NCBI GenBank assembly: GCA_018434685.1
Contig: JAHDOV010000003.1
Span: forward strand, 154,302-218,301
Direction of reading: 5' to 3'
Length of the DNA stretch: 64,000 nt
Origin: Deltaproteobacteria bacterium
Lineage (GTDB): Bacteria > Desulfobacterota > Desulfomonilia > UBA1062
Made by a program: the position numbers and the translations under genes. Shown in pieces: positions 1 through 64,000 of the stretch (within the stretch, counting starts at the first letter, position 1; the number at the start of each line of letters is the position of its first letter). The notes below the pieces were generated by a model that was not told the origin of the DNA, made no database searches, and was given only the letters and a program-made list of their open reading frames with translations.

Positions 1-488
1 TCGGTTCGGCTGACGGCAAGAAATTTCGTAACTTTGCACAGGGCCTGACGTTTGAGATGATGACCATGCATGCCAATCGTCAGCTCGGGAAGATGACGGA
101 CCGCTACCTGCTCATACGCGACGCAGCGCAGCCGCTGGAGCTCAATGTGATCGACAACTATCAGGCGGGAGAGATCCGCTCCACCAAGAACCTTTCCGGC
201 GGCGAAAGTTTCATCGTAAGCCTTGCACTGGCCCTGGGCCTTTCCCAGATGGCAAGCCGCAAGGTGCGCGTCGACTCGCTCTTCCTCGATGAGGGATTCG
301 GGACCCTCGATGAGGATGCACTCGAAACAGCCCTGGAGACCCTGGCTGGGCTCAGGCAGGACGGCAAGCTGATCGGTGTCATATCGCATGTCACGGCACT
401 GAAGGAGCGCATCGGCACACAAATACAGGTAACCCCTGAAACAGGCGGCCGGAGCACCCTTGCCGGACCGGGATGCCGGAGGCTGTAG
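1..488 (+). CDS. sbcC: SbcC-type nuclease ATPase subunit, C-terminal fragment
   Basis: The window opens inside this gene; the frame is open from base 3 and 161 codons remain before TAG at 486-488. The fragment holds the C-terminal half of an SMC/Rad50-type ATPase: an ABC signature (NLSGGESF), then Walker B (DSLFLDEGFGTLDEDAL) and a distal histidine (GVISHV). SbcC works with SbcD as an ATP-dependent double-strand DNA nuclease that cleaves hairpins and processes breaks. SbcD and the coiled-coil and zinc-hook parts lie outside the window. The final residues after the ATPase fold (PETGGRSTLAG) look like a non-conserved tail. The family is clear; the rest of the protein cannot be judged. Confidence 0.92.
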   Translation, partial: GSADGKKFRNFAQGLTFEMMTMHANRQLGKMTDRYLLIRDAAQPLELNVIDNYQAGEIRSTKNLSGGESFIVSLALALGLSQMASRKVRVDSLFLDEGFGTLDEDALETALETLAGLRQDGKLIGVISHVTALKERIGTQIQVTPETGGRSTLAGPGCRRL

Positions 489-880
489 GCCGGATCCCGG
501 CAACAATGAAGCATGCTGCCTGCGAACCGCAGTTCTCTTCGGGCTCAGGGCGAGTGAGAAAACCGGATCTTCCAGTAAGCGATGATCGCTCAGGGCAATA
601 ACCCCTCGATGCCCTGTTCTCTAGGAGCGGCAATTCATAGCAGAACCATACTGTGGGAGAAGCAGGATCTTCTTGGTTTCTTAACATCTTAACGATTTGA
701 GGACGTTGTCTTTTCCCCGAGGTTGGTGCCTCGTGCCCAGCGCCTTTAAGCACCCGCACCGATACTGCTCGCCTGTGCATGAATACCTCCCGCATATTAA
801 TTAAGAAGACGTGAACAGCTCTGTTCACGGGCATGCCTGACGGTTATCTTTCACAAAATACAACCTTGATAAAAAAATTC
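489..880. other. Intergenic stretch between sbcC and iclR
   Basis: About 390 bases without a convincing gene. A minus-strand frame opens after a GGGAGG Shine-Dalgarno-like sequence near 787, but its translation resembles no protein and it runs into sbcC, so I do not call it. The one clear structure is an interrupted palindrome, GTGAACAG-CT-CTGTTCAC, at 811-828. It is symmetric enough to be a protein-binding site or a small hairpin, but no T tract follows. Confidence 0.4.
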
Positions 881-940
881 TTGACACCGGAAGAACTTTT
901 AGGCATATGCATAATGTGCAATAAACAATCACAATGTGCA
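881..940 (+). promoter_or_regulatory. Putative iclR control region with direct repeats
   Basis: A consensus -35 hexamer TTGACA lies at 881-886, but no good -10 stands at standard spacing. Downstream the octamer AATGTGCA occurs at 913-920 and again at 933-940, exactly 20 bp apart, which puts both on the same face of the helix. The palindrome GCATATGC sits at 903-910. The iclR start codon follows at 953, so bound protein would block the promoter or start region. Autoregulation by the adjacent IclR protein is the simplest reading, but it is inferred. Confidence 0.45.
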
Positions 941-952
941 TAAGGGGATACG

Positions 953-1738
953 ATGCAGAGCATTAAATCCGTCGAGAAAGCCGTTGATATCATGTCCTGC
1001 TTCACGATCGAAACCCCCGCCCTCACCGTTACCGAGATCAGCTTTCTCACGGGCTTCAACCAGAGCACCGTCTCCCGCATCCTGGCAACCCTGGAAAAAA
1101 AGAAGTGCATGGAGCGCAGCACACCCGGGGGCAAGTACAAGCTCGGAGTGAAGTTCCACCAGTGGAAGAGCATCCTTTCGCAGGAGAAGAGCCTCGCCGA
1201 TCTGGCACGACCGGTCATGGAAAAACTGAGAGACCTCTGCGGAGAGGAAGTCTCCCTGTATGTCCTCAGTGAAGGAAACAGGATCTGTGTCGAGGCGGTC
1301 AAGAGCCGGTATGGTATTGCCAGGGTTACGCAGGTGGGAAAGACCCTCCCGCTCCATTGCGGTGCCTCCGGGAAGGTTCTCCTTGCCTACCTGCCTGAAA
1401 AAGAACGACGGGACATCATCTGCACGAAACCCCTGGAAAAGTACACCCCGAAGACCATCACCGATCCGGCTGAGCTCGAGGCCGATCTTGAGAAGATCCG
1501 TAGTGCCGGTTATGCCATCAGCCTCGAGGAGCGGGAGGCAGGGACGTATTCGGTGGTGGCCCCGGTCCTGACGAAAAAGGAAAAAATAATCGCGAGCCTT
1601 TCGATCTGCGGACCGCTGTTCCGTCTTTCGAATGACCAGCTCGAGAAAAATATAGCAGCCGCACAGGATGCAGCTGCGGAGATTTCCCAGGCACTGGGAA
1701 GATCTGAGAGGGAGGAAGGAAGGCCGCAATGGTCGTGA
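953..1738 (+). CDS. IclR-family transcriptional regulator
   Basis: A 261-residue protein of standard IclR length. Residues about 5-60 form the winged helix-turn-helix (recognition region GFNQSTVSRILATLEKK); residues about 80-250 form the GAF-like effector domain, with the family-typical HCGASGKVLLAYLP and the late SLEERE/AGTYSVVAPV region. IclR proteins usually control adjacent catabolic genes in response to a small carboxylate. Here the next genes, in the same direction, are a TRAP transporter and hydroxyacid-metabolising enzymes, so it is probably their regulator. ATG 953 is preceded by AAGGGG. The AATGTGCA repeats just upstream and the palindrome at 1781-1796 downstream are candidate binding sites. 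The effector cannot be read from the sequence. Confidence 0.9.
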   Translation: MQSIKSVEKAVDIMSCFTIETPALTVTEISFLTGFNQSTVSRILATLEKKKCMERSTPGGKYKLGVKFHQWKSILSQEKSLADLARPVMEKLRDLCGEEVSLYVLSEGNRICVEAVKSRYGIARVTQVGKTLPLHCGASGKVLLAYLPEKERRDIICTKPLEKYTPKTITDPAELEADLEKIRSAGYAISLEEREAGTYSVVAPVLTKKEKIIASLSICGPLFRLSNDQLEKNIAAAQDAAAEISQALGRSEREEGRPQWS

Positions 1739-1780
1739 ATCCCTGTGTCGGTTCAAGCAGGAAACTGCAGAGATTGCTGC

Positions 1781-1796
1781 TTCGGGAATTCCCGAA
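1781..1796. promoter_or_regulatory. Perfect 16-bp palindrome upstream of the TRAP operon
   Basis: TTCGGGAATTCCCGAA is fully symmetric and lies in the 175-bp gap between iclR and dctM, 118 bp before the dctM start. IclR-family proteins bind short palindromes of this size, so it is a plausible operator for the catabolic operon. No strong sigma-70 hexamers are obvious beside it. Confidence 0.4.
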
Positions 1797-1913
1797 GAAT
1801 TCTCGTCTCGATTCCACGAATGGTTCTGACGGAGGAGTCAAGGCAGCGGTCCTGCCCGCCATAAAAGATCTTCTGCAGCCAAAGACAACCCGGAACTTTA
1901 GGAGGAATGATTC

Positions 1914-3194
1914 ATGTCCATAGCCTTACTAGCCCTGATTGTCACTTTTGTCATCCTACTGCTGATCGGATTTCCGATTGCATTCAACCTCATCCTCAGC
2001 TCTATCGTCTATCTCCTGGTGGGAGACTACCCGCTGACCCTGGTCTCGCAGCGTATGTTCCAGGGCATGAACGGGTTTGCCCTTCTGGCTGTGCCCTTCT
2101 TCATCCTGACCGGGCAGCTCATGGTCAAGGGGAGTATCCTGAAGAACCTGACCGATTTCGTAAATGCCTTTGTGGGACATGTCAGGGGGGCCCTTGCCCT
2201 CGTGACGGTAGGCACGTGCCTGTTCATGGGCTCCATTGTGGGCCTGGCCGTGGCTTCAACCGCTTCCCTGGGATCCTTCCTCATCCCGATGATGAAAGAG
2301 GAGGGATACAAACCGGCCTTTGCATCGGGCGTCATGGCGAGTGCCTCGCTGCTGGGACCGATCATGCCGCCGAGCGTCCTGATGATCCTCTACTGCATCT
2401 CCGTTGGACGGACCTCCATTGCGGGTATCTTCCTGGCGAGCATCATCCCCGCAGTCCTGATCGCCCTGGCACAGATGGTGGTGATTTACTTCATCGCCAA
2501 AAGAGACAAACTGCCGAATCACGCCAAGGTTTCGTGGCCCGAGAAGTGGGTGCAGTTCAGGAAGGCTCTACCTGCGCTGTTCCTTCCCGTCATCATCTTA
2601 GGCGGCATCTTCGGTGGCATCTTTACGGTGACAGAGGCCTCCGCCGTGGCGGCAGCCTATGCCTTCATTCTCGTCGTGTTCTGGACCAAGGAAGTCACGT
2701 GGCGAGATTTCCCGGCCATCTTCATGGAAACGGCGCTGACCTCGGGTCTGGTCATCCTCCTGGCGGGAAGCGCAACGGTGACCGCCTGGGCCATCGCCAA
2801 CGAGCAGATCATCCAGGCGATCAGCGGCCCCCTGGCCGATGTCCCTCTGTGGGCCTTTCTCGCCATGCTCAACGTCCTGCTGCTGATCAACGGGATGTTC
2901 ATGGACGACTATGCCTCGGTCATCGTCCTGGGGCCGATCCTTGCACCCATAGCCTGGCACCTGGGGGTTGACCCTATCCAGATCGGCGTTATTATCTGCG
3001 TGAACCTGGTCATCGGCCTGGCCACGCCACCCTTTGGCATCACCCTGTTCGTCACGAGTCCCATGTCCGGGGTAACGGTGGAGGAAACCTTCAAGAGAGG
3101 CTGGCCCATGCTCGCGGCCAGCATGGTCGTGCTGTTGATGGTGACCTACTACCCGCCGCTCACGCTGTGGCTGCCTCGGATGTTCGGATATTAG
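1914..3194 (+). CDS. dctM: TRAP transporter large permease subunit (DctM)
   Basis: This 426-residue, very hydrophobic protein has the length and segment pattern of DctM, with about a dozen membrane helices in the inner membrane. Family landmarks are AVPFFILTGQLMVKG near residue 60 and STASLGSFLIPMMKEEGY near 115. DctM carries substrate and sodium across the membrane after delivery by the DctP protein. The start is set by AGGAGGA about 5 bases before ATG 1914. It comes first in the operon, ahead of dctP and dctQ, whereas the usual order is P-Q-M. The substrate class is a small organic acid; the neighbouring enzymes point to a 2-hydroxycarboxylate. Confidence 0.93.
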   Translation: MSIALLALIVTFVILLLIGFPIAFNLILSSIVYLLVGDYPLTLVSQRMFQGMNGFALLAVPFFILTGQLMVKGSILKNLTDFVNAFVGHVRGALALVTVGTCLFMGSIVGLAVASTASLGSFLIPMMKEEGYKPAFASGVMASASLLGPIMPPSVLMILYCISVGRTSIAGIFLASIIPAVLIALAQMVVIYFIAKRDKLPNHAKVSWPEKWVQFRKALPALFLPVIILGGIFGGIFTVTEASAVAAAYAFILVVFWTKEVTWRDFPAIFMETALTSGLVILLAGSATVTAWAIANEQIIQAISGPLADVPLWAFLAMLNVLLLINGMFMDDYASVIVLGPILAPIAWHLGVDPIQIGVIICVNLVIGLATPPFGITLFVTSPMSGVTVEETFKRGWPMLAASMVVLLMVTYYPPLTLWLPRMFGY

Positions 3195-3273
3195 GCGACG
3201 GGTTTGGGATAAGTAAATGGTTGGAAGACAAGATGTTAGGATTACAGCCAAAAAATTTAACGGAGGAAAGATT

Positions 3274-4299
3274 ATGAAGAAGAGTCAATGGATTACCATG
3301 GTGATCGCGGTGGTCGCGTGCTCGTTCCTGTTCTCGGGAATGGTCTTTGGCGCAACCAAGGCGAGGGTTTCGCTCTGCAATTCCCCAAGTCACCCCCAGT
3401 CTATCGGCATGCAGCTCTTCAAGCAGTATGTCGAGGAAAAAACCAAGGGGGCGATCACGGTCGGCCTGTATTACAACTCCCAGCTCGGTGGCGAGAGGGA
3501 ATCGGTGGAGCAGGTGAAGAATGGTTCGCTCGAGATGGCCACAGCCTCGGCCGGTCCTCTCACGACCTTCAACAACAAGTTCATGGTCCTGGACATTCCC
3601 TTTGCCTTTGACAGCTACGAGATCGCCTGGGGCGTGCTCGACGGTCCCATGGGCCAGAAGCTGCTCGATTCCAGCGAAGGCATCGGCCTCAAAGGGCTTG
3701 GCTACCTGGAAAACGGCTATCGCCACGTGACGAACAACGTCCGGCCCATCAACGGCCCCGATGACCTGGCGGGCATCAAGATCAGGACCATGGAAGCTCC
3801 AATGCACATGGAGAACTTCAAGAAGCTCGGCGCCAACCCGACCCCGGTCCCCTGGACCGAGCTCTACATGACCATGCAGCAGAAGGTTGTGGACGGCCAG
3901 GAAAACCCGCTTGCCAATATCTGGGAAGTGAAGATGTATGAGGTACAGAAGTACACATCACTGACCGGGCACATCTACGATCCGATGCCTCTGGTGGCAA
4001 ACCTTGCATGGTTCAATAAGCTTACACCGGAACAGCAGAGCATCATCAAGGAAGGCGCTGTCCTGGCACAGAACTACAGCCGGTATGTCAACAAGGCCCG
4101 TGAAGATGCAATCGTCGAGAAGCTGACCGAGAAAGGCATGCTGGTCAACGAGGTGTCAGCGGCCGGGAAAGAGAAGATGAGAGCCAAGTCACAGGCTGCC
4201 GTTGTCGCAAAGATCAAGGAAGGCACTGACAAGGCGTTCGTCGATGAGTGGCTCGCTGCCATCGACAAGATGAAAAAGGACGTGGATGCCGGATTTTAG
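3274..4299 (+). CDS. dctP: TRAP transporter periplasmic solute-binding protein (DctP)
   Basis: A 341-residue periplasmic receptor. The ATG at 3274 is chosen because GGAGGAAAG lies just ahead and the product then begins with a clean signal peptide (MKKSQWITMVIAVV, cleavage near VFGA-TKA). The DctP fold is supported by SLCNSPSHPQSIGMQLF near the N-terminus, and by the conserved arginine of GIKIRTMEAP, which in characterised DctP proteins forms a salt bridge to the substrate carboxylate, followed by PWTELYMTMQQKVVDGQENP. It binds the acid in the periplasm and hands it to DctQM. A 12-bp hairpin right after the stop may stabilise this part of the message, giving more receptor than permease. Confidence 0.93.
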   Translation: MKKSQWITMVIAVVACSFLFSGMVFGATKARVSLCNSPSHPQSIGMQLFKQYVEEKTKGAITVGLYYNSQLGGERESVEQVKNGSLEMATASAGPLTTFNNKFMVLDIPFAFDSYEIAWGVLDGPMGQKLLDSSEGIGLKGLGYLENGYRHVTNNVRPINGPDDLAGIKIRTMEAPMHMENFKKLGANPTPVPWTELYMTMQQKVVDGQENPLANIWEVKMYEVQKYTSLTGHIYDPMPLVANLAWFNKLTPEQQSIIKEGAVLAQNYSRYVNKAREDAIVEKLTEKGMLVNEVSAAGKEKMRAKSQAAVVAKIKEGTDKAFVDEWLAAIDKMKKDVDAGF

Positions 4300-4314
4300 C
4301 AGGTAAAGAGCAAT

Positions 4315-4345
4315 GGGTGGGCCTGCAGGCTTAGCAGGCCCGCCC
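4315..4345 (+). repeat. Intercistronic hairpin after dctP
   Basis: The arms at 4315-4326 and 4334-4345 pair over 12 bp with one G-U wobble around a 7-base loop. No T tract follows, so it does not look like an intrinsic terminator. Hairpins in this position after binding-protein genes often protect the upstream message from 3' decay. Confidence 0.6.
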
Positions 4346-4419
4346 TCTTGATTGAATTGCCGCGAATCGAGAAAGGCATAAGAAAGAGAACAAGAGGGGC
4401 GATTCAAAGGAGTGCAGAA

Positions 4420-4935
4420 ATGGATAAATCGAGGCTGGGAAAGATCTGTGATACCATCGAGAAGGCAACCCTCAACATCACGATGGCCTTCTGTGCGGTC
4501 ATGCTCGTGATCGCCTTGATGCACGTGACCCGGCGGTATGTCTTCAACAGCGCGCTGACCTGGTCGGAGGAATTCCTCCGATTCTCCATTGTCTGGTACG
4601 CGCTGCTGTCTGCGAGCATTCTGCACAAGAGGAACGGACATCTCGGGATCACCATATTCAGGGAGATGATGCCCGCCAAGCTGCGGAGATTTCTTGAACG
4701 GGTCGTGATCTACCTGGCAACGCTGACCGTAGCGGTGGTGACGGTGAGCGGGACCACCCTGGTCATCAGCACCTGGGGGCAGATTACGCCGGCCCTGGGG
4801 ATCTCCATGAGCCTTCCCTATGCGGCGATCCCGGTCAGCTTCTTCCTGATGACGATCTACGGGATCCTGCACATCATCCGGGACATCAAGGGCCTGCCGC
4901 CACTGAACTCGGAACATATGGAACTGAAGGAATAG
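4420..4935 (+). CDS. dctQ: TRAP transporter small permease subunit (DctQ)
   Basis: A 171-residue membrane protein with four predicted helices, typical of DctQ, the inner-membrane scaffold of DctM. The family motif near residues 46-62 (YVFNSALTWSEEFLRF) is clear. ATG 4420 follows AAAGGAG at 4407-4413; an in-frame ATG at 4348 would add a basic stretch that DctQ proteins lack and would fall right behind the hairpin, so the shorter form is preferred. The gene is 121 bp from dctP and 8 bp from the following larA-like gene, so the transporter is linked to the catabolic enzymes. Confidence 0.92.
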   Translation: MDKSRLGKICDTIEKATLNITMAFCAVMLVIALMHVTRRYVFNSALTWSEEFLRFSIVWYALLSASILHKRNGHLGITIFREMMPAKLRRFLERVVIYLATLTVAVVTVSGTTLVISTWGQITPALGISMSLPYAAIPVSFFLMTIYGILHIIRDIKGLPPLNSEHMELKE

Positions 4936-4943
4936 GGTGGACC

Positions 4944-6248
4944 ATGTATTCCCTTCATGAACAGGACTCCAGGATCGTCTACGAAGACCGGATCGAGGAT
5001 GTGGAGATATCGATCGACTCGGCGCGAAGCCTCGGGCTGATCGGCTTTACGGAACCGCCGGTGATCTCCTGGCCGGAGGATTTCCGCTGTGCCTTCGTAT
5101 CTCCGGCGGGCACCCCGCCGTTGCGTGATATCGCCAGGAATGCCGGGCGCGTCGCCGTCATCGTTTCCGACTCGACCCGGGGTGTTCCCACCGCGAAGGT
5201 CATGCCCATGATCATGGAGGAGCTTGCTGTGGCCGGTGTCCGGAAGGAGGATGTCACGGTGGTCATTGCCACCGGGGTTCACCGGGAGGCCACGGCCGAT
5301 GAGGTCATGGAGATCGTAGGAAGGGAAAACCTCGATGGCCTCAAGGTCATCAGCCATGACCCCTACGACAGGGACAAGCTCGTCTCTATTGGGGAGACCT
5401 CTTTCGGCACGCCCGTTGAAGTCTCCAGGACCGTCTACGAGGCGGACCTGAGAATCTCTGTGGGAAAAGTGGAACCGCATGAATTTGCGGGATTCTCAGG
5501 AGGAAGAAAGTCGGTTCTTCCCGGGATCGCCAGTGAAAGGACCATAGCGGTCAACCACCGGCCGGAGATGCTGATGTCGCCGGATGCCCGTCCGGGACAG
5601 ATCCTTGAAAATCCGATTCATCGGGACATGGTTGAGGCGGCCGGGATGCTGAAGATCCATTTCACCGTCAACCTGGTCCTGAACCAGGCAGGCGAGACGG
5701 TGGGAATATTCGCCGGCGATCTGATCGAGGCGCACCTGGCAGCGGTGGATTTCATGAGATCGTACTGCCAGATCACCCTGAAGAACCGGCCCGATATCAT
5801 TGTGACCACCCCGGGCAAGCCGCTGAACATCAACTTCTATCAGTCGGTCAAGCCCCTGATCGCCCTGGCTCCGGTCATGGCAGAAGGAGGAGTCCTGGTC
5901 CTCTACAGCTCCTGTCCGGACGGGCTCGGAACGGATGACATGCTGATCCCCTACAAGGGGGCAAAGGATATGGAAGAGGTCATCGAGCGTCTGAAATGCG
6001 ATTACCGGATACAGATGGATCATGCACTCCTGCTGGGGAAGATCCTTCTCAGGGGGATCCGTATCGTCGTGTCAGCGCCGAGCGTCAAGGCCCCGGTATT
6101 GAACGATATGTTCATGAATCCGGCGGGGTCCCCGCAAGAGGCGGTGGATATGGCCATGAACATGGTCGGGAACCAGAACCCCACAGTGCTGTTTTATCCC
6201 CAGGCGCAGCGGGCATTAACTGTCCTAGAAAATAAATTAAAACAATAA
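4944..6248 (+). CDS. LarA-family nickel-dependent 2-hydroxyacid racemase/epimerase
   Basis: A 434-residue protein with the residues of the LarA superfamily, whose members use the nickel pincer nucleotide cofactor to invert the C2 carbon of 2-hydroxy acids by hydride transfer. Visible are SDSTR at 75-79, His113 (ATGVHREAT), His138, HEFAGFSGGRK at 179-189 with His179 and Lys189, and Gln300/Lys303 (QSVKPL). These match the LarA residues that hold the cofactor (Lys184), ligate nickel, shuttle protons and bind the carboxylate. Lactate is only one substrate in this superfamily. The TRAP receptor, kinase and dehydrogenase around it suggest a longer or more oxidised 2-hydroxy acid. The cofactor genes larB, larC and larE are not in the window. 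Confidence 0.85.
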   Translation: MYSLHEQDSRIVYEDRIEDVEISIDSARSLGLIGFTEPPVISWPEDFRCAFVSPAGTPPLRDIARNAGRVAVIVSDSTRGVPTAKVMPMIMEELAVAGVRKEDVTVVIATGVHREATADEVMEIVGRENLDGLKVISHDPYDRDKLVSIGETSFGTPVEVSRTVYEADLRISVGKVEPHEFAGFSGGRKSVLPGIASERTIAVNHRPEMLMSPDARPGQILENPIHRDMVEAAGMLKIHFTVNLVLNQAGETVGIFAGDLIEAHLAAVDFMRSYCQITLKNRPDIIVTTPGKPLNINFYQSVKPLIALAPVMAEGGVLVLYSSCPDGLGTDDMLIPYKGAKDMEEVIERLKCDYRIQMDHALLLGKILLRGIRIVVSAPSVKAPVLNDMFMNPAGSPQEAVDMAMNMVGNQNPTVLFYPQAQRALTVLENKLKQ

Positions 6249-6278
6249 ATCAAAAGAGTTAAAAGGAGTAGGAATACC

Positions 6279-7553
6279 ATGAAAAAGTTCAAGATTACAG
6301 GCGTTACAGCCAGGGAGATACTTGACTGCCGGTGGAACCCAACAGTGCAGGTGGATGTCTGGGTAAATAACGAGATACTCGGCCGGGCCGACGTACCTGC
6401 GGGCCGTTCCACGGGCGCCAACGAGGCCAAGGAGATCCGTGACAAGGAACAGCGATATGACGGTATGGGCGTCCGCAAGGCGGTCAAGAATGTCAACGAG
6501 ATCCTCGGGCCTGCCGTCATCGGCATGGATGTAACGGACCAGCGCAAGGTCGATGAGAAGCTGCGCGCCATCGACGGGAGCAAAGACAAGTCAAAGCTCG
6601 GGGCGAATGCCGTCATCGGTGTTTCCCTTGCCACGGCGCGCGCCGCGTCCAACGCGGTCCAGCTGCCTCTGTACCGGTACGTCAACTGCAACGCGCATGT
6701 ACTGCCGGTTCCGCTTCTGAACCTGCTCAACGGCGGCAAACTGACATCCAACTACTTGGATTTCCAGGAATTCTGCATCTTCCCCATCGGTGCCGAGACC
6801 TTCAGGGAGTCTATGGCCATTGGCAATGCCGTCAACAACCAGCTCCGCGAGATCGTCATCAAGAATTACGGCAAGATAGCGGCCAACGTTGGTGATGAAG
6901 GCGGATTCGCCACACCGATTAAGAAGGTTCGCGAGGCTATGGACTGTCTCGTGCTGGCAGTGGAGCGTGCAGGGCATGCCGACAAGATCGTCTACGGTTT
7001 CGACTGCGCAGCCACGCACTTCTACGATGAAAAGACACAGAAATACACCCTCGAAGGCGAGGAGCTTTCGACCGGCGAACTGCTCGACTACTACAAGGAT
7101 CTCATCAAGACCTATCCGATCATGTCCATCGAGGATCCTTTTGCGGAAGACGATGTCGAAGGCTTTATCAGGGCGACCAAGGAACTGGGAATCCAGATCA
7201 TCGGCGACGACTTCTTCTGCACCAATCCCGATCGCATCCGTGAGCGGGCGCCGCTGGGTGCATCAAATGCCCTGTTGTGGAAATTCAACCAGATCGGGAC
7301 GCTCTCCGAGGCGCTCGATGCGGCTGAACTGTCCTATCGGCAGGGTTTCGGGATCATGGTTTCGGAACGTTCCGGAGAAACCGAGGACCCCATCATCGCC
7401 GATTTCGTCGTCGGCATCAACGCCGGTCAGATCAAGACAGGCGCAGGTGTCCGTGGCGAGAGGACCGCGAAGTACAATCGTCTCTTCCAGATCGAGGATG
7501 AGTTGGGATCACAGGCCCGCTATGCCGGCAGGGATTTCCGCTGCGCATTTTAG
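6279..7553 (+). CDS. Divergent enolase paralogue, probably not a glycolytic enolase
   Basis: 424 residues, collinear with bacterial enolase. The metal ligands (Asp242, Glu285, Asp310), acid/base residues (Glu164, Glu207, Lys335, Lys386) and Arg364/Ser365 are present. However, DSRGNPT has become DCRWNPT (16-22), loop PSGASTG is PAGRSTG (40-46), and both catalytic-site histidines are gone: yeast His159 corresponds to Leu155 (NGGKLTSN) and His373 to Glu363 (SERSGETED). In enolase these residues close on the phosphate and leaving hydroxyl of 2-phosphoglycerate. Carboxylate abstraction chemistry is probably kept on a different substrate. AAGGAG precedes ATG 6279, 30 bp after the racemase. A housekeeping enolase should exist elsewhere. 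An inactive paralogue is possible, but metal and base conservation argue against it. Confidence 0.85.
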   Translation: MKKFKITGVTAREILDCRWNPTVQVDVWVNNEILGRADVPAGRSTGANEAKEIRDKEQRYDGMGVRKAVKNVNEILGPAVIGMDVTDQRKVDEKLRAIDGSKDKSKLGANAVIGVSLATARAASNAVQLPLYRYVNCNAHVLPVPLLNLLNGGKLTSNYLDFQEFCIFPIGAETFRESMAIGNAVNNQLREIVIKNYGKIAANVGDEGGFATPIKKVREAMDCLVLAVERAGHADKIVYGFDCAATHFYDEKTQKYTLEGEELSTGELLDYYKDLIKTYPIMSIEDPFAEDDVEGFIRATKELGIQIIGDDFFCTNPDRIRERAPLGASNALLWKFNQIGTLSEALDAAELSYRQGFGIMVSERSGETEDPIIADFVVGINAGQIKTGAGVRGERTAKYNRLFQIEDELGSQARYAGRDFRCAF

Positions 7554-7584
7554 CACCTGTTTTATTGTGAACCAAAAGAACAAC

Positions 7585-7691
7585 GGGGACCGTGTACGCG
7601 GTTCCCGGTTATAAAGTACGGAAGTTTTTCATCCGTGCCCGGCAGGGCTGCGGCAGCATGTCTTCGCTGCCTGAAGCCCTGCTGGACACGG
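7585..7691 (+). repeat. Two intercistronic hairpins between enolase-like and kinase genes
   Basis: The first hairpin pairs 7585-7592 with 7599-7606 (8 bp with one G-U, 6-base loop). The second is longer: 7633-7637 with 7687-7691, 7643-7649 with 7675-7681, and 7652-7657 with 7666-7671. It ends nine bases before the AGGAGG of the next gene at 7700. There is no T tract, so these are more likely processing or translation-control structures than terminators. Confidence 0.5.
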
Positions 7692-7712
7692 AAAATCTCA
7701 GGAGGCGTTCCA

Positions 7713-9074
7713 ATGAGTTACATCAGAAACCTTGAAACACTTCTGGCGCACGGCAACGAGAGACTCCGCCGGATCGCCCTGGATATTGTGGATCATGCAC
7801 TGGCAAAGGCAGATCCATACAAGGCAGTCAAAGATCTTGTCCGTCTCGAGGAAGACATTCTTCAGGTAGGGGAGATCCGCCTTGATCTGAAAAAACACGG
7901 GAGGATTTTTCTCCTCGGCACCGGCAAGGCGACCTTTCCCATTGCGAAGGCCCTTGAAGAGATCCTGTCAGACCGGATCGAAGACGGTGTGATCATCTGT
8001 AAATACGGCCAGGAGGGAACCCTCTCTCACTCGAGGCTCTATTTTTCAAGCCACCCCATTCCCGACGAGGCAGGGTTCCAGGCAGCAGGGGAGGCCCTTG
8101 CCCTGGCCAGAAAGACCGCCCCCGGCGATATCGTGTTTGCCGGCATCACCGGCGGGAGCTCGGCGCTCATGCCTTATCCTGTCGAGGGTGTCACCCTGGA
8201 GGAAAAGAAACTGGTCAACAGGCTTCTTCTGACCTGCAGCGCCAATATCATCGAGATCAATGCAGTCCGCAAACACCTGAGCCGGATCAAGGGCGGATGG
8301 CTTGCCAAGGCCATTCACCCCGAAGCACACCTCATCAACCTGACGGTTTCCGATGTGATCGGTGATCCCCTCGACTACATCACCTGCCCCACGGTGCCCG
8401 ACACGTCGAGCTTCGACGATGCGCGCAGGACTCTGACCAAATACGAGCTCTGGGATAAGGTGCCGTCCTCGGTCAGCAGGTATCTCAAGGCAGGCGGAGA
8501 GTCCCAGGAGACACCCAAGGATCTCTCGGACCACAAGATCGACAACTTCATCATCGTTGCCGGGACCGCTGCCTGTGATGGCGCCGCGGAACGGGCACGG
8601 GAGCTGAATTTCGAGACCATGATCCTCTCCACCATGCTCGAGGGAGAAAGCAGGGAGCTCGGCGGCACGTTTGCGGCTGTAGCAAAGGAGATCCTGCTGA
8701 ACCAGAGACCGCTGAAGCCGCCGTGCGTAGTGATCGGCGGCGGTGAGACAACGGTGAAGATAACGGGCGATGGAGGGCAGGGAGGCCCGAACCAGGAATT
8801 TTCGCTCGGTGCGGCTCTCTGGATCGATCAGATCGGAGATGTCGTGATAGTCGGGCAGGATACGGATGGAACAGACGGCCCGACAGACTTTGCCGGGGGA
8901 ATCGTGGACAACTGGACAGCGGATCGGGCGAGGAAGCTCGGGGTAGACATTTACGCCGCTCTGGGCAGCCACGATGTGACCCCTGCTCTCGTGAAGCTGG
9001 AGGACGCGATCCTCACCGGAGCTACCGGGACCAATGTGAACGATCTGAAACTGATGCTGGTCATGCCCAGGTGA
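7713..9074 (+). CDS. Glycerate-2-kinase family (GK-II, MOFRL domain) enzyme
   Basis: 453 residues. AGGAGG at 7700-7705 sets ATG 7713. Landmarks of the family that makes 2-phosphoglycerate from D-glycerate are GTGKATFPIA (69-78), TGGSSALMPYP (146-156), NAVRKHLSRIKGG (183-195), SDVIGDP (213-219), GGETTVKITG (343-352) and DTDGTDGPTDFAGG (383-396). Two signatures differ: the usual SGPTVPD reads TCPTVPD (224-230) and GGRNQE reads GGPNQE (357-362), so an arginine and a Ser-Gly pair near the substrate are lost. With an altered enolase next door, the kinase may phosphorylate the C2 hydroxyl of a related D-2-hydroxy acid rather than glycerate. Older names for the family are TtuD or hydroxypyruvate reductase. 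Confidence 0.87.
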   Translation: MSYIRNLETLLAHGNERLRRIALDIVDHALAKADPYKAVKDLVRLEEDILQVGEIRLDLKKHGRIFLLGTGKATFPIAKALEEILSDRIEDGVIICKYGQEGTLSHSRLYFSSHPIPDEAGFQAAGEALALARKTAPGDIVFAGITGGSSALMPYPVEGVTLEEKKLVNRLLLTCSANIIEINAVRKHLSRIKGGWLAKAIHPEAHLINLTVSDVIGDPLDYITCPTVPDTSSFDDARRTLTKYELWDKVPSSVSRYLKAGGESQETPKDLSDHKIDNFIIVAGTAACDGAAERARELNFETMILSTMLEGESRELGGTFAAVAKEILLNQRPLKPPCVVIGGGETTVKITGDGGQGGPNQEFSLGAALWIDQIGDVVIVGQDTDGTDGPTDFAGGIVDNWTADRARKLGVDIYAALGSHDVTPALVKLEDAILTGATGTNVNDLKLMLVMPR

Positions 9075-9103
9075 TATCATAACTGATAGGAGGAGCTCTT
9101 ACG

Positions 9104-10093
9104 ATGAACGATCACGGGTTTGTTTCAGCCGCAACCGTCTTTGCCGACCGGTTTTACATGTCGGACACGGCATTGAGAGAGCTGTCCACTCTGGGCGGGT
9201 ATGCATGTGCCGGTGCCGGGAATGCCGAGGACCTGGCGGAGAAGATCGGGAGTTCTTCCGCCGTAAAGGTCATCGTTTCCGAGTATGTACCAATCAATGA
9301 TGTGGTGTTGAGCCATGCCCCGGAGTTACAGGGAGTGATTGCCTATGGGGCGGGTTATAACCATATCGATGTGAAAGCCATGAAACGTGGCGGCGTCAAG
9401 CCCTGCAACTGTCGAGGGGAGAACGCCGAGGCCGTTGCCGAGCTGGCCTTTGGTCTCATGCTCAGTCTGCTCAGGAGAATCCACAGGGCTGATGCATGGG
9501 TCAGGGCGGGTGAATGGGTGAAGGCAGGCATGGTTCTGCCGGAATGGGCCTCCGGCAGGGAATTATGGAAAAAAACCCTTGGGGTTATCGGTTTGGGGCA
9601 GATTGGTGCCAGGGTGGTGAGGATCGCAAAGGGATTCGGCATGGAAACAATCGCCTATGACCCCTGCATGAGTTCTGAGGTGTACAGCCGTCTGGGGGTG
9701 GAACCGGTGACCCTGGCAGGACTGCTGTCCCGCTCCGATGTGGTCACCATCCATGTTCCGCTCTCTTCGGAGACGGAAGGCATGCTCGATTCCCTGGCTT
9801 TGGCAGGCGCGAAGCCGGGGATGATCCTGGTAAACACGTCCCGGGGAAGGGTGATCGACGAGGAAGCCCTGGTCGCTGCACTTCAGACAGGACTGATCGA
9901 GGGCGCAGCACTGGATGTCTTCGCTGCCGAACCCCTGCCCGCCGGTCATCCCCTGACCGGGATGGACAATGTGATCCTTTCGCCCCATATGGGGGCCTTG
10001 AGCAGGGAAGCAGGCGATCGCCTCTCGGATTCCGTGGTGCGGCAGGTCAGGGCGATCCTTGAGGGGGGCTCCCCCGAAGGACTCATCAGATAA
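9104..10093 (+). CDS. D-isomer-specific 2-hydroxyacid dehydrogenase
   Basis: 329 residues of the phosphoglycerate-dehydrogenase-like superfamily, NAD(H) dependent and cytosolic. The nucleotide fold is marked by GVIGLGQIGARVV near residue 160 with an acidic residue downstream (AYDPCM), and the catalytic set is Arg (VNTSRGRVID), Glu (DVFAAEPLP) and His (SPHMGA). It interconverts a D-2-hydroxy acid and its 2-oxo acid, for example glycerate and hydroxypyruvate. GGAGGAG precedes ATG 9104, 29 bp after the kinase stop. As last gene of the cluster it would oxidise the D-form made by the racemase, or reduce the oxo acid. No serine-pathway regulatory domain is present. Confidence 0.88.
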   Translation: MNDHGFVSAATVFADRFYMSDTALRELSTLGGYACAGAGNAEDLAEKIGSSSAVKVIVSEYVPINDVVLSHAPELQGVIAYGAGYNHIDVKAMKRGGVKPCNCRGENAEAVAELAFGLMLSLLRRIHRADAWVRAGEWVKAGMVLPEWASGRELWKKTLGVIGLGQIGARVVRIAKGFGMETIAYDPCMSSEVYSRLGVEPVTLAGLLSRSDVVTIHVPLSSETEGMLDSLALAGAKPGMILVNTSRGRVIDEEALVAALQTGLIEGAALDVFAAEPLPAGHPLTGMDNVILSPHMGALSREAGDRLSDSVVRQVRAILEGGSPEGLIR

Positions 10094-10220
10094 GGACTGG
10101 CGAAAGAGGAACACCGCCGTGCCCGCGCCCATAAGAGAGCGGGGCGCAGCACGGACACGGCGATCAGAGAACAATAACCGCACTGCTCGTGCTTAGCGTC
10201 ACATACACCCTGATCGTGAC

Positions 10221-10250
10221 GTCCTGGTGCCACCTGGCAGGCACCAGGAC
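10221..10250 (+). terminator. Strong hairpin closing the catabolic operon
   Basis: The arms 10221-10231 (GTCCTGGTGCC) and 10240-10250 (GGCACCAGGAC) pair perfectly over 11 bp around an 8-base loop, about 130 bp after the dehydrogenase stop and 100 bp before rmuC. No run of T follows, so it would be a weak or factor-assisted terminator. Confidence 0.5.
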
Positions 10251-10352
10251 GGAGCGATTCGCTGATGTACTGCGGCAATTCCTTGTTATTCCGTGCTGAT
10301 TTCCCTTTCGGACTCACAGAGGATATGCCATATTCCCCCTGGAGGTTCTGTT

Positions 10353-11663
10353 ATGGAAATGATCCTGCTCGCTGTCCTCATAGGTCTGTCTGTAATCTCG
10401 ATCGTGCTCATCCTCCTTGCGGGGAGGCAGGGCGACCGGTCCGTACAGCTGGAACAGGCGATCCGCGATGAGTTCCGCTCTGCCCGCGAAGAATCCGCAC
10501 GGACCGGCCGGGAGCTGCGCGAAGAAATGGCGCTGGCCCAGAAGGCCGCCACCGAGACCCTGGTGAAAACCATGGCCGAGATGGGCAGGGCCCAGGGTGA
10601 GCACCTGGAAACGGTTGCGCTTCGCATACGGGAACTTTCTCAGTCCAACGAGGTGCGCCTCGAGAGGATGCGCAGCGGAATAGACGACCGGCTCAAAGGC
10701 CTCCAGGAGGGCAATGAAAAGAAGCTCGATCAGATGCGGCAGACCGTGGACGAGAAACTGCAGGGCACGCTCGAGAAGCGGCTGGGGGAATCGTTCAAGC
10801 TGGTGAGCGAGCGTCTCGAGGCGGTTCAGCGCGGCCTCGGGGAGATGCAGAGTCTCGCCACGGGCGTTGGCGACCTGAAGCGGGTCCTCACCAATGTGAA
10901 GGCACGGGGTACGTGGGCTGAGGTTCAGCTCGGCGCACTCCTCGAACAGATACTCTGCCCCGACCAGTATGCCAGGAATGTCCAGGTGAAGGATGACTCC
11001 CGCGAGGTGGTGGAGTATGCCGTGCGCCTGCCTGGAGCCGACGGCAGGGGGGATTCCCCGGTCTGGCTGCCCATAGACTCGAAGTTTCCCCAGGAGGACT
11101 ACCTGCGCCTCGTCGACGCTGCGGACAGGGCAGATGCAGAGGCGGTTCAGAAGGCGACGGCGGGCCTGCTGCGCGCCGTGCAGGGTTCTGCGAGAGAGAT
11201 CAGTGAAAAGTATCTCTGTCCTCCGGCCACGACAGACTTCGCCATTCTCTTCCTGCCGACCGAAGGCCTCTATGCAGAGGTGCTCCGGCAGCCCGGGCAG
11301 GTGGAGGAGATGCAGCAGAAATACCGGATCGTCCTGGCCGGGCCGACCACGCTGGCTGCCATCCTGAGCAGCCTCCGCATGGGGTTCCAGACCCTGGCGC
11401 TCGAGAAACGTTCGCACGAGGTCTGGTCGATCCTCGCCGCGGTCAAGACCGAATTTTCGAAGTTCGGTGAGGTCCTCTCGAAGGTGAAGCGACAGCTGTA
11501 CACCGCATCGAATACCATCGAGCAGACCGAGATCAGGACACGGGCCATGGCCCGGAAGCTTAGGGACGTGGAACAGCTGCCGGGGATCGAGTCAGGTGCC
11601 CTGCTGGGTCTTTGTGAACAGGGAGATCAGGCCCTGGTCGAAGAGGAAGATGAAGGCTGCTGA
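10353..11663 (+). CDS. rmuC: RmuC family DNA recombination protein
   Basis: 436 residues with the RmuC layout: an N-terminal membrane helix (MEMILLAVLIGLSVISIV), a long charged coiled coil (about 30-175) and the C-terminal RmuC nuclease-like domain. The latter holds VKARGTWAEVQLGALLEQIL, LPIDSKFPQEDY and FLPTEGLYAEVL. RmuC limits DNA inversions and other rearrangements in E. coli, by a mechanism thought to involve cleavage of DNA structures. ATG 10353 is selected because GGAGG lies 7 bases ahead and the membrane helix begins there; a longer frame from 10293 would put a non-conserved polar stretch in front. It converges with the minus-strand signalling operon, 28 bp away. Confidence 0.92.
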   Translation: MEMILLAVLIGLSVISIVLILLAGRQGDRSVQLEQAIRDEFRSAREESARTGRELREEMALAQKAATETLVKTMAEMGRAQGEHLETVALRIRELSQSNEVRLERMRSGIDDRLKGLQEGNEKKLDQMRQTVDEKLQGTLEKRLGESFKLVSERLEAVQRGLGEMQSLATGVGDLKRVLTNVKARGTWAEVQLGALLEQILCPDQYARNVQVKDDSREVVEYAVRLPGADGRGDSPVWLPIDSKFPQEDYLRLVDAADRADAEAVQKATAGLLRAVQGSAREISEKYLCPPATTDFAILFLPTEGLYAEVLRQPGQVEEMQQKYRIVLAGPTTLAAILSSLRMGFQTLALEKRSHEVWSILAAVKTEFSKFGEVLSKVKRQLYTASNTIEQTEIRTRAMARKLRDVEQLPGIESGALLGLCEQGDQALVEEEDEGC

Positions 11664-11691
11664 TGTATGAAGAGGCGGGCGCCGGTGCCGC

Positions 11692-12066
11692 TCAGGTGTC
11701 TGCCTCGAGCAGGCTCTGTACCTTGAAGAGGATCATGTGGGCGGAGGAGGGTTTCACCAGGTAGAGGTCCGCGCCTGCGTCATGGGCGAGCTTCCGGTTG
11801 TCCTGGCCCGTTTCCGTGGTCAGCATGATGATGGGGACATCGCAATACTGGGGATCCTGCCTGAGGGTGCCGATGAGCTCTATCCCATCCATGTTCGGCA
11901 TGTTCAGATCCGCTATGATCAGCCTGATATCCGGATGCAGGGACAGTTTTTCCAGGGCGTCGAATCCGTCGCAGGCCTCGATGCAGGTATAGTTGCTCGG
12001 CCGCAGGGTGTGAACCAGGAGTGTCCTGACCGTGGGAGAATCATCCACTATGAGAATCTTGTCCAT
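11692..12066 (-). CDS. Single-domain response regulator (CheY-like)
   Basis: 124 residues, a lone receiver domain with the acidic pair DD at 8-9, phospho-acceptor Asp53 (IADLNMP), the Thr/Ser switch position (MLTTE, about 83) and Lys105 (LVKPSS). No output domain follows, so it probably works by protein contact. It is the last gene of the flagellar/chemotaxis operon, 12 bp behind cheR. A second, more typical CheY lies upstream in the same operon, so this one may serve in adaptation or as a phosphate sink. GGAGGCAC precedes the start codon. Confidence 0.9.
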   Translation of the reverse strand: MDKILIVDDSPTVRTLLVHTLRPSNYTCIEACDGFDALEKLSLHPDIRLIIADLNMPNMDGIELIGTLRQDPQYCDVPIIMLTTETGQDNRKLAHDAGADLYLVKPSSAHMILFKVQSLLEADT

Positions 12067-12078
12067 AGGGTGTGCCTC

Positions 12079-12942
12079 CTATTCCTTCTTGTAGCCGAGC
12101 GCCCCGGGGAAGTGCACCAGCTTGAACGCCCGCGAAATATTGTGCAGGGATTCCGAGTGGCCGATGAAAAGGTATCCTCCCGGGTTCAGGTTGTCATAGA
12201 GCTGGGAGACAAAACGTTTTTTTGCCGCGTCGTCAAAGTAGATGAGCACATTCCTGCAGAAGATGATATCGAACCCTCTCATGAGGCGAACCCGTTTGCT
12301 GTCGTTGAAGTTGAGGCACTGCAGTTCGACGAGCGTGCGGATCTCATCGACTACCCGGTATTGCGATCTCTCTGCGATGAAATACTTCTTCTTTATCTCG
12401 GGTGGGACCGACCTGAGGGTGTATTCACTGTAGGTCGCAGCCCGGGCTGATTTGAGGGCCTTTTCGCTGATATCGCTTCCCCAGATCTTTACGTCCCATT
12501 GTGCAAGCCTCTCCTGGAGCAACTCCTTGGTCACGATCCCCATAGTATAGGGTTCGTCTCCCGTGGAGCACCCGGCCGACCAGAGTCTGAGGATCTTTTC
12601 CCCCTGTTCCTCCCTCCTGGCCATGATCTCGGGCAGGGCCTTCTCCTGGAAGGACTGAATCTGGGGCGGACTCCTGAAAAAGCTCGTTTCGTTGGTGGTC
12701 ACCGAATCGAACAGGCAGCGCAGCTCCCTGTCTGCCTGCGGGTCATATTTGAGCAGGTAGTAGTACTTGTCGAAATCACCGAGGTTGGTCGCCTTCAGGC
12801 GCAGCGTCAGCCTGTTTTCGAGCTGGGTTTTTTTCGCGTCGGAGAAATAGATCCCGGAATGCTCGTAGATAAAGTCCCTCAACAACCTGAATGTTTCATC
12901 CGTCATGAGAGATGGTGCTTCCGAGGTTTTCAGTTCATTCAT
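12079..12942 (-). CDS. cheR: CheR-type chemotaxis protein methyltransferase
   Basis: 287 residues. CheR methylates glutamates on chemoreceptors with S-adenosylmethionine. The N-terminal helical domain (about 15-90, FRLLRDFIYEHSGIYF) and the SAM-binding domain (LWSAGCSTGDEPYTMGIV, then VLIYFD and GGYLFIGHSESL) are both present. The start at 12942 is chosen because it overlaps the stop of the HDOD gene by 8 bases (ATGAATGA) and has GGGAGT 8 bases ahead; a start at 12978 lies deeper in the upstream gene without a ribosome site. No receptor, CheA, CheW or CheB is in the window, so the rest of the pathway is encoded elsewhere. Confidence 0.93.
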   Translation of the reverse strand: MNELKTSEAPSLMTDETFRLLRDFIYEHSGIYFSDAKKTQLENRLTLRLKATNLGDFDKYYYLLKYDPQADRELRCLFDSVTTNETSFFRSPPQIQSFQEKALPEIMARREEQGEKILRLWSAGCSTGDEPYTMGIVTKELLQERLAQWDVKIWGSDISEKALKSARAATYSEYTLRSVPPEIKKKYFIAERSQYRVVDEIRTLVELQCLNFNDSKRVRLMRGFDIIFCRNVLIYFDDAAKKRFVSQLYDNLNPGGYLFIGHSESLHNISRAFKLVHFPGALGYKKE

Positions 12943-13837
12943 TGGCAGACTCCCGGGCATCCGTTTCCGAGAGCGCACCGATATAGGACTTCACCTCGTC
13001 GCCGATAGACTCTATCTCAAAGGTAAAGCGTTCGAGGTCGAGGAAGTGAACGGGATAGCCCATCTGCTTGAGGATATGCCATGCTTCCTGATCGGCCAGC
13101 ACGAACGACATCCGGTCCCCGCCGAAGGAAAACTCTCTGGCCTTTGCCAGGAGATCTGCAATGGAAATGAGTGAGGTGATGTCCTTGAACTGTGCAGCAG
13201 ATGGATGATGGTGATGGAGGTTGATATCGGCCAGATAGCCGGGGAGGTTCCATTTCTCTGCGAGAAAGTGCCCTATTTCCATGTGGGTTGTCCCGAGCAC
13301 CTCCTGCTCTGCCTCATGCATGGGGCAGTCCACGTCGATGGAAAATGCCCGGGCCTCCTCGAACTCATCATGAAAATACTGGTCGAGTACGATCTTGCCG
13401 ATGTCATGCAGCAGCCCACCCACAAATTCTCTGCCCATGGACTTCATTGCCAGTTTCTTGTCGATATGTCTGGCGATGAGCCCTGTTGCGATGCAGTGAT
13501 TCCAGAACATCCTGCGCACCGATTCATCCTGGCCGTCTCCTGGCGGGAAGATGGACAGTATGGAGACCGACGTCGTGATGTTGATGATTTCGTTCAGGCC
13601 GATCATGAGGATGGCCCGATGCAGGGTGTCAATGGCACCGGAACCCCGCCGGTAAAAGGCGGAATTCGCCATCTTCAATACCATGGCGGCAAGCGATGGA
13701 TCCTGGTAAATGCATTCCGAGATGGATTTTATGGATACATCCGGTTTGCGGGAGAGGCTCATGACCTCCATTGCCACCGACGGCAGGGTGGGGAGATCGT
13801 CGATGTCCCTTATGGTATCAAAAACCGAATCGTTCAT
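12935..13837 (-). CDS. HDOD-domain signalling protein
   Basis: 300 residues, almost all one HDOD domain (a degenerate relative of HD phosphohydrolases): DLPTLPSVAMEVMSLSRKPD, then QDPSLAAMVLKMANSAFY and a GGLLHDIGKIVLDQY stretch. Although HDOD proteins usually lose catalytic residues, this one keeps an HD pair (LLHDIGK) and further histidines (TTHMEIGHFL, NLHHHHPSA), so hydrolase activity should not be excluded. HDOD proteins often sit in motility and stress-signalling operons; their exact activity is mostly unknown. The start lies one base after the upstream HEAT gene's stop (TGATATG), which suggests coupled translation. Confidence 0.85.
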   Translation of the reverse strand: MNDSVFDTIRDIDDLPTLPSVAMEVMSLSRKPDVSIKSISECIYQDPSLAAMVLKMANSAFYRRGSGAIDTLHRAILMIGLNEIINITTSVSILSIFPPGDGQDESVRRMFWNHCIATGLIARHIDKKLAMKSMGREFVGGLLHDIGKIVLDQYFHDEFEEARAFSIDVDCPMHEAEQEVLGTTHMEIGHFLAEKWNLPGYLADINLHHHHPSAAQFKDITSLISIADLLAKAREFSFGGDRMSFVLADQEAWHILKQMGYPVHFLDLERFTFEIESIGDEVKSYIGALSETDARESANE

Positions 13838-13838
13838 A

Positions 13839-15743
13839 TCAGAAAGTACCCCCCTGTAATGTGTCCATTGCATTCCTCACCGCTCGGACGACATCGGGAT
13901 TATCGTCGTCCAGATAGACCTCCAGATCGCTAAAGAGCGATTCTTCGCCCCACCGGCCCAGCGCACAGGCCGCTGATATCCGCAGAAGGTCGGGGCCGCT
14001 TGCCAGGATGTTCAGGAGTCTGGTCCTTGCAGCTTCATCATGGAATTTCCCAAGCGCCTCGACGGCATGGTGCGCCGTCCGGAGATCTTCACTGGAGGCG
14101 GCCTCTTCCACGAAGGGACGGAAGTCGCCTATGCCCCGCTGTCCGACCAGGTCCATGGCCAGGTGACGGACCTCGTCGAATTCGTCATTCAGGAGAGTCC
14201 CCAGCAGGTCTTTTTCAACAGGCAGGGCCGCGTCCCGGATGAGCTTCACTGCGGCCATGCGGACGTTCTGCTGGTCGTCTCCGGACAGGGTTCTGACTGC
14301 CTGAACCAGGTGCGCGCTGTTCATGCCCCGGAGTCCGGCGAGCGCCATGATCCGTATGGAGGGGTCGCTGTCGCTGAGCAGGCTGCCGAAGGTATCCTCG
14401 GCCGTTGTACCGCCGATCGCTACGATTGCCTCGAGGGCAGCGGTGTTCACGTCGGGGTACGGGTGCCGGAGGAACTGCTCCAGTTCCCGGATGTCCGTGG
14501 GATTCCCGATTTTTCCGAGCGCCTGCAGTGCCGGGGATACGACATGGCCGTCCGGGTCGTGAATGAGCTGGAGGAAGCACTCCCTGCACGCAGTTCCGTT
14601 GATCTCGGCCAGGGCACGGGTCATGGCCCGCTTCGCAGTCCCCTGGGCGGCGTGTACCCGTGCCGCGATCTCCAGGGCCTCTGCCTGGGTTCCAGTCTTT
14701 GCAAGGATCTCCGAGGCCAGGATCATGGCCGGTTCATCCCTGTCCAGGAGGTCTATGAGCTGGGATACATCGGCCAGACGGCAGAGGCTGGACTTGATGT
14801 CCTCCCATTTCTCCATCTCGCTGTCGGGATCTGTTGTCCCGGCCAGGGCGATGATCCTCTCGGCACTGGTTCTGTCCCCGATGAGGGCCAGGGTTTTCAG
14901 GATAGCTCTCTGAAAGCTGTCGTCCGCCTCGTCAAGGTGGGTTTCGAGAATGAGTTTCATGCGGGTTCTGTCATCAGAACCGAGCCGTTCTATATCATCG
15001 CAGGACATGCCCTTGAGCAGGGTCCTGGCAACGGTGATCTCGACATACCCGCCGCCACCGGAAATCAAGCCGAGCAGGGGGCGTATGGCGTCGCTCGACC
15101 CGATTTTCCCGAGCGTCTCGAGAATGGCGCACATGGTTATATCGTCATCCGAGAAGCGGTTCAGCCCGTCGAGGAGGAACCGCACAACCCCGTCATGGGG
15201 GATGGATGCGAGTGCTTCGATGACCGAAAACCTGATCCACTCTTCATCGTCAATGAGCCGAGAGAGGTGTTCAAAGGCCCGTGGATCTCCCAGTTCGCCT
15301 AAGGAGACGACCGCGGCGTTGCGCACATTGGGATTGGTGTCGCTGAGCCCTTTGATGAGCGTATCCAGGCTCTCGATGCTGCCGATACTCCCGAGGATAT
15401 CGAGGACGAACAGGCGGATGTTGTCGTCCGGATGGCGTGCAAGCCCGTGAAGGATGTCAAGGCCGTCATCCCCGATCCGGCGCAGGATCTCGATGGCCGT
15501 ATTCCGCAGTGCCGGATCCTTGTGGGTGAGGAGCCGCACCATCTTTTCAATCTCTGCCCTGCCGCCCAGGAGGATGATGGCGTTCTGGGCCGCATCCCGC
15601 ACGCCATGGTTGGGGTCCTGCAGCAGGGACTCAAGCCGGACGAATGCCGCCTCTGTTCCGCTGTCGGCGAGCAGCATTGCCGCTTCGCGTCGAACGGATG
15701 GGTCCGGCGAAGAGATCATGGCCTCGATAGGGGTCAGATCCAT
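13839..15743 (-). CDS. HEAT-repeat protein in the chemotaxis operon
   Basis: 634 residues made almost entirely of about 30-residue helical repeats of the HEAT/PBS-lyase type from the first residue (SSPDPSVRREAAMLLADSG; DPNHGVRDAAQNAIILLG; DKDPALRNTAIEILRRIG) to the end. No signal peptide, membrane segment or enzyme motif is seen, so it should be a soluble solenoid that binds other proteins. AAGGTG precedes ATG 15743. It lies between a FliL-like gene and HDOD-cheR and is translationally linked to the latter. A scaffold for chemotaxis or flagellar signalling is a reasonable inference, but there is no direct functional assignment. Confidence 0.85.
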   Translation of the reverse strand: MDLTPIEAMISSPDPSVRREAAMLLADSGTEAAFVRLESLLQDPNHGVRDAAQNAIILLGGRAEIEKMVRLLTHKDPALRNTAIEILRRIGDDGLDILHGLARHPDDNIRLFVLDILGSIGSIESLDTLIKGLSDTNPNVRNAAVVSLGELGDPRAFEHLSRLIDDEEWIRFSVIEALASIPHDGVVRFLLDGLNRFSDDDITMCAILETLGKIGSSDAIRPLLGLISGGGGYVEITVARTLLKGMSCDDIERLGSDDRTRMKLILETHLDEADDSFQRAILKTLALIGDRTSAERIIALAGTTDPDSEMEKWEDIKSSLCRLADVSQLIDLLDRDEPAMILASEILAKTGTQAEALEIAARVHAAQGTAKRAMTRALAEINGTACRECFLQLIHDPDGHVVSPALQALGKIGNPTDIRELEQFLRHPYPDVNTAALEAIVAIGGTTAEDTFGSLLSDSDPSIRIMALAGLRGMNSAHLVQAVRTLSGDDQQNVRMAAVKLIRDAALPVEKDLLGTLLNDEFDEVRHLAMDLVGQRGIGDFRPFVEEAASSEDLRTAHHAVEALGKFHDEAARTRLLNILASGPDLLRISAACALGRWGEESLFSDLEVYLDDDNPDVVRAVRNAMDTLQGGTF

Positions 15744-15831
15744 CGGGCACCTTCACTGTGGAGGGCATTGATTTTCTTGTCCATGTCTTGTCCTGCACCC
15801 ATAACCGTTTGGTATAGCCTCTCAGCGGGTC

Positions 15832-16434
15832 CTAGCGGGATTCGTACTGGATGAACGCGACATCCTTTACCTTGAAATCCCGCAGGTCCTGCGTGAGCAT
15901 GTCTGCAAGTTCGTTTTTCGAATAGATCTGCGCATTCGTGGAGAGTCTCTCGAGGATAAGGCTGCGCACGGCGAATATGTTGCCCTCGATGTTTGCGGCG
16001 GTCCCGGGCGTTATCTGGAGGCTGAGCTGTGCAAGGAGCACCCCTGATTCTCGGGGGTTGTGCGGATCATACAGGATCATGAAGGGATCGAGGATGATAT
16101 CCCCGTCGGATAATGGCGCCTCCTGGGACTCCACCGTATCAACAGGGAAGGGAACGGGTTGTGCGGGGTGTTCAGGGAGGACATACCAGGCAATGCCTCC
16201 TGCCCCGGCGAGCAGCATGAGTCCCATGCATGCCCAAAGGAGCATGGGGAATTTCCGGGAAGATTTCTGTTCCGCTTCGCCCTTGTCGACTGACTGGACG
16301 GGGCGGTCCAGGGCTTTCTGGCCGGCGTCCTCGTCTTTCAGGGAGATGCCGTCTCTGTCGAGATCGACCTTGCCCCGGTCAAGGGAGATGCCGTCTTTGT
16401 CGAGCTCAGCCTTTTTCCCGGGAAAAATCGCCAT
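15832..16434 (-). CDS. FliL-like single-pass membrane protein
   Basis: 200 residues. A charged cytoplasmic N-terminus (about 1-62), one membrane helix (MLLWACMGLMLLAGAGGIAWYV, about 64-85), then a periplasmic domain ending in a FliL-like region (AANIEGNIFAVRSLILERLS... ADMLTQDLRDFKVKDVAF). FliL associates with the flagellar stator and hook-basal body. The position between cheY and the HEAT gene in a flagellar operon supports this, though similarity is modest. The N-terminus carries a short duplication: LDKDGISL at 11-18 and LDRDGISL at 25-32, matched by a DNA direct repeat. A general periplasmic anchor is the alternative. Confidence 0.6.
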   Translation of the reverse strand: MAIFPGKKAELDKDGISLDRGKVDLDRDGISLKDEDAGQKALDRPVQSVDKGEAEQKSSRKFPMLLWACMGLMLLAGAGGIAWYVLPEHPAQPVPFPVDTVESQEAPLSDGDIILDPFMILYDPHNPRESGVLLAQLSLQITPGTAANIEGNIFAVRSLILERLSTNAQIYSKNELADMLTQDLRDFKVKDVAFIQYESR

Positions 16435-16442
16435 ATTCTCAC

Positions 16443-16826
16443 CTACTTGCTGAATATCTGGTGGATCTTCTGTCCGAGGGTCTCTGCCGTGAAGGGCTTG
16501 ACTATATAGTTGTTCACCCCGGACTTCACCGCCTCGATGATATTCTCCTGCTGTGCCTCGGCGGTCACCATGAGAAACGGGATGTCCTTGAGGGCGTCAT
16601 CGGCCCGGACAGCCTTGAGCAGTTCGAGGCCGGTCATCTTGGGCATGTTCCAGTCAGAGACAACCATGCCGATCTTCTCCTTCTGAAGGATATCGAGCGC
16701 AGTAGATCCGTCATCCGCCTCGACGATATTGGAAAAGTCGAGTTGTCTGAGTATATTCTTCACGATCCTGCGCATCGTTGAAAAATCATCCACAACGAGG
16801 ATTTTCATGCTCTTGTCAAGTGCCAT
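16443..16826 (-). CDS. cheY: Chemotaxis response regulator CheY
   Basis: 127 residues, a standard Che[17 protein letters not shown], phospho-acceptor Asp in [15 protein letters not shown], Thr in LMVTAEA and Lys in YIVKPFT. The SDWNMP motif and [12 protein letters not shown] are very close to proteobacterial CheY, which when phosphorylated binds the flagellar switch protein FliM. The start is ATG 16826, with GTGGAGG 6 bases ahead; a GTG at 16838 inside that ribosome site is not used. It lies 50 bp after fliA and 8 bp before the FliL-like gene. Confidence 0.94.
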
Positions 16827-16876
16827 AGGTGCCTCCACGGTCTTTTTCGTATGATCGAAATTTCATCGGCAAATCT

Positions 16877-17647
16877 TTAACCTCGAATGTCCTTGAACAG
16901 CTTCTGCATCTTTGAGCGCAGTCTCAGGATCGCCTTGGTATGGATCTGAGAGACCCGCGACTCGGTGAATTTCAGGACCTGCCCGATCTCCTTCATGGTG
17001 AGCTCGTCATAGTAGTACAGCGATATGACCATGCGCTCTTTTTCCGGAAGCGATTGAATGGCCGACGACACCATGTCCCTGATCTCGGCAAACCTGATCT
17101 TGTGGGAAGGCCAGTCCTTCTCGTCCTGCAGGATGTACTCCAGGAGGTTTTTCTTCGACATGTCGGCATCGTTTTCCCCCAGGTCATCCAGGCTCAGCAG
17201 GGATACCGATGCCGTTTCGGACAGCAGCTTATGGAAGCTGTCGATGTCGATCTCCATCTCGTGGGCGACTTCTTCATCGCTCGCAGGCCTTCCCAGGGCG
17301 TACTCGAGCCTGGCATAGGCATCTTCCACCTTGCGGGCCTTCTGCCTGACGGAGCGGGGAACCCAGTCCATTGATCTGAGCTCATCGAGGATCGCACCCC
17401 TGATCCGGAATTCAGCATAGGTCTTGAACTTGATCTGCTTGGATGCATCGAATTTTTCGATGGCATCGATGAGACCGATGACCCCGGCATTGATGAGATC
17501 GTTCAGGTCGATGTGCGGAGGAAGCCTGATGGCGATACGGCTCGCAATATACTTGATCAACGGTGAGAACTCGTTGATAACCTTCGCCCTGATCTTCGGG
17601 TTGAGCTTCTGATCTTCAGTAAGGTCTGGAAATGCTATATCCTGCAT
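16877..17647 (-). CDS. fliA: Flagellar sigma factor FliA (sigma-28)
   Basis: 256 residues, the usual length of FliA/WhiG sigma factors that direct RNA polymerase to late flagellar and chemotaxis promoters. Region 2 (INAGVIGLIDAIEKFD, then FKTYAEFRIRGAILDELR with the DWVPRSVR linker), region 3 and region 4 (LTMKEIGQVLKFTESRVSQI) are all present. Its start overlaps the end of flhG by 32 bases, so it is translated from the same message. Co-transcription with its export apparatus is usual in this group. The anti-sigma factor FlgM is not in the window. Confidence 0.95.
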   Translation of the reverse strand: MQDIAFPDLTEDQKLNPKIRAKVINEFSPLIKYIASRIAIRLPPHIDLNDLINAGVIGLIDAIEKFDASKQIKFKTYAEFRIRGAILDELRSMDWVPRSVRQKARKVEDAYARLEYALGRPASDEEVAHEMEIDIDSFHKLLSETASVSLLSLDDLGENDADMSKKNLLEYILQDEKDWPSHKIRFAEIRDMVSSAIQSLPEKERMVISLYYYDELTMKEIGQVLKFTESRVSQIHTKAILRLRSKMQKLFKDIRG

Positions 17648-18518
17648 GATTGGACCCCTTTGCTTGGTCTAAGAGCATTCTCTTCAGGAAGAACTGGATA
17701 TTGCCGCTGTTCTGCGGGCACTGTGACTGTTCCAGACGCCGCACGATCCGTGCGAGCCGCTTTGAAGATTCCCCCGAAGGATTCACCGCAACGAATGCCT
17801 TCTGGTCCTTTATACACTCGGTAATGCGTGCATCCCTGGGAATGCACCCGAGCATATCAAGGACAACGTCCCCTAAAAACCTCTCACATACCATAGTCAG
17901 TTTTCTTGCCACTTGATCTCCCTCCGCTGTGGATGAGACATTATTGATAATGAGGTTGAACCTCTTGATACCGTACTGTCTTCTCAAAACCTTGATCAGC
18001 GCGTAGGCATCGGTGATCGATGTCGGTTCCGGGGTGACCACGACGATGATCTTCTGGGCCGCGGTATTGAAGTACATGACATTTCTCGATATCCCGGCTC
18101 CGGTATCGATGAGCATATAATCGATATCCTGTTCGAAATAATCGAGCGAGTTTATCAGGCTGATCTGCTGTTCCCGGGACAGGTCCACCAGTTCCTGGAT
18201 CCCGGAGGACGAGGGGATGATCTTGATTCCCTGAGGGCCCTCGATCAGGACGTCTTCGAGCAGGCACTGTCCGTCCAGCACGTGCTTGATGTTGTGCTTC
18301 GGGGTCAGCCCGAGCATGACATCTATGTTTGCAAGCCCGAGATCGGCATCGAGCACCAGGACCTTGTATCCCCTTGTTGCGAGGATTATGGCCATGTTCA
18401 CCACGATGCTCGTCTTCCCGACTCCGCCCTTGCCCGATGTTACCGATAATACCTGGGGAGAGGTCGGTGAGCTGCCACCCTCAAAGAGTTTTCTCAATGT
18501 GTGCGCTTGATCTTTCAT
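17616..18518 (-). CDS. flhG: MinD-like ATPase FlhG (flagellar number regulator)
   Basis: 300 residues, a ParA/MinD-type ATPase with deviant Walker A SGKGGVGKTSI (28-38), switch DADLGLANIDVMLGL and Walker B-like YMLIDTGAGIS. FlhG limits flagellar number by acting on FlhF and on flagellar transcription. The start is fixed by the ATGA overlap with the flhF stop at 18515-18518. The C-terminal arginine-rich segment (SSKRLARIVRRLEQ) could form the amphipathic membrane-targeting helix that FlhG/MinD proteins use. The classic flhA-flhF-flhG-fliA order makes the call secure. Confidence 0.94.
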   Translation of the reverse strand: MKDQAHTLRKLFEGGSSPTSPQVLSVTSGKGGVGKTSIVVNMAIILATRGYKVLVLDADLGLANIDVMLGLTPKHNIKHVLDGQCLLEDVLIEGPQGIKIIPSSSGIQELVDLSREQQISLINSLDYFEQDIDYMLIDTGAGISRNVMYFNTAAQKIIVVVTPEPTSITDAYALIKVLRRQYGIKRFNLIINNVSSTAEGDQVARKLTMVCERFLGDVVLDMLGCIPRDARITECIKDQKAFVAVNPSGESSKRLARIVRRLEQSQCPQNSGNIQFFLKRMLLDQAKGSNHAGYSISRPY

Positions 18519-19591
18519 GCTATATCTCCGAGACACCGTTCAACGATCTTTGAGGAACATGCCCCCTCGATATCTTCAGGGACCCGCTGTCCGTTGGTAA
18601 TGTAGGAAATGGGCGTCCTGTAGAGGAGGTTGTGGGTGATCATGGACCCGGTGTGTATCGCTTCATCCTCTTTGGTAAAGATCATTCGGTCGATTCCGAG
18701 TTTCGCGAACGTCTTGGTTATGGTGTTCATCTCGCTGTCGCGGGTCGCCACGGGCATGAGCAGGAATTTGCACGTGGCGATATCGTCAAAATATTGACCC
18801 AGCTGAGGGATATAATCGCTGCAGAAGGGAGACCTGCCCACGGTATCCACCAGGATGACATCCTTGGAGGCGAGCTGTGCAAGTGCCGACCTGAATTCTG
18901 CAGCCGTCGTGACCGAGATGAACGGTACATTCAGGATCTTTGCATAGATTCGCCCCTGGTCTATGGCGCCTATTCTATAGGTGTCCAGAGTGATGAGCCC
19001 CACACTCTTGCCCTCATTCAAGACCGATCGGGCGGCAATTTTTGCCATGGTGGTTGTCTTGCCGACCCCTGTTGTTCCCAGAAAAACCCACACCTTCTCT
19101 TCCACGGCACTGTTTGTTCGTACGACTTTCTGGAGGAGCTCTCTGATTGTTTCTATCCGAGCGTCCTTCCCCAGCTTGTTGAGGAGAATATCAACAAGAT
19201 GTGCCCTGATCCCTCTCCTCATGAGAGAGTTCCTCAGAGAACTATTCTTATGCACGTTCATGCCGGTTTGAGCAATGATTTCTTTCATCATGGCCTTGAG
19301 CTCGACGATCTCCTCGGACACCGGGATGTGTGTCTGAGGCTCATCGATCCTCGGTTTGACAAGGGTCTGCGGGGCTATCACGGATAATGCCGGGCCCTTT
19401 ATATGAGTGCCAAAGATCGCTGCGTCGTAGTCTATCGCCGCAGTGACCTCTATCATGGGCCGTGCCGTCATGCCGAAGGCATGGTCCCTGATCTCTCTCT
19501 TTGAAATGATCACGGCTTCCGAACCCAGATCGTCTTTTATCTGGCTCAGGACGTCCTTCATGGAGGCTGCTCGGAATGTTTTAATTTGCAT
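18515..19591 (-). CDS. flhF: SRP-type GTPase FlhF (flagellar placement)
   Basis: 358 residues: an N-terminal B-like domain (MQIKTFRAASMKDVLSQIK), an N domain (about 115-160) and a GTPase G domain with P-loop GTTGVGKTT (172-180), DTYRIGAIDQ, VDTVGRSP and a late KEDEAIHTGS region. FlhF recruits early flagellar parts to the pole and positions the site of assembly. Its start overlaps the flhA end by 11 bases and its stop overlaps the flhG start (ATGA), so three genes are tightly coupled. No unusual residues are seen. Confidence 0.94.
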   Translation of the reverse strand: MQIKTFRAASMKDVLSQIKDDLGSEAVIISKREIRDHAFGMTARPMIEVTAAIDYDAAIFGTHIKGPALSVIAPQTLVKPRIDEPQTHIPVSEEIVELKAMMKEIIAQTGMNVHKNSSLRNSLMRRGIRAHLVDILLNKLGKDARIETIRELLQKVVRTNSAVEEKVWVFLGTTGVGKTTTMAKIAARSVLNEGKSVGLITLDTYRIGAIDQGRIYAKILNVPFISVTTAAEFRSALAQLASKDVILVDTVGRSPFCSDYIPQLGQYFDDIATCKFLLMPVATRDSEMNTITKTFAKLGIDRMIFTKEDEAIHTGSMITHNLLYRTPISYITNGQRVPEDIEGACSSKIVERCLGDIA

Positions 19592-21650
19592 CGACTCTTA
19601 CCATCCCCAGGTTTTTAATCGTTACGTCCGATGGGATCTCATTATGGGAGAGGACAACAAGATCCGGCAGATATCTCTCGGTCAGGCGTTTGACATAAGT
19701 CCTGCTGATGGGAGAGGTAAGCAGTATCGGAATCATTCCCTGTTTCCCCACGTTGTGTACCTCCTTGTTCAACGTCATGAGTATTTTTTGCGATTTGTCT
19801 GGATCTAATGCAAGATACGAACCATGTTCCGTGTGCTGGACGGAATTTGATATCATCCCGTCTATAGTGGGATCCAGAGCCAATACATTGATGGTATTAT
19901 TCCTGACATAGGGGCCCGAGATGATCCGCATGAGGGATTGTCTGACGTATTCCGTCAAAATATCGGGATCCTTTGTCATGGGCCCATAGTCTGCAAGGGT
20001 TTCCATGACCGAGAGGATATTCTTGATGGAGACCTTCTCACGCAGGAGATTCTTCAGCACGCGCAGGACAACGCCTGCAGGCAGCGTTCCCGGGATGAGG
20101 TCTTCCACGACCTTGGGGTGCGATCTCGAGACGGTATCGAGGATCGACTGGAGTTCCTGCCTGCCGAGGAGATCGTGGGCATTGGACTTGATGGCCTCGG
20201 TGAGATGCGTTGCGATGACCGTCGATGTATCCACCACGGTGAGGCCGGCAAGCTGAGCGCGCTCGCTGTCTGCCTTCTTGATCCACAGGGCGGGAAGTCC
20301 GAAGGCCGGTTCTTTTGCCGGTATGCCGGGGATGTCTATCTTCACGTCTTCGGGATTGAGGACCATGAGCCGGTCTACCATGGCTTCTGCCCGTGCGATC
20401 TCGGAGCCTTTCAGCACGAGCTTGTACTCGTTGGGTTTCAGGTCGAGGTTGTCCCGCACATGGATGGGCGGAACGATGATTCCCAGTTCCCCTGCCACGG
20501 TGCGGCGCATGCCCTTGATACGCGTCAAAAGTTCGCCGCCTTGTGCGGTGTCCACCAGCGGGATCAGTCCATAGCCGATCTCAAACTCCAGGATATCCAT
20601 GGGGAGGAGGGACTCCGGTGAGATCTCTTCCTCCTGGGGGGTGTCTTCTTCGGGCTCTTCGTCCTTATGAACCCGCAGGCTCACCCACCCGATGCCTGCC
20701 ATCAGTGATGCAATGGCAAGGAAGGATACGTGGGGCATGCCGGGAACGAGGCCGAAGCAGAAGATGATCACCGCTGCCGAGAACATGGCCAGGGGCTGGA
20801 AGGAAAGCTGTTCCGAGAGCAGCCTGCCGATGGATTTGTCTGCTGCGGACTGCGTCACGATGATACCTGCGGCCGAGGAGATGATGAGTGCCGGTATCTG
20901 TGAGACGAGGCCGTCGCCGATGGTCAGGGTCGTATAGGTCGTGAGCGCCTCCCCGAAAGGCATGCCGCCCTGCATCACGCCGATGATGATACCGCCGATG
21001 ATGTTGATAAAGGTAATGACGATGCCTGCTATGGCGTCGCCGCGCACGAACTTCGTGGCACCATCCATTGCCCCGTAGAATTCCGACTCTCTCCGGATCT
21101 GGTCTCTTCGCGTCCTTGCCTCTTGTTCGGTAATCATCCCCGCATTGAGATCTGCATCGATGGCCATCTGTTTTCCCGGCATGGCATCCAGGGTGAACCT
21201 GGCGGTGACCTCGCCGATGCGGGTAGCGCCCTTGGTGATGACCACGAAATTGATGAGGACGAAGATGGAGAAGACCACGAAGCCCACCACGTAGCTTCCG
21301 CCGACAACGAACTGGCCGAATACATTGATCACCCGGCCGGCTGCGAGCTCGCCCTCAGATCCGTGGAGGAGGATGAGCCGGGTGGAGGCGATGTTCAGCG
21401 AGAGCCGGTAGAGGGTCACGACGAGCAGCAGCGAGGGGAATACGGAAAAGTGAAGGGGGTTCGTCGTGTACATGCTCACCATGAGGATGATGACGCCGAT
21501 GGTGATGCTGAAGGTGAGCAGGATATCGAGGATGAAGGTGGGCAGGGGGACCAGCACGATGATCATCACGAGCAGCACGCCGACAGCCATAACGAGATCG
21601 CTCGCTATCTTGATATTCATTCCGAAGGGTAATGCCAATCTTTGTGCCAT
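19581..21650 (-). CDS. flhA: Flagellar export gate protein FlhA
   Basis: 689 residues. The N-terminal half has eight membrane helices and the FHIPEP-family signature around residues 140-175 (EVTARFTLDAMPGKQMAIDA). The C-terminal half is the cytoplasmic export domain that docks chaperone-substrate complexes (PPIHVRDNLDLKPNEYKL). FlhA forms the ring of the flagellar type III export gate in the inner membrane. The start codon lies immediately after the flhB stop (TAAATG), indicating coupled translation. Length and segment order match the family throughout. Confidence 0.96.
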   Translation of the reverse strand: MAQRLALPFGMNIKIASDLVMAVGVLLVMIIVLVPLPTFILDILLTFSITIGVIILMVSMYTTNPLHFSVFPSLLLVVTLYRLSLNIASTRLILLHGSEGELAAGRVINVFGQFVVGGSYVVGFVVFSIFVLINFVVITKGATRIGEVTARFTLDAMPGKQMAIDADLNAGMITEQEARTRRDQIRRESEFYGAMDGATKFVRGDAIAGIVITFINIIGGIIIGVMQGGMPFGEALTTYTTLTIGDGLVSQIPALIISSAAGIIVTQSAADKSIGRLLSEQLSFQPLAMFSAAVIIFCFGLVPGMPHVSFLAIASLMAGIGWVSLRVHKDEEPEEDTPQEEEISPESLLPMDILEFEIGYGLIPLVDTAQGGELLTRIKGMRRTVAGELGIIVPPIHVRDNLDLKPNEYKLVLKGSEIARAEAMVDRLMVLNPEDVKIDIPGIPAKEPAFGLPALWIKKADSERAQLAGLTVVDTSTVIATHLTEAIKSNAHDLLGRQELQSILDTVSRSHPKVVEDLIPGTLPAGVVLRVLKNLLREKVSIKNILSVMETLADYGPMTKDPDILTEYVRQSLMRIISGPYVRNNTINVLALDPTIDGMISNSVQHTEHGSYLALDPDKSQKILMTLNKEVHNVGKQGMIPILLTSPISRTYVKRLTERYLPDLVVLSHNEIPSDVTIKNLGMVRVDAN

Positions 21651-22727
21651 TTACCGTACACCTGCCTTGAGTTTGTAGACGTAAGCGAGTATTTCAGCCA
21701 CGGCTTTGTACCACTCTTCCGGGATGATATCGCCGATCTCCACGGTTTTATACAAAGCCCGTGCCAAGGGTTTGTCTTCCACGATGGGGACATGCGACGA
21801 CCGGGCCACGTCCTTGATCTTCTGAGCCAGAATTCCTGCGCCCTTGGCCACGACCACCGGGGCTACCATCTTGCCCCGTTCGTATTTCAGGGCCACCGCC
21901 AGGTGCGTCGGGTTGGTGATCACCACATCTGCCTTGGGCACCTCTTTCATCATTCTTCTCCGGGCCATATGCAGCTGTATGGAGCGAATCCTGCTCTTGA
22001 TGATCGGATTACCCTCGAACTGCTTGTATTCGTCCTTGACCTCCTGTTTCGTCATCATGAGATCCTGGGTGTGCTGCCATTTCTGGAACGAATAATCGGC
22101 AACCGCAATGATGATAAAGACCCAGAGGAAATCCCAGAGCAGGTGCATGGCAGACTGAAAAAATGTCAATAAAATGACGTTAAGCTCACAGTCTATGAGC
22201 GGGGGGAAGACGGGCAGTTCGCGCATGATGGCCCGGTAGGCCACCCAGGAGATCACGATGAGGATAACGATGGTCTTCACCAGCAGCTGCAGGCTCCTGA
22301 GCGAAAAGAACTTGTTCTTGAAGCCCTTGATGGGATCGAGCTTCGAAAACTTCGGGATGAGGGGCTCGGTGCTGACGACAAAGCCTATCTGCAGAATGTT
22401 TGACGCCAGTCCGACGATGAGGAATACCCCGAGGATGGGCAACACGAGTACCGCCAGGTGGACAACCGCCTGATGAAAGATGGACAGGAAGGAGGCCTGG
22501 CTGCCGTCCCAGGTATTCATGTCGCCGAGGTAGGAGCTGACGATCTGTCCGAGCTTGGAGGATAGCGAGGGGATATAGAAATAGAACGAGATCACCGTGG
22601 CAAAGAACAGGATTCCGGTGGATACCTCGGGGCTCTTGCAGACCTGTCCCTTTTCCCGGGCATCCAGTATCCGTTTACCTGACGGTTGTTCCGACCGCTC
22701 CTGGCCGTTCTCATTCTCTTTTGCCAT
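21651..22727 (-). CDS. flhB: Flagellar export switch protein FlhB
   Basis: 358 residues with the usual basic N-terminus (ENGQERSEQPSGKRILDAREKG), four membrane helices and a cytoplasmic C-terminal domain holding the self-cleavage motif NPTH (VVITNPTHLAVALKYE). Cleavage between Asn and Pro switches export from rod-hook to filament substrates. As the first minus-strand gene it heads the flagellar/chemotaxis operon; about 100 bp separate it from the divergent HTH gene, and promoters for both should lie there. Confidence 0.95.
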   Translation of the reverse strand: MAKENENGQERSEQPSGKRILDAREKGQVCKSPEVSTGILFFATVISFYFYIPSLSSKLGQIVSSYLGDMNTWDGSQASFLSIFHQAVVHLAVLVLPILGVFLIVGLASNILQIGFVVSTEPLIPKFSKLDPIKGFKNKFFSLRSLQLLVKTIVILIVISWVAYRAIMRELPVFPPLIDCELNVILLTFFQSAMHLLWDFLWVFIIIAVADYSFQKWQHTQDLMMTKQEVKDEYKQFEGNPIIKSRIRSIQLHMARRRMMKEVPKADVVITNPTHLAVALKYERGKMVAPVVVAKGAGILAQKIKDVARSSHVPIVEDKPLARALYKTVEIGDIIPEEWYKAVAEILAYVYKLKAGVR

Positions 22728-22767
22728 GAGGTGCAGCTTGCGAAAATCATACCAAGAATGAAATTCG

Positions 22768-22795
22768 TGGAAAATAAGGGAAACAATGATATAAT
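22768..22795 (+). promoter_or_regulatory. Sigma-70-like promoter of the HTH gene
   Basis: TATAAT, a perfect -10, is at 22790-22795, with TGGAAA (four of six consensus positions) at 22768-22773 and a 16-bp spacer. The HTH gene start at 22824 and its AAGGAGG at 22811 follow at a sensible distance. The site lies between divergent flhB and this gene. Confidence 0.6.
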
Positions 22796-22823
22796 AAGCT
22801 TATCCTTTTCAAGGAGGTCTCAG

Positions 22824-23261
22824 GTGGACGGATTAAAACAATTACGGAAGATGAAGGGTCTGACTTTGGAACAGCTGGCAAAATTAAGCGGCGTTTCATC
22901 CAAGAGCATTTCCCTGTACGAACATACACCTCCCGGAAGGCCGTCCGGAAAGGTTGTTCAGGGCTTGTCCCGAGCCCTGGAGATCAGTCCGGAAGAGCTT
23001 CTGATGGTCATCGGAATCCCGGGGAAAGACCAGGGGGCGCCCGGCAGGGGCATGGTGGAGGCCCCTGAGGACGTTATAGAGCTGGAGGAGGCGCATGTAA
23101 GCAGGCTTACGGCACTCGTCGAGAAAGAGATCGTGGAACTGCAGCACCTGCTCATGGAATGCGCGTCGTTTGCAGAGGATCATCCTGCGCTGCTCAAGAG
23201 CCTCGAGTACATTTCCGCTGATATTGATTTTCTTGCGGAGATAAAGAAGAAGCTTCAATAA
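22824..23261 (+). CDS. Small XRE-type helix-turn-helix regulator
   Basis: 145 residues. The GTG start at 22824 is chosen because AAGGAGG stands 6 bases ahead and the HTH domain begins at once: LKQLRKMKGLTLEQLAKLSG then SSKSISLYEHTPPGRPSGK (residues about 4-40). The C-terminal half is acidic and helical (EEAHVSRLTALVEKEIVEL), probably a dimerising coil. It lies 60 bp before ftsE and divergent from flhB. A role in either flagellar or division gene control is possible but not shown. Confidence 0.75.
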   Translation: MDGLKQLRKMKGLTLEQLAKLSGVSSKSISLYEHTPPGRPSGKVVQGLSRALEISPEELLMVIGIPGKDQGAPGRGMVEAPEDVIELEEAHVSRLTALVEKEIVELQHLLMECASFAEDHPALLKSLEYISADIDFLAEIKKKLQ

Positions 23262-23321
23262 CGGCCATGCAGGAGATGGGGCATGCAGTTTTTGCCATGT
23301 GGAACAGTTTAGTGAGATCAG

Positions 23322-23975
23322 ATGATTATCTTGGAAAATGTGACAAGGGTGTACCACGGCAGCGTGTATGCCCTGCGTGATGTGTCCCTCCACATAAAGA
23401 AGGGGGAGTGCTGTTTTCTCCTGGGTCCCTCCGGGGCAGGAAAGACGACACTGCTCAGGCTGATGTATGCACTGGAACAGCCTTCGAGCGGGCAGGTGCT
23501 TATCCGGGACAGGGACCTGGCCGGAATGGATCCGGCAGGAATACAGGGCATACGCCGGCATGCCGGGTTCGTGTTCCAGGATTTCAAGCTCATCGAAGAC
23601 TGGAGCGTCTATGACAATGCCGCCATCATCCTGGAAATCCTCGGGAAGTCTTCTGCATACATCCGCAGCAGGGTATGGAAGATGCTGAAATGGGTGGGGC
23701 TTCAGCACAAGGTGTATGAACGTTCAGGCGACCTCTCCGGGGGGGAACAGCAGCGTCTCGCACTGGTAAGGGCCATTATTCACGATCCCGATATTCTCCT
23801 GGCGGATGAACCTGTCGGGAGCCTCGACGAGGTGACGGGGAGATACATCATGAACATGTTCTACCGGCTCCACAAGAAGGGCATGACCGTCGTTATCGCA
23901 AGCCACAAGGAAGACCCGATCATCGATTTCGCCCGGGTCATCCGGCTGGATAAGGGAAAGATACTCGGGGAATAG
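23322..23975 (+). CDS. ftsE: Cell-division ABC ATPase FtsE
   Basis: 217 residues, a complete ABC ATPase: Walker A GPSGAGKTTLL (about 35-45), Q-loop HAGFVFQDFKL, signature LSGGEQQRLALVRAI, Walker B ILLADEPVGSLD and switch VIASHKED. Start NVTRVYHGSVYAL and the length fit FtsE. FtsE with FtsX forms an inner-membrane complex that couples ATP hydrolysis to activation of septal peptidoglycan hydrolases. The downstream FtsX- and EnvC-like genes confirm the assignment over a lipoprotein-export (LolD) ATPase, which it otherwise resembles. Confidence 0.9.
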   Translation: MIILENVTRVYHGSVYALRDVSLHIKKGECCFLLGPSGAGKTTLLRLMYALEQPSSGQVLIRDRDLAGMDPAGIQGIRRHAGFVFQDFKLIEDWSVYDNAAIILEILGKSSAYIRSRVWKMLKWVGLQHKVYERSGDLSGGEQQRLALVRAIIHDPDILLADEPVGSLDEVTGRYIMNMFYRLHKKGMTVVIASHKEDPIIDFARVIRLDKGKILGE

Positions 23976-23987
23976 CAGGAGACCTCC

Positions 23988-24857
23988 ATGGTCAACATCT
24001 TCTACATATTCAGGCGGATCACCTCAGGGATAAGGATGCGGCCCTTCGGCAGCCTTCTCACCATGATCGCGTGCTGGTTTGCCATCTGCCAGCTGTGTTT
24101 TGTGCTCTATGCGATAACCCTCGCACACAGGGCGACACAGGTCCCCGGCACCAATTCGACGGTAATGGCCTACCTTGAAGGCACTCAGCAGCAACCGGTC
24201 GTCCTGGCGACACAGGAGAAGATAACGCTCATCGAAGGTGTCTCTCAGGTACGATATATCCCCCGTGGAGAAGGCCTCCATCGGATGAAACAATGGCTCG
24301 GCGCCGAGAATCCTCTGATACAGGGCCTCGATCCGGATATCCTGCCGGATGCCTTCGAGATCAGGATCGGGCCGCAATATGTCAGTGAAATCGAAACCCT
24401 GGTTGAGCGATTACAGGAGATCCCCTCCATAGAGGATGTCCGGTACCATAGAGGGCTCATCGGGTGTATTGCCGGCGCATACCACACCATTGTACTGGCC
24501 GGGCTGTTCATCGCCGCGGTTGTTCTCGTCTGCCTGGGGCTGGTGCTTTTTCTGTCTGTCCGTGTCGGAATCATGACGAGGCACAGGGAGATCGAGGTGC
24601 TCAATATCCTCGGGGCAAAGAGGTCTTTTCTCTCTGCGCCCTATATCATAGAAGCGGGGCTCTACGGGGCTACGGGGGCACTGCTCGCCCTGATGACTGT
24701 CCGGGCCTCCATGGGGTACGTCATGTCTCACGTGCCGGCGCTGTCCGATACGATCTCCCCGTTGAGTGCGGATACCGCTCTTGCGGTGATCGTCTTCGCC
24801 TGCGGGTGCAGCATGCTGGGGGCTGTGCTCGCCATCAGGAGAAGTATCGATGCGTAG
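23988..24857 (+). CDS. ftsX: Cell-division permease FtsX
   Basis: 289 residues with the FtsX layout: a first membrane helix (about 20-42), a periplasmic domain of roughly 100 residues that recruits the hydrolase activator, then three more helices in the C-terminal part (TIVLAGLFIAAVVLVCLGLV and two later ones). RHREIEVLNILGAKRSFL is the family's cytoplasmic loop. It begins 12 bp after ftsE and its end overlaps the EnvC-like gene by 8 bp. The likely job is relaying FtsE ATPase movement to the periplasm. Confidence 0.88.
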   Translation: MVNIFYIFRRITSGIRMRPFGSLLTMIACWFAICQLCFVLYAITLAHRATQVPGTNSTVMAYLEGTQQQPVVLATQEKITLIEGVSQVRYIPRGEGLHRMKQWLGAENPLIQGLDPDILPDAFEIRIGPQYVSEIETLVERLQEIPSIEDVRYHRGLIGCIAGAYHTIVLAGLFIAAVVLVCLGLVLFLSVRVGIMTRHREIEVLNILGAKRSFLSAPYIIEAGLYGATGALLALMTVRASMGYVMSHVPALSDTISPLSADTALAVIVFACGCSMLGAVLAIRRSIDA

Positions 24858-25905
24858 CCTCTTATGGGCTGTGCTCCTGATAAGTATTTCCTGCCTGGTA
24901 CGTGCAGCGGACGACCCCTCCCTGCTCAAGGATCTGGCCACAAAGGCCCAAAGTGTAGAACAGCAGTACCGCCGCGAAGAGAAAAAGCTCCAGGATGTCG
25001 ATGAGGAGATCTTCAGGATCCAGGATAAGATTGCCCGGCTCAAGAAGGACATTGCATCGAAACAGGAACGCAGGAAGTACCTGGAGGGGGAACTGGATCG
25101 CAGCGAGGCCGCCCTGGATGGTCATCAGGAGAGGGTCAGGGGCAATTGGATCAGCCTCTATAAAGGGTCTTTCCTCGACATGGTGGATATCTGGTATTCC
25201 CATGAGGAGTATACCGGATATCTCGGCAGTATACTGCAGCACAACGAGGAGATCCTGAAGGAATATGCTGAGATGCGCTCCGGGATTGAACAGTCGCGGC
25301 AGAGGCTGGACGCGGCGACAGTGCAGTTGAAACAGGATCTGGGGGAGCTCGAGGATACCGGACAGGAGTTGCAGGGCCAGCGGAACAAGAAGGAGAAGAT
25401 GCTTGCATCGCTCAGGAGGGAGTCCGAGAGCTGCCAGGATAAGATGAGGAAGCTTATGGAGAAGATAGCGGCCCGCAAGAGAGAAAAGGAACTTACCAGC
25501 GCCGATATCTTCAAGAAGAGGGGTGCGCTCCCGTGGCCGGTAAAGGGAGAGGTTGTCCGGGGGTTCGGAACGTTCGAGGTAAAGGGCATTGCCCAGCGGT
25601 CCCAGGGGGTCGATATCAAGGCCAGGGAGGGTGACCCTGTCAGGAGTATTTACGGGGGGACGGTGGTATTTATCAACTGGATGAGTGGATACGGGAACAC
25701 GATCATCCTTGACCACGGCGGGGGATACTACTCCGTGTACGGCCATATCCAGAAGGCCGTGAAAACTCTGGGCGACAGGGTCTCCGCCCTCGAGACCATA
25801 GCCCTGGTGGGGCAGAGCGGCGCTGTCCTCGAGCCGACGCTGCACTTCGAACTGCGGTTTCGTGACAAGCCCCAGGACCCTGGTGTCTGGCTGGCCCGGG
25901 AATAG
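24850..25905 (+). CDS. EnvC-like hydrolase activator with degenerate LytM domain
   Basis: 351 residues: a signal peptide (MRSLLWAVLLISISCLVRA), a long coiled coil (about 30-215) and a C-terminal M23/LytM domain (about 230-350). Active LytM peptidases keep a histidine in an HxGxD motif; here the matching position reads QRSQGVDIKA, so a metal ligand is missing, while YGHI and LHFELRF remain. That is the state of E. coli EnvC, which does not cut peptidoglycan but activates amidases under FtsEX control. Overlap with ftsX supports the same role. No amidase gene is nearby. Confidence 0.85.
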   Translation: MRSLLWAVLLISISCLVRAADDPSLLKDLATKAQSVEQQYRREEKKLQDVDEEIFRIQDKIARLKKDIASKQERRKYLEGELDRSEAALDGHQERVRGNWISLYKGSFLDMVDIWYSHEEYTGYLGSILQHNEEILKEYAEMRSGIEQSRQRLDAATVQLKQDLGELEDTGQELQGQRNKKEKMLASLRRESESCQDKMRKLMEKIAARKREKELTSADIFKKRGALPWPVKGEVVRGFGTFEVKGIAQRSQGVDIKAREGDPVRSIYGGTVVFINWMSGYGNTIILDHGGGYYSVYGHIQKAVKTLGDRVSALETIALVGQSGAVLEPTLHFELRFRDKPQDPGVWLARE

Positions 25906-25980
25906 TAATTGTTTTATCCTCTTATGATGTGTGTTATAGACGATAAAGACCAATAAGTGAAAAAACCTACAGGAGTAGCT

Positions 25981-27273
25981 ATGAAACAACCGAAAGCTAT
26001 CTGGCTGGGAGTCGGGCTTGTCCTTGTCTTCCTTTCACTTTTTATATTCAACAGTTCCAATGTGCTCAAGGCCGACACAGCAGAGATATACCCGCAACTC
26101 GAAAAGTTTTCCGACTGTCTGGGGATCATTGAGAAAAATTATGTTGAGGATGTCCCTCCTGAAAAGCTCATCGAAGGCGCCATAAAGGGGATGATCTCGG
26201 TTCTCGATCCACACTCCGCATATCTCACCAAGGAAGGGTACAAGGAGATGCAGATCAGCACCACAGGGTCTTTCGGCGGACTCGGCATCGAGATCGGGAT
26301 ACGGGATGACGTGCTCACGGTGATCACCCCCATCGAGGGGACTCCGGCATTCGATGCAGGGATTCTCCCGGGTGACAAGATTGTCAAGATCGAAGGGGTG
26401 TCCACGGCGGACATGTCTCTCGAGGATGCCGTGAAATTGCTCAGGGGGCCAAAGGGATCGCAGGTGACTATAACCATACTGAGGGAGTCGGAGAAAAGCC
26501 CCTTTGACGTAACCATAACCAGGGCGGTAATCCATATCCAGAGCGTGAAATCCCAGATGCTCGAGCCCGGGTTCGGGTATATCAAGGTGAGGAATTTCCA
26601 GGTCGACACCACAGAGGATATCTACAATGCCCTTGAAGAGATGGGACCGCTCAAGGGATTGATCTTCGACCTGCGGTACAACCCCGGTGGCCTTCTGGAC
26701 CAGGCTATAGCCGTGAGCGACATCTTCCTGAGCGAGGGAAAGATCGTCTACACCGACGGAAGAAATCCCGAGGATAAAACCGAATATACTGCCCAGGCAG
26801 AGGGCTCGTTTACCGATTTTCCCATGGTGGTGCTCATAAACGGGGGCAGTGCCAGTGCGGCCGAGATCGTTTCCGGGGCACTCCAGGACAATAAACGCGC
26901 CCTGGTGGTGGGCGTGAAGAGCTTTGGCAAGGCCTCGGTGCAGACCATACGGCCCCTGAACGACGGGTCTGCCATCAAGCTTACCGTGGCCCGGTACTAC
27001 ACCCCTTCGGGCCGCTCCATCCAGGCAACGGGCATCGAGCCCGATATCTGGGTTGACGAGAAGGTGCCGGTAAAGGATGACGGCACAACCCGGGATTTCA
27101 TCCGCGAAAAGGATCTGAAAGATCACCTCGAACCGGTCGAGCAAGAGAAGAGAGAGCCGGGTTCTGTCGAAGACTCTGTGAATGAACTCTTGAAGAAAGA
27201 CTATCAACTCAAGTACGGATTGGATCTGCTGAAGTCTTGGGAGGTATTCAGTCAAGCCAGAAAGGCAGCATGA
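25981..27273 (+). CDS. ctpA: S41-family C-terminal processing protease (CtpA)
   Basis: 430 residues: an N-terminal membrane anchor or signal (AIWLGVGLVLVFLSLFIF), a PDZ domain (about 85-170, GLGIEIGIRDDVLTVITPIEG) and the S41 protease core with nucleophile Ser in GGSASAAEIVSGAL and Lys in SFGKASVQ. It cleaves the C-termini of periplasmic proteins, often peptidoglycan hydrolases. ATG 25981 is preferred over GTG 25957 because AGGAG lies just ahead of it. The ftsE-ftsX-envC-ctpA-yibQ order recurs in proteobacteria and ties it to division. Confidence 0.93.
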   Translation: MKQPKAIWLGVGLVLVFLSLFIFNSSNVLKADTAEIYPQLEKFSDCLGIIEKNYVEDVPPEKLIEGAIKGMISVLDPHSAYLTKEGYKEMQISTTGSFGGLGIEIGIRDDVLTVITPIEGTPAFDAGILPGDKIVKIEGVSTADMSLEDAVKLLRGPKGSQVTITILRESEKSPFDVTITRAVIHIQSVKSQMLEPGFGYIKVRNFQVDTTEDIYNALEEMGPLKGLIFDLRYNPGGLLDQAIAVSDIFLSEGKIVYTDGRNPEDKTEYTAQAEGSFTDFPMVVLINGGSASAAEIVSGALQDNKRALVVGVKSFGKASVQTIRPLNDGSAIKLTVARYYTPSGRSIQATGIEPDIWVDEKVPVKDDGTTRDFIREKDLKDHLEPVEQEKREPGSVEDSVNELLKKDYQLKYGLDLLKSWEVFSQARKAA

Positions 27274-28328
27274 AAAAGAGCCTGAGATCCCGTATCAGAA
27301 AGATTCAGAGATCCCGTATCCTGGTCATCATTGGCGTCGTGGCTGTTGCCGTCGGGATTATCCTGCTCATCGACAGGGGCTTGGTGGACCATCGAATTCC
27401 CTCGGGAGGCCCTGCCGGAGTCCAGGGGGCACAGATGGAAGAGCTGCTCATCAAGGGATGCCTCTTCGATCTGGGCATCTTCAGCGATGAGATCGATATT
27501 TCCGGGAAGGCCATCACGGTAAGAGTGAAGAACGATCTAGCCAGGTCGCGGGTGCTCGAGGCCTTTTCTCCCCTGGAGGGGATCGCCGGTGTGGAGGCAG
27601 CCGATGCCCTTCATGCAAGGATTATCTTTCAGGACAACACCTGGGATATTTTCTTCTCCCTGGCCAAAAAGACCGCGGCGCGCATCGCGATAATCGTGGA
27701 TGACATGGGCATGTCGCTCAATGCGGCCAAGGAACTCGCTTCGCTCGATGCAGACCTCACCTTCTCTGTCATGCCCAGGAGGCCGCATTCCAGGGACGTG
27801 GCAGAGTATCTCCATGGCAAAGACAAAGAGGTGCTGCTTCACCTGCCCATGCAGGGCAATGGCAAGGATCCTGGGGCCGGGGCCCTCTACCGGAGCATGT
27901 CCCGGGAAAAGATTCTCGCCGTGCTCAAAGACGACCTCGAGAGTGTGCCCCACATTGTGGGAGTGAACAACCACATGGGTTCGGTCATCACGGCGGATCA
28001 GGCCATCATGAAGCTCGTCTGCGGCCGGCTCAAGGAGTCCGGGCTCTTTTTCATCGACAGCCTGACCACCAACAAATCCGTCTGCAGGGGCGTTGCCCGG
28101 GATATCGGACTGCCGTTCAATGTCAGGGACGTGTTTCTCGACAACGAACCTTCGTCCGCCTACATCGGGGGACAGGTGGATAAGCTGGTGAGGATTTCCC
28201 TGAGGCATTCCGAGGCCATCGGCATCTGTCATCCCCACCCCGAGACGATAAAGGCACTCAGGCATGAGATTCCCAGGATTCAGGAACTCGGCATCGAGAT
28301 CGTGCCCGTGTCTGCCTTTGTCAGGTAG
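27270..28328 (+). CDS. Divergent polysaccharide deacetylase (YibQ/DUF610 family)
   Basis: 352 residues. The start ATG at 27270 overlaps the ctpA stop (ATGA). An N-terminal membrane segment (ILVIIGVVAVAVGIILL) is followed by a region of unknown role, then the deacetylase-like domain opening with ARIAIIVDDMGMS and continuing with DLTFSVMPRRPHSR, LHLPMQG, VNNHMGS and IGICHPHPET. Members of this family sit next to ctpA and envC in many proteobacteria; the NodB-like catalytic fold is recognisable, but no activity has been firmly established. It should act on a glycan in the periplasm. Confidence 0.82.
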   Translation: MKKSLRSRIRKIQRSRILVIIGVVAVAVGIILLIDRGLVDHRIPSGGPAGVQGAQMEELLIKGCLFDLGIFSDEIDISGKAITVRVKNDLARSRVLEAFSPLEGIAGVEAADALHARIIFQDNTWDIFFSLAKKTAARIAIIVDDMGMSLNAAKELASLDADLTFSVMPRRPHSRDVAEYLHGKDKEVLLHLPMQGNGKDPGAGALYRSMSREKILAVLKDDLESVPHIVGVNNHMGSVITADQAIMKLVCGRLKESGLFFIDSLTTNKSVCRGVARDIGLPFNVRDVFLDNEPSSAYIGGQVDKLVRISLRHSEAIGICHPHPETIKALRHEIPRIQELGIEIVPVSAFVR

Positions 28329-28402
28329 CCGGCAGTTGCCTGAGCCCCTTCGATTGACTCAACAGGGGCTTTGGGCTATAAGGAACCACGGAGCGGGATT
28401 AC

Positions 28403-28903
28403 ATGAAGCAGTGGTTTGTAGTACAGACAAATCCAAAGGAAGAGGGTATAGCCGCTGTCGTGCTCAGGCAGGCAGGGGTGGGCACCTACCAGCCCTTCAT
28501 GCAGAAGTATGTCTATCACGCCAGGAAAAAGACCCTGAAGAGATATCCGCTGTTCCCGAACTACCTCTTTGTCCAGGTTGCCCCCGTAGAGGAAGAACTC
28601 CACAAGATACGGTGGTCCAGAGGGGTGAGGAGGATACTGCTCGATAACTACCAGCCGGTTGCCATCGAGGAGGCATTCATTCAGGGACTGCATACCCTCG
28701 AGGAAGAGGGGGCCGGCATCATCAAGAAACCGGTGGACTTTGTGCCCGGCGAAGTCGTGAGGGTCAAATCAGGTCCCATGAAGGACCTCTACGGGATATT
28801 CGAGGCCTGGGGGTCGGACGAAGGCCGTGTCCGGATCCTCGTCGAGATGGTGAATAACCGTGCGAAGGTCATAATGCATTCTTCCCTCATAGAAAAGGCG
28901 TAA
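28403..28903 (+). CDS. NusG/RfaH-like transcription elongation factor
   Basis: 166 residues. The NGN domain covers about 1-105 (MKQWFVVQTNPKEEGIAAVVL, and YPLFPNYLFVQVA) and a KOW domain covers about 108-160 (FVPGEVVRVKSGPMKDLYGIFE). This is not the housekeeping NusG, which lies beside secE and rplK; it resembles specialised paralogues such as RfaH, UpxY or LoaP that let polymerase read long operons. It is near the AsmA-like and PEP-CTERM genes, but nothing ties it to one target. It stands 75 bp after yibQ and 17 bp before hflX. Confidence 0.82.
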   Translation: MKQWFVVQTNPKEEGIAAVVLRQAGVGTYQPFMQKYVYHARKKTLKRYPLFPNYLFVQVAPVEEELHKIRWSRGVRRILLDNYQPVAIEEAFIQGLHTLEEEGAGIIKKPVDFVPGEVVRVKSGPMKDLYGIFEAWGSDEGRVRILVEMVNNRAKVIMHSSLIEKA

Positions 28904-28920
28904 GCTCCAAGGAGGAATAC

Positions 28921-30558
28921 ATTCAAAAGGTTTTCGGAAACATCAGGCCGCTCAAGTCATCCGAGATAAGATCCATCGAACGGCTCTACAGGAGAAAGGT
29001 CTCTCCTGATTCTGTAGTTTCTCATGAGCTCTGTGTCGAGCTCTCACGGATTTCACGCAGTATCGGCCTCCAGATCGGGGTGCTCATTTCCCGGGCAGGG
29101 ACTATTGAATACGTCGTTGCCGGGACCGCTACGGGCATAGCGATTCCGAAACTGAGCAGAAGGCGCATCCATCCCGGCCGTCTCCAGGGGTTCAGGCTGG
29201 TGCATACGCATCTTGCGGGAGAAGGCCTCTCGCCGGAAGACCTCACGGATCTTGCCAAATTGCGCCTTGACATGGTTTACGCCATCACGGTCACCGAAGG
29301 GGGAGAGCCCGATCTCGCCTGGGGTGCCCACCTCGTGCCCTCCGAGGGGTCACTCAAGCCGTGGAATATCCTCAAGCCCGTCCCCACATACCGGCTCGAT
29401 ATCCCGTTCCAGAGCTTCATCTCGGAACTCGAGAACGAGATTACCAGGGAGCAGACAGTATTGCAGGCCGGAGGCGGAGAGGACAGGGCCATTCTCGTTG
29501 CGGTGACGCCGGCGCTCTCGGAGAATGCCAAGATAGAGATCGCCGAATTCAAGAGCCTGGCCGCCTCGGCAGGGATCACGGTTATGGATACGGTCGTTCA
29601 GAAACGTCCGAAGCCGGATCCCAAGTATGTCGTGGGAAAGGGGAAGGTCGTTGATATCTGCATCCAGGCACTGGCTCTCGATGCGAACCTGCTCATCTTC
29701 GATCATGAGCTCTCTCCCTCACAGGCCCGGTCCATATCCGATCTCGTTGACCTCAGGGTCATCGACCGTACCCAGCTCATCCTGGATATCTTTGCCCGCA
29801 GGGCCCGGACTAAGGAGGGGAAGATCCAGGTCGAGCTCGCTCAGCTGCGGTACAACATGCCGAGACTCGTGGGAAAGAACCCATCGCTGAGCCGCCTTGC
29901 AGGAGGTATCGGCACGAGGGGGCCGGGCGAGAGCAAGCTGGAGATCGACAGAAGGCGGGCGAAAGACCGGATGGCGCGACTCGAGCGGGAGACGGCCGGC
30001 ATCAGGAAAAAGCGGAAACTCACCAGGATCATGAGAAGCCGGCACCACGTACCGGTTATTTCCATTATTGGCTATACCAATACCGGCAAGTCCACGCTGC
30101 TCAACACCCTGACCAAGAGCAGGGTACTCACGGCCGACATGCCTTTTGCCACGCTGGATCCATCGAGCAAACGGCTGCGGTTTCCCCGTGATATCGAGGT
30201 GATCGTTACCGATACCGTGGGGTTCATCCGGGACCTGCCCGGTGACCTCCGGGCTGCCTTTATGGCGACCCTCGAGGAACTGGAGGATGCTCAGCTGCTT
30301 CTGGAGGTGATCGATATGGCCGATCCCCACCTTGAATACCGGATGCAGGCAGTGGATGAGATTATCAATCAGCTGAACCTCCAGGACACGCCGCGGTTGA
30401 AGGTCTTCAACAAGGCCGACAGGTGTGAGGAGGAATTCGGCCGGTCACTGGCTCTGCGCTATGGCGGCGTGGCTGTCTCAGCCCTTGACCGCTCGACCCT
30501 GACCCCGCTCATCGAAAGGATGCAGGCATTTTTCGAAGATAAGCAGCCTGCCACCTAG
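28921..30558 (+). CDS. hflX: Ribosome-associated GTPase HflX with apparent ATT start
   Basis: A 545-residue HflX of the long type. The GTPase shows G1 GYTNTGKSTLLN, G3 DTVGFI and G4 NKAD, after the HflX domain (GPGESKLEIDRRR). Homology-like sequence starts well before the first ATG/GTG/TTG: GNIRPLKSSEIRSIERLYRR and GLQIGVLISRAG are the usual N-terminal extension and are in frame from 28921. No ATG, GTG, TTG or CTG occurs between the stop at 28855 and 29080, but AAGGAGG at 28909-28915 lies 5 bases before ATT 28921, so ATT is the likely start. A shorter form from GTG 29080 would cut the extension. HflX rescues stalled ribosomes. Confidence 0.85.
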   Translation: MQKVFGNIRPLKSSEIRSIERLYRRKVSPDSVVSHELCVELSRISRSIGLQIGVLISRAGTIEYVVAGTATGIAIPKLSRRRIHPGRLQGFRLVHTHLAGEGLSPEDLTDLAKLRLDMVYAITVTEGGEPDLAWGAHLVPSEGSLKPWNILKPVPTYRLDIPFQSFISELENEITREQTVLQAGGGEDRAILVAVTPALSENAKIEIAEFKSLAASAGITVMDTVVQKRPKPDPKYVVGKGKVVDICIQALALDANLLIFDHELSPSQARSISDLVDLRVIDRTQLILDIFARRARTKEGKIQVELAQLRYNMPRLVGKNPSLSRLAGGIGTRGPGESKLEIDRRRAKDRMARLERETAGIRKKRKLTRIMRSRHHVPVISIIGYTNTGKSTLLNTLTKSRVLTADMPFATLDPSSKRLRFPRDIEVIVTDTVGFIRDLPGDLRAAFMATLEELEDAQLLLEVIDMADPHLEYRMQAVDEIINQLNLQDTPRLKVFNKADRCEEEFGRSLALRYGGVAVSALDRSTLTPLIERMQAFFEDKQPAT

Positions 30559-33500
30559 CGTTTGCCATCGGGCAGGACCCCGGAAGATTTCCTGAGGATG
30601 TCGGAGGAGAGCTCATAAATCCTGAGCAGAGAATCCTTCACCGGGTTGGATATGGTGTCCAGGGGGGCGATCTGGACACTCGGGTCATCGACTTCGCCGG
30701 ATACCTTCATGCTGACCACGATGAGCCGTTTGTCTTTTCCGGTCAGGACCCAGCCCAGCAGCGGTATCATACCGATGGCCCTGTCGATGGTCTCAAAGGG
30801 CTGTACCCCGATGACGGCATCGATCTCGTTGGTCCGCAGGGAGTACTCACCTACTGCCGAGAGCTGGATGGAGTTGCTGTTGAGATAGAAGTCATCGAAT
30901 GACATGACGTTGTCCCGTATGGTGAACGTCGAGGTGATGACGTTGTAGGGGAAGTTCTTGCTCGTGATCTCGATATCGTGGGACTGAATGATCTTGTATA
31001 TGTTCATCAGGGCGAATATCCTCGAGAACAGGGCGTATTTCCTGATCTTTCCATCCTTTGCCGTGAGAACCATGGTCCCGTTTACCGAGTCCGGACTCCC
31101 CCAGAGGTGACCCTGGAGATCCATAGACCCCCGAATCCAGGCCTTGTCGGTGGACAGGGGGTCAAGGAACTGGGAGATGCTGGCGTTGTCGAGGGAAACG
31201 ACGATATCGAAGGTGGATGTGCCTGTCAGGCTGACCGTTGAGGTGCCCTGAGCAGTGCCCGACATGCCTTTGAGTTCCATGTCGGACAGGGTGAGTGTGC
31301 CGTTTTTCAGCCGGGCAGACGCCGTTGCACTATCCAGGGCTATGCCGTACAGATTGGCATTGGTGAGTTCCACGTGCGCGTCGGCATCGATGGCGGTAAG
31401 GAACTCCCGGTTCTGCTCCGTAGCCGGTGCCGGAAGCCGTAAGCCCCCGATGGAGAGGCCCCCCGTGAAGAGCGGGCGTTTTCCGAGGGTGAGGGTCCCC
31501 TGCGTTATCCGTATGGTTACCTCATCCGAGGCGATGTCCAGCTGCTCGCTTGTGAGTAGTTTGTTGCGCAGGGAAACCGGACCGGTAACGGTAAGAGGTG
31601 AGCCGTCTGCATAGAGAACGGCATTTCTGCTCAGAACCGATCCGGAAAAGGACAGGTCATCCCCCCAGCCGATGGTGAAATCTCCGGCCAGTGAGCCGGA
31701 GAGGGGAAGTTCCCCGGCAGGGCCTGCGGCATTGATCTGCTTCAGGTCGAGAGATCCCTTGATCCGCATCGACCCCCCCGACTGTGAGATCTTTCCGGAA
31801 ATCGCAAGGGGGCTTGAAGGGAGGTTTGGTACGAGAGAGTGTATGACGAGGGAGAGTTCCGGCCAGAGGGTTCCCGAAAGGGTTGCCTTCGCCTGGAAGG
31901 GCTTTTTCCGGGGAGTATACGAGGTATCGAACAGGGTGATCTTGTCCGTACGGATCGAGGCTGCCGCACTGATATTCGGCCCCGAACCGGTACCTTCAAG
32001 GGTGATACGGGTGGCCTTACCCAGGGCGAAGGAGTCGTCCTGAAACAGGGTGTCCGTCGTCAGGGAAAACGAGGATTTCATTTCTCCGAAGGGATCGGTG
32101 AGCGTGCAGGTGAATTGCTCTATGGTGCTCTCATCGACACTGCCGGAGAGCGATATCTCCAGGGGGGAGTCGAAATCCTTCTTCGAGACCGTGCCGCTCT
32201 GGTCCCGGATAACGGTTGTTCCCCATGAACACCCCAGCGATGTGAGGGAGATGTCTCCGAGGGCCTGCAGGGGCTTGCCGGAGGTGCTGTCCCAGTAAGT
32301 GTTCACCTGGCCGGCTATTGTGCCGCCGGTTACGTTCGAGACCGGGGAGAGCAGTGCGTACTCGGGATCGGAAACCATGGCTGCCCGCCATGCCTGGACA
32401 AAGTCCTGCGCGGACATGGCCGCCCTGACATCCACGGATATTCTTGACCCGGGCAGGGCCAACTCGTGGAATGTAAGGTTTACGGTCTCGATCTCGGACT
32501 CGCCCATCATGCCGCTGAGCCCTATGAATGCGATGTCGCCTGCGCCGTAAACTACCTCTCCGGTGATATCGGTGATCCGCTCCTCTCCGCGTCCTGCGCC
32601 GAAACTCTGTCCGATCAGCTCCTCGGTGATGCGGGCATTGGTGAGAAAGGTGTCGGGGTCTGGAAGATCGGTGATGAGCCCGTCATAGTGTATGGAAGAA
32701 AATCGCGATGTGCCGCCACGGATCTGGGAGGTGAGCAGGGTATCGAGCCAGGGGTAGAATGTGTGCGTGGGAAGCATCTCGACGATCTGTTCATAATCGA
32801 ACTCCGAGGACTGCATGTCCAGCGTGAGCCTGGCATCCTTTTTGTCGCTGAGTTGGATGATCTGACCCGAACCGGTTATCTCTGCCAGCGGGGTTGTAAC
32901 CGCGAGGTCCTCGAGGGCGAGCAGGTCTCGGTCGCCCCGGGTTCTGGCATGAAGGGAACAGGTCTGGATCGTACCTGATCCCCAGGGCAATGAGAGACCC
33001 TCGATATTCAGGACAAGCGATGTATCGATCTTCTCCCCGGTAAGGTCAAAGGACACATCGAGGACGCAGATTCCCCGGATAGTGTCTCTCAGGAGGGAAA
33101 GGTCGATCCTGTCCGATGAGATCGTTCCGGTCCATCCCTCATGGAAATGGGCCTGGATCCGGATGGTTCCCCCGAGCTGCGAGGACCGGATGTCCACTTC
33201 CTCCTTGCCGATCAGGGCATCGATCTTCTCGATGAGGATATCCCCTCCGCGGTGTTGCAGGCGGATAGATCCGTCGGTGATGATTATCAAAGGCCAGTCC
33301 AGGCGGTTACCCGGACCCTGAAGCCTGTTGAGCAGCTCCGTGTTCAGTATCGCGGCGGGTTCGCTGCAGGTCAGGCGGGTAAGGTGTATTTTCCCCAGGA
33401 GGAGCTGCCAGGGAGAAAACCGTGCCGTGACCTCGCGGATATCCACAGATCCCTCGGCAGGGCTCCCGATATGAACACGCATGAGCTTCACCCCGGGCCG

Positions 33501-33692
33501 GGGGAAGAATTCGAGCCCGGCACTGCCCACCGATACCGCGGTCCCGGCTGCCTGGGCTATCTTCTCCTGGGCGACTCGCTGGAGCTGGTCCGGAGCCATC
33601 CTGATGCGTGCATAGAAGACAGAAAATATCATGACCAGGATGAGTGCTGTCAGGAGCAGGGCGATAGATATCTTCTTAAAAAGGTGTTTCAT
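30555..33692 (-). CDS. Large AsmA-like envelope protein
   Basis: 1045 residues. One N-terminal membrane helix (SIALLLTALILVMIFSVFYA) is followed by a long periplasmic part rich in beta strands: an AsmA-like N-terminal segment (APDQLQRVAQEKIAQAAG, LMRVHIG) and an AsmA/TamB-type C-terminal region (DGKIRKYALFSRIFALMNIY, DVIIGVQPFETID-like). Proteins of this type bridge the periplasm and are linked to lipid transport between membranes or outer-membrane assembly. It converges on hflX with a 4-base overlap of stops. Which of the several AsmA subfamilies it belongs to I cannot say. Confidence 0.78.
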   Translation of the reverse strand: MKHLFKKISIALLLTALILVMIFSVFYARIRMAPDQLQRVAQEKIAQAAGTAVSVGSAGLEFFPRPGVKLMRVHIGSPAEGSVDIREVTARFSPWQLLLGKIHLTRLTCSEPAAILNTELLNRLQGPGNRLDWPLIIITDGSIRLQHRGGDILIEKIDALIGKEEVDIRSSQLGGTIRIQAHFHEGWTGTISSDRIDLSLLRDTIRGICVLDVSFDLTGEKIDTSLVLNIEGLSLPWGSGTIQTCSLHARTRGDRDLLALEDLAVTTPLAEITGSGQIIQLSDKKDARLTLDMQSSEFDYEQIVEMLPTHTFYPWLDTLLTSQIRGGTSRFSSIHYDGLITDLPDPDTFLTNARITEELIGQSFGAGRGEERITDITGEVVYGAGDIAFIGLSGMMGESEIETVNLTFHELALPGSRISVDVRAAMSAQDFVQAWRAAMVSDPEYALLSPVSNVTGGTIAGQVNTYWDSTSGKPLQALGDISLTSLGCSWGTTVIRDQSGTVSKKDFDSPLEISLSGSVDESTIEQFTCTLTDPFGEMKSSFSLTTDTLFQDDSFALGKATRITLEGTGSGPNISAAASIRTDKITLFDTSYTPRKKPFQAKATLSGTLWPELSLVIHSLVPNLPSSPLAISGKISQSGGSMRIKGSLDLKQINAAGPAGELPLSGSLAGDFTIGWGDDLSFSGSVLSRNAVLYADGSPLTVTGPVSLRNKLLTSEQLDIASDEVTIRITQGTLTLGKRPLFTGGLSIGGLRLPAPATEQNREFLTAIDADAHVELTNANLYGIALDSATASARLKNGTLTLSDMELKGMSGTAQGTSTVSLTGTSTFDIVVSLDNASISQFLDPLSTDKAWIRGSMDLQGHLWGSPDSVNGTMVLTAKDGKIRKYALFSRIFALMNIYKIIQSHDIEITSKNFPYNVITSTFTIRDNVMSFDDFYLNSNSIQLSAVGEYSLRTNEIDAVIGVQPFETIDRAIGMIPLLGWVLTGKDKRLIVVSMKVSGEVDDPSVQIAPLDTISNPVKDSLLRIYELSSDILRKSSGVLPDGKR

Positions 33693-35280
<1,588 letters not shown>

Positions 35281-35295
35281 TGAGGGTAACGTCAC

Positions 35296-35383
35296 GGAGG
35301 AATGGCCGAGTGGTTTAAGGCGGCGGTCTTGAAAACCGTTGTACCGCAAGGTACCGTGGGTTCGAATCCTACTTCCTCCGCCA
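35296..35383 (+). tRNA. tRNA-Ser (anticodon TGA)
   Basis: 88 bases. Acceptor GGAGGAA pairs with TTCCTCC, the anticodon arm GCGGT-CTTGAAA-ACCGT exposes TGA, a long class II variable arm (about GTACCGCAAGGTACC) follows, then the T arm with GTTCGAATCC, discriminator G and an encoded CCA. It reads UCA and related UCN codons. It lies 15 bp after serS and five bases before the next tRNA-Ser. Confidence 0.96.
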
Positions 35384-35388
35384 CATAA

Positions 35389-35481
35389 GGAGAGATGGCC
35401 GAGCGGCTGAAGGCGCTCGCCTGCTAAGCGAGTGTAGGGTGTCAAACTCTACCGAGGGTTCGAATCCCTCTCTCTCCGCCA
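35389..35481 (+). tRNA. tRNA-Ser (anticodon GCT)
   Basis: 93 bases. Acceptor GGAGAGA pairs with TCTCTCC; anticodon arm CTCGC-CTGCTAA-GCGAG exposes GCT, reading AGC and AGU codons. A long variable arm typical of serine tRNAs and the T-arm GTTCGAATCC precede discriminator G and encoded CCA. Confidence 0.96.
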
Positions 35482-35500
35482 TTTAAAACATTCTACAGAG

Positions 35501-35531
35501 GGTAGCCAGGGAAACAGCGGCTGCCTTTTTT
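35501..35531 (+). terminator. Intrinsic terminator of serS-tRNA transcript
   Basis: GGTAGCC (35501-35507) pairs with GGCTGCC (35519-35525), 7 bp with one G-U, around an 11-base loop, followed at once by six T. It sits 20 bp after the second tRNA and before the convergent priA end. Confidence 0.8.
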
Positions 35532-35610
35532 CATGTCCGCTGCTACAGTTTCTGCTACCCCTTCGGAAAAAACAGATGGGACCCAGAGGCAAGCTATGGG
35601 AAAATGCATC

Positions 35611-37752
35611 TTAGAGCATACTGTACGGGTCCACATCGATCTTGCAGTGCACCTGGGAGGGAATATTCATCTTCAGGAGAGAGTCAATGGCCTGGTGGAC
35701 ATGCTTGCGGTCGGCTGACCGGATGAGGATATGCCATCGGTGGCGGTTCCTGAGAAACGGGATGGGCGCCGGTGCCGGTCCCAGGATATCGATGTCCGGC
35801 CTGGAGATTTTCGCTGCTGCCAGGTGGATAACCTGTTTTACCGCGTCGTTGTCAGGGGAAGAAAACACGCATCGGGCCATGTAGGAAAAGGGTGGGAACC
35901 CAGCCTCTCTCCTGGTCTTCTCCTCGGAGGCGAGCATGCCTTCATAGTCGTATGCAGCGATGGATTGTATGAGCGGGTGCTCGGGGATGAGGGTCTGTAT
36001 GATGACTCGTGTGTCTGACAGCCGTCTTCCGGCACGGCCAGCCACCTGAACGATCTGCTGGTAGGTCCGCTCCCCTGCCCTGAAGTCCGGCAGGAACAGG
36101 AGCTGTTCGGCATGCATGACCCCCACGAGGGTAAGGCGTGGAAAGTCATGCCCCTTTGCTATCATCTGGGTGCCGACGATGATATCCACGTCGTGGTTTC
36201 TGATTGCCTGCAGGGCCGATGCAAGCTTTTTCGTAGTCGTGATCTCGTCCGAATCCATCTTGAGGATGCGCACATCGGGGAGACAGTGCTGAACCGCCTG
36301 CGTGATCTGTTCGGTTCCCAGCCCGATGGGCTTCATGTCGAGGCAGCCGCAGGAGGGGCAGATCTCCGGGAGGTGAATCGAGAATCCGCAGTAGTGGCAC
36401 AGGGCAATACCGCGTGCCTTGTGATAGGTGAGGCTCGTGGCGCAGTGCGAGCAGGTAAGCGTTTGTCCGCAGCCCGGACACACCATGGCGGAGGAAAAGC
36501 CCCTCCTGTTGATGAAGAGGAGCACCTGCTCCTGTCTTGCTACCGTGTCGACGATGGCGTTCTGGAGTCGTTCGGACAGCGAGCCCTGGACCCCCCGCAT
36601 ATCCACGATCTCGATCCGGGGAAGGACCGCGCCGCCGGTGCGTTGCGACATGGTGATGAGGTGGGTGTTCCCTGTCCCTGCCCTGGAAAAGGTGTCCATG
36701 CTCGGGGTCGCCGAGCCGAGTATGACCACGGCATCGTTGTTCCGCGCACGCAGGATGGCGAGGTCCCGCGCGTTGTAGGGCACGCCGTCCTCCTGCTTGT
36801 AGCTGTGGTCGTGCTCTTCATCCACCACGATCAGTCCGAGGTTTTTCAGGGGGGCGAATATGGCCGAACGGGTACCGAGCACAAAATGCACCTTGTCACA
36901 GGAGACCTTCATGAACTCTTCCAGGCGCGCCTTCGGAGAGAGTCCGGAGTGGAACACGGCTATCTCGGAGGGGATCCTGTTTTGAATCATGGCAACAGTC
37001 TGAGGGGTAAGGGCTATTTCAGGCACGAGGTACAGCACGGACAGGCCCATGGAGAGGGCCTGGGTGGCACCGGCGAGGTAGACCTCGGTCTTTCCCGAGC
37101 CGGTGATGCCGTGGAGAATGATGGTCTTGAACCGGTGCGATGCAACGTCGTCGCACAGTGCGGAGATGGCAGCGGCCTGGTCCCCGGTATAGTCCGGGGG
37201 GGGCGTGGATTCATGGGATTGAGCGGGTTTGAACGGCTCTTCCAGGCGTTTGAGATAGCCTTTCTCAATGAGGGAAGAGATCGAGGATGAGCTTCCCGGG
37301 AAGATCTTTCTGAGCCTCTCGGCGGAGATCCCCTCTTCCGGGATTGCCTCGATGATATCCCGCTGTTTGCTCCCGATGCGTCCTGTTCCGGCAGGGGTTC
37401 TGTACAGCACTGCCTCGGTATCGGGAGGTATGGCTCTGGCCTGCCGCAGGTACGGGGGCAGTGCCAGGGCGAGGGTAGCACCGATGCCTGCGTGGTAGTA
37501 GCGGGAACACCACTGGAGGAGATCGATGAGTTCCCCGGTGATGAGCGGATTGTCGTCGAGGATCGCGGCGATGCTCTTTACTTTGGCCACGTCTCCCTCG
37601 TACAGGGAGACGACGATGCCCACCTTTCTCATGGTCTTCACCGGGACGAGTACGCGGGAGCCGACCAGGGCATGCTGGGCTTCGCTCACCTGATAGGTGA
37701 GCTTTTTGGGGATGCCCGCAAGGACCACCACATCTGCAAGGTTCTTTCTCAT
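35611..37752 (-). CDS. priA: Primosomal helicase PriA
   Basis: 713 residues. N-terminal 3'-DNA-binding domain, then the SF2 helicase core: Walker A GITGSGKTEVYL, Walker B VVDEEHD with SYKQED, and motif III GSATPSMD. The zinc-binding cysteines CPGCGQTLTCSHC, then CHYCG and CPSCG, are complete. The C-terminal half holds GTQMIAKGHDFPRLTLV and VAGRAGR. PriA restarts replication at collapsed forks by loading the primosome. ATG 37752 begins MRKNLADVVVL. It shares an intergenic region of about 110 bp with the divergent HEAT/ParA operon. Confidence 0.95.
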   Translation of the reverse strand: MRKNLADVVVLAGIPKKLTYQVSEAQHALVGSRVLVPVKTMRKVGIVVSLYEGDVAKVKSIAAILDDNPLITGELIDLLQWCSRYYHAGIGATLALALPPYLRQARAIPPDTEAVLYRTPAGTGRIGSKQRDIIEAIPEEGISAERLRKIFPGSSSSISSLIEKGYLKRLEEPFKPAQSHESTPPPDYTGDQAAAISALCDDVASHRFKTIILHGITGSGKTEVYLAGATQALSMGLSVLYLVPEIALTPQTVAMIQNRIPSEIAVFHSGLSPKARLEEFMKVSCDKVHFVLGTRSAIFAPLKNLGLIVVDEEHDHSYKQEDGVPYNARDLAILRARNNDAVVILGSATPSMDTFSRAGTGNTHLITMSQRTGGAVLPRIEIVDMRGVQGSLSERLQNAIVDTVARQEQVLLFINRRGFSSAMVCPGCGQTLTCSHCATSLTYHKARGIALCHYCGFSIHLPEICPSCGCLDMKPIGLGTEQITQAVQHCLPDVRILKMDSDEITTTKKLASALQAIRNHDVDIIVGTQMIAKGHDFPRLTLVGVMHAEQLLFLPDFRAGERTYQQIVQVAGRAGRRLSDTRVIIQTLIPEHPLIQSIAAYDYEGMLASEEKTRREAGFPPFSYMARCVFSSPDNDAVKQVIHLAAAKISRPDIDILGPAPAPIPFLRNRHRWHILIRSADRKHVHQAIDSLLKMNIPSQVHCKIDVDPYSML

Positions 37753-37805
37753 ATGCCATAGGCTAACATTATGGCTCGAAAGGGGAAACCGTTTTTTAGA
37801 TACGC

Positions 37806-37835
37806 TTGACTCAAGGAGGTGTTACCATTTATACT
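37806..37835 (+). promoter_or_regulatory. Sigma-70 promoter of the HEAT-ParA operon
   Basis: TTGACT (37806-37811) and TATACT (37830-37835) are separated by 18 bp. Transcription should begin near 37842, just before GGAGG at 37851 and the TTG start at 37861. This also rules out a GTG start at 37819, which would lie inside the promoter. Confidence 0.7.
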
Positions 37836-37860
37836 TGAGCCATTATATACGGAGGATTCC

Positions 37861-38517
37861 TTGAAACGGGTAAGTTTGGATCAGATATTGCGAGACCTGA
37901 AGGACGATGACCCCGAAATCAAGAAAATGGCGGCAAAGGCAATCCTCAGAGAATCCTCCCCGGCGGATCAGGTCATTGCCGATATCCTCAAAGAGGCAGA
38001 TAAGCCCACTGCCACGGCTATTTATGACGTGCTCTTTGATGACAGCACCGATTTTGCTGCAATCTTTAAGGAGGCAACCGCAGATCCTGATGCGAGAGTC
38101 CGGAGACAGGCCATCCGCTACCTCTTCAGACGGGGATTCTTCACCGTGGAAGACGGCATTAAGTGGCTGGAAGACCCTGATCCATATGTCCGCAGGAGGG
38201 TGATCAGCTATCTCTTCTGGCTCAATGGAAAACCGGCCATCGATGCCATCATGCGTCTTGCCGTAGATGACCCTGACCCGATGGTGCGCAAGGATGCCCT
38301 GAGACTCATAGCCATATGGGGTGATAAGCAGGATGCGTATCCGGTGATCAAGGCGCTGGAAGATTCCTCGCTCGAGGTGAGGATGCAGGCAATCCATGCC
38401 TTGAAGCGGCTTGCCGGTGAAGACTTCGGAGAACCCGCTGGTGCAAGCGATGACGAGTTCGAGTGGATTGTCGCCAAGTGGCAGGGCTGGTGGGAGATCA
38501 TGAAGGAGAGGATATAA
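37861..38517 (+). CDS. HEAT-repeat protein heading a ParA-like operon
   Basis: 218 residues from TTG 37861, which has GGAGG 5 bases upstream and a sigma-70 promoter just before. Sequence is a run of HEAT/PBS-lyase-like helical repeats (DDDPEIKKMAAKAIL, DPDARVRRQAIRYLF, DPDPYVRRRVISYLF, DPDPMVRKDALRLIA, LEDSSLEVRMQAIHAL). No membrane or enzyme motif is present, so a protein-binding solenoid is likely. Only one base separates its stop from the ParA-like start, so the two are almost certainly co-translated. Function unknown. Confidence 0.78.
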   Translation: MKRVSLDQILRDLKDDDPEIKKMAAKAILRESSPADQVIADILKEADKPTATAIYDVLFDDSTDFAAIFKEATADPDARVRRQAIRYLFRRGFFTVEDGIKWLEDPDPYVRRRVISYLFWLNGKPAIDAIMRLAVDDPDPMVRKDALRLIAIWGDKQDAYPVIKALEDSSLEVRMQAIHALKRLAGEDFGEPAGASDDEFEWIVAKWQGWWEIMKERI

Positions 38518-38518
38518 G

Positions 38519-39478
38519 ATGGAAGAGACGCAGTATACCGCCAAAGAAATAGCCTCTCTGCTCGGAATATCGAAATCCGTGCTCCTGAAGATGGAGGCAG
38601 AGCGAACGCTGCCGGAACCATGCATGGAAGGCGGTATACGGATCTATATGCCCCATGATATCCCGAACTATCTGAAGATATTGGGTAAACCACCCTTGAC
38701 AGAAACAAAGAGGAGGCAGATTTTCCTCAATTTCAAGGGCGGGACCGGCAAGACGAGCGTATCGGCGTTTTATGCCTTCCGCCTCGCGCAACTCGGCATG
38801 AAGGTGTTGCTGATCGACCTCGATCCCCAGGGGCACCTGACCCAGTGTCTCGGGATCAATGACGGTTGTTTTGAAGCAACGCTCTACAGTGTGCTCATCG
38901 AAAGAACGGATATCCGGGACGTGATCATCGATACGAAGATGAAGAACCTGAAGCTTATCCCGGCAAATCTCGATCTCTCGCCGGTGGAGCTGGCACTCAC
39001 CTCCATGAATGCGAGGGAATTGCGCCTGAGAAAGAGCCTCATGTCCGTTCAGGACGATTACGACATCATCATCATGGATGCCTCTCCCTCCATCGGTCTC
39101 CTCAATCTGAACGGCATCCTCGCCAGCAATGAGCTCTTCGTGCCTGTTCTCGCCGACTTCCTCTCGTATCACGGGCTGAAGATCCTCTTCGAGACGCTCA
39201 GCACCATAGAGGAGGATTTCGATTTTATCCTGGACAATATCTACATCTTCCTGAATCATTACAACGCCTCGCACAACATCTGCCAGCGTGCGCGGGAGGC
39301 ACTGGAGGAGCACTACAAGGGGTATCTCATGAAGACCATAATACGCCAGGATACGAAAATGGCCGAGGCGGCAAGTATGGGCATGCCCATACACCAGTAT
39401 GCGCCGAACAACCGGGGGGCGATAGATATCAACTCGTTCATCAAGGAAATTTTTCCCAACCTCCCGATTGCCTTTTAG
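38519..39478 (+). CDS. ParA/MinD-family ATPase with N-terminal HTH
   Basis: 319 residues. Residues 7-50 (YTAKEIASLLGISKSVLLKME) look like a MerR/Xis-type winged helix, followed by a ParA ATPase: deviant Walker A FKGGTGKTS (72-80), switch LLIDLDPQGHLTQCLG and Walker B YDIIIMDASPSIGLLNL. The HTH-plus-ATPase layout recalls chromosomal and plasmid ParA proteins, but no ParB gene or parS-like site is beside it. It sits between a HEAT gene and two coiled-coil genes, so it may position a structure (pole, chemoreceptor array, flagellum) rather than segregate DNA. Chromosome partitioning is the other possibility. Confidence 0.83.
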   Translation: MEETQYTAKEIASLLGISKSVLLKMEAERTLPEPCMEGGIRIYMPHDIPNYLKILGKPPLTETKRRQIFLNFKGGTGKTSVSAFYAFRLAQLGMKVLLIDLDPQGHLTQCLGINDGCFEATLYSVLIERTDIRDVIIDTKMKNLKLIPANLDLSPVELALTSMNARELRLRKSLMSVQDDYDIIIMDASPSIGLLNLNGILASNELFVPVLADFLSYHGLKILFETLSTIEEDFDFILDNIYIFLNHYNASHNICQRAREALEEHYKGYLMKTIIRQDTKMAEAASMGMPIHQYAPNNRGAIDINSFIKEIFPNLPIAF

Positions 39479-39569
39479 GGATTTTTATGGTTAACCTGAT
39501 GAAGTGAAATTCCATGGAAGACCGGTAGTTGAAATGACTCGGGTATGATGAACTGAGGAGCGCGAACGT

Positions 39570-40334
39570 ATGAAAGATGGTTTTGACAAGAGTGTTGCTG
39601 AGAAGATGCCGAGGATGCAGAAGAAGCGGCCAAACAGGCCCTGGAATGTAGATCCGGTATTGTTGAAGAACGAGGAAGTGCAGGAGCCCCGGCAGGCTCA
39701 CACAGCTGCGGTAGCGGAGGCGGTACCGACTCTCACGGTAGCTCCGGAATCAAGGCATGTGGATCCTTCAAAGGCTGTGGAGAGCATTATCGACCTGAAT
39801 GCCGACCTGAGCCAGATGATCTTCGAAAAGCAGGAGATCCGGCGGCAGCTGAGAGATCACGGCAAGAACCTCGAGGGGATTGAGCGCGAGAATGCCGTCC
39901 TGAAGAACACACTCACCGAGCTTGAGAACAGCTCTGCCGATCATAAGCAGCTCGAGAAGGAAATCGGTTTCCTCAACGAGCAGCTGGACGATGCAGACTA
40001 TTATATCCAGAACATGATGGGGCTCCTGGAAGAACGATCGAAGGATCTCGACAGCGAATCCCAGCGGAGAAGCCAGCTGGAGGGTAAATTCGCCAGCATC
40101 ACCTCCGATATCCAGGAAAAGGCGAAATTGGATGTCAAGGTTTCCATTCTCGAGCGGGATCTGAATATCAGTACCTCCCGCGTTTTTGAGCTGGAGACCC
40201 AGCTCGATGAAGAGTACAGGAAACGTGAGCCCCTCGAACAGGAGATTGTCGAGCTCAAAAATGCGCTCGACAGGGTCTATTCCTCGCTGGCGCAGGTCCG
40301 GTTAAAGGCAAAAAGAGAGGTGTATGGATCCTGA
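39570..40334 (+). CDS. Long coiled-coil protein downstream of the ParA-like ATPase
   Basis: 254 residues. A basic N-terminus (EKMPRMQKKRPNRPW), a proline/alanine-rich linker and then an almost continuous coiled coil from about residue 75 to 250 (LENSSADHKQLEKEIGFLNE). No membrane segment. GAGGAG precedes ATG 39570, 90 bp after the ParA-like gene, and it overlaps the following small coiled-coil gene by 11 bases. The basic tip and coil resemble ParA partner or scaffold proteins (for example PomX-like), but this is analogy, not homology I can show. Confidence 0.75.
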   Translation: MKDGFDKSVAEKMPRMQKKRPNRPWNVDPVLLKNEEVQEPRQAHTAAVAEAVPTLTVAPESRHVDPSKAVESIIDLNADLSQMIFEKQEIRRQLRDHGKNLEGIERENAVLKNTLTELENSSADHKQLEKEIGFLNEQLDDADYYIQNMMGLLEERSKDLDSESQRRSQLEGKFASITSDIQEKAKLDVKVSILERDLNISTSRVFELETQLDEEYRKREPLEQEIVELKNALDRVYSSLAQVRLKAKREVYGS

Positions 40335-40563
40335 TACCTCAAAGAAGGTTACCGATCTTCTGTCTCTCATGGAAGATATTTCTTCGGATGTAGACACACA
40401 AACTGAACTGGCAAAACTCCTCGACCGGATACAGTACCTTGAGGACAAGGTTGAGGAACTCACGCAAAGATTCGAACAATTCGAGAAAACCTCGCGTGAA
40501 AAACAGCAGCGGATACGATCCGCCGCAGATGATCTGAAAGCTCTTTTGTCTGACGAACAATGA
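40324..40563 (+). CDS. Small coiled-coil protein
   Basis: 79 residues, acidic and helical (TQTELAKLLDRIQYLEDKVE), overlapping the longer coiled-coil gene by 11 bases. Short coiled-coil partner of the neighbouring long coil is the natural reading. No recognisable family. It is the last gene of the HEAT-ParA operon, followed 66 bp later by the convergent prsR end. Confidence 0.65.
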   Translation: MDPDTSKKVTDLLSLMEDISSDVDTQTELAKLLDRIQYLEDKVEELTQRFEQFEKTSREKQQRIRSAADDLKALLSDEQ

Positions 40564-40629
40564 CCGACCCTCTAGGGGTGCGGACTCATGGCCTGTGCTG
40601 CCCGCTGCTCTGAGAGTGCAGGATGCCCG

Positions 40630-41982
40630 TCACTTCTGTATCACGATCTCGTGCTTTCTGATGAGGTCGTGCAGGGTTGGCCTGCTGATATCGAGGTCGT
40701 GGGCTGCACGGGTGATATTGTAGTCATGCCGGGCCAGGGCCTGGTTGATCGCCGAGATCTCGGCTTCATCCCGTGCCTGTTTCAGGGTCTTTCCGCTGCC
40801 TTCCTGATGCTGGAAGTCGAGGTCTTTGGGCACGATATACTCGCCTTCTGCCATCACGACCCCGCGGCGTATCCTGTTCTGCATCTCGCGGACATTTCCC
40901 GGCCAGTCATAGCCGATGATCGCATCCATTGCCTCCGGGCTGAAGCCCTTGAACCTGGGCCCGATCTCCTGGGAATAGGTCTCGATGAAGTATTTCGCGA
41001 GGATCGGGATATCGTCTCTGCGCTCCCGCAGGGCCGGCACGTATAAGGGGACCACGTTGAGCCGGTAGTAGAGGTCTTCCCTGAAGCGTCCTTCCTTTAC
41101 TGCACCCTTGATGTCAACATTGGTGACCGCGATCACCCGTGCGTCGACCCGGATGGGCTCCTTTCCCCCGATACGCTCGATCGTGCCTTCCTGCAGGAAC
41201 CGCAGGAGTTTTACCTGGAGCTGCAGGGGAAGCTCCCCGATCTCATCGAGGACCACACTCCCTTTCTGTGCCCGTTCCAGTTTCCCGATCTGGCGCGCAT
41301 GGGCACCGGTAAACGATCCTTTCTCGTGGCCGAAGAGCTCGCTCTCCAGGAGATTTTCCGGTATGGCCCCGCAGTCGACTATGACGAACGGCCGGTCGGC
41401 CCTGTCGCTCAAGTGGTGGATCGCCCGGGCAAGACGCTCTTTTCCGGTGCCGCTCTCTCCCTGGATCAGCACCGGGTAGTCTGTCCTTGCAACCTTTCTC
41501 GACCGTTCGAACAGTTCGATCATGGGTCTGGCTGTTGCGATCATGCCCTCGAACTGAGATTCATCCGTGATCATTCCCTGGAGTTCGGACAGGTGCTGTT
41601 CAAGCTGAGCAAGGTAGAGGGCCCGCTTCAGGACGATCTTGAGTTCCTCGATGTTCACCGGTTTCGTGTGGTAGTCATATGCCCCGTATGAAATCGCCTT
41701 TACGGCATTTTCCCTGTGGGTATTTCCGGTGATGACAATGACCTTGGTGCCGGGTGCATCCCGGTGTATTTCCTGCAGGAGGGCCAGTCCTTCTTTGGCA
41801 CCGTCGGGGTCGGGGGGGAGGCCGAGATCCAGGAGAACCGCAGCGGGTGCATCCCGGGAGATGAGTCCCCTTGCCTGTGCCGCATCGGGTGCCACCGATA
41901 TCTCATAGAGGTCCGCAAGGCCCCATTTCAGCTGTTTGGCCATGCTCGACTCGTCTTCGACAATGAGTATTTTATCCTTCAT
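40630..41982 (-). CDS. prsR: Sigma-54 response regulator PrsR
   Basis: 450 residues: receiver domain with Asp52 (LLDLGLP), AAA+ domain with Walker A GESGTGKERLARAI, sigma-54 contact loop GSFTGAHARQ and Walker B VVLDEIGELP, then a Fis-type helix-turn-helix at the end (ITRAAHDLDISRPTLHDLIRKH). This matches the PEP-CTERM-box response regulator, which acts with PrsK to switch on PEP-CTERM/exosortase-linked genes from sigma-54 promoters. It lies 63 bp after prsK. A -24/-12 promoter before the nearby PEP-CTERM gene is a ready target. Confidence 0.92.
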   Translation of the reverse strand: MKDKILIVEDESSMAKQLKWGLADLYEISVAPDAAQARGLISRDAPAAVLLDLGLPPDPDGAKEGLALLQEIHRDAPGTKVIVITGNTHRENAVKAISYGAYDYHTKPVNIEELKIVLKRALYLAQLEQHLSELQGMITDESQFEGMIATARPMIELFERSRKVARTDYPVLIQGESGTGKERLARAIHHLSDRADRPFVIVDCGAIPENLLESELFGHEKGSFTGAHARQIGKLERAQKGSVVLDEIGELPLQLQVKLLRFLQEGTIERIGGKEPIRVDARVIAVTNVDIKGAVKEGRFREDLYYRLNVVPLYVPALRERRDDIPILAKYFIETYSQEIGPRFKGFSPEAMDAIIGYDWPGNVREMQNRIRRGVVMAEGEYIVPKDLDFQHQEGSGKTLKQARDEAEISAINQALARHDYNITRAAHDLDISRPTLHDLIRKHEIVIQK

Positions 41983-42045
41983 GGTACCTGCTCCTTTTAA
42001 GAGAGTATCCTGTTGTTTCTGTCCGGTCGTAGCCGCTCCCCCGGG

Positions 42046-44100
42046 TTAATCAGGAAAGGTAATGGTAAATTTGACCCCCTGCGCAGGATAGTTGGTTACC
42101 TCGATGGACGCTCCGAGTTTATCCGCCATGTGTTTCACCTGCCAGAGGCCAAGGCCTGTTCCCTTGTTCTTGGTCGTTTGAAATGGTTTGAAGAGCCGGT
42201 CCCGGATAAAATCCTCGCTCATCCCGGTACCGGTATCCTCAACAGAGATGTGAGCCTTCGATCCGTCCCTTTGGGCGGCGATGACAATCCTCCCGTCGCT
42301 GGCCACTGCCTCGGTGGCATTGACGACGATGTTCTCCAGGATCTTTTCCAGGAGCTCCGGGTCGGTGTTGAGCTGCAGGTCCTCGTCGATCCGGCGGACC
42401 AGCTCGATGTCGGCGAGCCGCGGATGCAGTTTCGAGACCAGGGTTTCTACGAGAGCCTGGACAGGGAAGCTCTGCCTGGTGATCTCTTCTTTTGCCGGCA
42501 TCCCCCCGAGCCTGCCCATGACCTTGTCGATACGGGCCAGGGTTTCGGTGATGGTTTCGATCATGTCGAGCTGGAAGTCGGGTTTGTCCATGTGTCTGGG
42601 TGCGTTCTGGAGGATCAGGGAGAGATTGCCCGCCGCGTTCTTGAGATCATGGAGCACGTAGGCAGACATACGGTTGAAGGTGTCCATCTCCTTGTTTGCC
42701 GCGAGTTCCTGAGCAAATCGTGCACTCATGAGGGCGGCGCTCGACTGGGAGGCAATGGCGCTCAGGAGGTCGATATCGTCCTTTCCATACGGGGTTCCGG
42801 GATTCTCCTGGCCCACGGCGATAAACCCGATCATCCGGTTACCTGCCATCATGGGAACGGCAAGCTCGATCTTGTGCTGCTTGAGGAGGTCGTGGTTGTC
42901 CTTTACGATCTTCTCCCAGGAGACATCCGTGCTCATGCACGGTGCCTTGCACAGGAAGTAGGGATTCTTTTCCAGGTAGGAGATGAAGAGCTCGTCCCTG
43001 GGGAGTGTCTTGTGCTGAAGCGGAGAGGGAAAGGAATAGACGCACCTGAATATGGTCTCATCCTTGAGCCAGATGGAGAGTTCGTGGATGTACATACTGT
43101 CGAGGATGACCTGCGACGTTACATGGATGATCTGCTTTTCGTTGAAGGCTATGGAGAGGTATCCGCTCAGTTCCCCCCACTCCTTGCGATAATCGTACTT
43201 GTTTGCAAAGAAATGCGTGTCCACGAAGAACCGCAGGCGGGCCTTGGCCTCGGGGGATATCATGAATACCCCGAGGGCCAGGAGTACCAGGAACACGAAG
43301 AACCCGATCATGACAAAGGAGAGGTGGATGCCGAGTTTCTGCACGCCGAGAATGAAGAGCCCCATGGCAAAGAGGTAGGCCCCGATACTCAAAAAGGTGA
43401 TGGAATGATACACGACATAGCGGGAGACAAAGATATCCATCTCGAAGAGCTTGAACCGGATGGAGAAGAAGATGAGGAAGGAGATTCCCACCAGGAGGAT
43501 CAGGGTGCTCAGCAGGGAGATTTCATGGGTGATGCTCAGCGTACTGAGGCGATACATGGCCGAGAGGATGAAGGCCGCGCCGACAATGAAGATGCCCAGC
43601 GCCGGGTATTTCAGCATGCGTTTCTGCTCGTTGCTGCTGGCCCTGAGGATGTTTTCCATGACCCACATGAAGATGACGGCGCAGATGAGGACGAGGGCGG
43701 CATGGACCTTGCCCAGCCAACCGAGCACGGCAATGCCGTCGGGATTCACGGTCAGATATGCCTCGGGATTCACGGCCACAGCCGCACCGAAGAGGATACA
43801 CGCGAGCAGGGCTGTCCGCGTCTGCCAGGATGCAAGCCCGGGTTTTTTTGAGAGCCGCATTTCCATGGACGTGACCGAGAGGATCAGCGCACTGATGCAC
43901 GCGATCTCGGCCACAGACGCGATGCGCAGGAAAACCACAGAGCTCCAGAGATAATTGAACAGGTAGCACAGCTCGAGCATGGCCAGGAATATGAGACCGA
44001 CAGCCACAATCCGGCCGTAGCGCTCCCCGCTGCGTGCCAGGATTACCATCCCGCCGACAAAGCTGATGAGGGTGGTTATGAAGTAGATAAATAATTCCAT
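42046..44100 (-). CDS. prsK: PEP-CTERM system histidine kinase PrsK
   Basis: 684 residues: eight or nine N-terminal membrane helices (about 1-290), a GAF domain (about 310-460) and a kinase core with His484 (LHDLKNAAG), N-box NIVVNATEA and G boxes DTGTGMSE and GTGLGLW. The membrane part plus GAF is the PrsK layout. The signal sensed is unknown; GAF domains commonly bind small ligands. Genes prsK and prsR form a minus-strand pair, divergent from the PEP-CTERM gene. No exosortase (xrtA) is in the window. Confidence 0.9.
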   Translation of the reverse strand: MELFIYFITTLISFVGGMVILARSGERYGRIVAVGLIFLAMLELCYLFNYLWSSVVFLRIASVAEIACISALILSVTSMEMRLSKKPGLASWQTRTALLACILFGAAVAVNPEAYLTVNPDGIAVLGWLGKVHAALVLICAVIFMWVMENILRASSNEQKRMLKYPALGIFIVGAAFILSAMYRLSTLSITHEISLLSTLILLVGISFLIFFSIRFKLFEMDIFVSRYVVYHSITFLSIGAYLFAMGLFILGVQKLGIHLSFVMIGFFVFLVLLALGVFMISPEAKARLRFFVDTHFFANKYDYRKEWGELSGYLSIAFNEKQIIHVTSQVILDSMYIHELSIWLKDETIFRCVYSFPSPLQHKTLPRDELFISYLEKNPYFLCKAPCMSTDVSWEKIVKDNHDLLKQHKIELAVPMMAGNRMIGFIAVGQENPGTPYGKDDIDLLSAIASQSSAALMSARFAQELAANKEMDTFNRMSAYVLHDLKNAAGNLSLILQNAPRHMDKPDFQLDMIETITETLARIDKVMGRLGGMPAKEEITRQSFPVQALVETLVSKLHPRLADIELVRRIDEDLQLNTDPELLEKILENIVVNATEAVASDGRIVIAAQRDGSKAHISVEDTGTGMSEDFIRDRLFKPFQTTKNKGTGLGLWQVKHMADKLGASIEVTNYPAQGVKFTITFPD

Positions 44101-44426
44101 ACGCTACAACCCGTAGATCAACATGTAACAGAGATCGACACTACTGTCGATATTCTTTACGGTTAAATTTATAGGGATCACTTGATAATAAATGAAATTA
44201 AATAGACAAATCAATGAGATAAAGCGATATATGACTATTTCCGAAGAACGAAGAACCCGATAAAATGATTTCATGAGTGATTTAAGAGCGACATGTGTCG
44301 GTTGGTTTTACAAAACAGGCTGTTTATTCCCTGGCAAAACATATACCATGTTGAAAACATTATATAATATGTAATGGCATAGGGTTTGCTTTAAACGGTA
44401 TGCATTTTGATAAAAGGGAGAGCAAC
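44101..44426. other. Regulatory gap between prsK and the PEP-CTERM gene
   Basis: 326 bases, AT-rich compared with its neighbours. It holds two related dyads: ATCGACA-N4-TGTCGAT at 44134-44151 and CGACA-TG-TGTCG at 44289-44300, some 250 and 100 bp upstream of the expected start of transcription of the PEP-CTERM gene. That spacing suits enhancer sites of a sigma-54 activator such as PrsR, though no consensus is assumed here. The sigma-54 promoter follows at 44375-44390. Confidence 0.5.
44375..44390 (+). promoter_or_regulatory. Sigma-54 (-24/-12) promoter before the PEP-CTERM gene
   Basis: TGGCAT-AGGG-TTTGCT places GG and GC exactly 10 bases apart, as the sigma-54 consensus requires. Transcription should start near 44402, 25 bases before ATG 44427. 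The sigma-54 activator PrsR is encoded next door. Confidence 0.8.
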
Positions 44427-45197
44427 ATGAAAAAATGGAGCGTTTGTCTGGTTGTTGCAGCAATAACATTTTTTGCAGCAAACCTGTATGCACTGGAAAT
44501 CACCTTTGGGGACTCGGTAACTCACTGGGAAGGATGGGGTGGGGGCGTCTGCTCCTGGAACTCCGGTATCACCGATGATTCCCGAGATACCATTGGTACG
44601 CCTGATCTTCGGGGCGGTTCTGTATTCATCGAGGGCGGAACAATAAGTGGTGTAACGATAAACTATTACAATTCAGCAAACTACGGGCCGGTTACCCCTG
44701 GTGATCTGTTGATCGATATCGGTGCGGATAAGTACTGGGACTATGTGGTGGATACGAGCACGAAGGCCATCTATTCTTTTGCCGAGAATTCATTTGCCCT
44801 TAATTCGACGAGCGGATACCTTCTCTCGGGTGACTGGGATAATTATGATGGAACGAATTATCAGGGTGTGTGGATTGCTCCCTACACCGCCACGTGGGAT
44901 ATCAGGGACAACCACCCTGTCCTGTACAATAGCGAGAGCGGATTAGGAACAGCCATACCCAATGTTTCTGCAAACATCGATCCGGCATTTGCATACACGG
45001 TTGGATATCAGACGTTTACCTATGCAGATCTGGGCATAGATTTCGGTGGTGGGCCGGTTACAATCGGCTGGACCATCGATTGCGCCAACGATGTCCTCTA
45101 TGAAACCGTTACTGCCCCGGTCCCCGAGCCGGCCACCCTGCTGCTGCTCGGCAGCGGCCTCATCGGCCTTGCCGGTTTCCGCAGGAAGAAGAGCTAA
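44427..45197 (+). CDS. PEP-CTERM sorting-signal protein
   Basis: 256 residues. Signal peptide MKKWSVCLVVAAITFFAANLYA; a secreted domain with no recognised family; then the PEP-CTERM tail VPEPATLLLLGSGLIGL followed by a basic FRRKKS end. This tail is the exosortase recognition signal, so the protein is exported, trimmed and probably released to the cell surface or biofilm matrix. ATG 44427 has GGGAG 10 bases ahead. A sigma-54 promoter precedes it and a strong terminator follows, so it is a one-gene unit under PrsK/PrsR. Confidence 0.9.
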   Translation: MKKWSVCLVVAAITFFAANLYALEITFGDSVTHWEGWGGGVCSWNSGITDDSRDTIGTPDLRGGSVFIEGGTISGVTINYYNSANYGPVTPGDLLIDIGADKYWDYVVDTSTKAIYSFAENSFALNSTSGYLLSGDWDNYDGTNYQGVWIAPYTATWDIRDNHPVLYNSESGLGTAIPNVSANIDPAFAYTVGYQTFTYADLGIDFGGGPVTIGWTIDCANDVLYETVTAPVPEPATLLLLGSGLIGLAGFRRKKS

Positions 45198-45230
45198 GCT
45201 CAACTATAGAGACAATAACTGACTGATAAA

Positions 45231-45272
45231 GAAGGCCGACAGCCTGTAAGGCTGTCGGCCTTCTCTTTTTTT
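45231..45272 (+). terminator. Strong intrinsic terminator of the PEP-CTERM gene
   Basis: The arms 45231-45244 and 45250-45263 pair perfectly over 14 bp around a 5-base loop, followed by TC and seven T. Confidence 0.92.
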
Positions 45273-45500
45273 ATATTGGCAATACCTGCATCATGCCTGT
45301 TGAAAGAGATCCATGGCAGCGATTGGTTGTATGCCAGTGAGGCATATGGACCAACCCCCATGCCCGCTGTCGCTGCTGAAGCAGATCCTACAACTAAACC
45401 AGCAGGGTGCTTCATGGTCCTTAATAAAATTGGAAATCTGCATTTCTAAATCTGAAATTCTTTTCCCAGCGCCTAGAGCCCAGTACCCAGCGCCTCAAAA
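45273..45500. other. Intergenic stretch with CCCAG repeats
   Basis: No gene is convincing here. Near the right end CCCAGCGCCT occurs at 45465-45474 and again at 45486-45495, with a third CCCAG between them. The same decamer occurs once at about 735 in the window. These are simple, low-complexity repeats; no mobile-element ends or target duplications are seen. Confidence 0.35.
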
Positions 45501-48077
45501 TCACAACGGCCGTCCCACCTGGATGATGAAGACAGGACCCTTCTCGTCCAGGTAGTCCGGCTGGTCCACCGGCCAGGCAACACCCATGCGGAAGGAGGAG
45601 AGGCTGCCCCAGGCGATCTCCATGGAGGTTACCAGTTCGATGCCCGCGCCGATGAGCCGGTCATCCCAGGTCAGACGCTCGGAGCACGCCCCGGCATCGA
45701 TGAAGGTGCCGAGGTGGAGCCGGTGGAGGAAGAGCGGCAGGGTCTTGTAGCCTTTCTGGATGTTTGCAACGGGCCAGAATACCTCGTAGCTCGAGGTGAG
45801 GGCCTTGTCCGCTTCGAGCAGGTTGTCGGTGAAGCCCCGCAGGGCAAAGAGCCGGGAAGCCCGCTGGGTGAAATATCCTTCGCCCACGTCACCGCCGATG
45901 CGGAATGTCCCGTGTCCCGGGGAGACAGCTCCCCAGGTCCTGCCTGCCTGGAAATACAGAGTCTGGTAGATGTCGGATCCGAAGAGAAGCCTGATGCTGC
46001 CGAAAAGTGAGGTTCTCCCGCCGGAGTAGGTCTCGGCAGTTATAGTGGAATACGCGTGCCTGAATCTCCTGCTTATGGCTGCAGCGCCCCAGAACTCGGA
46101 GCCGTCCTGCCCGTAGTCTTCGAGGGGTTCATACTCGAGCCGGTGGAGCGACAGTTCGAGCCAGCCCAGCTCATGAGGCTTAAGGAACAGCCGCAGCTCA
46201 TGCCTCGACTCCTCGGTCTTGATGGCGTTGAGCGGGTCGTACGAGAGCGGGTAGCGCGAGAACCCGATCCCGAAATCCTGCACCTGGATCCCGGCCCTCC
46301 ATGAGATGTAGTCGAGACTCAACGAATACCTGAATCCTGCCTGGGCTGAATAGCGCCCGGTTACGTCCCGGCCCCAGGTCACCAGCCCGAGCTGCAGGTC
46401 GGAGGGTCCGGCATACATGTCCGGTGCAATAAAGTTCGGCCTGATGCTCTCCCACGGTGAATAGGGCCGCGAGTCCAGCACCGTCTCCGGGCTCGAGGGT
46501 GCGGGGATGGATTCGCGCCCGGTAGCCGTGATGACAGGCCCGGGGTTTTCATACTGCCCGATAGCCCATCCCCGGGTTTTCAGGCAGAGGAAGGACCGGT
46601 CCCTCGGGAGTACGGCTGCATAGGGGCATCGGGTGAGCTGGGACAGGTCCTGGCGATGGATCTGGAAGGTCCCGGAGATATTCGAGGAGAAGACGAGGCC
46701 GTCGCCGTCCCACCAGGGGTCCATCTCCACGGAAGCGGAGCTGGTTACCCGGTGCCAGGAAGAATCAAATATCCAGATATCCCAGTTTCCGCCCACGTTG
46801 GCAGCAACAGCAACCGTGCCCCTGCTGTTGACCACGGGCCCCGAGAGCTGGAGGGCTCCTGGCGGGGAGGGGATCGTCTTCCTGATCTCGGCTGCCTGTT
46901 CCAGCAGGCCGGCCCTGATATCGAGGAGAACGAGCTGCGGCCGGGAGCCCTTTCGGGTTACGGCAATGCCGCCTGGTCCCGGGTCCCACACGTGATCCAT
47001 GTCAAAGGTGGCTGTCGTCCTCCTGCCGTATCCGGTCAGGTTCGTGATGCCGTCTGCATCATACTCGGAAACCAGCAGTGTTCCGTCCTGGTGTTGGTAT
47101 CCATATCTGCTCCGCCACCTGACCCGTTTCAGGCCCGGATAGATGCCCGATACATTCCAGTAGACAAACGGCTCGGGAGTGTAGCCGTGGATGAGCTCTC
47201 CGGCTTCATCTGTATCATCGATCATGCGGCCCTGTACGAACTCTTCCCAGATGGCTGCCCAGGTTTTGCCGAAGGCCTTTTTTGCCTTGAGATCGATCTC
47301 GATGGGGATGATGCCGCTGCCGTGAATCTCGAGGAAAGCACAGATCCCTTCCCAGCCATACCGGGCATGGAGCCAGTGGATAAAGGGCCTGCCGTATATG
47401 CGGTAGGCGAAGTACCCGGGCCAGCTGCCGGGATGATTGCTCACCTGCGCGATATCCTGCGGCACATACACCTGGGAGAGCATGTCGAAGAAGGGGTCTT
47501 CCATCGGAGTACCGGTATAGAGGGTGTAGAGAAGATCGCAGGTGCCGTCGGTGAGCCACGGGGGAATGATCACATTGGGGGAAACGATCTCGCCGAAGGC
47601 CTTGTGTGCAAGTCCGGGGAGTTTCGAGCGTATGGAGTACAACCCGTGGAGGCACAACCCCTTGAAGAGAAAATAGGTCCACGGGTCCGCAAGGGTATAT
47701 CCCTCCTCGAGAACTCCCGGTGCGCGAAGCGGAATACGGATCTCGCTGTGGGGGATCATGTGGACGAGAGCTTCCGGACGGTCGAGTGCATTATCCAGGA
47801 TGACGTGGATCCGCCTCTCGATGGGGATGCCTCTTTCGGCGAGGAAGGACATCATCATGGGCGCTTGAGAGGCCAGGCGGGAGACGATCTCTTCCTCGCC
47901 CGGGTCATAGGTGAAAACGATGCCGCCACTTTCGACAGATTCCAGCGCGCGGGCATCGGTGAAGAGTACGAGGCCGAGCAGCAGGATCAGCAGGGCAGTG
48001 GTCTTCCAGGTCTTTGCCCTGCCCGGGGTGCACCAGCGTGCACCGGATAGTCCACTCCACCACCTGATCATGTACAC
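45501..48077 (-). CDS. Outer-membrane beta-barrel protein with peptidase-like and propeller domains
   Basis: 858 residues. After a signal sequence (TTALLILLLGLVLFTDARA), about 50-290 resembles a gluzincin-type peptidase domain that has lost the HExxH zinc motif (aligned stretch FLFKGLCLHGLYSI). Then a WD40/TolB-like propeller region (DGTLLVSEYD, IWIFDSSWHRV, SSNISGTFQIHRQD) and a C-terminal barrel of the BamA/Omp85 type (residues about 560-858), ending in VGRPL. The three-part layout is unusual. It may be a surface-exposed binding or processing protein. It stands alone, head-to-tail with fdhD. Exact domain borders are estimates. Confidence 0.65.
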   Translation of the reverse strand: MYMIRWWSGLSGARWCTPGRAKTWKTTALLILLLGLVLFTDARALESVESGGIVFTYDPGEEEIVSRLASQAPMMMSFLAERGIPIERRIHVILDNALDRPEALVHMIPHSEIRIPLRAPGVLEEGYTLADPWTYFLFKGLCLHGLYSIRSKLPGLAHKAFGEIVSPNVIIPPWLTDGTCDLLYTLYTGTPMEDPFFDMLSQVYVPQDIAQVSNHPGSWPGYFAYRIYGRPFIHWLHARYGWEGICAFLEIHGSGIIPIEIDLKAKKAFGKTWAAIWEEFVQGRMIDDTDEAGELIHGYTPEPFVYWNVSGIYPGLKRVRWRSRYGYQHQDGTLLVSEYDADGITNLTGYGRRTTATFDMDHVWDPGPGGIAVTRKGSRPQLVLLDIRAGLLEQAAEIRKTIPSPPGALQLSGPVVNSRGTVAVAANVGGNWDIWIFDSSWHRVTSSASVEMDPWWDGDGLVFSSNISGTFQIHRQDLSQLTRCPYAAVLPRDRSFLCLKTRGWAIGQYENPGPVITATGRESIPAPSSPETVLDSRPYSPWESIRPNFIAPDMYAGPSDLQLGLVTWGRDVTGRYSAQAGFRYSLSLDYISWRAGIQVQDFGIGFSRYPLSYDPLNAIKTEESRHELRLFLKPHELGWLELSLHRLEYEPLEDYGQDGSEFWGAAAISRRFRHAYSTITAETYSGGRTSLFGSIRLLFGSDIYQTLYFQAGRTWGAVSPGHGTFRIGGDVGEGYFTQRASRLFALRGFTDNLLEADKALTSSYEVFWPVANIQKGYKTLPLFLHRLHLGTFIDAGACSERLTWDDRLIGAGIELVTSMEIAWGSLSSFRMGVAWPVDQPDYLDEKGPVFIIQVGRPL

Positions 48078-48105
48078 TCCCTGCTCATGGTGCAGGCCAT
48101 GTGAG

Positions 48106-48897
48106 CTATGGGTTATGACTGTCTACTTGTCCGGCGCCGAGCACCCTTTTGGGGTGCGTATATACGCAGAACCTGTCTCCCTTGACCCGGCATATGAGGG
48201 TAAGCCCTGCCCGTTCAGCCAGGGAAATGCCCTCCTGCGTAGTGGCTGCCTTGCTGACGACAATGGGGATGCCGGCATTGACCGCCTTGGATATCATTCC
48301 CACGGGCTGTCTGCCGGTGCACCCGAGGATGCACGAGGAGAGATCCACCCGATTCAGAACAGCCCAGCCGATGACCTTGTCCACGGTATTGTGCCTGCCC
48401 ACATCGCTGCTCTTGGCGATGAGCTCGCCACCGGAAAAGAGCACGGAACAGTGCGCGCCCCCGGTCTTCTCCCAGAGCTCGGACACGATCCCGGAGATCA
48501 CGGTGAAGACCCCCTTTTCATCGATGGTGCACGAAGAGCTGATCTTCGATCGGATTATCCCGGTGGATGCCCCCCCGCTCGATTCGGTTATGTAGCCGGC
48601 AGAGACGGCTGATTGCCGTGCATACACGAGGATATCGTTTCCCTCGACCCGGACATCGTCGATGTGCTGCGCGAGTCCTCCGCTGATCACGAAACCGGCC
48701 CCGAGCTCCCGGTACTGGGCAGGGCTCGCCACCAGGTTTGTAAGGAACTTGTCGTTGAGATGAATGCGAACGACCTCTTCAATGCAGACATCGCCGGTTC
48801 TCTTCTCGAAATGATCCGTGACAAAGCAGGATGCTTCACAGGTTGTCTTTGAATTCTCGATGGATTCGATCTTGGCCATAGTGAGCGAATATAGCAT
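48106..48897 (-). CDS. fdhD: FdhD, sulfur carrier for formate dehydrogenase
   Basis: 263 residues. Family motifs are present: DVGRHNTVDKVIG, GCTGRQPVGMI and SKAVNAGIPIVVSKAATTQ. FdhD passes sulfur from IscS to the bis-MGD molybdenum/tungsten cofactor of formate dehydrogenase. The usual CxxC pair reads SSSCTID here, so Cys123 remains but the second cysteine is Asp126. Studies on the E. coli protein show the first is most important. No formate dehydrogenase is in the window. Start ATG 48897 (alternative 48879, MAKIESIE) has only a weak ribosome site. Confidence 0.88.
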   Translation of the reverse strand: MLYSLTMAKIESIENSKTTCEASCFVTDHFEKRTGDVCIEEVVRIHLNDKFLTNLVASPAQYRELGAGFVISGGLAQHIDDVRVEGNDILVYARQSAVSAGYITESSGGASTGIIRSKISSSCTIDEKGVFTVISGIVSELWEKTGGAHCSVLFSGGELIAKSSDVGRHNTVDKVIGWAVLNRVDLSSCILGCTGRQPVGMISKAVNAGIPIVVSKAATTQEGISLAERAGLTLICRVKGDRFCVYTHPKRVLGAGQVDSHNP

Positions 48898-48943
48898 TAA
48901 AGCCTTACGAGCTCAATTCATCTCTTGAGGTTCCCCGGGATGA

Positions 48944-49639
48944 TCACCCCTTCGACCGCGCCACGAGTTCGTACAGGCCTATGGCTGCGCTGTGGGCAAC
49001 ATTGAGCGAGTTGAACACCCCCTTCATGGGGATGTGGGCCATGATGTCGACCTCTTTTTCCATGCCGGTCCTGATCCCGCTGTCTTCCCCGCCGAGCACG
49101 AGGGCGACCTTCTGATAGGAGGGGATATTCCCCAGGGGTTCTGATCCTGCTGCATCGAGTCCCACGAGCCAGAACCCGGCCTTCTTCAGTTCCTTCGAGG
49201 CTGCCCGGAGGTTTGTCACCCGGGCGATCCTGGCATGTTCCGTGGCGCCGGCAGAGGCCTTGACCACGGCAGGGGTGATCTGTGCGGACCTGTTCTCGGG
49301 TATGATGATCCCTGCATCTGCCAGGGCATAGGCCGACCTGATGATGGATCCGAGATTCTGCGGGTCTTCCACGGAATCGAGGAGCACCACCGTGTCGAGT
49401 TCGTACATGCTGGCCAGGGGAACATACCGGTAGCGCGATACCCGTGCCACCACCCCCTGATGGGACTTGGTTGCGGAGATCTTGTCCAGTTCCTGTTTCG
49501 ACAGGGTGTGGATGTGTATGCCCCGGGCGAGCGAGGCGATATCTTCATAGTGCTCGCGGCCGACCAGGATTTCGTAGAATTTTCTGCTGCCTGACGACAG
49601 GGCCTCTTTGACCGGATTTTTTCCGAAGATGATTTCCAT
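48944..49639 (-). CDS. rlmB: 23S rRNA 2'-O-methyltransferase, RlmB/TrmH family
   Basis: 231 residues. SPOUT methyltransferase with an N-terminal substrate-binding domain (MEIIFGKNPVKEAL) and the knot motifs LDSVEDPQNLGSIIR, LVLGGEDSGIR and IPMKGVFNSLNVAHSAAIGLYEL. RlmB methylates a conserved guanosine in 23S rRNA domain V; the related TrmH acts on tRNA, and length and N-terminal domain favour RlmB. ATG 49639 is chosen over 49678, as AAGGAG lies 9 bases before it and the protein then begins at the domain. Confidence 0.88.
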   Translation of the reverse strand: MEIIFGKNPVKEALSSGSRKFYEILVGREHYEDIASLARGIHIHTLSKQELDKISATKSHQGVVARVSRYRYVPLASMYELDTVVLLDSVEDPQNLGSIIRSAYALADAGIIIPENRSAQITPAVVKASAGATEHARIARVTNLRAASKELKKAGFWLVGLDAAGSEPLGNIPSYQKVALVLGGEDSGIRTGMEKEVDIMAHIPMKGVFNSLNVAHSAAIGLYELVARSKG

Positions 49640-49652
49640 AGGTATGAGCTCC

Positions 49653-50510
49653 TTAGGGATGCGGTATCCAGCTCGCACAGTAACCGGTGCTGGGCGGAAG
49701 AACGCTCGTTATTCCGGGATCGACGATCTCCCAGCTGCCTTCGAGGCCGGACTCGCGGGCGCAGATGTGGAAATGAAACATGGCAATGCCCAGGTCGATC
49801 CGTTGAAGGTCCACTGCAGAGAATAAGGACCGATAACCGAGGGTGCGGCAGATAAAGAAATGGAACCTGCCGTCCTTTCTCACGATGCGCCAGGGCTGTT
49901 TGTTGACTGCAGACGGTGCAAGCCTGACCATCTCGAGTGTTGTGGCATATTCGCCCGAGCGCTTTTGTGTCAGGGGCGTGCTGAAATCGTTGTCGAAGAA
50001 CAGTTCATTCCAGGGCCTGCGGTTTCGTGAGCCGGCGCTGAGGAAGAAGAGGGAATCGACGAGCGAGCGGCGGTGTGCTCTGTATCCCACGGGGGTTACG
50101 GCCGGGATGATCTCGCCGGGTCTCAGGCCCATTTTCTCTCCGAACAGGGAGCGGCTGAAGGTGCCCCCGATCCAGCAGGTTCCGAGCCCCAGTGACGTGG
50201 CGAAGAGGATGAGCTCCTCGAAGGCATAACCGAAATCCTCGAACATCATGTCCCCTGGCTCAACGGCCCCGACAAGGAAGGACCCGGCCCCGGAGATGAC
50301 CCCGTAGGTGCCTTTTATCCTGCCTGCTTCGGACTTGTCCGCATCGATCAGGGAAAACCGCATCCTGGTCTGAAACGGAGGCTGTTCCAGGTGTGAGATC
50401 GCAGCACGCAGGAGGCCCCTGGTACCCTGGTCCAGGGGCTCCCGGCGATAACTCCGCCAGGAATGCCTCTCGGCAATGAGTTCGCTCATCGGCCTTTCAA
50501 ATCGTATCAT
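49653..50510 (-). CDS. Nitroreductase-family flavoprotein
   Basis: 285 residues with a nitroreductase-like layout: RHSWRSYRREPL (FMN-phosphate contact) near the start, a central FAFEELILFATSLGLGTCWIGG-type helix and the C-terminal LAPSAVNKQPWRIV. The family is FMN-dependent and reduces nitro-compounds, quinones or enones; the closest group appears to be the TM1586-like members of unknown substrate, which carry two nitroreductase units. It is 13 bp before rlmB, in the same direction. Physiological role unknown. Confidence 0.75.
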   Translation of the reverse strand: MIRFERPMSELIAERHSWRSYRREPLDQGTRGLLRAAISHLEQPPFQTRMRFSLIDADKSEAGRIKGTYGVISGAGSFLVGAVEPGDMMFEDFGYAFEELILFATSLGLGTCWIGGTFSRSLFGEKMGLRPGEIIPAVTPVGYRAHRRSLVDSLFFLSAGSRNRRPWNELFFDNDFSTPLTQKRSGEYATTLEMVRLAPSAVNKQPWRIVRKDGRFHFFICRTLGYRSLFSAVDLQRIDLGIAMFHFHICARESGLEGSWEIVDPGITSVLPPSTGYCASWIPHP

Positions 50511-50639
50511 GTCTTGTCACCGTGGCTGTCCTTCAGCATGAGAAGTTCGTGATGCACTATTCCGGGATACAGATACAACACAATGATGAATTCGCAAAGC
50601 GCTCTCTTTGAAAATGACCCCCGCAAGGGTGAAAAAGGA

Positions 50640-50880
50640 TCACCGGATCATGGGCTGACGGACCCATTGCCGGATTTTCTCTTTCTCGTAATGGACGATG
50701 CCCGGATGGGACCCGATGACCCGTTCTCCTCCGTAACACAGTTCCTGGCAGTGCTTTATCATGCCCCAGGCCTGGTCATTGTTCACCACGCAGACAAAGG
50801 GATATTGTGGCGCACTGCTGTGTCGAATTCCATGCCGTTGAGCCCCAGTGCACCGTAGGAGGAGGTATCTCCGCCGCCGG
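50640..50880 (-). pseudogene. Remnant of a ThDP-dependent enzyme (acetolactate synthase-like)
   Basis: On the minus strand, reading back from about 50880, the translation gives GGGDTSSYGALGLNGMEF and DTAVRHNIP; one base is then missing (around 50796-50800) and the frame shifts to FVCVVNNDQAWGMIKHC, QELCYGGERVIGSHPG and IVHYEK, ending in TGA at 50640-50642. This is the ThDP-binding segment (GDG to NN) of the acetolactate synthase/oxalyl-CoA decarboxylase superfamily, about 70 codons long, without the rest of the roughly 550-residue enzyme. It is a decayed, truncated gene. The parent function cannot be fixed. Confidence 0.8.
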
Positions 50881-51081
50881 GAACGACCTCCGGGACAGGG
50901 ACGTTAAAAAAACACAGCATAAACCACAGTGGATGGTATAAATATGACTAATAGCTCATATTATGTTTGACACCCATGCCCACCGGTATTAACTTCTATA
51001 ATAATGAGGAACTGTCCCGATGCCTATGGTGCAGGGCGGCAAGAGTCCGTGAATCAGGAAAAATACGACTGGAAGGAATGT

Positions 51082-51681
51082 ATGAAGGGTATTCGTATTC
51101 CCAAGCAGAGGAGAAGCAGGGAAAAGAGATCGAGAATAATGGCGACAGCCCAGGAGCTGTTTGCTCTCAGGGGGCTCAACGGCACGAATTCGAATGAGAT
51201 TGCAGCCCAGGCAGGCGTCTCCATCGGGACGTTCTACAGTTACTTCGAGAACAAGAAGATGCTCTTCCTCGAGATCCTCGAGGTGCACCTGGGGAACTTC
51301 ATTACCGGGATCTACACACTGCAGACCGATGAGGCGATAACCCTCAAGGATAACATCAGGTCACATATCGAGAAGGCCTTCAAGGCGTTCGAACTCAACC
51401 CCGCCTTCCACCGGGAGGCCCTGGTTCTCAAGTTCTCGGATGCAGAGGTGAGGAGACTGTTTGATGAGGCGGAACAGGAGCAGATCGTTATCATCAGTTC
51501 TCTGCTCGAACCCTATGCGCACCGGCAAGGCCATCGGGATCTCTCTGTGGTGGCAAAGGTGATTCACGCCGCCGTGGAAAACGTTGCCCATTATGTGAAC
51601 TTCCTGGATTTCCCCATGCAGAAGGATCAGCTCGTGGATGAACTTACGGAGATGATCTTTCACTATGTGAACAATCTCTAG
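51082..51681 (+). CDS. TetR-family transcriptional regulator
   Basis: 199 residues. N-terminal HTH (SREKRSRIMATAQELFALRG, then NSNEIAAQAGVSIGTFYSYFENK) and a helical effector-binding domain. ATG 51082 has GGAAGG just ahead; a start at 51004 would add a non-conserved polar stretch. TATAAT at 50997 lies near the upstream end, but the TTGACA at 50967 is 24 bp away, too far for a standard promoter. It faces a degraded ThDP gene on the opposite strand, perhaps its former target. The ligand is unknown. Confidence 0.88.
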   Translation: MKGIRIPKQRRSREKRSRIMATAQELFALRGLNGTNSNEIAAQAGVSIGTFYSYFENKKMLFLEILEVHLGNFITGIYTLQTDEAITLKDNIRSHIEKAFKAFELNPAFHREALVLKFSDAEVRRLFDEAEQEQIVIISSLLEPYAHRQGHRDLSVVAKVIHAAVENVAHYVNFLDFPMQKDQLVDELTEMIFHYVNNL

Positions 51682-51934
51682 CCTCGATCTGCGCTGCCGG
51701 TGTCCGGAGAGCCCCAGGAGAGGGTTCCTGGAAGATGCCGCGTGATGATTCGCCGCAAAATATATTGAGGGGTCTCTTGTATTCCAAGGGACGGAGATTA
51801 TTTTTAAAAGAATCTGATGGTGTAATTTAGTGTAACGTTCACAGCAACCATGGAATGATGCCCACTTTTTCTCGGCAATACGATGATAGTTTCTGAGATG
51901 TTTGTGACCCGGTATTGAAGAGAGAGGTTCTCCT
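51682..51934. other. Gap between tetR and the second PEP-CTERM gene
   Basis: A short hairpin (CCAGGA / TCCTGG, 51714-51731 region) follows tetR but has no T tract. No sigma-54 GG-N10-GC pair like that of the first PEP-CTERM gene is found, and no clear sigma-70 promoter. GAGAGAGG stands 8 bases before ATG 51935. Confidence 0.35.
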
Positions 51935-52537
51935 ATGACCAGGAAGATGAGGGCATTTCTGTGTATTCTGCTGTTATCTTTCGCCCTGGGTGCTCGTGCC
52001 GGCGCGAATCCGATAACAAACGGCGGCGGCGAAGATGATGTCGATCCTAGTGCCTGGAGTGCGTTACAAGACTCTTCAGGCCTCGATCAATGGTTCAGCC
52101 TGCCCCAAAAGACGCACGGAGTTGAAATCAGGGTCCAGTGCCTGTTCAATGGGGCCGGTACGGGCTGTTATGTTAACGATCCCTTTGTCTCGACATTCAT
52201 CTTTGCCAGCATGTTACGACCACAGATTACCCCGAAGTGCCTTCTCCGTCAGGTGATAGGCCAGGATCTTTCATCTGCGGTCGGCGAGTACACCGCATAC
52301 TTTTGTGTCTCTGCTCTGTGGGAGTACGATCAGGATGCGCGGGAAGGGTTTGATCTGCTGGAGGCCTGCGGGCTTGTCTGCGACCAGAGAGATACCTGGG
52401 TCATTTTGGACGAAATCCTGGCAGGGGCTGATCCGGCCCCTGTGCCCGAGCCGGCCACGATCCTCCTCATCGGTTCGGGGCTCGTATCTGCCGGCTTGAT
52501 AAGCAGGATGAGGAGGAGAAAAAACCGGACCGGATAA
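51935..52537 (+). CDS. Second PEP-CTERM protein
   Basis: 200 residues. Signal peptide MRAFLCILLLSFALGARAG, a short secreted domain of no known family with four or five cysteines, then the PEP-CTERM tail VPEPATILLIGSGLVSAG and a very basic end (SRMRRRKNRTG). Like the first one at 44427, it should be handled by an exosortase not present in the window. It lies immediately upstream of the cobalamin riboswitches, but these are not its own control region. Its promoter shows no sigma-54 signature, so it may not share PrsR control. Confidence 0.82.
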   Translation: MTRKMRAFLCILLLSFALGARAGANPITNGGGEDDVDPSAWSALQDSSGLDQWFSLPQKTHGVEIRVQCLFNGAGTGCYVNDPFVSTFIFASMLRPQITPKCLLRQVIGQDLSSAVGEYTAYFCVSALWEYDQDAREGFDLLEACGLVCDQRDTWVILDEILAGADPAPVPEPATILLIGSGLVSAGLISRMRRRKNRTG

Positions 52538-52693
52538 CTGCAGGAGGAGGATTGCCTGCAGAAAATTCAGAGTCTTGATGAATTGACACAGCGGGTAGAG
52601 ATGATATATCAAGGGAATACCATCGACAGTGAGGGTGTTTCAAGGGAAGTGGGATAAACACCACCAGTGCTGGTGGCACACCGGGATCATTGA
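52538..52693. other. Leader region upstream of the first riboswitch
   Basis: It holds the hairpin CCACCA-GTGC-TGGTGG (52661-52676) and the left arm (52679-52687) of an extra 9-bp stem that overlaps the aptamer's P1 strand. The promoter for the B12 operon should be here or just upstream, but no consensus hexamers stand out. Confidence 0.4.
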
Positions 52694-52864
52694 GGCAGGT
52701 ATCCCGGTGTCGATTACGGGTGCCCAAAGGGCCTGACAGGGAAGACGGTGCAATTCCGTCGCGGTCCCGCCGCCGTAACCGGGGACGAACGTTGCGATAT
52801 GCCACTGCTTATACAAGTGGGAAGGTGCAGCGGATAGGAAGATCCGGAAGCCGGAAGACCTGCC
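52694..52864 (+). ncRNA. Cobalamin riboswitch 1
   Basis: P1 pairs GGCAGGT (52694-52700) with ACCTGCC (52858-52864), seven perfect base pairs. The core holds GGGAAGACGGTGCAATTCC, GCGGTCCCGCC, CCGTAACCGGGG, the B12 box GCCACTG at 52801-52807 and the closing AAGCCGGAAGACC. This is a complete adenosylcobalamin-type aptamer. A strong intrinsic terminator follows at 52939-52976, so transcription attenuation is its likely mode: bound cobalamin favours the terminator. Confidence 0.93.
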
Positions 52865-52938
52865 CGTAGTCGAAGGAAACGCGCAGCCCCTCGTGGACAG
52901 GGGGAGGCAGGGTAGTACGATCGGGAATGAAAAACGGC

Positions 52939-52976
52939 ATCCCCGGGCCTGGTTAGCCAGGTCCGGGGATTTTTTT
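52939..52976 (+). terminator. Intrinsic terminator (expression platform of riboswitch 1)
   Basis: Arms 52939-52952 and 52957-52970 pair over 14 bp with one G-U around a TTAG loop and run into a T7 tract. It lies between riboswitch 1 and riboswitch 2, so B12-free RNA must escape it to reach the second switch. Confidence 0.9.
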
Positions 52977-52999
52977 ATGATCAGCAAAGGTGAAAAAAG

Positions 53000-53190
53000 G
53001 TGCTGCAGCGCCTGAAGGGAGGCAGAGGAAAGTCAACCGTTCGGTAATGCCCCGGACCAAGGGAAGGGAGTGCAACGCTTCCGCCGCCCCGCGACTGTAA
53101 TCGGGACGAACGCCGCAGCAGGGCCACTGTCATGGAAGGTATGATGGGAAGGCGCGGCAAGTAGGGTGAACGAGAGCCAGGAGACCTGTT
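53000..53190 (+). ncRNA. Cobalamin riboswitch 2, next to btuB
   Basis: The core is again complete: GGGAAGGGAGTGCAACGC, TTCCGCCGCCCCGCGAC, TGTAATCGGGACG, B12 box GCCACTG at 53123-53129 and the closing GAGAGCCAGGAGACCTG. P1 is not obvious, so the borders are approximate. There is no T-rich terminator between it and btuB; instead TCTTTC (53215-53220) can pair with GAAAGG (53230-53235), covering the btuB ribosome site. That suggests translational control, in contrast to riboswitch 1. Confidence 0.88.
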
Positions 53191-53245
53191 CTGTGGGCAC
53201 TAAGGCTTTAAAAATCTTTCGAGGGAAAAGAAAGGAGAACGTGAA

Positions 53246-55216
53246 ATGGCACCAAGACACACAGTAGCAGTAGTGTTTCTCACCCTGCTCGTCGCTGCGG
53301 CGGGCATTGCAGCAGCCCGGGAAACAGTGTACCCGTCAACCGCTGAAAATCAAGGACAACGCTGCGGGAAACAGACCTACGCACAAGACGACACAATCGA
53401 AGAAGTCGTGATAACCGCAACCCGCATAGAGACCCCGACGAGCGAGGTGGGGAGCTCGGTCACGGTAATCTCCCGTGCCCAGATCGAGGAACAGCAGAAA
53501 TCGACAGTCCCGGACGTGTTGGGGACTGTCCCTGGTCTGGATGTCGTCAAGCGCCAGGGCGCCACATCGGTATTCATGCGGGGGGCGAAATCCGAGCACA
53601 CCCTGGTTCTCCTGGACGGCATCGAGATGAACGACCCCATATCGCCGGGCCGCGCGTTTGATTTTTCCTATCTCACGGTTGATAATATCGAACGCATCGA
53701 GGTGATCCGGGGACCCCAGAGCACGCTCTATGGTTCCGACGCCATGGGCGGGGTCATCAACATCATCACGAGGAAAGGACAGGGCTCTACCGGCGGGTTT
53801 GTCTCGGCAGAGGCTGGATCGTACAACACGTTCAGGGAAAAGGCAGGGCTCAGCGGCGAGAACAGCCTCGTCAACTATTCCCTGGGGATATCCCGCCTGG
53901 ATACTCACGGGATATCTGCCGCGAGCAGGGACGATGGGAACCGCGAAGACGATGGCCTTGAAAACACGTCGGTTTCTGCACGGATAGGCCTCACCCTGGG
54001 AGATGGTTTCGACCTGGACGTTGTTCTGCGGTGGATCGATGCCGAGGCTGACATCGACAACAGCGGCGGCGAAGGCGGCGACGATCCCAACTACACCACT
54101 GACAGCGAGCAGCTCTTCGTGAGGACCCAGGGCCGTCTCGTGCTCTTCGATGACCTCTGGGAGCAGAAACTCGGGGTTTCCCTGTCCGATTACAGCCGGG
54201 ACGGTTCTAATGATACCGATGCTGACCACCCGGACGACCTGAGCCGTGACTCCTACGACGGAAAAATCGTGAAGCTCGACTGGCAGCACAACCTCTATCT
54301 CCACGAGACCAACACCGTGACCCTGGGGTTGGAGACGGAAGAAGAGGAAGGAAAGAGCGACTATTACTCTGAGGGTGTCTGGGGGCCATATTCGAGCACC
54401 TTTGATAAAGAGACGGCCCGGACGACGGGCTACTATCTCCAGGACCAGATCAGGCTGTGGGACTCCCTGTTCACAACACTGGGCATCCGGGTCGACGATC
54501 ACAGCAAGTTCGGGACACAAACGAACTATCGCCTCACGACCGCGTATCACCTCCGGCAGACAGGGACCACAATCAAGGGCAGCTACGGGACAGGGTTCAA
54601 GGCGCCCACCCTGTACCAGCTCTATTCTGTCTACGGTGATGAAACCCTGGACCCCGAGGAGAGCACGGGATGGGATGCCGGTGTCGAGCAGTCCGTCTTC
54701 GGCGGTACAATGACCCTGGGTGCCACGTATTTCAACAATGACTTCGACGACCTCATTGATTACGATACCGGCTTGTGGAGATACGTCAACATCGCTCAGG
54801 CCCGGTCCCGCGGCATTGAGCTCTTCGCAACCCTTCGGCCGGGGGATGATCTCACGCTCCGTGCCGCCTACACCTATACGGACAGCGAAGACAAGACAAC
54901 CGGTGAGGAGCTTCTCCTGCGGGCAAAGAACAAATTCGGTCTCAACGTGAACTATCGCTTCGGACAGAAGGCCAATGTGAACGTGGATATCTCCCATGTC
55001 GGGCAGCGATACGACAACGACTATTCCACCTGGCCTGCCACGCGCGTGAAACTTAAGGCATACACCCTGGTCGACCTGGCTGTATCGTACGACGTTACTG
55101 GGAATATCCAGCTCTTCTCAAGGGTTGAGAACCTCTTTGACGAGGAGTACGAAGAGGTCAATGGATATGGAACCACAGGGATTTCTGCCTACGGCGGCAT
55201 CAAGATGACGTTTTAG
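53246..55216 (+). CDS. btuB: TonB-dependent cobalamin receptor BtuB
   Basis: 656 residues. Signal peptide (VAVVFLTLLVAAAGIAAA), TonB box-like EEVVITATR near residue 50, plug domain (VPDVLGTVPGLDVVKRQGA, LLDGIEMNDPISPG, VIRGPQSTLYGSDAMGGVI) and a 22-strand barrel ending in the expected terminal Phe (GGIKMTF). AAAGGAG precedes ATG 53246. The two cobalamin riboswitches upstream and the dedicated energising and ABC genes downstream make vitamin B12 (or another corrinoid) the substrate. Confidence 0.92.
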   Translation: MAPRHTVAVVFLTLLVAAAGIAAARETVYPSTAENQGQRCGKQTYAQDDTIEEVVITATRIETPTSEVGSSVTVISRAQIEEQQKSTVPDVLGTVPGLDVVKRQGATSVFMRGAKSEHTLVLLDGIEMNDPISPGRAFDFSYLTVDNIERIEVIRGPQSTLYGSDAMGGVINIITRKGQGSTGGFVSAEAGSYNTFREKAGLSGENSLVNYSLGISRLDTHGISAASRDDGNREDDGLENTSVSARIGLTLGDGFDLDVVLRWIDAEADIDNSGGEGGDDPNYTTDSEQLFVRTQGRLVLFDDLWEQKLGVSLSDYSRDGSNDTDADHPDDLSRDSYDGKIVKLDWQHNLYLHETNTVTLGLETEEEEGKSDYYSEGVWGPYSSTFDKETARTTGYYLQDQIRLWDSLFTTLGIRVDDHSKFGTQTNYRLTTAYHLRQTGTTIKGSYGTGFKAPTLYQLYSVYGDETLDPEESTGWDAGVEQSVFGGTMTLGATYFNNDFDDLIDYDTGLWRYVNIAQARSRGIELFATLRPGDDLTLRAAYTYTDSEDKTTGEELLLRAKNKFGLNVNYRFGQKANVNVDISHVGQRYDNDYSTWPATRVKLKAYTLVDLAVSYDVTGNIQLFSRVENLFDEEYEEVNGYGTTGISAYGGIKMTF

Positions 55217-55265
55217 CGTCTCCAGGTGCCGGGCAGGCAGCCTGTTGTAACAGGAGGACTTGAAC

Positions 55266-55913
55266 ATGAAAGAGATGTTTATCAGGGGCGGGCCGATCAT
55301 GTGGCCCCTCCTCATATGTTCGGTGCTGTCCGTCACCATCTCCATCGAACGGCTGCTGTTCTGGTGGCGGAAACACCGGCAGCGACGCAACGATCTCCTG
55401 GAGCAAATCTTCTGGAAGACCCAGGAAGGACAGGTCGAGGGCCTTCTGCTGGAAGGGCACGGCGAGGCCGGAACAGAGGGCGGCCGCGACTCAGCCCTGA
55501 GGGTGCTCCTGTGCGGGCTCGCCCACCGGGACTGCGGTCTGCGGGAGAGTATGGAGGTGGCGGCCACGAAAGAGATCGAAGGCATGAAGCGCGGGCTGGA
55601 TATCCTCGATACCATCATCACCATGGCTCCCCTGCTGGGAATACTCGGGACCGTACTGGGCATCATCGAATCGTTCGACCTCCTGGGCAGCAGCGGTATC
55701 GAGAATCCCAGGGCGGTCACCGGCGGAATCGCCCAGGCACTGATCACGACAGCGGCAGGGCTCACCGTGGCTCTCGTGACCCTGGTTCCCTTCAACTACT
55801 TTGTTGCCAGGGTCACGAGCGCCACCAACGAGATCAATAACTTCATGGTGCGTCTCGAGACATCGTACAGAAAAGGCCAGGAGGCAAAGGCGCATGGTAA
55901 CCAGCGGGTATGA
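55266..55913 (+). CDS. exbB: ExbB/TolQ-type energiser of TonB
   Basis: 215 residues. Three membrane helices in the ExbB arrangement (about 12-30, 115-145, 165-190) with the family sequence TMAPLLGILGTVLGIIESF and ITTAAGLTVALVTLVPFN. With ExbD it uses the proton gradient to drive TonB. AGGAGG leads to ATG 55266 at proper spacing; an in-frame TTG at 55260 is too near. It follows btuB by 49 bp and overlaps exbD by 20 bp. Confidence 0.93.
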   Translation: MKEMFIRGGPIMWPLLICSVLSVTISIERLLFWWRKHRQRRNDLLEQIFWKTQEGQVEGLLLEGHGEAGTEGGRDSALRVLLCGLAHRDCGLRESMEVAATKEIEGMKRGLDILDTIITMAPLLGILGTVLGIIESFDLLGSSGIENPRAVTGGIAQALITTAAGLTVALVTLVPFNYFVARVTSATNEINNFMVRLETSYRKGQEAKAHGNQRV

Positions 55914-56298
55914 GAACAGAAAAGCCCGGGTGGAGATGCTTCCGCTCATCGATGTGGTCTTTCTCCTGCTGGTGTTCTTCATCTATGCGATGCTCTCCAT
56001 GGTGGTTCACCGGGGGCTCAGGGTTGAGCTGCCGGAGGCATCGACGGCCCAGTTGGACAGGAAAGACTATGTCAGCATCACCATAGCGAGAGACAACACG
56101 CTCTTTGTGGAAGATGAGCCGGTCGATCTGGACGGACTGGTAGGCAGGGTCGTGGGCCGCTCAGGGCAACCATCCGATTTCCCCGTGTTCATCAATGGCG
56201 ATCGCGGCTCGGATCTCGGCACCGCCATCCGGGTTCTGGATGTGCTGAGAAGGGCGGGAATCACGGAGATTTCCTTTGAATGCAGGGAGGAACCATAA
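55894..56298 (+). CDS. exbD: ExbD/TolR-type energiser of TonB
   Basis: 134 residues. One N-terminal membrane helix carrying the essential Asp in MLPLIDVVFLLLVFF, then a periplasmic domain with EAS and INGDRGSD. Partner of ExbB in proton-driven TonB energising. ATG 55894 has CCAGGAGG 9 bases ahead inside the exbB coding region. Its TAA overlaps the tonB start by one base. Confidence 0.93.
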   Translation: MVTSGYENRKARVEMLPLIDVVFLLLVFFIYAMLSMVVHRGLRVELPEASTAQLDRKDYVSITIARDNTLFVEDEPVDLDGLVGRVVGRSGQPSDFPVFINGDRGSDLGTAIRVLDVLRRAGITEISFECREEP

Positions 56299-57062
56299 TG
56301 AGGGTATCCGAGTTCATCCTGCCGTGCGTTCTCTCTGTGGCCATCCATGCCCTCGCTTTCTCCTCAGGTGGGGTGCACCACGATGCAGAGGTCCTGTTCG
56401 ATCAGGGGGCGGTCTCCTTGAAGATCGTTTCTTCTGCAGCGCCCGGGGCATCGCACGAGGTGCCCGAAGTTAACAGGGCCGGCAGGATTGAACCCGCACC
56501 CAAGGGCGCAGAACAGTCTGCCCGGCCGGGGCGCGAGACGATGCAGGCGGTGAAGGAAAGGCAGGCTGTGCCCGAGGCTGAGGCTGTTGCTGCACCGGAA
56601 CAGGGTAGCGGCAGTACGGAACTCCAGGATGAAGGGCATGGTTCAGGCCAGGAACCGGCAGAGACTACGCCCAAGGTGACCGGGCGGGAAACACACATGG
56701 CTGATGATCAGGGCCCTGGGCTTTCCATGCTGCAGAAACCGGTTCAGACAAATCCGGGCGACGAGATCGATGCCCAGGATCGCGGGGCACATCTCGAGGC
56801 ACATGTGGTTGGCCTGTCAAAGCCCGAGTATCCCTGGTATTCACGGATTCACGCAGAGGAGGGAGTCGTGGTGCTTTCAGTTGAGGTGCTCGCCAATGGA
56901 AAACCCGGGAGGACCGAGGTCGTAAGCTCGAGCGGTTACCGCCGCCTCGACCGGGCAGCGCTTAAGGCAGTGGGCAGCGCGAGCTTCGTCCCGGCCAGCA
57001 GTGACGGCAGGGCAGTAACCTCGACAAAGCGCATGGCCTTCAGGTTCGATCTCGATGATTGA
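56298..57062 (+). CDS. tonB: TonB energy transducer
   Basis: 254 residues. N-terminal membrane segment (ILPCVLSVAIHALAFSS), a Glu/Pro/Ala-rich linker (about 50-165) instead of the usual Pro-Lys repeat, and the C-terminal TonB domain (SKPEYPWYSRIHAEEGVVVLSV, LDRAALKAVGSASFVPAS). It spans the periplasm and pulls on the plug of BtuB. GGGAGG precedes ATG 56298, which overlaps the exbD stop (TAATG). It is encoded in the B12 operon, so it probably serves this receptor first. Confidence 0.9.
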   Translation: MRVSEFILPCVLSVAIHALAFSSGGVHHDAEVLFDQGAVSLKIVSSAAPGASHEVPEVNRAGRIEPAPKGAEQSARPGRETMQAVKERQAVPEAEAVAAPEQGSGSTELQDEGHGSGQEPAETTPKVTGRETHMADDQGPGLSMLQKPVQTNPGDEIDAQDRGAHLEAHVVGLSKPEYPWYSRIHAEEGVVVLSVEVLANGKPGRTEVVSSSGYRRLDRAALKAVGSASFVPASSDGRAVTSTKRMAFRFDLDD

Positions 57063-57074
57063 TCAAGGGAGGGG

Positions 57075-58010
57075 ATGATGAGACGGTCGGTGATCCTGGT
57101 CGCCATTATAGGGATGGCCTTTGGCGGCAGCTTTCTGGCCAGAACAATCATGACCGGGCACCAGTCCGGACGCACCGGGCAGGACGCTGAAGCCGGTTCG
57201 AGTGAGCATGCCGGCTACCGGCGAATCGTCTCGCTCGCCCCGAGCATCACTGAGGTCCTCTTTGAGCTGGGTCTGGGAGAACGGGTCGTGGGTGTAACCG
57301 ATTTCTGCGACTATCCGCCCGAGGCATCCACGAGGACCAAGGTCGGCGGGTGCTACGATCCGAACTTTGAGGGCATCCTCGCCTTGAGGCCCGATCTCGT
57401 CGTCCTGCTGAGAGATCAGGATCAGGTGAAGAAGTATCTCGATCTGGCCGGACTGAATGTCCTGGTGGTGGACCACAGGGATATCTCCGGGATACTGGGT
57501 TCGCTCTCGAGCGTGGGGGAAGTCTGCGGGGTCCAGAGTAAAGCCCTTGAGCTCACGAGGGATATCCGCTCCAGGATGGAGCGCATCGAGGACAGGACCC
57601 GGGGGCTGCGCCAAATGACGGTCATGGTCTCGCTGGGACTGGATGCAGAATCGAGAACCCTGGAGAACGCATACATTGCAGGCAAGGGGGTTTTCTATGA
57701 CGAGATGATTGCCATGGCAGGCGGCGTGAATGTGTACGACGGCAACATCAGCTATCCGGTCCTGTCCGCAGAGAGCATCCTCCGTCTGAACCCTGCAGTG
57801 ATCATCGACATCATCCCCGATATGGATACGAAGGACCTGGACGAGGAGAAGATCCTGAAGAAATGGAAAGGCCTCCCCGGGCTCGATGCGGTGCACAACG
57901 GCCGGGTCCATGTCTTCAGAGATGATTACGTGGGTATACCCGGGCCGCGATTCATCCTCATCTTAGAGCATATGGCCCGGGTGATCTATCCGGAAGCGGG
58001 GTGGGAATGA
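57075..58010 (+). CDS. btuF: Periplasmic cobalamin-binding protein BtuF
   Basis: 311 residues. N-terminal membrane/signal segment (VILVAIIGMAFGGSFLA) and the two-lobe class III binding-protein fold: RIVSLAPSITEVLFELGLGE, VGVTDFCDYPPEA, LRPDLVVLLRD and the late VIIDIIPDMD. This fold with its glutamate-rich docking surface binds B12 or haem/siderophore; the riboswitch makes B12 the answer. GGGAGGGG precedes ATG 57075. It overlaps btuD by four bases (ATGA). Confidence 0.88.
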   Translation: MMRRSVILVAIIGMAFGGSFLARTIMTGHQSGRTGQDAEAGSSEHAGYRRIVSLAPSITEVLFELGLGERVVGVTDFCDYPPEASTRTKVGGCYDPNFEGILALRPDLVVLLRDQDQVKKYLDLAGLNVLVVDHRDISGILGSLSSVGEVCGVQSKALELTRDIRSRMERIEDRTRGLRQMTVMVSLGLDAESRTLENAYIAGKGVFYDEMIAMAGGVNVYDGNISYPVLSAESILRLNPAVIIDIIPDMDTKDLDEEKILKKWKGLPGLDAVHNGRVHVFRDDYVGIPGPRFILILEHMARVIYPEAGWE

Positions 58011-58801
58011 GTCCGGCAACCAGCCTCATCGAGGTGAGAAATTTCTCTTTTGCCATCAGGGACAAGCAGATACTGAAAGAGATCTCTCTTGACGTTCGTC
58101 AGGGAGAATATTGTACCATTGTCGGTCCGAACGGAGCCGGCAAGACCACCCTGATCAAGTGCCTGAACCGGATACTGCGCGGTGGTACCGGGGTCATACG
58201 AATAGCCGGCAAGGCCCTTCAGGCCTATTCTCAAAGGGAGCTCGCACGGCTCATCAGCTACGTGCCCCAGGCCAATGGCCTGATCGCCCCCTTCAGCGTG
58301 TACGAGTTCGTCATGATGGGAAGATACCCGTATTCGAGTCCTTTCTCTCCGGCAAACGCAGAGGATAAGAGGGCGGTTCGCGAGGCATTGGAGCTGACCG
58401 GGACCGAGGCCCTGGCAGGCCAGGCTCTCGGTACGCTCAGCGGAGGCGAGCGGCAGAAGGTCCTGATCGCAGCCGCGCTGGTGCAGGGGGCCGGAATCCT
58501 GCTCCTGGACGAACCCACCACGTTTCTCGACCCCAGGCATGTCTGGGAGATCCACCGGCTGCTGCTCACGCTCCATCGCGAGCGCAGGTGCACCATCGTA
58601 TCCGTCTCCCACGACATCAACGCTGCGGCCCTGATAAGCGAGCGGATAGTGGCGCTGAAACAGGGAACTGTCGCCTTCAGCGGACGAACAGAGGCGTTCA
58701 TGAACCAGGAGACGCTTGAGCACATCTATGAGAAGTCTTTCGTGTTCATGAAACATCCCGGCACGGGAAAAACCATCGTGGTCCCCGAAGGGGTGGTATG
58801 A
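58007..58801 (+). CDS. btuD: Cobalamin importer ATPase BtuD
   Basis: 264 residues, an ABC ATPase of the FecE/BtuD group: Walker A GPNGAGKTTLIKCL, Q-loop YVPQAN, signature LSGGERQKVLIAAAL, Walker B ILLLDEPTTFLD and switch SVSHDINAA. ATG 58007 overlaps the btuF stop; its own stop overlaps the btuC start (ATGA). It drives BtuC. Confidence 0.92.
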   Translation: MSPATSLIEVRNFSFAIRDKQILKEISLDVRQGEYCTIVGPNGAGKTTLIKCLNRILRGGTGVIRIAGKALQAYSQRELARLISYVPQANGLIAPFSVYEFVMMGRYPYSSPFSPANAEDKRAVREALELTGTEALAGQALGTLSGGERQKVLIAAALVQGAGILLLDEPTTFLDPRHVWEIHRLLLTLHRERRCTIVSVSHDINAAALISERIVALKQGTVAFSGRTEAFMNQETLEHIYEKSFVFMKHPGTGKTIVVPEGVV

Positions 58802-59820
58802 AAACACGGGAGACAAGCAAGATTACCACTATTGCCGTCCTGGCAGCGCTTGCTGTCGTTATCCTGGCCTGTGCACCTCTGGCCGGGATGAAGGCAGTGC
58901 CGTTGAGTGCGGTGTTCACTCCGATCTCGGGCGATATCGAGAGCCATATCTTCTGGATGATGAGGGTGCCACGGGTGTGCGTTTCGTTTCTGGCCGGCGC
59001 AGCCCTGGCACTGAGCGGCATGACCTTTCAGGCCATGTTCCGCAACCCGCTTGCCACCCCGTTCACCCTCGGCGTAGCGAGCGGCGCCTCTCTCGGTGCG
59101 GCACTCTATGTCCGCTTCGGCCTGGTTTTCGGTCTGCTGGGGGTGTCCGGGCAGTCGATCTGTGCCTTTTTCGGTGCGCTGTTCTCCATCCTGCTGGTGT
59201 ACGGGTTGACCCGGGTAAAGAAGGGATTCTCGACCTCTGCCATGCTCCTGGCAGGCGTGGCCATGAGTTTCTTCTTTTCCAGTGCCATCCTCTTTGTCCA
59301 GTACCTGAGCGATGTCGGGGAATCGTTTCGCATTCTGCGCTGGCTGATGGGCGAACTGGTGGTGACCGGGTACGACTCTGTCCTCGATCTGGCCCCCTTT
59401 ATCGTGAGCGGCTGTGCCATCATCCTGTCGCTGACCCACGAGCTCAATCTCATGATAACCGGGGAAGAGATCGCCATCAGCCGGGGCGTCAATGTCGGAA
59501 GGATCAAGAAGGTGCTCTTTTTCGCCACGTCCCTCATGGTGGGCGGGGTCGTGGCGGTCTGCGGTCCCATCGGTTTCGTGGGCATGATGGTCCCGCACAT
59601 CTGCAGGCTGCTCATCGGTGCGGACCACCGGTATCTCATGCCGGCGACGCTCCTGTTCGGAGGCATCTTTCTCACGCTCTGCGACGCCCTGGCACGCACC
59701 CTGATCGCCCCGGCAGAGATGCCGGTGGGGGTCATCACGGCGCTTCTCGGAGGACCGTTCTTTATCTGGCTGCTTGTGGGCAACAGTCTTCAGCGGGGAG
59801 GATTTTTTGGCGGGGACTGA
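58798..59820 (+). CDS. btuC: Cobalamin importer permease BtuC
   Basis: 340 residues with about ten membrane helices and FecCD-family motifs: FLAGAALALSGMTFQAMFRNPLA and PIGFVGMMVPHICRLLIGADH. It forms the membrane channel of the B12 ABC importer. The gene order F-D-C differs from the common C-D-F. It is the last gene in the B12 operon; no obvious terminator follows. Confidence 0.92.
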   Translation: MKTRETSKITTIAVLAALAVVILACAPLAGMKAVPLSAVFTPISGDIESHIFWMMRVPRVCVSFLAGAALALSGMTFQAMFRNPLATPFTLGVASGASLGAALYVRFGLVFGLLGVSGQSICAFFGALFSILLVYGLTRVKKGFSTSAMLLAGVAMSFFFSSAILFVQYLSDVGESFRILRWLMGELVVTGYDSVLDLAPFIVSGCAIILSLTHELNLMITGEEIAISRGVNVGRIKKVLFFATSLMVGGVVAVCGPIGFVGMMVPHICRLLIGADHRYLMPATLLFGGIFLTLCDALARTLIAPAEMPVGVITALLGGPFFIWLLVGNSLQRGGFFGGD

Positions 59821-60063
59821 GCACCGTTAAAACCATCACCTGTCCCATCAATCTTTGGCAGCTCTCCTTTGCCCTGTTCAGGCCGGGCTAAGGGCACGAT
59901 AGAACTGTCCTGGTATACAGGCTGCATTTCCATAGCCGGACAGGCGATGCCCTGGCAGTGCGCTGAGAGGGTGTTTGCCGGATGCAGGCAATCCGGGGCT
60001 TGAAAACGAGTGTATTAAATGTAATACTCCTGCCCTAAATCCACGATCGAAGAGGTTCTATCC
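59821..60063. other. Gap between btuC and ilvD
   Basis: About 240 bases without a gene. A 6-bp inverted repeat, GTATTA-AATG-TAATAC, is at 60012-60027, 36 bp before ilvD, and could be an operator. I looked for T-box or leucine-type leader features and saw none. Confidence 0.3.
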
Positions 60064-61722
60064 ATGAGAAGTGACAGGACGAAGAAATCAGTTGAAAAGG
60101 CACCGCATAGATCTCTGCTCAAGGCAAACGGCTTGACCGATGAGGAGATCGCGAGGCCTTTTGTCGGTATAGTCAACTCGGCCAATGAAATCATCCCGGG
60201 TCATATCCACCTGAATCAGATAGCCCGGGCTGCCAAGGACGGAGTCCGTATGGCAGGCGGCACGCCCATGGAATTCTCGGTTATCGGCATCTGTGACGGG
60301 ATCGCCATGAACCATGCTGGCATGAGATATTCGCTCCCCTCGCGGGAGATTATCGCCGATTCCATCGAGCTCGTTGCCATGGGGCATGCCTTTGACGCCA
60401 TGATCTTTATCCCCAACTGCGACAAGGTGGTCCCCGGGATGCTCATGGCTGCCCTGAGGCTCAATATCCCCTCCGTGGTGATATCCGGCGGGCCGATGCT
60501 GGCAGGTTCCCTTCACGGAAAGCCCGTGGACCTCATCAGTGTATTCGAAGGCGTCGGACAGCTCAATGCCGGCAAGATCAACGAGGACTATCTGCGGCAG
60601 CTCGAAGGCTGTGCATGCCCAACCTCCGGATCCTGTTCCGGGATGTTCACCGCAAACTCAATGAACTGCCTCACCGAGGCCCTCGGACTCGGCCTGCCGG
60701 GAAACGGCACCGTGCCCGCGGTGTTTTCCGAACGGATCAGGCTTGCAAAACACGCCGGCATGAAAATCATGGAACTGCTCGAGAGGGATATAAAACCACG
60801 CGACATAGCGACCAGGAGCGCATTCAACAATGCCATTGCCGTGGACATGGCGCTCGGCTGCTCGACGAACACGGTCCTCCATGTGCCGGCAGTCGCCTAT
60901 GAGGCCGGTATCGAGCTCAATCTCGACGATTTCGACAAGATGGGAAAGAAGGTGCCCCATCTCTGCAGCCTCTCCCCTGCAGGGCCGCACCACCTCGAAG
61001 ACCTCTACCGTGCAGGCGGTATCCAGGCGGTGATGAAGCGTCTCGAAGGGCACGGCGTCATCGACGGCGATGCCATGACCGTGACGGGGCATACCGTGCG
61101 TGAGAATCTTGCGGATGTCCAGGTATACGACCCCGAGGTGATCCGCGGCCTCGACAACCCCTACCATGCAGAGGGCGGCATCGCCATCCTGCGGGGATCG
61201 CTGGCGCCTGACGGGGCGGTGGTGAAACAGTCGGGCGTGCTGCCGGAGATGATGAAGAGGCAGGGCTTCGCTCGGGTCTTCGATTCGGAAGAGGAGGCAA
61301 GTGAGGCCATCCTGTCGGGCAAGATCAACAGGGGCGATGTCATCATCATCAGGTATGAGGGGCCCAAGGGCGGTCCTGGCATGCGGGAGATGCTCACCCC
61401 GACCTCGGCCATTGCCGGTATGGGACTGGACACGGATGTGGCGCTGATCACCGACGGGAGATTTTCCGGAGGCACCCGCGGTGCTGCCATCGGGCACTGC
61501 TCCCCCGAGGCGGCCGAAGGCGGCCCCATCGCGCTGGTCAGGGAAGGCGACGCCATCCTGATCGATATTCCGCTGCGGAAGCTGGACCTGCTCGTGGGCG
61601 AAGACGAGCTTGAAGCGCGCAGGCAGGCATGGCAGCCGCCGAAAAAGGAGTTGACCGGCGTGCTGAAGCGCTATGCAGAGATGTGTCTGTCTGCAGACAA
61701 GGGAGCACGGTATAAGGATTGA
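60064..61722 (+). CDS. ilvD: Dihydroxyacid dehydratase IlvD
   Basis: 552 residues, standard length. It makes 2-oxoisovalerate and 2-oxo-3-methylvalerate in branched-chain amino-acid synthesis, using an iron-sulfur cluster and magnesium. Cys119 ([11 protein letters not shown]) and Cys191 (SGSCSGMF) are present, but the third position reads VPGH-type ([10 protein letters not shown]) rather than TPCN, which is the E. coli [4Fe-4S], oxygen-sensitive form. It overlaps the following radical-SAM gene by one base. Other ilv genes are not in the window. Confidence 0.94.
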
Positions 61723-62735
61723 TGAAAGAGGCGCTCTACTGGAAGAGTCTTGAAGAAGACAGGGTGCAGTGTGTGCTCTGCCCGCACCGGTGCGTGATCG
61801 GCGAGGGCAGAACCGGGATCTGCGGCGTGAGGAAGAATATCGACGGGGTTCTCTACAGCCTTGTCTGGGCCAGGAGCATTGCTGCCAGCGTCGACCCCAT
61901 CGAGAAGAAACCGCTGTTTCACTTCTTCCCGGGCTCCACGGCGTTCTCCATTGCCACCGTGGGGTGCAATTTCCGCTGCAGGTTCTGCCAGAACAGCGAC
62001 ATATCCCAATATCCCATCCAGACCGGGCGCATTACCGGTGAAGAACTCCTGCCCGAAGACGTGGTGAAAAACGCCATTGACCGAAGGTGCAGGAGCATTT
62101 CCTATACCTACACGGAACCGACGATCTACATCGAGTACGTCCTCGACACGGCCGAGGCGGCCAAGACCAGAGGCATCTACAATACCATGATCACCAACGG
62201 GTACATCTCTGCTTCGGTGGTCGAAGGGAGCCTCAAGGGGCTGATCGATGCCGCCAATATCGATCTGAAGTCTTTTTCGGAGAGTTTCTACAAGAGGCTC
62301 TGCTCCGGAAGGCTCCAGGGCGTGCTCGATGCCATCAGGGCCTATCATGCCGCCGGGGTGTGGATAGAGATCACCACGCTGCTCATCCCGAAAGAGAACG
62401 ATTCAAGGGAAGAGCTGAAGGATATCGCAGCCTTCATCAAGTCCATAAGCCCGGATATCCCCTGGCACATCAGCCGGTACTACCCCCACTATCTCTACGA
62501 CAGTGCCCCGCCCACCCCGGTCCGGGAGGTCGAGGCCGCCCGAGATATAGGATTGAGTGAAGGCCTTAATTATGTGTATACAGGGAATGTCATGGGACAC
62601 ACCGGGGAAAATACCCTTTGCCATCACTGTGGAAGGGAGATTATTAGAAGGAGAGGTTTTTTTGTGACAGAAAAGGCGATGCGGGGAGGTGCATGCCTCC
62701 ATTGCGGCCAAACAATACCAGGGAGGTTCGAATGA
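61722..62735 (+). CDS. amrS: Radical SAM enzyme of the AmmeMemoRadiSam system
   Basis: 337 residues. The cluster motif CNFRCRFCQ (Cys82, 86, 89) is a CxxxCxxC, preceded by an N-terminal Cys-rich segment (CVLCPHRC, GICGV) and followed by SYTYTEPTIYIEY and a C-terminal CHHCG/CLHCG pair. This is the pyruvate-formate-lyase-activase-like member of the AmmeMemoRadiSam group, a system of still unknown chemistry that also includes AmmeMemo- and AMMECR1-domain proteins, which I do not see here. ATG 61722 overlaps the ilvD stop. Confidence 0.88.
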   Translation: MKEALYWKSLEEDRVQCVLCPHRCVIGEGRTGICGVRKNIDGVLYSLVWARSIAASVDPIEKKPLFHFFPGSTAFSIATVGCNFRCRFCQNSDISQYPIQTGRITGEELLPEDVVKNAIDRRCRSISYTYTEPTIYIEYVLDTAEAAKTRGIYNTMITNGYISASVVEGSLKGLIDAANIDLKSFSESFYKRLCSGRLQGVLDAIRAYHAAGVWIEITTLLIPKENDSREELKDIAAFIKSISPDIPWHISRYYPHYLYDSAPPTPVREVEAARDIGLSEGLNYVYTGNVMGHTGENTLCHHCGREIIRRRGFFVTEKAMRGGACLHCGQTIPGRFE

Positions 62736-62902
62736 AACACCAGAATTTTATGCTCAAGGTAGTGGATGCAAAGAAGGCCGACATCAGAAAGGCCCTGAAA
62801 GATGCCGGTATAGAGGTTCGTTCTCTGACCGAGGTGTATTCCGAAGATATAGAGGGTGAAGAGAAAGAGAAAGACGATGCCGGGAAAACAGACAAAGGAT
62901 AA
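62732..62902 (+). CDS. Small charged protein of unknown function
   Basis: 56 residues (MKHQNFMLKVVDAKKADIRK...). GGGAGG stands ahead and ATG 62732 overlaps the amrS stop (ATGA), so it is translated with that gene; its end overlaps the aminopeptidase start by 26 bases. The first 30 residues could form a small alpha/beta unit, the end is acidic and lysine-rich. I recognise no family. Confidence 0.65.
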   Translation: MKHQNFMLKVVDAKKADIRKALKDAGIEVRSLTEVYSEDIEGEEKEKDDAGKTDKG

Positions 62903-64000
62903 GGCAGACCTTACGTACAAACCGAAATCGGGCTGGGAGATCCTGAAGGATAACGCACCCCAGATCGAGACGTACAACAACGAATACAGGGAGTTCCTGT
63001 CCCGGGTGAAGACCGAGCGGGAAGCGGTGTCGTATCTCGTAGAGGCTGCACAGGGCAGAGCTGGGCTCATAGTGTATGAAAACAGGGGCAAGGCCATTGC
63101 CCTGTGCCGGAAAGGGGTGTCCCCCCTCGCAGACGGCATCAGACTGGTGGTTGCCCATCTCGACAGCCCGCGCCTCGATCTGAAGGCGAACCCTCTCTAT
63201 GAAGACACCGACCTCGTCATGCTCAGGACGCACTACTACGGGGGCATCAAGAAGTATCAGTGGCTGGCACGGCCGCTAGCCCTTCACGGGCTGGTGGTGA
63301 AGGCGGACGGGAGTTCTGTCAGGATCGTCATCGGTGAGGACAGTGACGATCCCTGCTTCACCATCGATGATCTGCTCCCCCACCTTGCCGGAAACACCCA
63401 GTACACCAAGAAGGTCAGCGATGCCTTCCAGGGGGAAAAGCTCAGCATCATATTCGGTTCCATGCCGGACCTGAAGGCAAAGGATGACAAGGTCAAGAGA
63501 CGGGTGCTCGCCCTGCTGAACGAGAAATACGGCATGGTCGAACAGGATTTTGTCTCCGCAGACCTGGAGGTCGTGCCTGCGGGCATTGCCCGGGAAGTGG
63601 GGTTGGACCGTTCGTTGATCGGGGCATACGGCCAGGACGACCGGGCATGCGCGTATGCTGCATTCGCTGCGGTGCGCGATTGCTCGAACGTGCCCTGCAC
63701 CACGGTGGCCCTGCTCGTGGACAAGGAAGAGATCGGCAGCGACGGCAATACCGGGGCAAAGAGCAACTTCCTGGAAGAGGTGCTCTGGGAGCTCTCCGAG
63801 CGGTTCCAGCAGGACATCGTTCCCACGAGGGTTCTCTACAGGAGCAGGGCCATCTCCGGTGATGTGAACGGTGCCTTCGACCCCGAATACCCCGAGGTGC
63901 ATGAAAAGACCAACGCTGCAAAGATCGGCTACGGCGTATGTGTGACAAAGTTCACCGGCTCCCGGGGAAAGGTGGGCTCGAACGAGGCCCACGCAGAGTA
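62877..64000 (+). CDS. M18-family aminopeptidase, 5' part
   Basis: The gene runs off the window; 374 codons are visible. Metal and active-site segments of the M18 (aspartyl/aminopeptidase I) family are seen: AHLDSPRLDLK, YYGGIKKYQWLARPLALHG, DKEEIGSDGNTGAKS and the late SGDVNGAFDP. These enzymes are dizinc, dodecameric and remove N-terminal residues in the cytosol. ATG 62877 lies inside the end of the preceding small gene. The C-terminal part is not available. Confidence 0.9.
   Translation, partial: MPGKQTKDKADLTYKPKSGWEILKDNAPQIETYNNEYREFLSRVKTEREAVSYLVEAAQGRAGLIVYENRGKAIALCRKGVSPLADGIRLVVAHLDSPRLDLKANPLYEDTDLVMLRTHYYGGIKKYQWLARPLALHGLVVKADGSSVRIVIGEDSDDPCFTIDDLLPHLAGNTQYTKKVSDAFQGEKLSIIFGSMPDLKAKDDKVKRRVLALLNEKYGMVEQDFVSADLEVVPAGIAREVGLDRSLIGAYGQDDRACAYAAFAAVRDCSNVPCTTVALLVDKEEIGSDGNTGAKSNFLEEVLWELSERFQQDIVPTRVLYRSRAISGDVNGAFDPEYPEVHEKTNAAKIGYGVCVTKFTGSRGKVGSNEAHAE

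What the first reader, a model, noticed from the sequence alone, without database searches (positions are those of the whole stretch)
6279..7553. Enolase with both active-site histidines replaced but metal and acid/base residues intact
Yeast His159 and His373 correspond to Leu155 and Glu363; the mobile loop SGAST reads AGRST (Arg43) and DSRGN reads DCRWN. All three metal ligands and Glu164/Glu207/Lys335/Lys386 remain. The new Arg43 and Glu363 may form a salt bridge where the phosphate normally sits. This pattern indicates a specialised paralogue rather than decay.
Basis: partly seen in the sequence, partly recalled or inferred. Interest (0 to 1): 0.72.

Follow-up and report, generated by a model that had tools for sequence, protein, structure and literature searches.

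The report
Enolase look-alike with a private kinase
This gene belongs to a widespread but apparently undescribed family of altered enolases that nearly always travel with their own equally altered glycerate-type kinase, so it probably performs an enolase-like step on a compound other than the usual glycolytic one, although databases label it ordinary enolase.

Summary
The 424-aa enolase homologue at 6279-7553 has Leu at yeast position 159, Glu at 373 and Arg at 38; metal ligands, acid/base residues and most phosphate contacts are kept. The genome also holds an ordinary enolase, split over two contig ends.

It is not an isolated oddity. Glu373 enolases form one clade (100/97) found in deltaproteobacterial, Chloroflexota and Actinomycetota genomes and on Paraburkholderia, Salmonella and haloarchaeal plasmids. 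Seventeen of 18 Glu373 loci, but 0 of 62 His373 loci, lie beside a DUF4147/MOFRL kinase. These kinases are themselves a separate clade (100/100) with altered motifs. Selection is purifying, and nearly every carrier genome checked also has ordinary enolase.

Best reading: a parallel kinase-plus-enolase pair for a 2-hydroxy acid other than glycerate, in an operon with a TRAP importer, a LarA racemase homologue and a 2-hydroxyacid dehydrogenase. The kinase phosphorylates C2; the enolase removes the C2 proton and expels the C3 group. The substrate is not identified; an amine-substituted lactate is my leading guess.

The parts
953..1738 (+). IclR-family transcriptional regulator
   Evidence: Pfam IclR_C 140.5 bits; conserved first gene in Syntrophaceae copies of the operon
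1914..3194 (+). DctM, large TRAP transporter permease subunit
   Evidence: Pfam/NCBIfam; 82-92% identical in orthologous operons
3274..4299 (+). DctP, TRAP solute-binding protein (start inferred; longest ORF from 3217)
   Evidence: Pfam DctP 294 bits; nearest solved homologues include 4P47, 4PDH, 4P9K, 4XEQ; TRAP binding proteins of this kind are reported bound to pantoate or erythronate, 4P47 being open (PMC11668362)
4348..4935 (+). DctQ, small TRAP permease subunit (start uncertain)
   Evidence: Pfam DctQ
4944..6248 (+). LarA-family nickel-pincer 2-hydroxyacid racemase homologue; best NCBIfam matches are malate and lactate racemases but all below cut-off
   Evidence: genome encodes the cofactor-synthesis protein LarC
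6279..7553 (+). Enolase paralogue of the Glu373 family (the finding)
7713..9074 (+). DUF4147/MOFRL (glycerate 2-kinase-like) kinase of the enolase-linked clade (start inferred; longest ORF from 7635)
   Evidence: Pfam DUF4147 233 bits and MOFRL 102 bits; separate clade and motif changes
9104..10093 (+). D-2-hydroxyacid dehydrogenase
   Evidence: Pfam 2-Hacid_dh_C 205.5 bits; conserved last gene of Syntrophaceae operons

Best explanation
The protein is the second enzyme of a two-enzyme module that runs parallel to the ordinary glycerate 2-kinase / enolase pair but on a different 2-hydroxy acid. Proposed steps in this genome: the TRAP transporter imports a small 2-hydroxy acid; the LarA homologue interconverts its C2 stereoisomers; the DUF4147/MOFRL kinase phosphorylates the C2 hydroxyl; the Glu373 enolase binds the carboxylate on its metals, removes the C2 proton with Lys335 and expels the C3 substituent, giving phosphoenolpyruvate or a substituted analogue that pyruvate kinase can take further; the 2-hydroxyacid dehydrogenase links the hydroxy acid to its 2-keto acid. 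Shown here: the residue changes, the clade, the kinase linkage and the kinase's own divergence. Inferred: that the kinase acts at C2, that the reaction is a C2/C3 elimination, and that 2-phosphoglycerate is not the main substrate. The identity of the C3 group is open.
For: Glu373 enolases are one clade, 100/97 support, spread over bacteria and an archaeon. 17 of 18 Glu373 loci have the kinase within the flank (the 18th contig ends at the gene), against 0 of 62 His373 loci. Enolase-linked kinases are one clade, 100/100, apart from 27 other family members and two solved ones, with SGGG -> TGGS and a one-residue deletion in the A-S-G-P-T motif. Enolase and kinase distances correlate (r 0.77 over ten reduced lineages, Mantel p 0.0002). 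The same genome has a second, ordinary kinase and an ordinary enolase; 11 of 12 further carrier genomes also show an ordinary-type enolase, ten of them read through position 373 as His. The differently arranged operon of the Ser38 subgroup still carries enolase, kinase, TRAP genes and LarA. In G309, where the two genes lie apart, the enolase sits by a LarA-like gene and a matching TGGS-type kinase sits by a regulator and TRAP genes. The Salmonella copy includes a pyruvate kinase. Purifying selection.
Against: No substrate or activity is shown. Catalytic residues for 2-phosphoglycerate dehydration are otherwise intact, so it could still be an enolase in the strict sense. The pyruvate kinase of the Salmonella cluster looks ordinary, compatible with plain phosphoenolpyruvate. 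Gene sets around the pair differ between lineages, which may mean several substrates. Characterised kinases of this class are reported as glycerate kinases (PMC2063504). The linkage and distance statistics do not fully correct for shared ancestry.
Confidence: 0.62

Rival explanations
1. It is a true 2-phosphoglycerate enolase isozyme dedicated to a self-contained glycerate route: LarA racemises L- to D-glycerate, the kinase makes 2-phosphoglycerate, this enolase makes phosphoenolpyruvate. The altered residues are tolerated or tune the enzyme.
For: Kinase family, dehydrogenase family and, in Salmonella, a pyruvate kinase in one cluster all fit a glycerate route; some LarA homologues racemise glycerate (PMC11770544); a kinase of this class is reported clustered with pyruvate kinase in Pseudomonas (PMC2063504).
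Against: The genome already has an ordinary enolase and an ordinary kinase. S13, A38 and H373 are invariant in 86 other enolases but all changed here, while the kinase changed in parallel.
Confidence: 0.24
2. The C3 leaving group is an amine: the substrate is 3-amino-2-hydroxypropanoate (isoserine) or an N-substituted form, and the enolase releases ammonia or an amine from 2-phosphoisoserine to give phosphoenolpyruvate. This is a special case of the best explanation, so its probability is contained in it.
For: Nitrogen enzymes recur beside the pair in unrelated lineages: D-amino acid dehydrogenase-like protein, RidA and hydroxypyruvate reductase (Paraburkholderia); D-amino acid dehydrogenase-like protein (Thermoleophilia); polyamine-type ABC importer, FAD amine-oxidase-like protein and M20 deacylase (Solirubrobacterales); amidinotransferase downstream and carbamoyltransferase and carbamate kinase upstream of the G309 kinase, arginase-family protein near its enolase. 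Glu replaces His at the position near the leaving group (my knowledge of enolase structures), and the operon LarA has Glu-Phe after its catalytic His.
Against: No single nitrogen gene is shared by all clusters; several are common genes that could be neighbours by chance; the Syntrophaceae operon itself has none. TRAP binding proteins usually carry organic anions.
Confidence: 0.2
3. The substrate is (phospho)sulfolactate and sulfite is expelled.
For: TRAP import and a racemase would suit sulfolactate; Arg43 could bind a sulfonate (inference).
Against: No dissimilatory sulfite reductase passes its cut-off in this genome; no sulfite-handling gene was noticed in any cluster examined; Glu replaces His at 373; the operon LarA lacks the Lys of the malate racemase loop (PMC7583248).
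Confidence: 0.04
4. Non-catalytic or decaying enolase copy.
For: Loss of two histidines that are otherwise invariant.
Against: Metal and acid/base residues kept, purifying selection, ancient clade, strict kinase linkage.
Confidence: 0.03

Closest known systems
Enolase (phosphopyruvate hydratase, EC 4.2.1.11; TIGR01060)
   Same: Whole fold, metal ligands, Lys/Glu acid-base residues, Arg374/Ser375/Lys396; best solved match is Methanocaldococcus jannaschii enolase 2PA6, 53%
   Different: H373E, A38R, S13C, E/S251H, I344W and often H159L; linked to its own kinase; genomes also hold an ordinary enolase
Class II glycerate kinase / DUF4147-MOFRL family (solved 1X3L, 2B8N)
   Same: Same family by both Pfam domains and by match to the two solved structures
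   Different: Operon kinases form their own clade with TGGS in place of SGGG and a one-residue deletion at the SGPT motif
LarA nickel-pincer 2-hydroxyacid racemases (lactate, malate, gluconate types)
   Same: Catalytic and cofactor residues conserved by alignment; LarC present in the genome
   Different: Below every NCBIfam equivalog cut-off; side-chain loop reads Glu-Phe instead of Phe-Phe (lactate) or Tyr-Lys (malate) (PMC7583248)
Methylaspartate ammonia-lyase and other non-enolase subgroups of the enolase superfamily
   Same: Proton abstraction next to a metal-bound carboxylate followed by beta-elimination (established knowledge)
   Different: Different subgroup; those substrates are not phosphorylated. 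The enolase subgroup itself is presumed monofunctional (PMC7246345)

Membership tests
Enolase superfamily | N-terminal cap plus TIM barrel, three acidic metal ligands | tested here: met
   Pfam Enolase_N/Enolase_C; D246/E295/D320 equivalents kept; model pLDDT 92 with enolases as best structural matches
Enolase superfamily | Catalytic lysine on the barrel (yeast K345) | tested here: met
   Lys335 kept in the window protein and in all family members aligned
Enolase, EC 4.2.1.11 | Score over the curated eno model | tested here: met
   TIGR01060 515.7 bits against cut-off 300; shows only that the model does not separate this family
Enolase, EC 4.2.1.11 | His at yeast position 373 and Ala38 in the closing loop | tested here: not met
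   Glu363 and Arg43; both positions invariant in 86 other enolases
Enolase, EC 4.2.1.11 | Dehydrates 2-phosphoglycerate | not testable with these tools
   Needs an assay
Class II glycerate kinase (partner) | DUF4147 and MOFRL domains | tested here: met
Class II glycerate kinase (partner) | SGGGSAL and A-SGPT motifs of other family members | tested here: not met
   TGGSSAL and T[C/D]PT in the enolase-linked clade
Lactate or malate racemase (LarA) | Catalytic/cofactor residues D72, R75, H108, H174, K184, H200, K298 | tested here: met
   Read from alignment with solved LarA and Mar2
Lactate or malate racemase (LarA) | Score over an equivalog cut-off | tested here: not met
   Best 355.3 bits against cut-off 500

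The most novel reading that the evidence does not exclude
The Glu373 family is the first branch of the enolase subgroup with a reaction other than 2-phosphoglycerate dehydration: with its co-evolved kinase it carries out a phosphorylation-driven beta-elimination of a C3-substituted lactate, possibly releasing ammonia or an amine from 2-phosphoisoserine to make phosphoenolpyruvate.
Probability: 0.5. Interest if true: 0.78.

Novelty: new variant of a known kind. Interest (0 to 1): 0.62.

Why it matters
Enolase is treated as functionally uniform, and the standard model annotates this protein as phosphopyruvate hydratase. A second specificity inside it, with a matched kinase, would mean a catabolic route that is probably missing from current pathway maps, present from anaerobic sediment bacteria to plasmids of Salmonella and Paraburkholderia. 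It would also give a natural experiment on which enolase residues set substrate rather than chemistry.

Tried and rejected
Pseudogene reading: rejected by intact frame, low dN/dS and clade. Local recent duplication: rejected, the clade is deep and not sister to the ordinary Syntrophaceae enolases. Sulfolactate: made unlikely by the missing dsrA and lack of sulfite genes. Malate or tartrate: weakened by the LarA loop. An early notebook entry of mine that LarA Trp358 is Ala here is withdrawn: alignments place Asp or His there. Phosphate replaced by a salt bridge: not favoured because phosphate contacts remain. Literature searches for enolase with DUF4147, with glycerate 2-kinase and TRAP, or with glycerate kinase, TRAP and LarA returned nothing in the held library. 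Rfam search of 700-10300 gave no match.

Full report
The observation. The frame 6279-7553 (+) is open and encodes a full-length enolase homologue. Against the best solved match, M. jannaschii enolase 2PA6, it aligns end to end at about 53% identity. In yeast numbering it carries A38R, H159L, A160T, H373E, S13C and G15W, and keeps S39, E168, E211, D246, E295, D320, K345, R374, S375 and K396.

A second enolase in the genome. G000 has two further enolase pieces, at C1:2-355 (-) and C48:3-914 (+), both at contig ends. Together they read as one ordinary enolase with SGAST, NGGTHADN and SHRSGETED. Among 12 further genomes reached through loci of the family, 11 also carry an ordinary-type enolase, of which ten were read as His373 and one is broken near that position; the twelfth is a 2.0 Mb draft.

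A family, not a singleton. Orthologues at 83-91% identity occur in nine other genomes, labelled Syntrophaceae, Thermodesulfobacteriota, Deltaproteobacteria or Desulfuromonadaceae, with Arg38, Leu159 and Glu373 in all; eight keep the operon order TRAP-LarA-enolase-kinase as far as their contigs allow, and L048 keeps enolase-kinase-dehydrogenase. More distant members at about 50-69% occur in a groundwater proteobacterium, Anaerolineae, Solirubrobacterales, Thermoleophilia, another family of the window's phylum (G309), a Paraburkholderia plasmid, a Salmonella plasmid and Haladaptatus plasmids. In a maximum-likelihood tree of 47 enolases all 19 Glu373 rows form one group, 100/97, with long branches inside it. 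Compared with 86 His373 enolases, the changes are H373E and E/S251H in all subgroups, A38R and S13C in all but the Ser38 subgroup, and W/F at 344 in all but the archaeal one. Position 159 is Leu in six subgroups and His in three, and is therefore not a defining trait. Close orthologues show dN 0.05-0.11 against dS 0.7-1.3 where dS is not saturated.

The kinase. In the genome contigs set, 17 of 18 Glu373 loci have a DUF4147/MOFRL kinase in the flank, and the remaining contig ends at the enolase; none of 62 His373 loci has one. The kinases linked to these enolases form a single clade, 100/100, separated from 27 other kinases of the window's class and from the solved P. horikoshii and T. maritima proteins. 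They share motif changes: SGGGS to TGGSS, and A-SGPT to T[C/D]PT with one residue lost. The window's genome has a second kinase of the ordinary type at C55. Enolase and kinase distances correlate, r 0.97 overall and 0.77 in ten reduced lineages with Mantel p 0.0002. Where the two genes are apart, in G309, a matching TGGS-type kinase still exists, beside a GntR regulator and TRAP genes, while the enolase follows a LarA-like gene. Both steps of the glycerate-to-phosphoenolpyruvate route thus exist twice in the same genome, and both members of the second pair have diverged together. This is the main argument for a substrate other than glycerate and 2-phosphoglycerate.

The rest of the operon. IclR regulator, DctM, DctP, DctQ, LarA homologue, enolase, kinase, D-2-hydroxyacid dehydrogenase, all on the + strand. 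The LarA homologue keeps the catalytic and cofactor residues, and the genome encodes LarC. Two residues after its catalytic His are Glu-Phe, where lactate racemase has Phe-Phe and malate racemase Tyr-Lys (PMC7583248). The nearest solved DctP homologues belong to a group reported with pantoate or erythronate, partly co-purified. A divergent subgroup (L041, L042) with Ser38, His159 and Asp at 211 has the same parts in another order: enolase, kinase, DctM, DctP, DctQ, LarA, GntR. Solirubrobacterales have GntR and a polyamine-type ABC importer; Salmonella has an MFS transporter, a D-Ala-D-Ala ligase homologue, GntR, a pyruvate kinase and a GNAT protein; Paraburkholderia has an ABC importer, a D-amino acid dehydrogenase-like protein, RidA and a hydroxypyruvate reductase.

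Mechanism proposed. Kinase at the C2 hydroxyl (inferred from its family), enolase-type removal of the C2 proton by Lys335 and loss of the C3 group (inferred from conserved residues), product phosphoenolpyruvate or an analogue (inferred; the Salmonella pyruvate kinase fits). Position 38 lies in the closing loop and 373 near the leaving group (my knowledge of enolase structures, not tested here), so A38R and H373E would plausibly reshape the C3 pocket. Nitrogen-metabolism genes recur near the pair in several lineages, which is why I rank an amine-substituted lactate such as isoserine first among candidates, at about 0.2; no single neighbour is universal, and chance adjacency is possible.

What remains open. 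No activity was or could be measured. A strict 2-phosphoglycerate isozyme remains possible (0.24). The statement that the enolase subgroup is presumed monofunctional comes from PMC7246345; that this family is undescribed rests on a limited open-access library and on curated models that do not separate it.

Noticed in passing
L134:7001-8260, L135:7001-8218 (Pararhizobium and Azospirillum plasmids); L199 in G425: A third enolase variant with Asp at yeast 168 and Ala at 373, 37-40% identical to the window protein, forming its own 100/100 branch in the two plasmid copies; no DUF4147 kinase beside these two.
   Followed up: partly
L197 (G434:C490:7360-8607): A further divergent enolase homologue with Thr38, Tyr159, Ser211, His251, Gly373 and Ala375, in the genome of L048 that also holds the Glu373 enolase.
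   Followed up: no
Plasmid collection, e.g. hits H81-H105: Several hundred Escherichia and Klebsiella plasmids carry a roughly 400-bp stretch matching the C-terminal third of enolase, mostly without an annotated gene.
   Followed up: no
G017: C6:188261-189523 and C5:199294-200556: One genome of the window's family has two ordinary-type enolases in addition to the Glu373 copy.
   Followed up: partly
window 7580-7620: A short inverted repeat (ggGACCGtgtacgCGGTTCcc) lies in the 159-base gap between the enolase and kinase genes, possibly a processing or attenuation site; seen by eye only.
   Followed up: no
L173:8439-19707 (G309): The matching kinase of G309 is followed by TRAP genes, an arginine:glycine amidinotransferase homologue and a second TRAP set.
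   Followed up: partly
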